A stretch of 36,390 nucleotides of DNA from Actinomycetes bacterium (GTDB taxonomy: Bacteria > Actinomycetota > Actinomycetes > Jiangellales > Jiangellaceae), in contig JAJYTA010000025.1 in NCBI GenBank assembly GCA_021793295.1, positions 1 through 36,390 on the forward strand. The letters run 5' to 3'. The position numbers were made by a program, and so were the translations under genes. This document shows, piece after piece, positions 1 through 36,390 of the stretch. The notes under the pieces were generated by a model. That model worked only from the letters and a program-made list of their open reading frames with translations, was not told where the DNA came from and did no database searches. Positions within the stretch are counted from its first letter, which is position 1. Every line of letters begins with the position of its first letter.

Positions 1-1744
1 ATCCCAGCGCAGCGGTTCCAGCCAACTTCTTCGCGCCCTTGATCGCGCCCGCCCGGACCATGGCACCACCGGTGGCCTTGGCCGCGCCACCGGAACGACC
101 GCGGCTGCCCGCAGACATCACCACGCTGCCGGGTCCGCTGAAGCCGCCCTCACGCCGACGTCGCATCATGCTGTGTAGGTGGCGGCCACCGGTTATGTCG
201 CGTTGTACGTCCATGGCGGTGTGGAATCGGCCCATGCCGGCCATCAAGCCTCCGCTGTTCGCGGCCTTACCGAACCCTCCGCCGCCGCCTCCGCCTGGCG
301 TCATCTTCGACATGGCTTCGGCCATCTTTTCGTTCGACTGTGAGACGGCCTTGCGGCCTCGCCAGAAGATGATCAAACCGATGACCAGCAGGACGTCGAC
401 AAGCATGAACGTGCCGATGCGTTCACCGAACGAGTTGCCAGCCTGATCGCCGAAGATGTACTGGATGATCACCATGAACGTGCCGAGAAAGATGATGGCG
501 AACACGAGCGTCAGTAGGGCGGTCGCCGCCGAGCCGATCGTCACCCAGAGAGAACGACGCGCGCCCATTGGAAGGATCGCTACGAGCAAGGCCAGCAGAA
601 CCTTGAAACACTGGACGATCGCGTTGACGCCAGCCAGGACGACGGCACCCGCGATGACCAAGACCACGAGTCCGAGGAAGCCCACGGTCGGTCCGAGGAA
701 CCACTGAGTGAGAACCCCCTGCAGATTGGCCTGATTCTCGAACTTGTCCTCGTCGCCATAGACACAAGCGCCCGGCACCTTCCATCCCTCGTCGAGGTAT
801 CGAGCGTCCTCGCCGACAGCTTCGGCAGCCCGTTCGCCGTACGGCCCCGGCACGCGCTCCCGGATCTCCTGCGCAAGTTCTTCACCGCGCCCGTTCTCGC
901 CATCCCCATAACGGGAGACGTATGCCAGCACGAGCGCATAGGCATCCTGGCAGTCGTGGTAGCGCGGGTGGTCTTTCGCGACCGGCTCACCGTTGTCATT
1001 GCGAGGAACGAGGATCTCTCCGAAGTTGACCAGCTGCACTGGATACCAGATGAACGAGGTGACGATGCTCTCGCCGGGTGTCATCGGATCAAACTCCGGC
1101 TGGCTCTCGTCGGCTTCGTTTTCGCTCTCGACCCTCGAGTCGAGTTGGCCGACAATGTCGGTCCCGAAGTCACGGGACTCGTAGATGAGGCCGCCTCCGT
1201 CGTCGCCGCCGAGCATCACGTCCAACGGGGAGTACGCCGCCAGCGGCGTGGTGTCCGTGTCGGTCGCGCCGATCGATGCGATGGCGTAGTTGGTGATGAT
1301 CAGAGCGAGAAACAACTCCGCGATCCCCTGTGCCCAACGCCCCCGGGCCATCCAGATGACACAGATGAACGCGGTTATCACCAGCATCGTCGCGTACAAG
1401 TTGTAGTTGCGGAGAATCTCCTGTAGAACGTCTTGGATCGCATCGAACGGCGCCCGGATGGCGTTCAGCCAGCCAAGCCCCATCGCAAAATTGGCGAACC
1501 AGGAGACTATCCACACACAGGCCGTGTAGATCGACCACATCATCTCCATGATGAATCGGAAGAAGACGGAGTCGAGTTCGGTCAGGCCACCTCCGGGCAG
1601 CGCCAGCTGAATGTCGGAGATGGAAATGCGGACGTCCCCGCCCCCGGGAATGGAGCGAGTGTATTTGACGCTGTCGAAATCCGTGCTGGTCAACACGGCG
1701 GACGTCCGATAGCCCGCCGCGTGAACCAAGCCGGAGACGCTCAT
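1..1744 (-). CDS. VirB6/TrbL-like polytopic membrane protein of a T4SS (partial, C-terminus off the window)
   Basis: An open frame runs without a stop from the ATG at 1744 to the left edge (at least 581 residues). The ATG overlaps the stop of the upstream VirB4-like gene in a TGATG junction, so the two are translationally coupled. After about 65 polar residues come three hydrophobic segments (about 66-95, 115-135, 143-160). A long polar domain of about 180 residues with at least two cysteines follows, then four more hydrophobic stretches (about 350-475) and a basic tail with a Gly-rich run (residues near 490). Multi-span topology, a big loop and position directly after a VirB4-type ATPase are what is known for VirB6/TrbL-type inner-membrane channel proteins; the assignment is inferred from these, not from a sequence signature. 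The large polar loop probably faces outside. Confidence 0.7.
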   Translation of the reverse strand, partial: MSVSGLVHAAGYRTSAVLTSTDFDSVKYTRSIPGGGDVRISISDIQLALPGGGLTELDSVFFRFIMEMMWSIYTACVWIVSWFANFAMGLGWLNAIRAPFDAIQDVLQEILRNYNLYATMLVITAFICVIWMARGRWAQGIAELFLALIITNYAIASIGATDTDTTPLAAYSPLDVMLGGDDGGGLIYESRDFGTDIVGQLDSRVESENEADESQPEFDPMTPGESIVTSFIWYPVQLVNFGEILVPRNDNGEPVAKDHPRYHDCQDAYALVLAYVSRYGDGENGRGEELAQEIRERVPGPYGERAAEAVGEDARYLDEGWKVPGACVYGDEDKFENQANLQGVLTQWFLGPTVGFLGLVVLVIAGAVVLAGVNAIVQCFKVLLALLVAILPMGARRSLWVTIGSAATALLTLVFAIIFLGTFMVIIQYIFGDQAGNSFGERIGTFMLVDVLLVIGLIIFWRGRKAVSQSNEKMAEAMSKMTPGGGGGGGFGKAANSGGLMAGMGRFHTAMDVQRDITGGRHLHSMMRRRREGGFSGPGSVVMSAGSRGRSGGAAKATGGAMVRAGAIKGAKKLAGTAALG

Positions 1745-4335
1745 GGCCGGGCCGCCTCCTCCATCGCCCCCGTGAGCTGGGTCGGTGCCGGCTGCTCCAA
1801 CTGTGGTCGACGTCGGTTAGCCGACGCGGTGATCGCGACCTCGGGCGGTGAGGTCTTCATCGCCTCGAAACGCTCGGGCCGTGACGGCGGCATGATCTTG
1901 ACGCGAGCGACGTTGCCCAGCGCATCACGCATCAACGCTTCACCGCGGCGCATGTCGGGCACGCCGTCAGCGCCGACCGGGCTCGTGTGCTCGGTGATGA
2001 GCGACACGAGCGACTCGTCCTCGGGGTCGAGGTCGAGCCAGCGCAAGCCGCGCTTGGCCAGCGTCTTGTCGCGGTGGCGCATGAGGATTCGGGTGGGGAT
2101 GAGTCCGCGCAGCGTCGCGTCGCCGAAATCGGCTTCAGGGTCGTGGCTGCCCAGAGCGACGGCGGCTTGGTGCTTACGGCCGTCCCGGACGAACACGGTG
2201 ATCTCGCGTTCTCCTTCGGGACTGGCGGTGACGTGGTGCGCCTCGTCCACGATGAACAGCGCCAGCTCCGAGCGGTTGTGGAAGCAGATCTGGCGTCCCA
2301 TGCTGGCCATCAGCGCGTACATCGCGCGGCCGAAGATCTTTTCGAGCTTGAGCTGCTCGAACAGGTGCGCGTGCTGGATCTCGTCGCGGTCGGGCAGCTC
2401 GAGCGTCCGCGTCCAGAACACGATGGCGCGGTCGTCGAGCTCCAGCGGAGGCAGCGACGAGTCGAAGATGACTCGGCCGAAGTCCTTTCGAGCGAAGACG
2501 TTCATCAGCCGGCCCAGCTCGTAGGCCCCGTCGAGCGTGCAACTCTCCATCAAGTGAGCGGTCAAGCTGCCGAGCCCGCGAATACCGTGCCGGCTCAAGT
2601 AGCTGACCTCGAGGACGTCGGAGAGCAGCACTCCACGATCGGACGTGGGCGAGACGTTCAGCAGCGGCGTCAGGAACGACTGCGCCACCCGCGACCCGGT
2701 CTGCCGATCGAACACCCGCAGCGGATCCATGCTCATGGTGGGTTCGGCGACTGACACGACGGTGGGGCTGGTGAGCGCTTGAGCCATGGTGACCCACTCG
2801 CCGGACTCGGTGCGGTCGAGCGCAACGAACCGCCCGCCTCGGTCGAGGGTGTCGGCGGCGATCTTCTTCAGCGCGACCGACTTCCCGGCGCCGAGCTCGC
2901 CGGCGATGGCCAGTGACCCGGACACGTCGAGGCGACTGGTCGCACCGGCCGGGTCATGGTGCACGGCACCGACCTGACCGGTCGAGATGTTGAGCGCGAG
3001 CAGGCTACCCCGGTTGTCGCCGACATCACAGGTCACGACGGGTACGGAAGCAGAGAACGAATGCGACGTGGTGATCTGGGCGAACTCGCGCACCGACTTC
3101 GACAGCGGCGCGCCGGGCAACATCGCCCACCACAGATCTTCCTGATTGCCCAGCGGATGCGTGAGCTTGAAGCCCGACGCCCCGTAGAAGGACTGCAGCT
3201 CCTTGGCCTGCTCCATGACCTCGTCACCGCTGTGCCCGGCCACACAGAAGATCGCCGTCGCCTCGACCTCGACCTCGAGGTCGTCGGACGACAGCAGAGC
3301 CTCGTACTCGGCGAGGTCGCGGGCTGAGCGCTCGATGGCGTGCATGCCTGTGCTCAGTTGGCCTTCCTGCTGTAGGAACTGGTCGTTCAGGTTCGCCACC
3401 GCTCGTCGGTTACGCGCCATGACCTCTTCGCGCGAGCGGGTGTGCAGGCGCACCGCCCAGTCGACGTCGAGCCCGGCGTCGTCGACGCGGCCCAGGTACT
3501 CGCCTCCGGGAAAGATCATTCCGTCGGCTGGGGTGTCGGCCAGCGCCAGCATGCTCTGGTACGACGCTGCGTCGGGGTGATCCGGCTGGGTGATCTTGAG
3601 GTACTTCCTGCGCAGTGGGTTCCACGACTTGAGTTGGCGACGGTCCAACTCGGCCTGAGCGCCTTCATCGATGACCGCGTCGGGCCACAGCACGCCGTGC
3701 CGTGGCGTCAAGGCCGGCTCCCGGTCCACACGGGGCTCGGGCAGGTCCATGTCGGCGTACAGTCCGCGCTGCAGCGCGTGCTGGTAGAGCCAGACCAGCT
3801 GCGCGACCGTCGCGGGCTGCGGCCGGAAGACACCCGGGATGCCCGATTCCACCTTGCGCGCCTGCTCGGCACGGATCTTCAGTTCCGCGGGCGGTACGCC
3901 ACCACGAGGTAGAGCGAGCTGGTCGCGGAAATCGTCGACCGCTGCCCGGACCGAGGCGCTCATGCCGCCGAACTTGCCGCCGTTGCGCAACGGGACGCTG
4001 AGCCAGAACGTCCGCTGCCCGAGCGAGAGCTCGTCCAGGGTTTCCAGCGTGGCCTCGCATTCCGCGGCCCACTCGGGGCAGTGTTCCAGTGGAACGTCCT
4101 GGATCATTCGCTCGACGATGGCCGCCGGATCCAGGGCCGCGCAGGTGCCCAGCAGCAACGCCTCACCCGGCAGCGACCTCAGCAGAGCCTGGTGGGCCGC
4201 GCGCACAGCGTGCTTGTCCTTGTCCGGGCGGAAGCCGTACGGCAGCGCGTTCAGGCGCCAGGTCGCCCACACTGTGCCGCCGCGTGCCCACATCATGTGA
4301 CCGGCCATCGCCCGGGCCGGGCTCCGCATCGCCAT
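1741..4335 (-). CDS. VirB4/TraC-type conjugation ATPase
   Basis: A protein of 864 residues with a Walker A motif GELGAGKS near residue 477 and a Walker B-like LALFIVDEAHH near residue 690. These lie in a C-terminal RecA-like domain preceded by a long N-terminal domain. This is the size and layout of VirB4/TraC/TrbE ATPases, which sit at the cytoplasmic face of the inner membrane and power substrate transfer or pilus assembly in type IV secretion. The start ATG overlaps the upstream stop (TGATG) and is preceded by AAAGGTGG. An internal Met pair near residues 14-15 is an alternative start but lacks such a site. It has no signal peptide or clear membrane segment. It is flanked by membrane proteins in a coupled operon, which fits a T4SS core. 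I am confident of the family and less so of the substrate (DNA or protein). Confidence 0.85.
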   Translation of the reverse strand: MAMRSPARAMAGHMMWARGGTVWATWRLNALPYGFRPDKDKHAVRAAHQALLRSLPGEALLLGTCAALDPAAIVERMIQDVPLEHCPEWAAECEATLETLDELSLGQRTFWLSVPLRNGGKFGGMSASVRAAVDDFRDQLALPRGGVPPAELKIRAEQARKVESGIPGVFRPQPATVAQLVWLYQHALQRGLYADMDLPEPRVDREPALTPRHGVLWPDAVIDEGAQAELDRRQLKSWNPLRRKYLKITQPDHPDAASYQSMLALADTPADGMIFPGGEYLGRVDDAGLDVDWAVRLHTRSREEVMARNRRAVANLNDQFLQQEGQLSTGMHAIERSARDLAEYEALLSSDDLEVEVEATAIFCVAGHSGDEVMEQAKELQSFYGASGFKLTHPLGNQEDLWWAMLPGAPLSKSVREFAQITTSHSFSASVPVVTCDVGDNRGSLLALNISTGQVGAVHHDPAGATSRLDVSGSLAIAGELGAGKSVALKKIAADTLDRGGRFVALDRTESGEWVTMAQALTSPTVVSVAEPTMSMDPLRVFDRQTGSRVAQSFLTPLLNVSPTSDRGVLLSDVLEVSYLSRHGIRGLGSLTAHLMESCTLDGAYELGRLMNVFARKDFGRVIFDSSLPPLELDDRAIVFWTRTLELPDRDEIQHAHLFEQLKLEKIFGRAMYALMASMGRQICFHNRSELALFIVDEAHHVTASPEGEREITVFVRDGRKHQAAVALGSHDPEADFGDATLRGLIPTRILMRHRDKTLAKRGLRWLDLDPEDESLVSLITEHTSPVGADGVPDMRRGEALMRDALGNVARVKIMPPSRPERFEAMKTSPPEVAITASANRRRPQLEQPAPTQLTGAMEEAARP

Positions 4336-4961
4336 CAGCGCACCACCTTTCGTCGTTCGTTGTCGTTCTGGTCGTCGACCAACGCCAACAGCGCCTGTAC
4401 GCCGCTGAGCGGCCCGGTCTGCTGCACCGGCGCCGGTTCCAGTTCGGGCTCGTCGCCGCGCTGCGCACCCCGCGATCGCTCCAGCAGTCGGCGGCGCAGC
4501 TGGTCGGACGCGCCGTCGAGTGCGAGCTCGGGGGCGGCCACCGCAGGGGTCCCCGGCGGATCACCGATGAGCACGACGACGCGATGAGTCAGCCGACGCG
4601 CTCGGCGCAGCCGGATCGGGCGACCCTGATAGCGCCCCGTCGACGGAGCTCCGATGGCCCGGAACAGCCCGATGAGTGCGTAGAACGGGTTCCGCCCGTT
4701 CATCGGGAGCCGGCCGATCAGGAACACCGCACCGAAAGCCGAGCCGAAAAGTAGGGCGAGGTTCCCGAAGAAGCCGAAGACACCCCACGTGTCGATGGAC
4801 ATGCCGCCGATGACGATGATCGTGATGGCGACGATCAGCTGCTGAACCGTGTACGGGCCACCCGGGATCTTGGTCCCGTCGGGCATGCGCCCCAGCAACT
4901 GCGGGAACTTGCGCGCCCGGGTGTAGTACTTGACGGTTTCGACGGACTCGTCGTCGGACAT
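4335..4961 (-). CDS. VirB3/PrgI-like small membrane protein
   Basis: A 208-residue protein. The first 45 residues are polar with the phrase KYYTRARKFPQLLGRMPDG. Two adjacent hydrophobic helices follow (about 44-62 and 64-83) and then a polar, Arg-rich C-terminal half. A short protein with a paired-helix hairpin immediately upstream of a VirB4-type ATPase matches the position and topology of VirB3/PrgI-family inner-membrane partners of VirB4. The start ATG has a strong GGGGAGGTGA ribosome binding site. Its stop overlaps the ATPase start. The function is inferred from topology and context; no family signature was recognised. The C-terminal half might contact the ATPase in the cytoplasm. Confidence 0.6.
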   Translation of the reverse strand: MSDDESVETVKYYTRARKFPQLLGRMPDGTKIPGGPYTVQQLIVAITIIVIGGMSIDTWGVFGFFGNLALLFGSAFGAVFLIGRLPMNGRNPFYALIGLFRAIGAPSTGRYQGRPIRLRRARRLTHRVVVLIGDPPGTPAVAAPELALDGASDQLRRRLLERSRGAQRGDEPELEPAPVQQTGPLSGVQALLALVDDQNDNERRKVVR

Positions 4962-5016
4962 CGTGGCTCACCTCCCCTCGTCGACGTTTCGGCAGATCCG
5001 GACCGGGTGAGGGGTG

Positions 5017-5352
5017 TTACGTGAGGGGCGCGGCTGGCGAGTCGACGTACTCCACGACCGGCGCCGAGCCCGGCAGGTCTTCACCGACGGTGTCGCGCAG
5101 CGCGGTCACGTTGTAGACGATCCAGATGAAGACCCCTGCGGCCAACGCCGACACCACGATGGTTCCGACCGCGAACTTCGAGGTCACTGCTTTGAAGACC
5201 ACGAAGAGCACAGCGACGGTGATGGCGACGACCCGGAGGACTTCGCGGAGGTCACTGGCGGTGCTCGACGTCCAGTCCAGTACTCCGGCCTGGATGGTGG
5301 TAGCTGTCGCCAGGTCCGGCGCTGCTGTCGCGAGGCTGGTGACGAGGCTCAT
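5017..5352 (-). CDS. Small two-helix membrane protein (VirB2/TrbC-like candidate)
   Basis: A 111-residue protein begins at the ATG at 5352, which has AAGGAGAG at the right distance; a longer frame from 5445 would overlap the upstream gene and has no such site. The first 40 residues are mildly hydrophobic and Ala/Thr-rich. Two closely spaced hydrophobic helices follow (about 45-62 and 68-88), then an acidic, Pro-rich tail. Small two-helix proteins in T4SS operons are often VirB2/TrbC-type pilins or channel subunits, and the position between TcpC-like and VirB3-like genes agrees. No cleavable signal peptide is evident, so a structural membrane subunit rather than a processed pilin is also possible. 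Confidence 0.6.
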   Translation of the reverse strand: MSLVTSLATAAPDLATATTIQAGVLDWTSSTASDLREVLRVVAITVAVLFVVFKAVTSKFAVGTIVVSALAAGVFIWIVYNVTALRDTVGEDLPGSAPVVEYVDSPAAPLT

Positions 5353-5389
5353 GGCTCTCTCCTTGATGAGCGGGCGGGCATGGGACGCC

Positions 5390-6616
5390 TTATGGCGAGC
5401 CCGTCGAGGACGTTTCCGGGTCGGCGGTGGCCGATCCGGTGTCACCGGTACCGGGCGATCCGGCCGGTGACGTGTTCTCCGCCGACGTCGACGGCGCGGC
5501 CGTGGTCGACGGGGAGTCGGGAGTCGGGACGGGAACTGGCTCGGCCAGAACCGGCGAGGTCATGAGTTCGGCGACCTCCCAGCGGCCTTGCCGTGCCTGC
5601 AGGACGAGGGCGTACTGGGCGCTGAGCTGCGCCTCGTTCGACCCGGACACGATGACGTCGACCTGGATGTCGACGCGCTCACCGTCGTCCGGCGACTCGC
5701 TCGGCATGGCATCCCCGGCCGCCGTGATCGCGGTCACCTCGATGGCGGCGTACGGGACCGGAGTGAGCGCGCGGAACGCCGTGCCGGGGCTGGTGTAGGC
5801 CTCGAGTTCGGCTTGATCGCCGTGCACGAGCATGGCGTTGAGGAAGTTCGTGACGCGGGCGTAGGCCGGATGATCAGTCGGTAGGTCCTCGTTGTAGACC
5901 ACGTCGAGCTGATCGACGGAGCTCGGGGCGGGAACCGGGGCGGGCAGCGCCTGAGCGATCATCTCGCCTTCGACGTACAGCACCGGCAACCGGAAGTACA
6001 GCCGGCCCGAGGTCACTCGGGAGACTTCCGCGTTCTCGTCGTCGCCGTCGGTGTCGTTTTCGGCGGCTCCGCTGCCGTCCGCGTCGGCCTTGGCCGGCTT
6101 CTTCTCCGGTTGGCCCTCGGTGGCCTCGACGCTCACCACGACCGACCACAGATCGTTGTCATCGCGGACGATCTCGGCGATCTCCGGACGACGAACCGAC
6201 CACGGGTACTCCGGGCGGGTCTGACTGATCCCGCCGAAGTACTGCCGCAATCCGTCGTCGTCATCGGCCGGCGTCTCCAGCCAGGCGACCACCGCGCGTT
6301 GCGCGAACTCACCGACGGCTGCGGCCTCGCCCATCCGCTCGCCGGGCCCGCCCTGGTGAATGACGGGGTCGCGGGCTGGGGTGAGCAGTTGCAGGCCCAG
6401 GGCCATCGGGCCGGCGATCAAGGCGGCCCACAGCAACCCGACGACCACTTTCGTCGTCATGTTCGCTCCGGCGGTCCACGAGTGCTGTTCCGAGGCCGGT
6501 CCGGTCTTCGTCTTCGGCCCAGATTCGCGCCCGGACGGGGTGCGACGCGACCGGCGCTCGTCACCGTCGGCGTGGTCGTCGTTCTTCGGCGGACCGAAGC
6601 CCCAATTGATCTTCAT
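5390..6616 (-). CDS. TcpC-like conjugal transfer protein
   Basis: A 408-residue bitopic protein. A charged cytoplasmic N-terminus of about 53 residues is followed by a single membrane helix (about 54-78). A large outside domain then contains two NTF2-like halves (about 95-225 and 245-365). The second half has the pattern of a conserved block on threonine-rich strands and a WEVAELMTSPV end typical of TcpC/VirB8-like folds. The last 45 residues are a Pro/Ser/Thr-rich low-complexity tail. TcpC proteins are VirB8-like scaffold components of conjugation systems in Gram-positive bacteria. An acidic Asp/Glu insert lies between the two halves (about 170-200). The ATG overlaps the stop of the gene at 6613-6939 by four bases (ATGA). 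The family call rests on topology, length and neighbours. Confidence 0.75.
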   Translation of the reverse strand: MKINWGFGPPKNDDHADGDERRSRRTPSGRESGPKTKTGPASEQHSWTAGANMTTKVVVGLLWAALIAGPMALGLQLLTPARDPVIHQGGPGERMGEAAAVGEFAQRAVVAWLETPADDDDGLRQYFGGISQTRPEYPWSVRRPEIAEIVRDDNDLWSVVVSVEATEGQPEKKPAKADADGSGAAENDTDGDDENAEVSRVTSGRLYFRLPVLYVEGEMIAQALPAPVPAPSSVDQLDVVYNEDLPTDHPAYARVTNFLNAMLVHGDQAELEAYTSPGTAFRALTPVPYAAIEVTAITAAGDAMPSESPDDGERVDIQVDVIVSGSNEAQLSAQYALVLQARQGRWEVAELMTSPVLAEPVPVPTPDSPSTTAAPSTSAENTSPAGSPGTGDTGSATADPETSSTGSP

Positions 6617-6939
6617 GGCTGCTGTTCCTCGAGACCGGTGTCGGTACGGCGTGGATCCAGCGGCGCGGTCACGTCAGCCGGAGCGATGTCCGTGCTCTGC
6701 GCCGCCTGCACCTCCGGCGGGTCCGACGGGTTCGGCCACCGCGAGAGGCGCACCAGACGTTCGAGGGCCTCCTGAGCGCGGTCGGCATGAGCACTCACCG
6801 CGTGCTGCAACCGGTCGGCCGCCTGACGGTCGAAGGGGTCGGCGACCAGATGGGCGATCTCGCGGTCGATGGCGCGCCTGGCGGCCAACACCGTCGCCGC
6901 GTCCATGAGGGAATCCCGGTTGCTGAAGTGCTCGGCCAT
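6613..6939 (-). CDS. Small soluble helical protein at the head of the T4SS operon
   Basis: A 108-residue protein starts at the ATG at 6939, which is preceded by GAGGAG; a longer frame to 7068 has no ribosome binding site. The first 75 residues are predicted mostly helical, with repeated Ala/Arg/Glu heptad-like spacing (AARRAIDREIAHLV). The C-terminal third is Pro/Asp-rich and looks disordered. It has no signal peptide or membrane segment. It is the first gene of the minus-strand T4SS operon and overlaps the TcpC-like gene by four bases, so it probably works with that machine. I do not recognise a family. A cytoplasmic accessory or regulator is a reasonable guess only. Confidence 0.6.
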   Translation of the reverse strand: MAEHFSNRDSLMDAATVLAARRAIDREIAHLVADPFDRQAADRLQHAVSAHADRAQEALERLVRLSRWPNPSDPPEVQAAQSTDIAPADVTAPLDPRRTDTGLEEQQP

Positions 6940-7020
6940 CTGGGCTCCTCGATCGGCTGGTCGGTCTGACCGAGTAGGTGCCACCGGAACGTGTCTTGTG
7001 ACGGCGAGCAACAAATCCTT

Positions 7021-7035
7021 CCGGGCTGAGCCCGG
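7021..7035. other. Short perfect hairpin in the divergent promoter region
   Basis: CCGGGC-TGA-GCCCGG forms a six-pair stem with a three-base loop. It lies in the 254-bp gap between the divergently transcribed T4SS operon (start 6939) and the sigma-like gene (start 7194). It would lie in the leader of the T4SS mRNA or act as an operator. There is no T-run, so it is not a classical terminator. Confidence 0.35.
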
Positions 7036-7056
7036 CCAGATCGGCGCGAATCCGCC

Positions 7057-7099
7057 CCGACCGGGCATGTTGGCGTCCCGTCGAGCCGACCGGGCAAGT
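7057..7099. repeat. Pair of 14-bp direct repeats between divergent operons
   Basis: CCGACCGGGCATGT at 7057-7070 recurs as CCGACCGGGCAAGT at 7086-7099, 13 of 14 bases identical and 29 bp apart. The pair lies in the shared regulatory gap of the T4SS operon and the sigma-like gene. It could be a tandem binding site for a regulator acting on one or both promoters. A third, weaker GCGGGCAAG copy lies further on, near 7126. Confidence 0.4.
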
Positions 7100-7193
7100 G
7101 CGACGACGCTGGTGAACGCGTTGCGGGCAAGACTTCCGGCAAGGCCGGACGACCAAGGTCGCAGGTATCGAATCCCGGACCGAGGAGCCAGCC

Positions 7194-8009
7194 ATGCCGA
7201 CCACGCTCAGTGACGGCGCCACCGCCGAAGCCCTACGCGACGCACCGCTCACGACGGGCGCGCGGCGACGTACGGACGCGAGTCTGGCGGGCCGGCTGAA
7301 TCACGAATGGGCTCGGCTACGCGCCGATACCGCGGCCGAGGCCACGGTGCGCCGGTGGGCACGCGAGCACGAAGCGCTGTCCGGGTGTCGCAGTCTCACC
7401 GACGTCGAGACACTGGTGCGCTCCTCGGACCGCGAACGCTGCAATCTGATCCTGCTGACGCTGGTCCGTCTGGCCCATGCCGGCGACGACCTGGCCGGAC
7501 GGACGGTCCTGCAACTGATGCTGGGCAAGGCGATCCGCATCGCCGCCTCACGCTGCGGGCTCGATACACAGCACAGCCTCGAGGAAGCCGCCATCAGCGC
7601 GCTGTGGACGGCGATCGCGACGTACCCCGTCGAGCGCCGTCCCACCAAGGTCGCGGCCAACCTGGCCATGGACACGCTGCGGGCGGTGACCGGCGAACTC
7701 GCCTATCACCGCAGTGAGACGATCCTGGGGCCTGAGACCTTCGAGGCCGTCGAAGCGCACCGGGACGACTCCGCGGACGTCGAACTGCTGCAGCTCCTCG
7801 TCTGGGCCGTCGAGCGCGGGACCGTGTCCGCAGCCGACGCCACGCTGATTCTCGACATCTACACGCCCGCGCCGGGCGAGGCAGGCGGAGCGGCGGCCGC
7901 TGAGCGGCACGGCCTGAGCTGGCCGGCGGCACGACAACGGTCGAGCCGGGCCGTGCGCAAGATCGTCCGAGCGGTCCGCGACGATTCGCCCCTGGCCCAA
8001 CCGGCCTGA
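7194..8009 (+). CDS. Sigma-factor-like DNA-binding protein
   Basis: A 271-residue soluble protein, ATG preceded by GAGGAG. The middle (about 85-170) reads like sigma-70 region 2: an alpha-helical stretch with LEEAAISALWTAIATYP, where sigma factors carry the DLxQEgxlaLwrAi motif, followed by helices with Arg. Residues about 195-262 look like a region-4 helix-turn-helix (RHGLSWPAARQRSSRAVRKI). The identity to known ECF factors is weak by eye, and conserved sigma-core residues such as the DxxQ pair are partly missing. It could therefore be a degenerate sigma factor or another helix-turn-helix regulator. It diverges from the T4SS operon and precedes the Tad operon, so a role as their local regulator is likely but inferred. 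Confidence 0.6.
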   Translation: MPTTLSDGATAEALRDAPLTTGARRRTDASLAGRLNHEWARLRADTAAEATVRRWAREHEALSGCRSLTDVETLVRSSDRERCNLILLTLVRLAHAGDDLAGRTVLQLMLGKAIRIAASRCGLDTQHSLEEAAISALWTAIATYPVERRPTKVAANLAMDTLRAVTGELAYHRSETILGPETFEAVEAHRDDSADVELLQLLVWAVERGTVSAADATLILDIYTPAPGEAGGAAAAERHGLSWPAARQRSSRAVRKIVRAVRDDSPLAQPA

Positions 8010-8080
8010 CGAACGGCTCCGACGCGGCGGGTCGCGGTCGTCGGTACGTACCTGACCGTACGCCTACCAAAAACTGACTC

Positions 8081-8188
8081 CATGCAGATCCCCATACAGA
8101 CTCCATACAGAGCCCATGCAGACTCCATACAGAGCCCATAAAACTGGGCTGCAGGCCGCATACATTCGACATACATAAGCCATGTATG
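8081..8188. repeat. Helically phased heptamer array (CATACAG-like, 11-bp spacing)
   Basis: Copies of CATRCAK begin at 8081, 8093, 8104, 8115, 8126, 8137 (CATAAAA), 8148 (GCTGCAG, degenerate), 8159 and 8170. An inverted copy ATGTATG lies at 8182-8188. Apart from one 12-bp step at the left end the starts are spaced exactly 11 bp, about one helical turn. The central part is also a 22-bp tandem repeat (8075-8096, 8097-8118, 8119-8140). All copies would lie on one face of the DNA. This is the look of an operator array or iteron/centromere-like site for a cooperatively binding protein. The adjacent RHH-like gene is the obvious candidate binder, by inference. Confidence 0.8.
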
Positions 8189-8275
8189 CCCTAAATGTCC
8201 GGGAAGCGTTCGACACGCAGCCCAGCGATATTGGCCAAGGCTTAACAATTCGCACCCTATGCGGTTGTCTCTGCT

Positions 8276-8294
8276 GTCACATACTCTGTGTGAC
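8276..8294. promoter_or_regulatory. Inverted repeat GTCACA-N7-TGTGAC upstream of the RHH-like gene
   Basis: Perfect 6-bp arms separated by seven bases, ending 49 bp before the GTG start at 8344. The central bases include a -10-like CATACT, so a bound protein could block or guide transcription start. The same half-sites recur in the 10-bp arms at 13913-13956 in the pilus operon. Confidence 0.45.
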
Positions 8295-8343
8295 GAGACC
8301 ACCCCCGGAACCGGTCTCGACGTGCACGAGGAGGGCGGCCTTC

Positions 8344-8865
8344 GTGACTATCAGTAGTTCCGGCCACCGGCCGGCGCGCAGGACGGCTCACGCCGACGAT
8401 GCGCTCGCGAGCGACACCCGAGTCGAGCGGCTGCCCGCGCCGCGTCGTCCAGGAGATGTCGACGCGAGTGGCGACCCCGCCTCGGCCGTGGTCCGGCCGA
8501 GTGTGGTTCACGTTCCTGCGCCGCTACTGCCGCTGATCGCCGCCGAACGCCGCACCTCGGGGCGGTCCAATGGGCAGATCCTCATTGCTGCCATCGAGGA
8601 CGGCCACGACCACCTGGTCCGCATGCACGAAGACGCCGCGAGCATCGGCGGCCGCTTGTTCGCGGCCCGTGCGGCCAAACCCCGCTTACCCGTCGCCCAG
8701 CCGTTGTGCCCGCTCAACATCCGCCTGTACGAGCAGGACTACGAGGTCCTCGACCGGCTGGTCGCCGAGCTCGAGGTCGGCTCGCGCAGTCGGCTGGCCA
8801 CGCTGGCGCTGTCGCTGTACCTCGAGGAGACCACCACCGAACCGAATGACGACCAAACCGAATGA
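8344..8865 (+). CDS. Protein with two ribbon-helix-helix-like segments
   Basis: A 173-residue protein from the GTG at 8344, preceded by GAGGAGGG. The frame is open back to an ATG at 8182, but that lies inside the repeat array and lacks a ribosome binding site. After a polar Arg-rich N-terminus, residues about 55-100 read as a strand (VVHVPAPLLPLIA) plus two helices with a GRSNGQIL turn. Residues about 118-162 read as a strand (PLNIRLYEQDYEVL) plus helices with GSRSRLATLAL. Both patterns match the ribbon-helix-helix fold of CopG/MetJ/Arc-type DNA-binding proteins, which bind tandem short repeats. Having both halves in one chain would give a built-in pseudodimer. It is probably an autoregulator of this locus acting at the array just upstream. 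The fold call is by pattern only. Confidence 0.6.
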   Translation: MTISSSGHRPARRTAHADDALASDTRVERLPAPRRPGDVDASGDPASAVVRPSVVHVPAPLLPLIAAERRTSGRSNGQILIAAIEDGHDHLVRMHEDAASIGGRLFAARAAKPRLPVAQPLCPLNIRLYEQDYEVLDRLVAELEVGSRSRLATLALSLYLEETTTEPNDDQTE

Positions 8866-8915
8866 CCACCCACCCGACTCGTTAGTTCGCCCCCACAGCC
8901 ATCAGGACGGCCCGG

Positions 8916-9617
8916 ATGAGTTCGCCCCCCACCCATCAGCCGACCCAGGACCAGCAGGACGCCCCTGACGTCGACATCCCCGAGTCCACACTGACCCCTG
9001 CGGTCGCCGCTCCGCCGAAGCAACGCCGGCGGCCCGCTGTCATCGGGCTGGGCGTCGCCCTCGTGGCAATCGGGGGTCTGGGCGCCGCCTGGCTTGCGAC
9101 GAGCGTGAGTGACACCGTGTCGGTCATCGCCGTCAACGCCGACGTGGCCCGCGGTGAAGTCATCGAGAGCAGCGATCTGACGACGGCCGACATCAACGCC
9201 GATCCCAGTCTGCGACCCATCCGGGCCTCGCGCATGGACGAGATCGTCGGCCAGCACGCCCGCAACGACCTCTCCAAGGGCACCCTGCTGACCAGCGACG
9301 CCGTAGCTGACGTCATCGTGCCCGGCGAGGGCGAAGCCATGGTCGGGGTCGCGGTCACCGCAGCCCAGTTGCCCGCTCGACCGCTGCGGCCCGGCGACAC
9401 CGTGCACATCGTCGACACGCCGAACGCGCAGGACGACCCGCCTCGAAGCACCCCGGAGTCCATCGAGGGGGTCGTCGTCGACTCCACCGTGGACGAGGAG
9501 TCCGGCCAGCGCGTCGTCGACGTCGTGGTGCCGGACAGCGACGCGAACGCCCTGGCCGCCCGGGTCGCCACCGGACGTATCGCCATCGTCTTGATGTCAC
9601 GAGAAGGGGGTGGGTGA
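8916..9617 (+). CDS. SAF-domain protein, CpaB/RcpC-like pilus assembly factor
   Basis: A 233-residue protein: about 40 polar residues, one membrane helix (about 41-63), then an outside SAF domain (about 68-205). The domain opens with VIAVNADVARGEVIESSDLT and contains a PLRPGDTVHIVDTP block, both typical of SAF/CpaB proteins. CpaB/RcpC proteins are envelope components of Tad pili thought to bind peptidoglycan or gate the pilus channel. In monoderm actinobacteria they stand in for secretin-associated parts. It is the first gene of the Tad operon and its stop overlaps the start of the TadZ-like gene. Confidence 0.8.
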   Translation: MSSPPTHQPTQDQQDAPDVDIPESTLTPAVAAPPKQRRRPAVIGLGVALVAIGGLGAAWLATSVSDTVSVIAVNADVARGEVIESSDLTTADINADPSLRPIRASRMDEIVGQHARNDLSKGTLLTSDAVADVIVPGEGEAMVGVAVTAAQLPARPLRPGDTVHIVDTPNAQDDPPRSTPESIEGVVVDSTVDEESGQRVVDVVVPDSDANALAARVATGRIAIVLMSREGGG

Positions 9618-10429
9618 TGGCAATCGTCGCCTTGACCTCTGCACGGGGCGCACCAGGGGTCACCACCAGCGCGTTGGCCATGGCCATGTTGTGGCCGCGC
9701 CCGGTGGTGCTGGTCGAGGCCGACGTCGCGGGTAGCAGCAGCATCCTGGCCGGCTACTTACGTGGCAGCGTGCCCCCCGACCGCGGGCTGGTCAGCCTCG
9801 CTGTGGCACACCGGCGTGGCGTGCTGGCCGAACGCTTCTTCGACCAGACGGTTCGGCTGATCGAGGACCGTGTTCGACTGGTCCCGGGCCTGGTCAACGC
9901 GCAGCAGGCCACCAGCATGGACCGACTGTGGTCGCCGCTGAGCATGGTGCTGGCAAGCCTCGAACGCACCGGCACCGACGTCATCGTCGACGCCGGACGG
10001 CTGGGCATGCTGCACGCGCCGATGCCACTGATCCGATCGGCGGACGCCGTCCTCCTGGTGACGCGTACGAGCTTGCCGGCGGTGAGCGCGGCGCGCGCCC
10101 GGATCGAGTCGTTGCGTACCGACCTGGTGGAGCTGGGCCAGGGCGACGACACGCTGTCGGTGCTCCTGGTCGGCGAGGGGCAGCCCTACCGGGCTCGCGA
10201 GATCCACGCGTCTCTGCGAACGCCGGTGCTGACGTCCATGGCCTGGGACCAGGCCGCCGCCGATTCTCTGAGTCACGGCGCGCCGTACGGCCGTCGTTTC
10301 GCTGCAGCACCACTGTTCCGGAGCACGAGGGTGGTCGTCGGCGCCGTCCACGAGCTCATCGATCGCCACCGAGCTCGGCTGGCTCCTGCGTCCGGAGAGA
10401 AATTGATCGAGGAGCCGACCTATGGCTGA
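9617..10429 (+). CDS. TadZ/CpaE-like MinD-family protein with degenerate P-loop
   Basis: A 270-residue soluble protein. The ATG at 9617 overlaps the previous stop; a GTG one codon upstream (9614) is possible. GAAGGGGG lies before it. The N-terminus ALTSARGAPGVTTSALAMA aligns with the ParA/MinD Walker A (KGGVGKTT) but lacks both lysines. The VVLVEADVAGSS strand matches the A' motif, and VIVDAGRLGM near residue 121 matches the Walker B region. TadZ/CpaE proteins place the pilus machine at the pole and recruit the TadA ATPase. The altered P-loop suggests nucleotide binding without efficient hydrolysis, as known for some TadZ proteins. It is placed directly before the TadA ATPase gene, which it overlaps by eight bases. 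Confidence 0.78.
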   Translation: MAIVALTSARGAPGVTTSALAMAMLWPRPVVLVEADVAGSSSILAGYLRGSVPPDRGLVSLAVAHRRGVLAERFFDQTVRLIEDRVRLVPGLVNAQQATSMDRLWSPLSMVLASLERTGTDVIVDAGRLGMLHAPMPLIRSADAVLLVTRTSLPAVSAARARIESLRTDLVELGQGDDTLSVLLVGEGQPYRAREIHASLRTPVLTSMAWDQAAADSLSHGAPYGRRFAAAPLFRSTRVVVGAVHELIDRHRARLAPASGEKLIEEPTYG

Positions 10430-12047
10430 CCAGCACAACGCAGCCGCGAACCTCGAGAACCTCCCGCTGTTCGCCGAGACCGATCCCCCTCTCGACCTCG
10501 ACGACTGGAGCGAGACGCACCCGGGCCGCGGCCCCGCACGATCGAGTCCGACCGACTTGAGACGGTCGCTGCAGGCCAAGCTCGCCTCGGCCACCACGGC
10601 GGCCCCGTCCGGCGAGCGCTCGGACAGCCAGCACGACTCCACGGCGCGCCCAGGGCTGCACGCCCGGCAACGGCCCACCGGAACCGGCGACCAGGACGCG
10701 CCACACTCCCCGAGCCGCACGGTCGGCCGGGGCGAGAACATCGACTGGGGCTTGGTCCGCGCTTACCGCGAACAAGCCGCTGACCAGCTTGCCCACGCAC
10801 TGCGCAGCCGTGAGGGCCTGGACGAAGCCGGGCGCCGCGAACTCGGCCGCAGCATCGTCGTCGAGTTGCTCGCCGACCATGCCGAGCGTGCCCTGACCCG
10901 GGGCCTGCCCATCATCACGCAGGACGAGCAGATCCAGCTCGCCGACGCCATCATGGCCGCGCTGTTCGGTCTCGGCCGCCTGCAGCCCCTCGTCGACGAC
11001 CCCGAGATCGAGAACATCGAGATCAACGGGCACGACAACGTCTACCTGATCTACAGCGACGGGCGCATCGAGGCCGGGCCACCGGTGGCCGACAGTGACG
11101 AGGAGCTCATCGAGACGCTGTCTTTCCTGGCCACCCGGACCAGTTCCAACGAGCGCCCGTTCTCACCCACCAGCCCACGCTTGCATCTGAGGCTGCGCGA
11201 CGGTTCACGGCTGGCCGCGACGGCATGGATCACCCCGCGACCGGTGGCGGTGATCCGTCGGCACCGCCTGACCGACATCGGCATCGACGACCTCGTCGAA
11301 CTCGACATGCTCAGCCCGGCGGCCGCGGCGTTCCTGGCCGCCGCCGTCCGCGCCCGCAAGAGCGTCGTCGTCTCCGGCGCGCAAGGTGCTGGGAAGACGA
11401 CGCTGGTCAGGGCGCTGACGAACGAACTCGATCCGCTCGAACGCATCGGCACCATCGAAACCGAGTACGAGCTGCACCTGCACGACATGCCGGAGCGGCA
11501 CAAGCGCATCGTGGCGTGGGAGGCCCGTCCGGGCAGCGGCGAGCGCGGACCTGACGGTCGCGCCGCAGGCGAGATCACTTTGGACGATCTCGTCTTCGAT
11601 TCGCTGCGGATGAACCTCTCCCGCCTCATCGTCGGCGAGGTCCGTGGACGTGAAGTGTTGCCCATGTTCAAGGCGATGCAGTCCGGAGCCGGATCGCTGT
11701 CCACGACGCACGCACATTCCGCACGCGCCGCCATCGAACGGTTGGTGACCTGTGCCATGGAGGCCGGCCAGCACGTCACCGAATCTTTCGCCTACCGTCA
11801 GATCGCCGAGCACATCGACCTCATCGTGCAGATCGAGCTGCAGGACGACAGCCAGGCCGGTGGGAAACGCACCCGGTACATCTCCGAGATCATCGCCATC
11901 GAACCGGGCGAGCACGGGATGCCCGCGGTCACCGACGTGTTCCGGCCGGGACCCCACGGCTTCGCCGTGCCGGGAACACCGCCGATCTGGCTGCCCGACC
12001 TCGAACGTGTCGGCTTCAACTCTCGACTACTCGACCAGGAGGGGTGA
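10422..12047 (+). CDS. TadA/CpaF-type secretion ATPase
   Basis: A 541-residue protein. About 105 N-terminal residues are low-complexity and probably disordered. A CpaF N-terminal helical domain and the conserved PLVDDPEIENIEINGHDNV block follow. The RecA-like core has Walker A GAQGAGKTT (about 319-327), an Asp-box-like IETEYELHL, Walker B RLIVGEVRG (about 402-410) and a His box STTHAHSA. These are the defining motifs of the VirB11/GspE superfamily, Tad subclade. The enzyme hydrolyses ATP at the inner membrane face to drive pilin polymerisation through TadB and TadC. The overlap with the TadZ-like gene and a 3-bp gap to tadB show one operon. Confidence 0.92.
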   Translation: MADQHNAAANLENLPLFAETDPPLDLDDWSETHPGRGPARSSPTDLRRSLQAKLASATTAAPSGERSDSQHDSTARPGLHARQRPTGTGDQDAPHSPSRTVGRGENIDWGLVRAYREQAADQLAHALRSREGLDEAGRRELGRSIVVELLADHAERALTRGLPIITQDEQIQLADAIMAALFGLGRLQPLVDDPEIENIEINGHDNVYLIYSDGRIEAGPPVADSDEELIETLSFLATRTSSNERPFSPTSPRLHLRLRDGSRLAATAWITPRPVAVIRRHRLTDIGIDDLVELDMLSPAAAAFLAAAVRARKSVVVSGAQGAGKTTLVRALTNELDPLERIGTIETEYELHLHDMPERHKRIVAWEARPGSGERGPDGRAAGEITLDDLVFDSLRMNLSRLIVGEVRGREVLPMFKAMQSGAGSLSTTHAHSARAAIERLVTCAMEAGQHVTESFAYRQIAEHIDLIVQIELQDDSQAGGKRTRYISEIIAIEPGEHGMPAVTDVFRPGPHGFAVPGTPPIWLPDLERVGFNSRLLDQEG

Positions 12048-12050
12048 GAG

Positions 12051-12968
12051 ATGTCTCCGTTCGCGGCAGCGCTGGCAGCGATCCTCGTCCTGGGTGGGTC
12101 GATGCTCATCGTCGTGGGCCTGATCCCGCGGCCTGCGCTCGCGCGCCCGAGCACGCGGAGCCAACGGATCAAGCACCGTTTCATCACCCTCACCGGAGGA
12201 CGTGACGACAAGGCGCGGCGATTCCGCCTGCTCCTCGCGATCGGTCTCGGCGTGGGCATGCTGGGCTGGCTGTTCACCGGCTGGCTGATTCTGGTCATCA
12301 TCGCGCCGGCTGCGCTGGTCGGTCTGCCGATCCTGCTCACCCCTCCGGCCAGCGCCACCCCCGTCGCCAAGCTCGAGGCCATGGAGGAGTGGACGCGGTC
12401 GCTGGCGGGCGTCCTGACCGTCGGCGTCGGCATCGAACAGGCCATCACCGCGACCATGAAGTCCAGTCCCGAGGCCATTCGTCCCGAGGTGACCACGCTC
12501 GTGGCCAGGCTCCGGGCCCGTTGGCCGACCGTGGCCGCACTCCGGGCGTTCGCCGACGACCTCGACGACGCCACCGGCGACCTGATCGCGTCGTCGCTGA
12601 TCCTCGGCGCCACCCGGCGCGGGGCCGGACTCGCCGCCGTGCTGGAGGGGCTGGCCGCGACGGTCGCTCAAGACGTGCAAGTGCGTCGCAAGATCGAGGC
12701 GGACCGCTCCAAGCCGCGGACCACCGCACGCATGGTCACCATCGTCACGCTGATCGCACTGGCGTTCATGGCGTTCAACAGCACCTACATCCAGCCTTAC
12801 GGCACGCCTGTCGGGCAGATCGTTCTGGCCGTCCTGCTCAGCTTCTACGTCCTGTGTCTGCTGTGGATGCGCCAGATCACCAAGCCCCAGCCGCTGCCGC
12901 GCATCATGGGCTGGAACCTGCGTGTTCCCGGTCAACAGGCTGAACCTGCCCCCGCGGAGGCTTCATGA
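12051..12968 (+). CDS. tadB: TadB-like inner-membrane platform protein (GspF family)
   Basis: A 305-residue protein with a GGGGTGAGAG site before the ATG. Membrane helices lie at about 5-25 and 62-95, with a last pair at about 230-280. The cytoplasmic domain between them contains the GspF-family core with LEAMEEWTRSLAGVLTVG and repeated Gly/Ala helices. TadB and TadC form the platform in the membrane on which the TadA ATPase acts. The order TadA-TadB-TadC and the four-base overlap with the next gene support the assignment. The family is clear. TadB rather than TadC follows from gene order. Confidence 0.85.
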   Translation: MSPFAAALAAILVLGGSMLIVVGLIPRPALARPSTRSQRIKHRFITLTGGRDDKARRFRLLLAIGLGVGMLGWLFTGWLILVIIAPAALVGLPILLTPPASATPVAKLEAMEEWTRSLAGVLTVGVGIEQAITATMKSSPEAIRPEVTTLVARLRARWPTVAALRAFADDLDDATGDLIASSLILGATRRGAGLAAVLEGLAATVAQDVQVRRKIEADRSKPRTTARMVTIVTLIALAFMAFNSTYIQPYGTPVGQIVLAVLLSFYVLCLLWMRQITKPQPLPRIMGWNLRVPGQQAEPAPAEAS

Positions 12969-13870
12969 ACTGGGAACTGGGAATCCTCGCAGGTGCCGTC
13001 GCGGGTCTGGGCCTCACCGTGGTCGTGCGCGAACTCGTCCCTGCGCACCCCCATCTGCGGGCCACGCTGGGCCGGCTGCATGACGATCTGCGCCCGGAGT
13101 CCCCGAAGGCGCCGGAGTCGCCGACCCGACAATCCTCGTTGTTCCAGGACCGCATCGGCCGCCTGCTCGAGCACCGGTTCCCGGCGATGGTCACCTTCCG
13201 GCTCCCTCGGCGCGAGCTCGACCTGCTGCGCATCCCCACGTATCGATACTTCGGTGAGAAAGCTCTGTGGGCGCTGCTCGGGCTGTGTTTCCCGGCGATC
13301 CTGATGCTGACGCTCGCGGTGACGGGCGTGACGCTGCCGTTCAGCGTCCCCGCCTTCGTCGGGCTCATCCTCGCCGTCGTGATGTGGTTCCTGCCGGACG
13401 TGGAGACCCGGCAGAAGGCCACCAAGGCGCGTGAGGAGTTCACCCGGGCCCTGGGTGCCTACATCGACCTCGTGGCCCTCGAACGGGCCGGCGGCGCGGG
13501 CTCGACGCAGGCCCTGGAGAACGCGGCCGAGGTCGGCGACTCCTGGGTCTTCCAACGCCTGCGCGAAGAGCTGGCCCGGGCACGCTGGTCGGGCTCCACG
13601 CCGTGGGAAGCGCTGCACATCCTTTCCCGGCAACTCGGCCTCAGCGACCTCGACGACCTGGCCGACATCATGCGCCTGTCCGGTGAGGAAGGCGCCACGG
13701 TGTATGAGAGCCTGCGTGCCCGCGCCAGCGGGTTGCGCGATGCGACACTGTCCGCCGAGCACACTCGGGCCAACGCAGACAGTGAGCGCATGGTCATGCC
13801 CGTAGCACTGCTGGGCGTGGTGTTCATGGCCCTCCTCGCAGCTCCGACGGTGATGCGTATGCTCGAATGA
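12965..13870 (+). CDS. tadC: TadC-like inner-membrane platform protein (GspF family)
   Basis: A 301-residue protein. One membrane helix lies at the N-terminus (about 5-22), a pair at about 98-140 and one at the C-terminus (about 275-295). A GspF-type helical domain spans about 150-270 (REEFTRALGAYIDLVALERAGGAG, quoted only as landmarks: REEFTRALGAY and LERAGGAG). The YIDLVALERAGG-like pattern is common to actinobacterial TadC proteins. The ATG overlaps the tadB stop (ATGA). It works with TadB as the platform for pilin extraction and polymerisation. A 122-bp gap with a long inverted repeat separates it from the pilin gene. Confidence 0.84.
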   Translation: MNWELGILAGAVAGLGLTVVVRELVPAHPHLRATLGRLHDDLRPESPKAPESPTRQSSLFQDRIGRLLEHRFPAMVTFRLPRRELDLLRIPTYRYFGEKALWALLGLCFPAILMLTLAVTGVTLPFSVPAFVGLILAVVMWFLPDVETRQKATKAREEFTRALGAYIDLVALERAGGAGSTQALENAAEVGDSWVFQRLREELARARWSGSTPWEALHILSRQLGLSDLDDLADIMRLSGEEGATVYESLRARASGLRDATLSAEHTRANADSERMVMPVALLGVVFMALLAAPTVMRMLE

Positions 13871-13912
13871 TCTTCGTCCACTCGAGCGCTCAGCCGAGAT
13901 TTCTCCAGGACT

Positions 13913-13956
13913 CCCGTCACAGGAAGCCACCTTCAGCCGCCTACAGCTGTGACGGG
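13913..13956. promoter_or_regulatory. 10-bp perfect inverted repeat between tadC and the pilin gene
   Basis: CCCGTCACAG at 13913-13922 and CTGTGACGGG at 13947-13956 are exact reverse complements, 24 bases apart. In RNA they could form a long-loop hairpin that separates expression of the assembly genes from the pilin; in DNA they could be an operator. No T-run follows. The GTCACA half-site is shared with the repeat at 8276-8294. Confidence 0.5.
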
Positions 13957-13992
13957 GTGGACAGCCCGCACCCCCCGGAAGGAACACCCAAC

Positions 13993-14193
13993 ATGCTGCA
14001 ACTCCAGACATGGATCACCGTCATGTCGGGCGAGCTGCGCGACCGCTACGCCGAAGCGCTCCGACAGCGCCCGGAACGCGGCGCGACGACGCTCGAGTAC
14101 GTCGTGATCGCCGCGGCCGTCTTCGTCGCCGCGGTGGCCCTCGTCGGCATCATCATCGGCGTCATCAACCGCGAACAGGCGAAGATCGAGTAG
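13993..14193 (+). CDS. flp: Flp-type major pilin
   Basis: A 66-residue prepilin from the ATG at 13993, with GGAAGGAAC just before it; the frame is open further upstream without a plausible start. A leader of about 30 residues ends in RPERG, followed by ATTLEYVVIAAAVFVAAV, the class IVb pilin pattern. Cleavage is expected after Gly by a TadV-type prepilin peptidase, with the conserved Glu at mature position 5 and a hydrophobic helix that packs the fibre core. The mature part is about 35 residues, as in other Flp pilins. It is the likely main subunit of the pilus made by this operon. No prepilin peptidase gene is visible in the window. Confidence 0.85.
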   Translation: MLQLQTWITVMSGELRDRYAEALRQRPERGATTLEYVVIAAAVFVAAVALVGIIIGVINREQAKIE

Positions 14194-14197
14194 CCCC

Positions 14198-14629
14198 ATG
14201 GGTACCCGACCACGAGTCCATCCACCGGCGGCGGCGCGCCGGCGCACGCGCGGAGTCGAGCGCGGCGCCGCCACGCTGGAGCTCGTGGTGATCTTCCCGG
14301 TCGTGCTGCTCATCACGTTCGGCGTGATCGAGGCGGCGCTGTGGTACCACGCTCGCAACGTCGCGCTCGCCGCGGCCGAGGAAGGCGTCCGGGTGGCCAC
14401 CGGTGACGGTGGCTCCCTCGACGCCGGCATCGGCGAGGCGAGAGACTTCGCGTTACGCGCTGGAGCCGACGACATCCTCAGCGCCGTCACCGTGGACTCC
14501 GCCGGCGACGACACCGAAGTCAGCATCACCGTCTCCGGGCACTCGCTGAGCCTGTTCCCGGGCTGGTCCGGGCACGAGGTGTCGCAAACGGCCAGCGGCC
14601 CGGTCGAGCGATTCACGATGCCGGACTGA
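14198..14629 (+). CDS. tadE: TadE-like pseudopilin
   Basis: A 143-residue protein that starts four bases after the pilin stop. A basic leader of about 22 residues ends in VERG, followed by AATLELVVIFPVVLLITFGV, the TadE prepilin signature with Glu at mature position 5. The remaining 95 residues are a small outside domain with a region of beta strands (DTEVSITVSGHSLSL). TadE-like minor pseudopilins are processed by the same peptidase as Flp and help initiate or stabilise the pilus. It could also be called TadF; the two are hard to tell apart by sequence. Confidence 0.82.
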   Translation: MGTRPRVHPPAAARRRTRGVERGAATLELVVIFPVVLLITFGVIEAALWYHARNVALAAAEEGVRVATGDGGSLDAGIGEARDFALRAGADDILSAVTVDSAGDDTEVSITVSGHSLSLFPGWSGHEVSQTASGPVERFTMPD

Positions 14630-14631
14630 TC

Positions 14632-15069
14632 ATGTGCCGCCACATCGGTTCGCCCCAACGAGGCTCCGCCACCACGGAGCTCGCGGTCGTGGCTCCGGGA
14701 CTGCTGATGATCATCGCGCTGCTCGTGATGGGCGGGCGCATCACGATCGCGGGCGGGTCGGTCGAGCATGCCGCGGCCGAGGCGGCCCGGGCCGCCTCCA
14801 TCGCGCGCACCGCGAGCGACGCCGTCGCCGCCGGCACCGCCGCGGCGCAACGGTCGCTGGAACAGCAAGGTCTGAGTTGCGTCGGCGCGCCCGCCATCAC
14901 CATCAACGCCCAGGAGTTCGCCCGGCCGCCGGGCGAACCGGCCGCCGTCTCGGCCACGGTGACGTGCGAAGTGCAGCTTTCCGACATCACCATCCCGGTG
15001 GTTCCCGGGTCGCGCACCATCACCGAAACCGTCCAGAGCCCGCTCGACACCTACCGGATGCGCCGATGA
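14632..15069 (+). CDS. Second TadE/TadF-like pseudopilin
   Basis: A 145-residue protein, ATG two bases after the previous stop. A short leader with RG then SATTELAVVAPGLLMIIALLV gives the TadE-like prepilin pattern, Glu at position 5 after the expected cleavage. Ala-rich helix (EHAAAEAARAASIARTAS) and a beta-rich C-terminal half follow, with two cysteines (SCVG, VTCEV) that could form a disulfide outside. Its stop overlaps the start of the TadG-like gene. It is a minor pseudopilin partner of the product of 14198-14629. Confidence 0.8.
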   Translation: MCRHIGSPQRGSATTELAVVAPGLLMIIALLVMGGRITIAGGSVEHAAAEAARAASIARTASDAVAAGTAAAQRSLEQQGLSCVGAPAITINAQEFARPPGEPAAVSATVTCEVQLSDITIPVVPGSRTITETVQSPLDTYRMRR

Positions 15070-15488
15070 AGACCATGAACCCGGGCGACGAACGCGGCGC
15101 GGTGGCCATCTTCGCCGTCGTCATCGTCATGGCGTTGTTCCTGGCCATCGGCCTGGTCGTCGACGGCGGCAGTCGCATCCGCGCGATGCAGCGAGCCGAC
15201 GCCCTGGCTTCCGCGGCGGCTCGAACCGGCGCCCAAGCAGTCGTCTTCGGCGGTGAAGCGGGCCATCCGACCATCGATGTCGGACCGGCGTGCCGGGCCG
15301 CGGCGGATTACCTCGTGCAAGCCGGCGTAGAACCGACCGACTGTGTCCGCGTCGACGACTCCACGCTGCGCGTCGGCGCGACCGTCTCGTACGAAAACGT
15401 CTTCCTGTCCTTGATCGGTCCGTCCACATCCCAGGTCACCGGAAGTGCCCAGGCGCGGCTCGCGCGCGGTGTAGGCGACGAACAGTGA
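15066..15488 (+). CDS. TadG-like protein (putative Flp pilus assembly protein, short)
   Basis: A 140-residue protein from the ATG at 15066, overlapping the upstream stop (ATGA). The N-terminus DERGAVAIFAVVIVMALFLAIG is the TadG/TadE-type membrane helix (landmarks DERGAVAIF and MALFLAIGLVVDGG), followed by an Ala-rich amphipathic helix (AMQRADALASAAARTGAQ) and a small outside domain with two cysteines. TadG proteins normally carry a large von Willebrand domain; this one is much shorter and matches the truncated 'Rv3660c-like/TadG-like' form common in actinobacteria. It probably acts at the pilus base. Confidence 0.75.
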   Translation: MKTMNPGDERGAVAIFAVVIVMALFLAIGLVVDGGSRIRAMQRADALASAAARTGAQAVVFGGEAGHPTIDVGPACRAAADYLVQAGVEPTDCVRVDDSTLRVGATVSYENVFLSLIGPSTSQVTGSAQARLARGVGDEQ

Positions 15489-15498
15489 GGAGATTCCC

Positions 15499-18400
15499 GT
15501 GACTTCTCGAACCCGGTCGGCGCCCGGGCGCCGGCGCACCACTCGGGTCGTGCGCGGCCTACTCGCGCTCGCGGCGATCCTCGCGCTGGTGATCGGCATC
15601 CCGGTCGCGCTGATCGCCCTTGCCGGCAACCCGCTGCCGGATTCCGCACCGACGTGGAACGACGTGACGTCGGCGCTCACGGCACCGGATGACGGAACGC
15701 TGTTCCTGACCGCGCTGACGTGGCTGGCCTGGCTCGGTTGGGCGAGCTTCGCCGTAGGTGTACTGGTCGAGATCATCGCCGCGGTCCGGGGCCGGCCGGC
15801 ACCACGGATTCGGCTGCTCGGGTTCCAGCAGCGCGCGGCAGCGGGCCTGGTCACGGCGGTGGTCGCCGTGTTCATCGTCGGACCGGTCGGCATGGCCACG
15901 GCCACCACGCCGGCCAGTGCCACCCCGTCACCGCCGCCCACCGCCGAGGCGCAGCAGGCTTCGACGGCCACCCCGCAGGCGCCACCGGCCACCGCGCCCC
16001 AAGCAGCGGAGTCGACGACGGACAACACGACGGCGGACGTCCCCGCCACCCGGACGCACACCGTCCAAAGCGGGGAGTCCTTGTGGCGCATCGCTGCTGA
16101 CCACCTCGGCGACGGCGCTCGCTGGCCCGAGATCGCCGAACTCAACTACGGCGTCCAGCAACCGGATGGCGGTGCGCTCGACCGCAACCACTGGATCGCT
16201 CCAGGCTGGCAACTCGACATTCCGGCCGACGCGGATTCGGCCGCGGAACGCCCTGCCGACGAGGCCGCGGAAGCAACCACACATGTCGTGGTCGAGGGCG
16301 ACACGTTGTGGGACATCGCTGAACAGAAGTTGGGGGACGGAGCCAGGTATCCGGAGATCTTCGAGGCGTCACGGCACACGGTTCAGCCCGACGGTCGACG
16401 GCTGACCGATCCAGACCTGATCATCCCCGGGTGGACCATGACCATTCCGGTCGCCGCACCGCCCAGCGACGATTCCACCGAGGATCAGCCGCGTGAGGAG
16501 GAGCCCGACCACGAGCAGCCCCCGCCCGACCAGCCACCCGTGGACGAGGAACCCCCCGTCGACGAGCCGCCGGTCGACGAGGAACCCCCGGTGGACGACA
16601 CGATCGACGACGACGCCGGTGGGCAAGACCAAGCCGAGTTCGACGGCCCGGGTGCCTCCACGGCCGACATCGGCGATGCCGACTTCCCGGTGCGGACGAC
16701 CGCGGGTATCGGTTCGCTGCTCGCCGCAGGTGTCCTGGCGTACCTGGCGGCCAAGCGGCGCTCACAACAGCGCCATCGACGCTTCGGCGAACGCATCGCG
16801 ATGCCGACCGGTGCCACGGCCGACGCCGAACGGGAGCTGCGTGGCGTTGCAGACCCGATCAGCGTGGAGTCCGTCGATCTGGCCCTGCGTGGGCTCGCCG
16901 CGAGCTGTGCCCAGCGTGGCGTCCCGTTGCCGGCGCTGCGTGTCGCGCGACTGACCGCTGATCAGTTCGAGCTCTACCTCGCTGAGCCGGCCGAGCTGCC
17001 CGCGCCGTTCGTGGCCACCGAGCAGGAGCACGTGTGGTTCCTGCCCGCTGCCGCCGTCCACGACACACCGTCGGAGCAGGTGGCGGACGTGGCCGCTCCC
17101 TACCCCAGCCTGGTGACGATCGGCCATGGCCCCGAGCAGGGGCACCTCCTGCTCGATCTCGAACGTCTGGGCGCCCTGACCCTCACTGGTCCCGACGAAC
17201 TGTCCCAGCAGGTGATGGCCGCGTTGGCGGTCGAACTGGCGACCAGCCCGTGGGCTGACGACCTACAGGTCACACTGGTCGGTACGTGCGCTGACCTGGC
17301 CAGCGGTCTGGACACCGGCCGAGTGCGGCATCTGCCGTCCGTCGGCACGTTGCTCGACGAACTCTCGCGGCGCGCCGAGCACGATCGCGCCGCACTGACG
17401 GACTCCGGTGCACAATCCCTCGACGAAGCCCGGGTTCGCGGTCTGGCTCCGGCGGCATGGACCCCCGAGATCGTGCTGCTGGCCGAGCCGCTGACATCGG
17501 CTCAACATGAGCAGCTCATCGACCTGGTCGATGAGCTGCCCCGGGTCGCAGTCGCCGCCGTCACGAATGACGACGACGCACCGAGCACCTGGTCGCTGGA
17601 GTTGGACGCCGACGATCCCGACGTCGCCGTACTGCAGCCGGTCGGGGTCGAAGTCAGCCCGCAGCGCCTCGACGACGACCAATACCGCCGGATTCTCGAC
17701 CTCCTCGGCATCGCCGAACAGGCTTCGGTCGCCGTACCCACGCCGGAACCGGAGCCGATCGCTCCGGACGGTCCGGTCACAGAAGCACCCGTCGGTGCGC
17801 CGGTGGATTCACCGCCCAGGCCACTGGTCGGCTCCACCGTGACCTCGACACCGCCCGCGCCGTCTGTCGCCGACCTCGACGCCGAGCTGGCCCGGCTCGA
17901 CACGCCACGCGACGGACCGACGATTCTGCTGCTCGGCCCGGTGGAGGTCGACAACGCCACCGGCCCGATCGAACAGTCGAAGTATCGCCAGCTGACCGAG
18001 ATCGCCGCGTACATCGCGCTGAACCCGGGGCTGGGCCACGCCGCCTTGGATGAAGCGATCTGGCCCGGCAACCGGGTCACGCAGAACACCCGGAACACCG
18101 CGATCTCCAAACTGCGGCGTTGGTTCGGCAGCGATGGACGAGGCGAGGACTACCTCCCCCGGGTCGACAACGGCTATCGGTTCCACCCCGCCGTGGGGAC
18201 CGACTGGGACGCCTGGACGCGGTACATCGGTCCCGATCCGCGAATCGCAGGTACCGACCAACTGCTTCAGGCGCTCGAGCTCGTCCGCGGCCAGCCGTTC
18301 ACGGGCGTCAATCCGCGGCGCTACGGCTGGGCCGAGCATCTGAAGCAGGAGATGATCGCCGCCATCGTCGACGCCGCCCATGAGCTCGCCCAACGCGGGC

Positions 18401-18657
18401 TGCGTGCCGGCGACCCGTACCTTGCGCGTAAGGCCGCGACCATCGGACTGCAGGCCGAACCCGGCATGGAGGTGCTGTGGCGCGACCGGATCGAGGCGGA
18501 ACACCTGGCCGGAAACCGTGCCGGCATCGACGACGCGGTCGCTCGGCTGACGGCCATCACCGACGACCTCGGCGATGATCTGGAGGAGGCGACCGTCAAC
18601 CTCATTCAGGAGCTGGTGCCTGGTCGGAGCGCAGGAGTACCGTTCGGCGCGGTGTAA
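15499..18657 (+). CDS. Membrane-spanning LysM protein with C-terminal SARP/BTAD regulator domain
   Basis: A 1052-residue protein, GTG start with GAGGAG upstream. Three helices lie at about 17-40, 72-100 and 112-135. Two LysM domains follow (about 187-245, HTVQSGESLWRIA; about 260-316, HVVVEGDTLWDIA), then an acidic Pro linker with PPVDEE repeats (about 320-395) and a fourth helix (about 398-418). The cytoplasmic half ends in an OmpR-type winged helix (about 804-900, NTAISKLRRWFG) and a bacterial transcriptional activation domain (about 905-1030). With the N-terminus inside, the four helices put LysM outside and the DNA-binding part inside. LysM binds peptidoglycan, so this looks like a one-protein cell-wall sensor and regulator, possibly for the Tad genes it terminates. 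Architecture is seen; the regulon is inferred. Confidence 0.85.
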   Translation: MTSRTRSAPGRRRTTRVVRGLLALAAILALVIGIPVALIALAGNPLPDSAPTWNDVTSALTAPDDGTLFLTALTWLAWLGWASFAVGVLVEIIAAVRGRPAPRIRLLGFQQRAAAGLVTAVVAVFIVGPVGMATATTPASATPSPPPTAEAQQASTATPQAPPATAPQAAESTTDNTTADVPATRTHTVQSGESLWRIAADHLGDGARWPEIAELNYGVQQPDGGALDRNHWIAPGWQLDIPADADSAAERPADEAAEATTHVVVEGDTLWDIAEQKLGDGARYPEIFEASRHTVQPDGRRLTDPDLIIPGWTMTIPVAAPPSDDSTEDQPREEEPDHEQPPPDQPPVDEEPPVDEPPVDEEPPVDDTIDDDAGGQDQAEFDGPGASTADIGDADFPVRTTAGIGSLLAAGVLAYLAAKRRSQQRHRRFGERIAMPTGATADAERELRGVADPISVESVDLALRGLAASCAQRGVPLPALRVARLTADQFELYLAEPAELPAPFVATEQEHVWFLPAAAVHDTPSEQVADVAAPYPSLVTIGHGPEQGHLLLDLERLGALTLTGPDELSQQVMAALAVELATSPWADDLQVTLVGTCADLASGLDTGRVRHLPSVGTLLDELSRRAEHDRAALTDSGAQSLDEARVRGLAPAAWTPEIVLLAEPLTSAQHEQLIDLVDELPRVAVAAVTNDDDAPSTWSLELDADDPDVAVLQPVGVEVSPQRLDDDQYRRILDLLGIAEQASVAVPTPEPEPIAPDGPVTEAPVGAPVDSPPRPLVGSTVTSTPPAPSVADLDAELARLDTPRDGPTILLLGPVEVDNATGPIEQSKYRQLTEIAAYIALNPGLGHAALDEAIWPGNRVTQNTRNTAISKLRRWFGSDGRGEDYLPRVDNGYRFHPAVGTDWDAWTRYIGPDPRIAGTDQLLQALELVRGQPFTGVNPRRYGWAEHLKQEMIAAIVDAAHELAQRGLRAGDPYLARKAATIGLQAEPGMEVLWRDRIEAEHLAGNRAGIDDAVARLTAITDDLGDDLEEATVNLIQELVPGRSAGVPFGAV
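16535..16600 (+). repeat. In-frame PPVDEE repeats in the linker of the LysM-BTAD protein
   Basis: Four near-identical units encode PPVDEE, PPVDE, PPVDEE and PPVDD in a row. The Pro/acidic linker is likely extended and crosses from the LysM domains to the fourth membrane helix. Such coding repeats may vary in number between strains. Confidence 0.6.
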
Positions 18658-18746
18658 GCGCAAGGCCGGCACCGTGATCAGCGCCGGCACGGATGTGGGT
18701 GTCGAGACCCGTGGTCCGGCGCTACCGGCGACCGACGCCTGTCAAC

Positions 18747-19736
18747 TCACTGCACCAGAACCTGAATCTCGCCCACCGGGACCAACGTGCCGTTCCACGG
18801 GCTCTCCAGCGTGTCCGGCACACCCGGCAGCGAGATCGGTTCGCCGCGCAGGGTGTAGGTGACGTCATAGACCAGGCGTGCCTGCGCGGTGTAGGCGCCG
18901 CGACCATCGAGGTCCTGCGCGGGCTGATCGTGCGAGGTCTCCAGGTACACGTGCTCGCAATCGTCGGTGTCGGGTTTGTTGTCGCACGTGAACGTCCCGG
19001 ACGAATCGCCTGGATCGATTTCGACGTGACTGAACGTTCCGAAGGCCTGCAGCGGACCGGCCTGTCCGCCCACGATCTCGCCGTCCCCGATGCCGTCGAC
19101 CTCGAACCTGGTGTCGGCGCCGACGTAGGTCAGTTCGTTCGGCTCGAACGACAGGGTGAACGCAGGGGTCTGCAGCTTCCCCCAGGCCGCCCAGCCCTCG
19201 TCCGGTAACGATTCGTCGTACGGATCGATCCAGCCGAAGCGGCCGTCGGGCTCACCGTCGGGCGGCAGGAAACACTCGTAGTAGGTGAAGATCTCGCTGT
19301 CGGACTCGCGGCCGCGCTCGGGCCAGTTCTCTTCGGGAATCGTGGACGGAATGTCGGCCCAGCAGGCTCGCTCGCCCATGCAGAACTCCGAATACGGCTC
19401 GTGCGACAGGTCGCAGGTGGGACCGTCCCATTCACCTTCACCGTCGTCCTCGCCGCTGTCGTCCTCGCCGGGCGTTTCGCACACATAGACGTATTCGTGC
19501 CGGCCCGGCGAAACCTCGACCCATTCCCAGCATTCCGGCGCCGAGGACAAACCCGGAATATCGGGCGGCGTACCGGGTGACTTGGTTGGAGGTGCGGCAG
19601 GTGGAGTGTCCGTGGCATCCGTCGGCGCGTCGGTGGCGTTCTCGCTTGCAACCGACACGACCGCCGGGGTCAGCGCCATGATCACGGCGGCGGCAAGGGC
19701 GGCCGATGCGCCGCGTAGTTTCGCTGTCCTCAGCAC
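18747..19736 (-). CDS. Secreted cysteine-containing protein of unknown function
   Basis: A 329-residue protein from the GTG at 19736, which has GGGAGAGG upstream and overlaps the stop of the lipoprotein gene. A longer frame from an ATG at 19778 lacks this site. The N-terminus is basic with a hydrophobic core (ASAALAAAVIMALTPAVVSVA) and probably a cleaved signal peptide. A Thr/Pro-rich stretch, an acidic Asp/Glu/Gly stretch and a Trp-, Tyr- and acid-rich body with eight cysteines follow, an even number that suits disulfides outside the cell. The C-terminal 80 residues look like a beta domain (AYTAQARLVYDVTYTLRG). I do not recognise the family. It is co-transcribed with the lipoprotein and convergent with the LysM-BTAD gene, so a surface role linked to the pilus block is possible. 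Confidence 0.7.
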   Translation of the reverse strand: MLRTAKLRGASAALAAAVIMALTPAVVSVASENATDAPTDATDTPPAAPPTKSPGTPPDIPGLSSAPECWEWVEVSPGRHEYVYVCETPGEDDSGEDDGEGEWDGPTCDLSHEPYSEFCMGERACWADIPSTIPEENWPERGRESDSEIFTYYECFLPPDGEPDGRFGWIDPYDESLPDEGWAAWGKLQTPAFTLSFEPNELTYVGADTRFEVDGIGDGEIVGGQAGPLQAFGTFSHVEIDPGDSSGTFTCDNKPDTDDCEHVYLETSHDQPAQDLDGRGAYTAQARLVYDVTYTLRGEPISLPGVPDTLESPWNGTLVPVGEIQVLVQ

Positions 19737-20284
19737 GTTACCGCCTCTCCCGGCTCGACCGATTCTCCGACGAGCCATGAGCCACCCGATTTGATCATTT
19801 CGAACTGCACTGGATACGGCTTGAGCTGGTCATCTCGTGGCGGCAACGTCTGCCCGCCGACCTCGGCCAGCCACTCCGATTCGTCCACACACGCGGTCAC
19901 CGTCGCCGATCTACCGTCGACGTCGACCTTGACGGCACTGATCACCGGCGCGCCGACGCGCACGAGACCCTGTTGCTCGTATCGTGTCGCCACGCCGACG
20001 TTCTCGTCGATGGTCTCGTCGACGGCGATGTCGCTGAACAAGGCAGCCGCGTCGGCGACTTGCCCACTTTGCGCCTGCACGACCGCGTGCCAATAGGCCT
20101 CGAAGACCGCTGTGATTTCAGTTTCGGGGTCGTCAGCGCTCGCAGCGGCAACGGGAATTGTGGCCGAGGGGTCCGAGCCGCCCGCGTCAGCATCGCCGTC
20201 GGCATTACAACCGACGGCGAGAAAGCCCAGGACGGCCAAGCCGACTGAGAAGCGCCGGCCCGCCCGGGGAAACGAGCCGTTCAT
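19730..20284 (-). CDS. Lipoprotein with NTF2-like domain
   Basis: A 184-residue protein from the ATG at 20284; a longer frame to 20332 would add residues ahead of the signal sequence. The signal peptide ends in the lipobox LAVGC (Cys at about 27), followed by an Asp/Gly/Ala linker. The rest (about 50-180) has the helix-strand order of small NTF2-like domains: EAYWHAVVQAQSGQ, then beta strands VISAVKVDVDGRSATVTACVD (landmarks VISAVKVDVDG, TVTACVD) and GGSWLVGES at the end. Such lipoproteins are anchored to the outer face of the membrane. The ribosome binding site is poor. It forms a unit with the secreted protein downstream. Confidence 0.72.
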   Translation of the reverse strand: MNGSFPRAGRRFSVGLAVLGFLAVGCNADGDADAGGSDPSATIPVAAASADDPETEITAVFEAYWHAVVQAQSGQVADAAALFSDIAVDETIDENVGVATRYEQQGLVRVGAPVISAVKVDVDGRSATVTACVDESEWLAEVGGQTLPPRDDQLKPYPVQFEMIKSGGSWLVGESVEPGEAVTC

Positions 20285-20569
20285 GCAGGGACCATAGCGA
20301 TCCGGACCGGAAAGGGGCAACACATTGTCCATGAACCGTTAGTGTCATTCGTTTTCAATGTCGCAGGTCTGCCCGCTGCGCGACCGGTCGCGACGCGCCC
20401 TCGGCGGCCCGGGTCGAACCCCGGGCGGATCGAGTGGCGCACAGGCCGACTCCTCGCCTCGAGATGGGTAGAATCGGCCGCGAGCCGTGACGGTTCGCGC
20501 GGGTTCGGCCAGTACGGGCTGACGGACGTGACGACGTCCGACCTCGGCTCGGGGAGGACACTGAGGCGG
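20285..20569. other. Divergent gap at the border of secretion block and origin core
   Basis: This 285-bp gap lies between the lipoprotein gene and the CwlM-like gene, which point away from each other. It holds the strong hairpin at 20407-20426 and no supported gene. The frame of the CwlM-like gene is open back to 20342, but the sequence there does not look like coding for that family. Confidence 0.5.
20407..20426. other. Perfect 7-bp hairpin with TCGAAC loop
   Basis: GCCCGGG and CCCGGGC flank a six-base loop TCGAAC. It resembles a tRNA T-arm at first sight, but the TTC of the T-loop is missing and no matching acceptor, D or anticodon arms lie at tRNA distances. It could be an RNA hairpin in the leader of the CwlM-like gene or a trace of an attachment site at the border. 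Confidence 0.4.
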
Positions 20570-21706
20570 ATGACCTCGCTTCGCTATCAGTTGGGTGACA
20601 CCGGTCCAGCGATCGCCGAGATTCGCTCCAAGCTCACCCAACTCGGGCTGCTCGACGACACAGCGCCGGGTCCCAGTACGTTCGACGAAGACGTCGATCG
20701 CGCCATCCGGCAGTTCCAACAGGAGCGGGGACTCACGGCGACCGGAATCGTCGACGCCACGACCTACCGGGTGCTCGACGAAGCCCGCTGGCGCCTGGGT
20801 GACCGGCTGCTGTCGTACGTCGTCAGCAACCCGCTCGCTGGTGACGACGTCATCGCACTTCAGCGCCGCTTGTCCGAACTCGGGTTCGATGTCGGCCGGA
20901 TCGACGGTGTCTTCGGTACCAGGACGGGCGAGGCGCTGCGCCAGTTCCAGCGCAACGTCGGCATTCCTGCTGACGGCACCTGCGGGCCCAGCACGTTCAA
21001 GGCGTTGGGCCGACTGGCTCCCATCGTGACCGGCGGACGGCCGGACAGTCTTCGCGCGTCCGAGGCGATCCGCCAGGCCGGCAAGCGGCTGCCCGGCAAG
21101 GTGGTCGTCATCGATCCTGGGCACGGAGGACCGGACCGCGGCAACGTCGGGCACGGCTTCGACGAAGCGTCGGTCGTCGAAGACCTCGCCGCACGCATCG
21201 AGGGCCGCCTGACGGCCACCGGCGTGCAGACGTACCTCACCCGCGGACCGGGGGCCGAGAGCTCACCGTCAGAGTCCGAGCGCGCCGCGTTCGCCAACGA
21301 CACCGACGCCAACCTGCTCATCTCGCTGCATGTCGATGCGCATCCCAGCCCGGAAGCCTCCGGGGTCGCCACGTATTACTACGGCGGCCAACAGCCAGGC
21401 ACCACCAGCGCCATCGGCGAGCAGTTCGCCGGCCTGGTCCAACGCGAGATCGTCGCGCGCACCGACCTCGTCGACTGCCGCAGCCATGGCAAGACGTGGG
21501 ACCTGCTGCGGCATGCCCGGATGGCTGCCGTTCGCGTCGAGTTGGGCTACATCACCAACGAGGGTGACGCCGCCCGGCTGGCCGACCCGGACTTCCGCGA
21601 CGTCGTCGCCGAAGCCATCGTGATCGCGATCCAGCGGGTTTACCTACCGTCCGGCGAAGATGCCGCCACGGGCGCGCTGCGGTTCCACGATCTGGCAACC
21701 AATTGA
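20570..21706 (+). CDS. cwlM: CwlM-like N-acetylmuramoyl-L-alanine amidase
   Basis: A 378-residue soluble protein from the ATG at 20570 (GGGGAGG and TGAGGCGG upstream). Two peptidoglycan-binding domains (about 8-75 and 84-150) precede an Amidase_3 domain (about 178-370) with VVVIDPGHGG, a DEASVVEDLA helix, LLISLHVDA and VRVELGYITNEGDA. These supply the His, Glu, His and catalytic Glu expected of zinc amidases that cut between MurNAc and L-Ala. No signal peptide is seen. Mycobacterial CwlM, encoded near the origin, is a cytoplasmic activator of MurA rather than a hydrolase, and the same regulatory role is plausible here. The visible metal residues make residual catalysis possible. The gene order next to parAB supports the CwlM assignment. 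Confidence 0.8.
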   Translation: MTSLRYQLGDTGPAIAEIRSKLTQLGLLDDTAPGPSTFDEDVDRAIRQFQQERGLTATGIVDATTYRVLDEARWRLGDRLLSYVVSNPLAGDDVIALQRRLSELGFDVGRIDGVFGTRTGEALRQFQRNVGIPADGTCGPSTFKALGRLAPIVTGGRPDSLRASEAIRQAGKRLPGKVVVIDPGHGGPDRGNVGHGFDEASVVEDLAARIEGRLTATGVQTYLTRGPGAESSPSESERAAFANDTDANLLISLHVDAHPSPEASGVATYYYGGQQPGTTSAIGEQFAGLVQREIVARTDLVDCRSHGKTWDLLRHARMAAVRVELGYITNEGDAARLADPDFRDVVAEAIVIAIQRVYLPSGEDAATGALRFHDLATN

Positions 21707-21831
21707 CCGGTTCATGAACTATCGATTCGCCTCCGCGTTCGGCTTGAGGCATCGTGTTGTGTGGAGAGAGTCGTCGAGGGCCGGCCTAGGTGCCTCGTGA
21801 CCAGCGTCAGTCGATCAACGGGAGGTGTGAC

Positions 21832-23169
21832 GTGAGCCAGCAGCCGGGCCCCGATCGAAGGACGACTGACGCAGTAGCAGCCGCCGGCTCTCGCCTCGAC
21901 TCGTACGTCGATCGCTACGCCACGCGCACCCACGGCATGACGGCGTCAGAGGTTCGCTCACTGTTCGCTGTCGCCTCTCGGCCCGAGGTCGTCTCGCTGG
22001 CCGGCGGCATGCCGAACATCTCCGGGCTGCCCCTGGACATCGTCGGTTCGCTGATGCACGACCTCGTGACCAAACGCGGCATGTCGGCCCTGCAGTACGG
22101 GTCGGGGCAGGGTGACCCTGTGCTGCGTGAGCAGATCTGCGACGTGATGCGTCCGACGGGCATCGCGGCACACCCCGACGACGTCACCGTGACGGTCGGC
22201 TCCCAGCAGGCGCTCGACCTGGTCACCCGGATCTTCATCGATCCCGGCGACGTGATTCTGGCCGAGGCACCGTCGTACGTCGGCGCGCTGGGCACGTTCC
22301 GCTCTTATCAGGCCGACGTCGTACACGTCGAGATGGACGACGACGGACTCGTCCCGGAGCGGCTGGCCGAAGCGATCACCACCACCGAAGCGTCCGGACG
22401 GCGCATCAAGTTCTTGTACACGATCCCGAGCTACCACAACCCCGGCGGCGTCACGCTCACGTCCGCGCGCCGCGCCGAGGTGCTGGAGATCTGTCGCCGC
22501 GCCGACGTGCTGATCATCGAGGACGACCCCTACGGCCTGCTCGGCTTCGATGGCGAGGTACCCCGGGCGATGCGCGCCGACGACACCGAGCGTGTGGTCT
22601 ACCTGGGCTCGTTCTCCAAGACGTTCGCGCCCGGCCTGCGGGTCGGCTGGGCGCTGGCGCCGCACGCTGTCCGCGAGAAGCTGGTTCTCGCCGCTGAGAA
22701 CAGTGTGTTGTGCCCGCCGGCGTTCAGTCAGCTCGCAGTGTCGGAGTACCTGTCCGGCCACGACTGGCTCGGGCAGGTCAAGGACTTCCGTGAGACGTAC
22801 CGGGAGCGCCGCGACGCGATGCTCTCGTCGCTGCAAGATCTGATGCCTGAATCCGCACACTGGACCCGTCCGTCGGGCGGATTCTATGTCTGGTTGACAC
22901 TGCCTGAAGGCATCGACACCAAGGCCATGCTGCCCCGGGCGGTGACGAACCGGGTCGCCTACGTCCCTGGTACGGCGTTCTACGCCGATGGATTCGGGTC
23001 GCGATCGATGCGGCTGTCGTACTGTTATCCGACACCAGATCGAATCCGTGAGGGCGTGCGGCGGTTGGCTCAAGTGGTCGAGCAGGAGATGGAGTTGCGC
23101 GCCACGTTCGGAGCATGGGGTTCCCCGCAGCGCCCTGGGTTGGACGCACCGGCACCTGATCAGAGTTAG
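21832..23169 (+). CDS. PLP-dependent aminotransferase, class I/II
   Basis: A 445-residue enzyme starting at the GTG at 21832, where GGGAGGTG precedes; an ATG at 21790 has no site. It is a fold-type I aminotransferase: SLAGGMPN near the N-terminus, YGSGQGDPVLREQI, TVGSQQALDLV, PSYHNPGGVTL, IIEDDPYG with the PLP-binding Asp, and YLGSFSKTFAPGLRVGW with the Schiff-base Lys. These match the 2-aminoadipate/aromatic aminotransferase (LysN/ARO8-like) group, which moves amino groups between amino acids and 2-oxo acids in the cytoplasm. The true substrate cannot be told from sequence. It precedes the D-Ala ligase-like gene by 16 bp, and an aminotransferase is often found at this position beside parAB in actinobacteria. 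Confidence 0.85.
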   Translation: MSQQPGPDRRTTDAVAAAGSRLDSYVDRYATRTHGMTASEVRSLFAVASRPEVVSLAGGMPNISGLPLDIVGSLMHDLVTKRGMSALQYGSGQGDPVLREQICDVMRPTGIAAHPDDVTVTVGSQQALDLVTRIFIDPGDVILAEAPSYVGALGTFRSYQADVVHVEMDDDGLVPERLAEAITTTEASGRRIKFLYTIPSYHNPGGVTLTSARRAEVLEICRRADVLIIEDDPYGLLGFDGEVPRAMRADDTERVVYLGSFSKTFAPGLRVGWALAPHAVREKLVLAAENSVLCPPAFSQLAVSEYLSGHDWLGQVKDFRETYRERRDAMLSSLQDLMPESAHWTRPSGGFYVWLTLPEGIDTKAMLPRAVTNRVAYVPGTAFYADGFGSRSMRLSYCYPTPDRIREGVRRLAQVVEQEMELRATFGAWGSPQRPGLDAPAPDQS

Positions 23170-23185
23170 AAGGGTCTTTTTCAGC

Positions 23186-24142
23186 ATGAGCGACCTCGGC
23201 CGCGTCCTCGTTCTCGCCGGTGGGCTCTCCCACGAGCGCGACGTCTCCTTGCGATCAGGTCGTCGAGTAGCCGAGGCGTTGCGCGATGTCGGTGTCGACG
23301 TGGAGCAACGCGATGCCGACGCCGACCTGTTCGCCACCCTGCGGCGCGATCGCCCACACGTGGTGTTTCCGTTGCTGCACGGTGCCCAGGGCGAGGACGG
23401 GGCGATCCAGGAGGTCCTGTCCCTGTTCGGGCTGCCGTTCGTCGGCTCGGGTGCGGCGGCCTGCCGCCAGGCTTTCGACAAGCCAGTGGCCAAGTCGATC
23501 GTCGAACGTGGTGGGCTGTCGACGCCCGCCTGTGCGGTTCTGCCGCAATCGACCTTCCGCGAGCTCGGCGCTGGTGTCCTGCTCGACGCCCTGCTGGACC
23601 GGCTCGGCCTTCCGGTGGTGGTGAAGCCCGCGCGTGGCGGTTCGGCTCTGGGCACATCGGTCGTCCGCGACGCCGACGCCTTGCCTGCGGCCATGGTCGA
23701 GTGCTTCGCCTACGGGGAAGCGGCGCTGGTCGAGCAGTGGATCGACGGGACCGAAGTGGCCGTGTCGGTCGTCGACACCGGCGACGGCCCACAGGCGCTG
23801 CCGGCCGTCGAGATCGTTCCGGAGTCCGGCACGTACGACTACCATGCTCGCTACACCGCCGGTACCACCGAGTTCTTCGTTCCGGCCCGCCTCGACAGCG
23901 CCGTCAGCCTGGCGACCGCCGACGCGGCGGTCGCGGCACATCGCCTCCTGGGCCTGCGTGATGTCTCGCGCACCGATCTGATCGTCGATTCCGCCGGGCG
24001 GCCGTGGTTTCTGGACGTCAACGTCGCCCCGGGAATGACCGAAACGTCGCTGTTGCCCCAGGCCGTCCGGGCCGCTGGCCACGATCTCGGTCTGCTCGCG
24101 CGCGATCTGCTCGTCGCCGCAGCTGAACGGCACGGGGCCTGA
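23186..24142 (+). CDS. D-alanine--D-alanine ligase-like ATP-grasp enzyme
   Basis: A 318-residue protein from the ATG at 23186 (AGAAGGGT upstream). The N-terminal domain has VLAGGLSHERDVSLRSG, which parallels the GGxSxEHEVSLxSG signature of Ddl enzymes. HVVFPLLHGAQGEDGAIQ parallels the FPxLHGxxGEDGxxQ motif. The ATP-grasp part shows VVKPARGGSALGTSVV, TYDYHARY and WFLDVNVAPGMTETSLLPQA, with the metal-binding Asp/Asn. Ddl joins two D-Ala for peptidoglycan precursors. The protein is shorter than the main actinobacterial Ddl (about 350-370), so it may be a second copy or have another specificity. It converges on parB. Confidence 0.83.
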   Translation: MSDLGRVLVLAGGLSHERDVSLRSGRRVAEALRDVGVDVEQRDADADLFATLRRDRPHVVFPLLHGAQGEDGAIQEVLSLFGLPFVGSGAAACRQAFDKPVAKSIVERGGLSTPACAVLPQSTFRELGAGVLLDALLDRLGLPVVVKPARGGSALGTSVVRDADALPAAMVECFAYGEAALVEQWIDGTEVAVSVVDTGDGPQALPAVEIVPESGTYDYHARYTAGTTEFFVPARLDSAVSLATADAAVAAHRLLGLRDVSRTDLIVDSAGRPWFLDVNVAPGMTETSLLPQAVRAAGHDLGLLARDLLVAAAERHGA

Positions 24143-24182
24143 TCGTCCGTTCGGGGCGCGTTCCCCTGGTGTGATCGATCCT

Positions 24183-25205
24183 TCAGTCCGCGGCGTCGGC
24201 GTCCTTCGTGGCCAGTTTCGGGTCGATCGTGCTGACGATGCGTTCCAGGTCGTCGATGCTCGCGAACTCGATGGTGACCTTCCCCTTGCTGCGGCCCAGG
24301 TCGACCTTCACCCGGGTGTCGAGTCTGTCGGACAACGCCGAGGCGATGTCCGACAGACGGGGTGCCATGGGCTTGGGCCCGCGTTTGGTCTTCTCTTTCG
24401 GCTGATCGGCGTCGCCGAGCGCGACGATCTCCTCGACCGTCCGCACACTCAGACCTTCGGCGACGATCCGCTGGGCGAGTCGTTCCTGCGCGGCTCCATC
24501 CGACAGGCCGAGGAGCGCCCGGGCATGGCCGGCCGAAAGCACTCCAGCCCCGACACGACGCTGGACCAGCGGTGGCAGCTTCAGCAGGCGCAGAGTGTTC
24601 GTGATCTGCGGCCGGCTGCGCTTGATCCGCACTGCCAGCTCGTCGTGTGTGCAGCCGAAATCGTCGAGGAGCTGCTGGTAGGCCGCAGCTTCCTCGAGTG
24701 GATTGAGCTCACTTCGGTGCAGGTTCTCCAGCAGCGCGTCGCGGAGCATGTCGTCGTCGCGGGTGGTCCGCACGATCGCTGGGATGGTGGCGAGGCCGGC
24801 TTCCTTGCTAGCTCGCCACCGGCGCTCACCCATGACGAGCTCATAACGACTCTCGCCCATGTCGCGGACCACGATCGGCTGCAGCAAGCCGATCTCGCGG
24901 ATGGACGATACGAGCTCGGCCATGGCGTCCTCGTCGAAGACTCGACGGGGCTGCTTCGGGTTGGGGCTGATCGAGTCCACCGCGATCTCGGCGAAGGTCG
25001 CACCTTCGACTGGAACCAGGTCCTCGTCAACACCCGTCGTTTCACGTGAAACAGCGCCACCGACCGGCGTGACGCGGGAATGACTGCGCCGGGCCGAGAC
25101 GTAGCCGTCCGAGGGTGGCTGACCGTCCACGCCTGCGTGGTTCGGCGCCTCCGTGGGGATGAGCGCTCCCAGACCCCGTCCCAGACCTCGACGTTTCTCA
25201 GCCAT
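24183..25205 (-). CDS. parB: Chromosome-partitioning protein ParB
   Basis: A 340-residue protein from the ATG at 25205, with GGGGGAG upstream and an eight-base overlap with the parA end; the frame is open to 25289. The N-terminus [17 protein letters not shown] is the ParB motif that stimulates ParA ATPase. About 80-170 hold the CTP-binding N domain with [17 protein letters not shown] and [15 protein letters not shown] helix-turn-helix (about 180-235, [15 protein letters not shown]) reads parS, and a C-terminal dimerisation domain ends the protein. ParB loads at parS, spreads as a CTP-gated clamp and organises the origin. A parS site lies inside this gene at 25039-25052. Confidence 0.95.
25039..25052. 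promoter_or_regulatory. parS: parS site inside parB
   Basis: GTTTCACGTGAAAC is the perfect 14-bp palindrome known as the Streptomyces-type parS. It encodes VSRET in the variable N-terminal linker of ParB, where it does little to the protein. Confidence 0.9.
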
Positions 25206-26358
25206 GAATCGACTCCCCCTGGACCGTCTCCGAATTGGCGCCACGTTCCGCGATCTCGCGCGCGGCTTCCAAGTACGACAGGGCACCACTGGACGCCGCG
25301 TCGTAGGTCATCACCGTTTGGCCATAGCTCGGCGCTTCGCTGATCCGTACCGAGCGTGGAATCGTCGTCCGTAGAACCGTGTCGCCGAAGTGTTGGCGCA
25401 CTTCGTCGGCTACTTGGGCCGCGAGTCTGGTGCGTCCGTCGTACATGGTCAGCATGATGGTCGACACCGCCAAATCGCGGTTCAGGTGCGCCCGCACCAT
25501 GTCGATGTTCTTGAGCAGCTGGCTCAGCCCTTCCAGCGCGTAGTACTCGCACTGGATCGGAATGAGCACCTCGTCACCGCCGACCAGCGCGTTCACCGTG
25601 AGCAGGCCGAGCGACGGCGGGCAATCGATGAGCACGTAGTCGTACGCCACCCCGTCGGTGGCCAGATGCTGATCGAGCGCCCTACGCATCCGGGACTCTC
25701 GAGCGACGAGCGACACCAGCTCGATTTCGGCGCCGGCCAGATCGATGGTCGCCGGAACACACCACAGCCCGTCGAACTCTTCGACCTTCTGAATCACGTC
25801 GGAGATCGGCGTCTCGTCGACGATGACGTCGTAGATGCTCGGAATCTCCGCGTGGTGGTCGATACCCAGGGCCGTCGACGCGTTGCCTTGCGGATCGAGA
25901 TCGATCACCAGCACCCGAAGGCCACTCACCGCCAAGGCGGCGGCGAGATTGACCGTCGTGGTCGTCTTGCCGACACCGCCTTTCTGATTGGCCACGACCA
26001 TGACTCTGGTACCCGCAGGTTTGGGCATCGGCGCGGTTCGGCGCCCTACGGCCATCAATGCGACCGCGGCTTCACGTGCGATCGGGGTATCCAGGTCGGC
26101 CAACGGCCCGGACATGGTGAAGTCGCCTAGATCCGACGCGGTCCCGGCCACGGAGTTGCTCGTCCGCTGCGCCGCACCGTCACCCGTACTCACAGATTCC
26201 TCACGCTCCAGGTTCGGCGGCGTGTCCGCCGGCTCAGTGGTCTTCCGTACCAGTGGCCAGCCCAACCCGCTCCGGCCTTCCCCCGTTGCGTCCCCGTTCG
26301 CGACGTCTCCACCTGTCACCGGCCAGCCCAGGCCCGGTGCGACAGAGGCATCGCTCAT
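25198..26358 (-). CDS. parA: Chromosome-partitioning ATPase ParA
   Basis: A 386-residue protein, ATG with GGAGGAAG upstream. A long N-terminal extension of about 115 residues has two GLGWP motifs (near residues 9 and 32) and is otherwise polar. The ParA core follows: [21 protein letters not shown] (landmark KGGVGKTT), [11 protein letters not shown] and [12 protein letters not shown], the deviant Walker A, A' and Walker B motifs. ParA moves ParB-parS complexes by ATP-driven binding to DNA. The extension is longer than in Bacillus Soj and may tether a polar partner, which is an inference. It overlaps parB and follows rsmG by two bases. Confidence 0.93.
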
Positions 26359-26360
26359 GT

Positions 26361-27101
26361 TTACTTCCTCCGTTGTCGTCGTTTCGCTTCGTGCCGCCGC
26401 CGACCACGTTCCACGACCGCCACACGCGCCGGCGGATCGACGAATTCATGACCGACGTCTTCCACTGTCCACGACACGGCACCCATTCTCGCCAATGACG
26501 CGGCCGATTCCGCCAACTCTTCCGAGACCGTCCGACCCTTGAGAGCCAGGAGCCGTCCGCCGGGCCGCAACAGTCGCAGCGTCCACGTCGCCAGCCGGGT
26601 CAACGGTGCCACGGCTCGGGCCGTCACGACGTCGAAACGATCGGTGACGTCCAGGTCCTCCGCTCGCGCCCGACGGATCGTCACGCGGTCGAGCTCCAGC
26701 GCGTCGACGACCTCCGCCAAGAACTCCGTGCGTCGAAGCATCGGTTCGATCAGCACGACCTCGAGGTCCGGACGGGCTATCGCGAGCGGTACGCCGGGCA
26801 GACCGGCACCGGAACCCACGTCTGCGACGAGTGCGCCCTGGGGAATGAGCTCGGCGAGCACCGCCGAGTTGAGGACATGGCGATCCCACAGCCGCGGCGC
26901 TTCCCGTGGCCCCATGAGCCCACGCTCGAGACCGGGCCCGGCCAGGAAGTCGACGTAAGCGGCGGCTCGGTCCACACGTGCCCCGAACAACGTCCGAGCC
27001 GCGTCGGGCACAACCTGCGCGCCGTCGTTGGTCTCACTCGTCGCCGCGTCGGGGCCATGGGCAGGTGCCGACGTGTCGACCTCCGGGTCTCCGCTCGACA
27101 C
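26361..27101 (-). CDS. rsmG: 16S rRNA (guanine-527-N7)-methyltransferase RsmG
   Basis: A 246-residue protein from the GTG at 27101, with GGGAGG six bases upstream. An ATG at 27125 gives eight more residues but has no ribosome binding site and abuts the parS site. The N-terminal 30 residues are polar. The methyltransferase core has RLWDRHVLNSAVL, VADVGSGAGLPGVPLA (SAM site), DRFDVVTARAVAPL and LLALKGR, the RsmG signature set. It methylates G527 in the 530 loop of 16S rRNA, and loss gives low-level streptomycin resistance. The C-terminus is strongly basic (RRRHEAKRRQRRK), as is common in actinobacteria. It is the classic neighbour of parAB. Confidence 0.93.
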   Translation of the reverse strand: MSSGDPEVDTSAPAHGPDAATSETNDGAQVVPDAARTLFGARVDRAAAYVDFLAGPGLERGLMGPREAPRLWDRHVLNSAVLAELIPQGALVADVGSGAGLPGVPLAIARPDLEVVLIEPMLRRTEFLAEVVDALELDRVTIRRARAEDLDVTDRFDVVTARAVAPLTRLATWTLRLLRPGGRLLALKGRTVSEELAESAASLARMGAVSWTVEDVGHEFVDPPARVAVVERGRRRHEAKRRQRRK

Positions 27102-27125
27102 CGTCCACCTCCCGCGTTCGCCCAT

Positions 27126-27139
27126 GTTTCACGTGAAAC
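27126..27139. promoter_or_regulatory. parS: parS site upstream of rsmG
   Basis: GTTTCACGTGAAAC, a perfect parS palindrome, lies in the 80-bp gap between jag and rsmG. ParB bound here could also affect rsmG-parA-parB transcription. Confidence 0.9.
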
Positions 27140-27181
27140 CCGCCGAGCCGTACCGCCTGACGAGAACCCGTCCCGGCCGGC

Positions 27182-27706
27182 TCACACCGGCTTGACGACC
27201 ACGTACCTGCGGGGCTCTTCGCCTTCCGACTCGCTCACCAGTCCGGCTTCGGCGACGGCGTCGTGAACGACCTTCCGTTCGAACGGCGTCATCGCACCGA
27301 GCGACTCCGGCTCGCCCGAGACTCGCACCGCCTCGATGACCCGCTTGGCGAGATCGACCAGCTCGGCTCTCCGCCGCGCCCGGTAGCCCCCGACGTCCAG
27401 CATCAGTCGACTCCGCTCGCCGGTCTCACGGACGACGGCCAGTCGGGTCAGATCCTGAAGTGCGTCGAGCACTTTGCCGTCCCTGCCGACCAGGACATCG
27501 AGATCGTCGCCGATGATCGAGACAACCGCCCGGTCCCCCTCGACATCCATGTCGATGTCCCCGTCGAGGTCGGCGATGTCGAGCAAGCCCTCCAGGTAGT
27601 CCGCCGCCACATCGCCTTCGCGCTCCAGGCGCTCAGCCGTACTCGAGGCGCGCTCGCCAGCGTCGGCCTGTTCGAGCTCCACGCCGGTATCAGCGTCGCT
27701 CACCAT
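27182..27706 (-). CDS. jag: RNA-binding protein Jag/KhpB
   Basis: A 174-residue protein. AAGGAG lies three bases before the ATG at 27706 and six before the GTG at 27703, so either may start. The first 35 residues are acidic. A KH-type domain follows (about 55-110, with GRDGKVLDALQDLTRL), then an R3H domain (about 112-174, LVDLAKRVIEAV, MTPFERKVVHDAV). Jag/KhpB binds RNA with KhpA and affects cell division and envelope growth in Gram-positives. The longer Jag-N domain of firmicutes is absent, as usual for actinobacteria. The gene lies downstream of yidC, its standard neighbour. Confidence 0.9.
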   Translation of the reverse strand: MVSDADTGVELEQADAGERASSTAERLEREGDVAADYLEGLLDIADLDGDIDMDVEGDRAVVSIIGDDLDVLVGRDGKVLDALQDLTRLAVVRETGERSRLMLDVGGYRARRRAELVDLAKRVIEAVRVSGEPESLGAMTPFERKVVHDAVAEAGLVSESEGEEPRRYVVVKPV

Positions 27707-27817
27707 TGACTCCTTCAGATCGATTCCCTGGCCACTCTCGCGGCCGTCCCAAGCCCGCGAAGCCGCTCGGCCCCCCGCTCACCGCGACGTCGCGCGCCCC
27801 AGCGCGCGGCGATCGGA

Positions 27818-28744
27818 TCAGCGCTTCTTCCGTTGCGATCGAGTGGTCCTTTTCGGCTGCTTGCGCACTACTTCGGTCTTACCACTCGGCGGCTCCGTCT
27901 CGGTGCTCGCCGTCGGCACTTCGATGCCCTTACGACGCGCCTTCGCCTCGAGCCGACGCTGATGCGCCCGCTCCGCCTCGGTGCCGGGCGCCGGCATCCG
28001 GCGGATCACGTACAGCTGCTGGCACATGGTCCAGATGTTCGACGTGAGCCAGTAGAGCACCGTGCCCAGTGGGAAGTACACGCCGGAGAAGGCGAACACC
28101 AGCGGCAGCACGTACAGCAGCACCTTCTGCTGCTGGGCGAAGGGTCCCTCGAGGGACTCCTTCGGCATGTTCTTCCGCATGATCTGGCGCTGCGTGATGA
28201 ACTGGCTCGCCACCATCAGCACGACCATGACCGCCGCGATGATCCGCGTGTTGATGACATCGGTCGTCAAGAACGAATCCGCCAGCCGCGCGCCGAAGAT
28301 CTCCGCAGATCCGGCCGACTCGAACAAGTCCGGGTACTGGGTGAACGCGCCGCGTGGCTTGTCGCGCGCGATGCCGTCCAGAACACGGAACAGGGCGAAC
28401 AGGAACGGCGCCTGCAGCAGGATCGGCAGACAGGAGGAGAACGGGTTGGTGCCCGTGTCCTTGTAGAGCTTCATCATCTCCTGCTGGAGACGCTCACGGT
28501 CGCCCTTGTACCTCTTCTGCAGCTCACGCAGCTGCGGCTGCAGAATCTGCATCTTGCGCTGCGACCGGATCTGCCGCACGAACAGCGGGATCAGCAGCGT
28601 GCGGATGACGATGACCAATCCGATGATGGACAGCGTCCAGTTCACACCGTCGTGGTCGATACCGAGAGCCGTGTCGAACACCCAGTGCCAGCCCATCATG
28701 ATCCAGCTGACCAGGTACAGCAGTGGTGTGAGGACGGTATCCAC
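27818..28744 (-). CDS. yidC: Membrane protein insertase YidC
   Basis: A 308-residue protein from the GTG at 28744, eight bases after the yidD stop, with AGAGGAG about 12 bases upstream. An upstream frame to 28981 overlaps yidD and is spurious. The first hydrophobic segment (VDTVLTPLLYLVSWIMMG) is followed by helices in the YidC/Oxa1 order, the coiled loop with KMQILQPQLRELQKRYKGD, and the segment NPFSSCLPILLQAPFLF. The C-terminus is highly basic (TTRSQRKKR), which helps bind ribosomes. It inserts or folds membrane proteins with or without Sec. Sited in rpmH-rnpA-yidD-yidC-jag, the standard operon. Confidence 0.94.
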   Translation of the reverse strand: MDTVLTPLLYLVSWIMMGWHWVFDTALGIDHDGVNWTLSIIGLVIVIRTLLIPLFVRQIRSQRKMQILQPQLRELQKRYKGDRERLQQEMMKLYKDTGTNPFSSCLPILLQAPFLFALFRVLDGIARDKPRGAFTQYPDLFESAGSAEIFGARLADSFLTTDVINTRIIAAVMVVLMVASQFITQRQIMRKNMPKESLEGPFAQQQKVLLYVLPLVFAFSGVYFPLGTVLYWLTSNIWTMCQQLYVIRRMPAPGTEAERAHQRRLEAKARRKGIEVPTASTETEPPSGKTEVVRKQPKRTTRSQRKKR

Positions 28745-28751
28745 GGGTTTA

Positions 28752-29102
28752 TCAGACTCCTCTGAAAACGGGCGGCCCACCGACGGGCACGGCGGTTCCC
28801 GATGTGTCGTCAGTACCGCTCGGAGCGGCGGCCTCAGGCAGGTCGTCGCCCTCGGTGCCGTCGGCACGTCCCCACCATCGATAGGTCTCGTACGTGGGAA
28901 CGAAGTCCACCCCGCCCGCGCACCAAGGGTGGCACCGGCCGAGTCGGCGCAGCGCCAGCCATGCACCACGCACGGCGCCATGGCGCTCCACGGACTCCAG
29001 CGCGTACGCCGAGCACGACGGGTAGTAGCGGCACGTCTGCCCGTACATCGGGCTGAAGATCAAGCGATAGGCCTTGAGGGCGGCCACCAAGAGGTACTTC
29101 AT
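28752..29102 (-). CDS. yidD: Membrane protein insertion efficiency factor YidD
   Basis: A 116-residue protein. The YidD signature RLIFSPMYGQTCRYYPSCSAYA near the start (landmarks SPMYGQTCRYYPSCS), HGAVRGAWLALRRLGRCHPW and GGVDFVP are all present, with the three cysteines of the family. It is an amphipathic peripheral protein that assists YidC-mediated insertion. The ATG overlaps the rnpA stop by four bases. The 35-residue C-terminal tail is low-complexity and not conserved in the family. Confidence 0.94.
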   Translation of the reverse strand: MKYLLVAALKAYRLIFSPMYGQTCRYYPSCSAYALESVERHGAVRGAWLALRRLGRCHPWCAGGVDFVPTYETYRWWGRADGTEGDDLPEAAAPSGTDDTSGTAVPVGGPPVFRGV

Positions 29103-29458
29103 CGGCGCGCTCCGCGCCTCAGCGCGCGATCGAGCGCGGCATCGAGCTCAGCGTCCAGCTCGCGACTGCTCGCGTCAGCGGCACGCGGCAACGCCCGGAC
29201 CACGACGCGCGAGCCGGGCTGCAATTGGTCGAGACGGGCAGCCATCAGATGCCGAAGTCGCCGACGCACGGCGTTACGGGTCACTGCGCCGCCCACGGAG
29301 CGGCCGACGGTGAAGCCCACCGCGGCCGGACGATGCGTGTCCGGGGACTCTGGTGGCAGATAATGCACGACGATCAGCGGACGTCCGACCCGCACGCCAT
29401 GGCGTGTGCTGAGTCGGAAGTCGGCCGACCGTCGCATCCGGTGTTGAGCCTTGAGCAC
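29099..29458 (-). CDS. rnpA: Ribonuclease P protein component
   Basis: A 119-residue basic protein from the GTG at 29458; the frame continues upstream through rpmH and beyond, which is spurious. LKAQHRMRRSADFRL is the usual actinobacterial start, and TRNAVRRRLRHLM holds the RNR motif that contacts the catalytic RNA. With RNase P RNA (not in this window) it matures tRNA 5' ends. The start has only a weak ribosome binding site and lies 37 bases after rpmH, so translation may be coupled. Confidence 0.92.
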   Translation of the reverse strand: MLKAQHRMRRSADFRLSTRHGVRVGRPLIVVHYLPPESPDTHRPAAVGFTVGRSVGGAVTRNAVRRRLRHLMAARLDQLQPGSRVVVRALPRAADASSRELDAELDAALDRALRRGARR

Positions 29459-29495
29459 CTCGGATCGTCGCGTGCGAGCACGCTGACCGACCGGA

Positions 29496-29633
29496 TCAGG
29501 CCGACAGCTTGGCACGGCCCTTGCGGCGACGGGAGGTGACGATCGCACGGCCGGCACGGGTGCGCATGCGCAGCCGAAAGCCGTGATTCCTCGCGCGACG
29601 GCGGTTGTTCGGCTGGAAGGTGCGCTTCACCAC
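29496..29633 (-). CDS. rpmH: 50S ribosomal protein L34
   Basis: A 45-residue protein, too short for the usual length cut-off. From the GTG at 29633 the translation starts (M)[18 protein letters not shown] and ends GRAKLSA, an unmistakable L34. AGGAG lies seven bases upstream. L34 is a small basic protein of the large ribosomal subunit. It is the first gene of the operon to rnpA, yidD, yidC and jag. A second GTG one codon downstream (29630) is possible but would drop the usual second residue. Confidence 0.96.
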
Positions 29634-29753
29634 GTCCGGGCTCCTGTGTCAGTGTTCGAGATCTAACAGTACGAATGTCGTCCGGGGCGTGCTTGGCGAC
29701 AGGTGCCGTTCGAGACCTGGGCATGTCGACATCCGCCCTCGTCGGACCGATTC

Positions 29754-29783
29754 ACGGTACGCGCTCGCGCAGGCTCAGGTCAA
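29754..29783 (-). promoter_or_regulatory. Candidate rpmH promoter
   Basis: On the minus strand TTGACC (29783-29778) and TACCGT (29759-29754) are 18 bases apart, close to the housekeeping sigma consensus. Transcription would start near 29747, about 114 bases before the rpmH start. Confidence 0.5.
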
Positions 29784-29897
29784 ACTCGGACGTCCCGGAC
29801 CGGGTCCATACCGGGCCAACCACTCATCTTTACACTGTCGAGGCAGCAGTTGCCGGAACGACACGCCGTCGGTGATCGCCGAACCTGTGGACATCAG

Positions 29898-29926
29898 TTG
29901 AAGCGCGATCCGCATGTTGTTAGCGT
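29898..29926 (+). promoter_or_regulatory. Candidate dnaA promoter
   Basis: TTGAAG (29898-29903) and TAGCGT (29921-29926) are 17 bases apart. A DnaA-box-like TGTGGACAT (29886-29894) ends three bases upstream, which would let DnaA repress its own gene. Confidence 0.5.
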
Positions 29927-30043
29927 CACCACCCTCAGGAACGCGTGCGGAACGGCACAACTGCTCGGGTTCCCACCGTGTTCGTGCAGGTCATGACTAT
30001 ACGACGGGAACTTCACCTGACCTGTCCGCGTCTCTCCACATGT

Positions 30044-30064
30044 TGTGGATGATGGTGTGGACGA
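30044..30064 (-). promoter_or_regulatory. Two DnaA-box-like sites in the dnaA leader
   Basis: TGTGGATGA (30044-30052) and TGTGGACGA (30056-30064) are reverse-strand versions of TCATCCACA and TCGTCCACA, each one base from a DnaA box and 12 bp apart, so on nearly the same face. They lie 48 bp before the GTG start and fit autoregulation. Confidence 0.5.
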
Positions 30065-30111
30065 CAGATGACGGGGGTGGCGTCGCAAAAGGCGCCAGTT
30101 GGGAGAAGACC

Positions 30112-31605
30112 GTGGCAGACGAGGCGGCCGAAGACTTCAGTTCGGCGTGGGCGAAAACGCTTGCAAACCTGGAGTCGCTCGACATCGGGCCGCAGCAGCG
30201 TGCGTTCCTGTCCCAGGCGCGTCCGATCACGCTGGTAGAAGGCACCGCAGTCGTCGCCGTCCCCAGTGACTTCGCACGCGCCCAGATCGAACAGCGGCTG
30301 CGCACGCACATCGTCGATGCACTGACCGGGGTACTCGGCCGGCCGGTCGGCCTCGCCGTCACCGTCACCCCGCCGCCGTCCGACGACGTCGGCAGCGGCA
30401 CGGCAGCCGAGGCCGACGCAGAGGCCAGTCCGGCCCCACCGCCGCCGGCCAGCGACGGGAACTCCACCGCCGACACGGAGGAGATCCCGAAGGTCACCGC
30501 ACCAGCTGCGCCGGCGTTCGTCACCAGTCGCACCACGCTCGACACGCCGCGCCGCCCGGACAGCGAGCCTCCGCACCTGAACTCCCGCTACACCTTCGAC
30601 ACATTCGTCATCGGAGCCAGCAACCGTTTCGCTCACGCCGCCACCGTCGCCGTGGCCGAGGCGCCCGGCAAGGCCTACAACCCGCTGCATGTCTACGGCG
30701 AGTCCGGCCTGGGCAAGACGCACCTACTGCACGCCATCGGGCACTACGCCAGCACCATGTATCCCGGCACCCGAGTGCGTTACGTCAGTTCCGAAGAGTT
30801 CACCAACGACTTCATCAACTCCATCCGCGACGACAAGGCGTCGGCTTTCCAACGGCGTTATCGCGAGATCGACGTCCTGCTCATCGACGACATCCAGTTC
30901 CTCGAGGGCAAGATCCAGACGCAGGAAGAGTTCTTCCACACGTTCAACACGCTGCACAACGCCAGCAAGCAGATCGTCATCACCTCCGATCGCCCACCCA
31001 AGCAGCTCTCGGCGCTGGAGGATCGGCTGCGGAACCGATTCGAGTGGGGCCTCACCTGCGACGTGCAGCCGCCGGACCTCGAGACCCGCATCGCGATCCT
31101 GTCCAAGAAGGCGTCGCAGGACCATTTGAACGTCACACCCGACGTTCTGGAGTACATCGCCAGCCGCATCGCGACCAACATCCGCGAGCTCGAGGGCGCG
31201 TTGATCCGGGTCACCGCGTTCGCCAGCCTGAACCGGCAGCCCGTCGATCTCTCGCTCGCCGAGATCGTCCTGCGCGATCTCGTGCCCACCGACACCGGTC
31301 CGGAGATCACGGCGGCCACGATCATGGCGCAGACCTCGGCGTACTTCGGGCTCACCATCGAGGACCTCCAAGGCACGAGTCGCAGCCGGGTCCTGGTCAC
31401 CGCCCGGCAGATCGCGATGTACCTGTGCCGCGAGCTCACCGAGCTCTCCCTGCCGAAGATCGGCCAGCATTTCGGCGGGCGCGACCACACCACCGTGATG
31501 CACGCCGAGCGCAAGATCCGCACGCTGATGGCCGAGCGCCGCAGCGTCTTCAATCAGGTCACCGAGCTGACCAACCGGATCAAGCAACAGGCACGGCAAT
31601 CATGA
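30112..31605 (+). CDS. dnaA: Chromosomal replication initiator DnaA
   Basis: A 497-residue protein from the GTG at 30112 with GGGAGA upstream; the frame is open to 29914 but those residues do not fit the family. Domain I (about 5-90, [13 protein letters not shown]), a variable Pro/Ala-rich linker (about 90-150), the AAA+ domain III with [26 protein letters not shown] and a sensor region, and domain IV with the signature [15 protein letters not shown] are present. DnaA binds the boxes between dnaA and dnaN and opens the duplex. It is the first gene of the origin cluster on the plus strand. Confidence 0.97.
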
Positions 31606-32045
31606 ACGCCGCGACCCACACACCCGCTCTGCGTCGCGCTGAGCGAACGCTGCGCGCGGTGATCCACTTCTCACAGGGTGTGGACAAGACTGTGGAAACC
31701 CCACGCCTCGTGGTGGACGGGTCGGGGAAAGTTGTCATTCGGCGGTGGACGACGTTGAATCCTCCACCAGCGCGTCACACGCCACCCACAACCGTCGTGG
31801 ATGACCATCCGCTGCATGACCTGCGCCGACGATGCTCATCCACATCTTCCACCGACCCTATGGATGAGACGAACCTCCACATCTCAATCCGAAGCACCGC
31901 ACAACTGGGGACGGCCCGATCTGTGGATTGCGTCTCGCGCTCGACCGACTGACCAACCAACGTCCACAGCTGTCAGTCAGCCGTGGAAGGATGAAGATGA
32001 ACCACAACGACCCGGGCGCGTGCCCGAGGGGAGGGCGGTGGACCG
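31606..32045. other. oriC: Chromosomal origin of replication, oriC
   Basis: The 440-bp dnaA-dnaN gap carries a cluster of DnaA-box-like 9-mers in both directions: TGTGGACAA at 31679-31687 (exact reverse of TTGTCCACA), TGTGGAAAC at 31691-31699, TCATCCACA at 31836-31844, TGTGGATTG at 31922-31930 and ACGTCCACA at 31960-31968. Several looser GGTGGACGA-type sites are also present. Location and box type match actinobacterial origins, though the region is shorter than in Streptomyces. A clear AT-rich unwinding element is not obvious by eye. Confidence 0.85.
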
Positions 32046-33179
32046 GTGAAGTTCCGGCTCGATCGTGATGTTTTGGCCGACGCGGTGGCCTGGACGGCTC
32101 GCACGTTGCCGAATCGGCCTACCGTGCCGGTGCTCGCAGGCCTGCGAATCGACGCATCCGATGCTCAGGTGTCCTTCTCGTCCTTCGATTACGAAGTCTC
32201 CGGCCGGGTGGCCGTCGACGCCGATGTCGCCGATGCGGGTACCGCGCTGGTCTCCGGCCGGCTCCTCGCCGACATCGCCCGCTCGTTGCCCAACAAGCCG
32301 GTCGATCTCACCTCCGACGGCTCCAAGGTCACCATCACCTGCGGCAGCGCGCGGTTCACCTTGCTGACGCTGCCCGTCGAGGAATATCCCGACCTTCCTG
32401 AGCTGCCGGATGCCTCGGGCACCATCGACGGTCCGACGTTCGCCGAGGCGGTCGGTCAGGTCGCCGTCGCCGCCGGTCGTGACGACATGCTCCCGACGCT
32501 CACCGGTATCCGGATCGAGCTCGAAGGTGAGAAGGTCACGCTCGCCGCCACCGACCGCTATCGCATGGCTGTTCGTGAACTCACCTGGCAGCCAGCGCGT
32601 CCCGACCTGTCCGCCATCGCTCTGGTCCCGGCCAGGACACTGGTCGACGCGGCCAAAACGCTCTCGTCAGCAGGCGAGGTGACGGTGGCGCTCGGTGGTG
32701 AGTCCAACGACACCCTCATCGGCATCGCCGCCGGCGGCCGCCACACCACCAGTCGCCTCATCGACGGCGAATGGGTGCCGAACTACCGGCGTATCTTCCC
32801 CACCGAGACGGCCACGGTCGCCCGGGTGGAGATCTCGGCGCTGGTCGAGTCGGTCAAGCGTGTCGCCCTCGTCGCCGAGCGCAACACTCCGGTCCGGCTG
32901 TCGTTCGACGACGGCCAGGTGGTTCTCGAGGCCGGCAGTGGTGAAGACGCCCAGGCATCCGAAGCCTTGCAGGCCGACGTGCAGGGCCCGGCCATCGCGA
33001 CGGGGTTCAACCCCACGTACCTCCTCGATGGCCTGCAGGCACTCGGCACCACCTTCGCGCACCTGTCGTTCACCGAGACGCCGATGAAGCCGGTGGTCAT
33101 CCAGGGTGTCGACAGCGCCGAGTCGGAACCGGACGGCGGGTACCGCTACCTCGCCATGCCCATCCGCCTGTCGGGGTGA
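32046..33179 (+). CDS. dnaN: DNA polymerase III beta sliding clamp
   Basis: A 377-residue protein from a GTG with GGGGAGGG upstream. It begins KFRLDRDVLADAVAWTARTLP and contains FTLLTLPVEEYPDLPELP, LTGIRIELEGEKVTLAATDRYRMA (landmarks VTLAATDRYRMA), DGEWVPNYRRIFP and the end YRYLAMPIRLSG, the typical three-domain clamp. Dimers encircle DNA and hold the polymerase and repair enzymes. It follows oriC as in nearly all bacteria. The stop lies 62 bases before gnd. Confidence 0.96.
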   Translation: MKFRLDRDVLADAVAWTARTLPNRPTVPVLAGLRIDASDAQVSFSSFDYEVSGRVAVDADVADAGTALVSGRLLADIARSLPNKPVDLTSDGSKVTITCGSARFTLLTLPVEEYPDLPELPDASGTIDGPTFAEAVGQVAVAAGRDDMLPTLTGIRIELEGEKVTLAATDRYRMAVRELTWQPARPDLSAIALVPARTLVDAAKTLSSAGEVTVALGGESNDTLIGIAAGGRHTTSRLIDGEWVPNYRRIFPTETATVARVEISALVESVKRVALVAERNTPVRLSFDDGQVVLEAGSGEDAQASEALQADVQGPAIATGFNPTYLLDGLQALGTTFAHLSFTETPMKPVVIQGVDSAESEPDGGYRYLAMPIRLSG

Positions 33180-33241
33180 GCAGCAGCGACACGAACAGTG
33201 TCGTGAGGGTCACGAGCAACGCCGGGATCAGGAGGATGTCG

Positions 33242-34165
33242 ATGGAACTCGGGCTGATCGGCCTGGGCCGGATGGGCGCCAACATGCGTGAGCGCATCCG
33301 GCGGGCAGGTCACACGGTCGTCGGATTCGATCATCATCCGGAGGTCAGCGATGTCGGCAGTCTCCAGGAACTGGTCGATGCGCTGAGCACCCCGCGTGCG
33401 GTGTGGGTGATGGTTCCCGCTGGGGACCCCACCCGAACCACCGTTGCCGAGCTCGCCGATCTGCTCCAACCCGGCGACGTCGTCGTCGACGGCGGCAACT
33501 CGCGGTACACCGACGATGCTGAGAACGACCGGATCCTACGCGAGCGCGGGATCGGATACGTTGACTGCGGCGTGTCCGGGGGCGTGTGGGGCCTCGAGGT
33601 CGGCTACGGCCTGATGGCCGGGGGCGATACTGAGCACGTCGAGCGGCTGATGCCGATCTTCGATGCCCTGCGCCCCGACGGCCCGCGCGACGAAAGCTTC
33701 GTCCATGCCGGCCCGGTGGGCGCCGGCCATTACGCGAAGATGGTCCACAACGGCATCGAGTACGGTCTGATGCAGGCCTACGCCGAGGGCTACGAACTCC
33801 TGCACACCGCCGATGTCGTCACCGACGTGCCGGGCACGGTCAAGGCGTGGTCGCGTGGCACAGTCGTCCGCTCGTGGCTCCTCGACCTGCTGGTCAAAGC
33901 GCTGGAACACGACCCTGGGCTGACCGAGCTCGAGGGTTACGTGGACGATTCCGGTGAAGGTCGCTGGACGGTTCAGGAAGCCATCGACCACGCCGTTCCC
34001 GCGCCGGCCATCACCGCGGCCGTCTTCGCGCGGTTCGCTTCCCGCCAGTCCGACTCGCCGGCCATGAAAGCCGTGGCGGCGCTGCGCAACGAGTTCGGCG
34101 GGCACGCGGTCCGTGCGGCCGAGGCAGCCGGCCCGTCATCCGGCACCGGCGACACCCGAGCTTGA
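33242..34165 (+). CDS. gnd: 6-phosphogluconate dehydrogenase (decarboxylating), short form
   Basis: A 307-residue enzyme. The ATG at 33242 lies six bases after AGGAGG; an ATG at 33236 touches that site and the frame opens back to 33176. The Rossmann start [44 protein letters not shown] (landmarks CGVSGGVWG) and [19 protein letters not shown] hold the NAD(P) site and the catalytic Lys/Asn. The reaction is 6-phosphogluconate to ribulose 5-phosphate plus CO2 in the pentose phosphate pathway. The ~300-residue NAD-type form between dnaN and recF is characteristic of actinobacteria. Confidence 0.94.
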
Positions 34166-34170
34166 GGCGA

Positions 34171-35337
34171 ATGTACATCGCACACTTGTCGCTGGCAGAT
34201 TTCCGGTCCTATACCGAGGTCGAGCTTTCGCTCGAACCCGGTGTCACAGCGTTCGTCGGCCCGAACGGCCAGGGCAAGACCAACCTGGTCGAGGCGGTGA
34301 ACTACCTGGCCACCCTCGGCAGTCATCGGGTGGCCCACGACGCACCGCTGGTCCGGGTGGGCTCGGAACGAGCCGTGGTCCGCGGCGACGTCGTCGACAC
34401 GAGCATGCCCAACGAGCGCCACACGCTCCTGGAAATCGAGATCACCCCCGGCCGCGCGAACCGAGCGAGGCTCAATCGCTCGCCGGTCCCGAGGCCGCGC
34501 GAGATTCTGGGTGTGATCAACACCGTCTTGTTCGCGCCTGAAGACTTGGCGCTGGTCAAGGGCGATCCGGCCGAGCGGCGGCGGTTCCTGGACGAGCTTC
34601 TCGTCGCTCGCGCACCGCGCTTCGCCGGGGTTCGCTCCGACTACGACCGCGTGCTCAAGCAACGAAATGCCCTGCTCAAGTCCGCCGGCGCGGCGGTTCG
34701 TGGCGCCAGTCGATCCGGCGGCCCGGTGGATCTGCCGACGCTCGACGTCTGGGACACGCACCTGTCCACCGCGGGCGCTGAACTGCTCGCGGCCCGTCTC
34801 GAACTCGTCGACACGTTGCGGCCGCTGGTCGCCAAGGCGTACGAGACCGTCGCGGCCGGCGGCGGGACGAGCTCGGGTGAGGCACAACTGACGTACAAGT
34901 CTTCGCTCGGTCCGGATGCCGAGCTGAGCCCCGACCGTGAGGCCCTGGCCGCGGCGCTGCTCGATGCCACCGGCCGGGCTCGCCGCGACGAGCTGGAACG
35001 TGGCGTCTCGCTGGTCGGCCCGCACCGCGACGACGTGACCCTGGGGCTCGGGGCGATGCCGGCCAAGGGGTACGCGAGCCATGGCGAGTCGTGGTCTTTC
35101 GCGCTGGCGCTGCGCCTGGCATCGTACGAGCTACTGCGCTCCGGTGGCAGCGATCCGGTGCTGATCCTCGACGATGTCTTCGCCGAGCTCGACGCCGGCC
35201 GGCGGGATCGGTTGGCTCGGCTCGTCGCCGATGCCGAACAGGTGCTGGTGACCGCCGCGGTACCGGCCGACGTGCCTGAGTCGCTGGCCGGTGGCAGAGT
35301 CGATGTCGAAGGCTCAGGGGTCCGCCGCGTGCGTTGA
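34171..35337 (+). CDS. recF: DNA replication/repair protein RecF
   Basis: A 388-residue SMC-like ATPase from the ATG at 34171; a TTG at 34162 overlapping the gnd stop is possible. [14 protein letters not shown], Walker [36 protein letters not shown] (landmarks [11 protein letters not shown]), [12 protein letters not shown] and the Walker B/signature region [17 protein letters not shown] identify RecF. It loads RecA with RecO and RecR at single-stranded gaps. The gene sits five bases after gnd and before DUF721 as in Streptomyces. Confidence 0.95.
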
Positions 35338-35386
35338 GCCGATGGGGCCGTTCCCCGGACGAGAGCGCTGAGGAGGTGGCGAGGCG

Positions 35387-36043
35387 ATGACCGAAGGTTC
35401 GAACCAGCCGGCCGAGGACCATCCGGAAGGTCCGGCACGGAGGCCTGCGTCGCCGCCGGATCCGGACAGCGTCGCCACCGGCCAGGATGCACGATCCGGC
35501 GGCTCCGCGCCGAGCGGTTTCACGTGGAACCCCGACGGCGTGGACGTCGCGCGAGCGCTCGTGGCGCGGGCTAAGGCCGCCAGCAAGTCCGGCGGACGGC
35601 GAACCAAGGGTTCGACGGGTGGGCCGAGACGTGGCCGGCGGTTCAGCCGATCGCCGGGGGCTGGCTGGAGTGGTCCGGGCGGCGACGATCGTGATCCGCA
35701 ATCGGTCGGCGCCGCACTCGATCGCCTGGTCGGCGAGCACGGTTGGGAGGAGGATCTCGCCGTGCACGGCGTCGTCGCCCGCTGGGCCGAGGTGGTCGGG
35801 CCGGACGTCGCGGCGCACGTACAACCCGAGAGCTACGCCGATCACGTGCTCACGGTGCGGGCGGACTCCACGGCGTGGGCCACCCAGGTGCGGTTGCTCG
35901 CCGGCGACCTGGTCAAGAAGCTCAACCGCGAGATCGGTGACGGCACGGTGGTCCGGGTGTCGGTCCTGGGTCCACAGGCTCCGAACTGGCGCAAAGGACC
36001 ACGTAGTGTCCCCGGCCGAGGCGTGCGCGACACCTATGGGTGA
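35387..36043 (+). CDS. DUF721 (DciA-like) protein
   Basis: A 218-residue protein with AGGAGG about a dozen bases before the ATG. The first 100 residues are polar and Arg/Gly-rich, probably disordered, and include ALVARAKAASKSGG. The C-terminal half is the DUF721 domain (about 115-200): GWEEDLAVHGVVARWAEVVGPDVAAHVQPESY (landmarks VVARWAEVVGPDVAAH) and LTVRADSTAWATQVRLL. The DciA family, which shares this domain, loads the replicative helicase in bacteria that lack DnaC. The position between recF and gyrB suits a replication role. A parS site lies inside the N-terminal part. Confidence 0.87.
   Translation: MTEGSNQPAEDHPEGPARRPASPPDPDSVATGQDARSGGSAPSGFTWNPDGVDVARALVARAKAASKSGGRRTKGSTGGPRRGRRFSRSPGAGWSGPGGDDRDPQSVGAALDRLVGEHGWEEDLAVHGVVARWAEVVGPDVAAHVQPESYADHVLTVRADSTAWATQVRLLAGDLVKKLNREIGDGTVVRVSVLGPQAPNWRKGPRSVPGRGVRDTYG
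35517..35530. promoter_or_regulatory. parS: parS site inside the DUF721 gene
   Basis: GTTTCACGTGGAAC differs by one base from the perfect palindrome and is the exact reverse complement of GTTCCACGTGAAAC, the well-known Bacillus-type parS core. It encodes FTWN in the disordered N-terminal part of the protein. Confidence 0.75.
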
Positions 36044-36365
36044 GCATCGCGGGTGTCTGTGGCCGACGAGTGAGCGGTCGCGGCCGCGCCACCACGAATC
36101 GTCGATCCATGAGGCGCATGGTCCACGGACCCGACGCGCGGCGCTAGACGGCCCCCAGGCTTCCTGATTCGGTCATCGCGGGTATGGGGGCTCACGTGAG
36201 GCGAATCGCGTCGCTGTGAGTGGCACTCAGGGCCGCATAATGCGCACTCTGCGGCCGTCCCGAGGTAGACTGGACTCGTCCACCCAGGCCGCTCGGTCTC
36301 CTGGGCCACTCTGCGGCCTCAGGTGGCCCGGGGCGGCCTGATTCCTGGCAGGAAGGTCCCCGTTC
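36044..36365. promoter_or_regulatory. gyrB upstream region with inverted repeats
   Basis: This 322-bp gap holds a GGCCGCA/TGCGGCC inverted repeat (36231-36256), a palindromic CTCACGTGAG (36191-36200) and a -10-like TAGACT (36266-36271). No matching -35 was found at the right spacing, and the short minus-strand frames show no gene-like features. Supercoiling-sensitive control of gyrB usually sits here. Confidence 0.45.
36231..36256. promoter_or_regulatory. Inverted repeat just upstream of the likely gyrB promoter
   Basis: GGCCGCA (36231-36237) and TGCGGCC (36250-36256) are perfect reverse complements 12 bases apart. The right arm ends ten bases before the -10-like TAGACT, so it overlaps the expected -35 area and could be an operator. 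Confidence 0.4.
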
Positions 36366-36390
36366 GTGACGGACGACACCACGTCCTATG
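36366..36390 (+). CDS. gyrB: DNA gyrase subunit B (first codons only)
   Basis: The window ends eight codons into a frame starting at the GTG at 36366, which reads (M)TDDTTSY. GGCAGGAAGG lies upstream. Actinobacterial GyrB often starts with a short Thr/Ser/Asp-rich peptide, and gyrB is the invariable gene after recF-DUF721, so the call rests mainly on position. Confidence 0.7.

Follow-up and report, generated by a model that had tools for sequence, protein, structure and literature searches.

A helically phased heptamer array in front of a predicted tandem RHH gene and tad operon in Jiangellaceae

The window, a 36,390-nucleotide stretch of a Jiangellaceae chromosome (assembly GCA_021793295.1, contig JAJYTA010000025.1), carries an array of CATACAG-like heptamers spaced at 11 bp directly in front of an RHH-tad operon, and this phased array is real and far beyond chance. 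We consider it probable that the array is the operator of a tandem RHH protein encoded by the first gene of that operon, that the protein autoregulates the RHH-tad genes, and that protein and site descend from a ParA/RHH-centromere system. The array co-occurs with the RHH gene among relatives and is lost together with it, and plasmid relatives of the protein are paired with ParA and preceded by phased arrays of their own.

Phased array, promoter block and genomic setting

The array lies in a 334-bp gap between a + strand gene (7194–8009) and the GTG-started gene at 8344–8865. The features of the locus are as follows.

8081–8087, + strand: outlying heptamer CATGCAG, 12 bp ahead of the phased run
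8093–8188, + strand: core array of nine 11-bp registers, unit CATACAGAC.C
8214–8220, + strand: in-phase heptamer CACGCAG, at −66 from the promoter CATA
8240–8288, + strand: promoter-like block CTTAACAATTCG..CTATGCGGTTGT..GTCACATACTCT, assigned by conservation
8344–8865, + strand: predicted tandem RHH gene, 173 aa, GTG start, first gene of the tad operon
8491–8637, + strand: first RHH motif in the AlphaFold2 model (strand 50–58, helices 61–72 and 76–98)
8704–8835, + strand: second RHH motif in the AlphaFold2 model (strand 121–129, helices 130–143 and 148–164)
8916–15488, + strand: downstream tad genes

The registers of the core array start at 8093, 8104, 8115, 8126, 8137, 8148, 8159, 8170, and 8181. 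CATACAG or CATGCAG occupies the first four, followed by the degenerate copies CATAAAA (8137) and GCTGCAG (8148) and by CATACAT at both 8159 and 8170; the final register reads CATGTATG, which gives CATACAT on the opposite strand and corresponds to an inverted copy, ATGTATG, at 8182. The heptamer coordinates, 11-bp spacing, 12-bp first step, and inverted copy reported in a preliminary description of this DNA were all reproduced. Its claim that the rhythm continues through the degenerate copies at 8137 and 8148 also held: CATRCAG was matched at five or more of its seven positions in all nine successive registers from 8093 to 8181, and among 1000 dinucleotide-shuffled versions of the gap the highest count was four of nine. 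The extent given there, 8081–8188, stood for the array itself and missed the copies beyond it, as the phase persists past 8188 in CACGCAG (8214), TATGCGG (8258), and CATACTC (8280), all at 0 modulo 11.

Other measures were in line with the register test. TRF assigned the array a score of 100 (8076–8140) with an alternating 22-bp pattern among its units, and self-identity was 0.55 at lag 11 versus approximately 0.25 at most other lags. The gap as a whole showed no significant Fourier power at 11 bp, which is explained by the shortness of the array and the dominance of its 5.5-bp harmonic; the suitable test here is the register test. In the 4.67-Mb genome, a pattern of three phased heptamers with three mismatches allowed was found at this single locus, the reversed control pattern had no matches, and CATRCAKNNNNCATRCAK was likewise confined to the array locus. 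A second period-11 signal (5101–5151, in the segment 5101–5300) falls within a small coding region; it was not counted as a further array and likely reflects the helix periodicity of a membrane protein.

Measured from the promoter CATA, the long run of the window spans −187 to −99, and the copy at −66 (8214) is kept. The 11-bp phase of the array reaches the conserved CATACYCT block at 8280, and TATGCGG (8258) and CATACTC (8280) of the promoter-like block both fall in phase. Relatives retain this block whether or not they have the RHH gene. A scan with the sigma-70 consensus matched nothing in it, and its assignment as a promoter is therefore by conservation only. TATGCGG and CATACCC are presumably kept in their own right as promoter elements, since they are retained in a relative, G001, that lost the RHH domains and the heptamers.

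The downstream genes encode SAF/CpaB-like, CpaE-like (labeled by position and sequence appearance only), TadA (T2SSE), and two T2SSF (TadB/TadC) proteins, together with DUF4244 pilin-like, TadE, and TadE/G-like proteins. The window is chromosomal and origin-adjacent: the tad genes are followed by parB, parA, rsmG, a jag/khpB-like gene, yidC, dnaA, dnaN, and a recF-like gene, which places the array locus approximately 17 kb from the chromosomal parAB and 22 kb from dnaA. To the left of the gap, divergent genes on the − strand encode VirB4/TcpF-like and TcpC-like T4SS proteins. The gene at 7194–8009, conserved between the T4SS-type and tad genes, encodes a product with an HTH-like appearance in its C-terminal part and no Pfam or NCBIfam match.

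The predicted RHH protein and its probable site in Jiangellaceae

The preliminary description had called the gene at 8344–8865 RHH-like, and structural prediction agreed. Profile searches gave a Pfam RHH_1 match at residues 124–160 (E 0.004, below the curated cut-off) and a weak match of the first motif to CopG. The AlphaFold2 model, built from seven orthologues, contained a beta-alpha-alpha motif twice, at residues 50–98 and 121–164, with pLDDT of approximately 85 there; the mean of 68 reflects the 48 low-confidence N-terminal residues. Among Foldseek's own candidates, a list that says nothing about other RHH partition proteins missing from it, the top fold matches were F relaxosome (TraY) chains (Z 9.0–9.5 over 92–96 residues), and VirC2 matched weakly. 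Given the two motifs and the TraY-like matches, a tandem RHH in one chain is the most likely architecture of the protein, and such a chain could recognize asymmetric sites in head-to-tail order.

These matches would also fit a TraY/VirC2-like relaxosome accessory, with the array forming part of an oriT for the neighboring T4SS. VirB4/TcpC-type genes do lie divergently upstream, and VirC1, the partner of VirC2, is a ParA-family protein, in keeping with such a role. We nevertheless regard it as unlikely: no relaxase was seen among the annotated genes here, and the array is situated directly before the RHH promoter, with a two-copy form at the same place in Jiangella. F TraY shares the predicted single-chain tandem RHH fold and is the best structural match; it has the fold of an RHH dimer in one polypeptide, and three TraY sit in a row on DNA (PMC12117103). 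TraY acts in the relaxosome at oriT, whereas no relaxosome is known for the window.

To follow the protein and its putative site together, as the preliminary description had proposed, array and gene were searched jointly in 22 genomes of the family, and the two were found to co-occur and to be lost together. The RHH protein is encoded in 13 of the 22, namely the window genome and 12 of genus g4, and the named relatives among the carriers are Jiangella. All of these 12 genomes have a heptamer pair upstream of the RHH gene, which reads CATACATGGGTCATACAG or CATACATGGGTCATACAT in 10 of them and the inverted-looking CTGTATGGGGCATGTAG or ATGTATGGGGCATGTAG in the other two (G007 and G010). In these two loci the opposite-strand pair, ATGTATG/CTGTATG...CATGTAG, is found some 76 bp ahead of the promoter CATA, a position that hardly differs from that of the other pairs. 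In every genome with an automatically located promoter block, the Jiangella pair lies at −77/−66 from the CATA of GTCACATACYCT, in phase 0 (six and seven turns upstream); inspection by eye gave the same layout at one further locus (L021). CACGCAG at 8214 of the window occupies the position of the second heptamer of the Jiangella pair.

The same RHH gene without repeats, which the preliminary description would have counted against a link, was not encountered in Jiangellaceae. That expectation stood with a restriction: the conserved state of the family is two heptamer positions and not ten, and on Rhodococcus plasmids no clear phased array accompanies the RHH gene linked to tad. The conserved −77/−66 registers could indicate that the window array expanded locally and neutrally from an ancestral operator with two copies, its copy number being meaningless, and the 22-bp alternation of units is typical of tandem duplication. 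We find this account very improbable, because the degenerate copies hold the 11-bp register over 8137–8181 and the elements at 8214, 8258, and 8280 share it.

The nearest sampled relative of the window genome, G001, is the only other sampled member of its genus and has neither of the RHH domains nor any heptamer. The approximately 100 bp that separate the two lost segments, with promoter, leader, start codon, and ribosome-binding region, are retained, as is the SAF gene that follows. Loss on both sides of a kept promoter is as expected of a binding protein and its site, and this concerted loss, albeit a single event, is the strongest evidence that the tandem RHH protein reads the array. Because G001 keeps the promoter and tad genes, a genome can have the operon without the array and the RHH gene. 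The preliminary description had further suggested an operator that switches the pilus block; an operator fits the gene order, and we saw no sign of a pilus switch.

Regulators encoded elsewhere were also weighed. The direct repeat unit of PhoP consists of seven conserved positions plus four. An operator of an OmpR/PhoB-family response regulator, bound head to tail on 11-nt units as by Streptomyces PhoP, is the best outside rival because the sites share unit length; four such units in series, plus ancillary ones, are possible (PMC7866108). It is nonetheless improbable in our judgment. The heptamer pair is restricted to the RHH-tad locus in most relatives (some also have an unrelated CATGCATATTACATGCAT-type match), and the window genome has the triple nowhere else, so that the sites form no regulon and instead track the local RHH gene. 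Moreover, the heptamers are gone exactly where the RHH gene is gone, and on plasmids phased arrays go with the RHH family, a link that would be coincidence under a response regulator. A BldC-type operator was rejected, as BldC sites are 9-bp AATT-type direct repeats (PMC5859096) and the window units are 11-bp CATACAG repeats.

ParA-linked homologues and their upstream periodicity

In a profile search that covered 394 genomes of the class, the RHH protein was detected outside the family only three times. Plasmid homologues occur on Xylanimonas pXCEL01, Cellulosimicrobium pCPRO01, and Rhodococcus linear plasmids. A distant RHH homologue directly follows parA in six loci (L079, L097, L098, L093, L105, and L106), and, as in the window, the RHH gene precedes SAF-tad genes in L079, L097, and L098. 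A Jiangella genome (G013) carries L079 as a second locus, whose gene order is window-like except that ParA is present: TcpC-like, a homologue of the 7194–8009 gene (2451–3278), a gap, ParA, RHH, SAF, CpaE-like, and TadA.

Upstream of parA, a sharp period of 11.0, 11.35, or 12.0 bp was detected in four of the five testable parA/tandem-RHH loci. L079 showed a single sharp peak at 11.00 bp (7.50 versus a shuffle maximum of 4.77). L098 also peaked at 11.00 bp, its whole-region value being barely above the shuffle maximum. The L097 peak was at 11.35 bp and not at 11.0, and TRF reported no such array there. In L106 (4545–5743 of G051:C19), the peak at 12.00 bp reached 9.65 versus a shuffle maximum of 3.43. 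No periodic signal was detected upstream of parA in L105, and no phased array was found upstream of parA in six further loci matched by the L097 ParA alone (L110–L115), which count neither for nor against the link.

Five Rhodococcus linear plasmids had a strong phased array upstream of parA, with a peak at approximately 12.0 bp (5–16) and a unit like GCGTGA or GCCGGAA. Their arrays are as follows.

L099, 3669–4581: 12.0-bp array
L100, 3906–4588: 12.0-bp array
L101, 3448–4243: 12.0-bp array
L103, 3403–4224: 12.0-bp array
L104, 3475–4268: 12.0-bp array

The gene after parA on pREL1 is a remote tandem-RHH homologue (hhalign 92.6%, E 4.6e-7). These arrays belong to a different parA/RHH pair than the tad-linked RHH gene; in Rhodococcus the RHH genes linked to tad are not preceded by a clear phased array, the period-11 peak being marginal at most (5–47 of 200 shuffles reach it). 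The motifs of different arrays agree only partly: the L098 unit (approximately CAACAGRCC) resembles the window unit CATACAGAC, and the units of the other arrays differ.

Two further observations concern the sequence of these regions. The gap of L079 at 3280–4489 (G013:C210), approximately 1.2 kb long, has an exact 11.0-bp period in very degenerate sequence with no repeats visible by eye, and looks like a cryptic centromere; a coding origin of the periodicity is unlikely, as the overlapping frames are not protein-like and the phase stays coherent at exactly 11.0 across hundreds of bp. In L098, a long (CGTGC)n microsatellite (3950–4140 of pCPRO01) lies beside the phased array.

ParA-linked homologues with arrays, and the distance of approximately 17 kb to parAB and 22 kb to dnaA, could point to a working centromere-like or anchoring site, at which the bound RHH protein contacts the chromosomal ParA and places the tad/T4SS machinery or the origin. 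This has a small chance of being correct. A parA gene is absent from the operon at the window and Jiangella tad loci, and the window genome has no dedicated L079-type ParA, the sole match being the chromosomal ParA (25198–26358) at 33% identity; these two facts make partition less likely than regulation at this locus. Jiangella, moreover, retains two heptamers only and one relative none.

The proposed operator among known systems

The locus was compared with partition systems whose RHH proteins bind repeats. Type Ib systems (omega of pSM19035, ParG of TP228, and ParB of pCXC100) have an RHH protein, an array of short repeats upstream of the operon, and a ParA partner. The corresponding parts are an RHH protein by predicted fold, for which a centromere function is putative; an upstream array in the window and plasmid relatives; and ParA in the plasmid relatives. 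Unlike type Ib proteins, the window protein is predicted to carry two RHH motifs per chain instead of forming a homodimer, and its locus lacks parA, is chromosomal, and heads tad genes. The sites of pCXC100, which is also actinobacterial, are direct repeats only (PMC5016525). The analogy to the omega repressor drawn in the preliminary description failed in detail, as omega sites are contiguous 7-bp heptads (WATCACW) with no spacer (PMC9499535) and the window units are 7+4 bp with CATACAG. The type II parC/ParR system of R1 has 11-bp direct repeats, an RHH protein, a two-repeat minimum, and autoregulation (PMC9426499; PMC5016525). However, the R1 repeats flank the promoter, whereas those of the window lie upstream and the window protein is a predicted tandem RHH. 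No actin-like ParM was found beside the window RHH gene, whose neighbors are T4SS-type and tad genes.

In the operator reading that we favor, the array would be bound by the tandem RHH protein whose gene comes next. A single polypeptide, folding like an RHH dimer, would bind per helical turn, so that copies lie side by side on the same DNA face and form a filament upstream of the RHH-tad promoter and in phase with it. This filament would autoregulate the operon, and repression or tuning is more likely than all-or-none switching. RHH centromere-binding proteins are known to double as repressors of their own operons (PMC5016525; PMC9499535); repression is not obvious here because the window array lies upstream of the core promoter and not over it. 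The origin may have been a plasmid ParA/tandem-RHH partition cassette with a phased centromere array before parA, of which the array would persist as a regulatory site in the Jiangellaceae chromosome after parA was gone. Inheritance from a plasmid, raised in the preliminary description, is plausible because the homologues are plasmid proteins paired with ParA.

A broader proposal is tentative, and we judge it nearly as likely to hold as to fail: actinobacterial ParA/tandem-RHH modules would use arrays hundreds of bp long and strongly degenerate, which conserve the period (exactly 11.0 or 12.0 bp) and not the sequence, a filament would read helical phase, and chromosomal tad loci would have inherited the ParA-less RHH/array half as a pilus regulator. 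RHH proteins on 11-bp repeats (R1), ParA with RHH (type Ib), and single-chain RHH (TraY) are known already. In the limited literature searched, we found no description of their combination, of a ParA-less chromosomal tad version, or of arrays visible only by their period.

These results tie a previously unexplained chromosomal phased repeat to a family of DNA-segregation proteins, with G001 as a natural deletion experiment in which the array disappeared along with the protein. Judging from the plasmid relatives, spectral periodicity may reveal partition sites where repeat finders fail, which would offer a simple route to cryptic centromeres. For Jiangellaceae, the locus would be a further example in which a pilus operon has come under the control of a partition-type protein.
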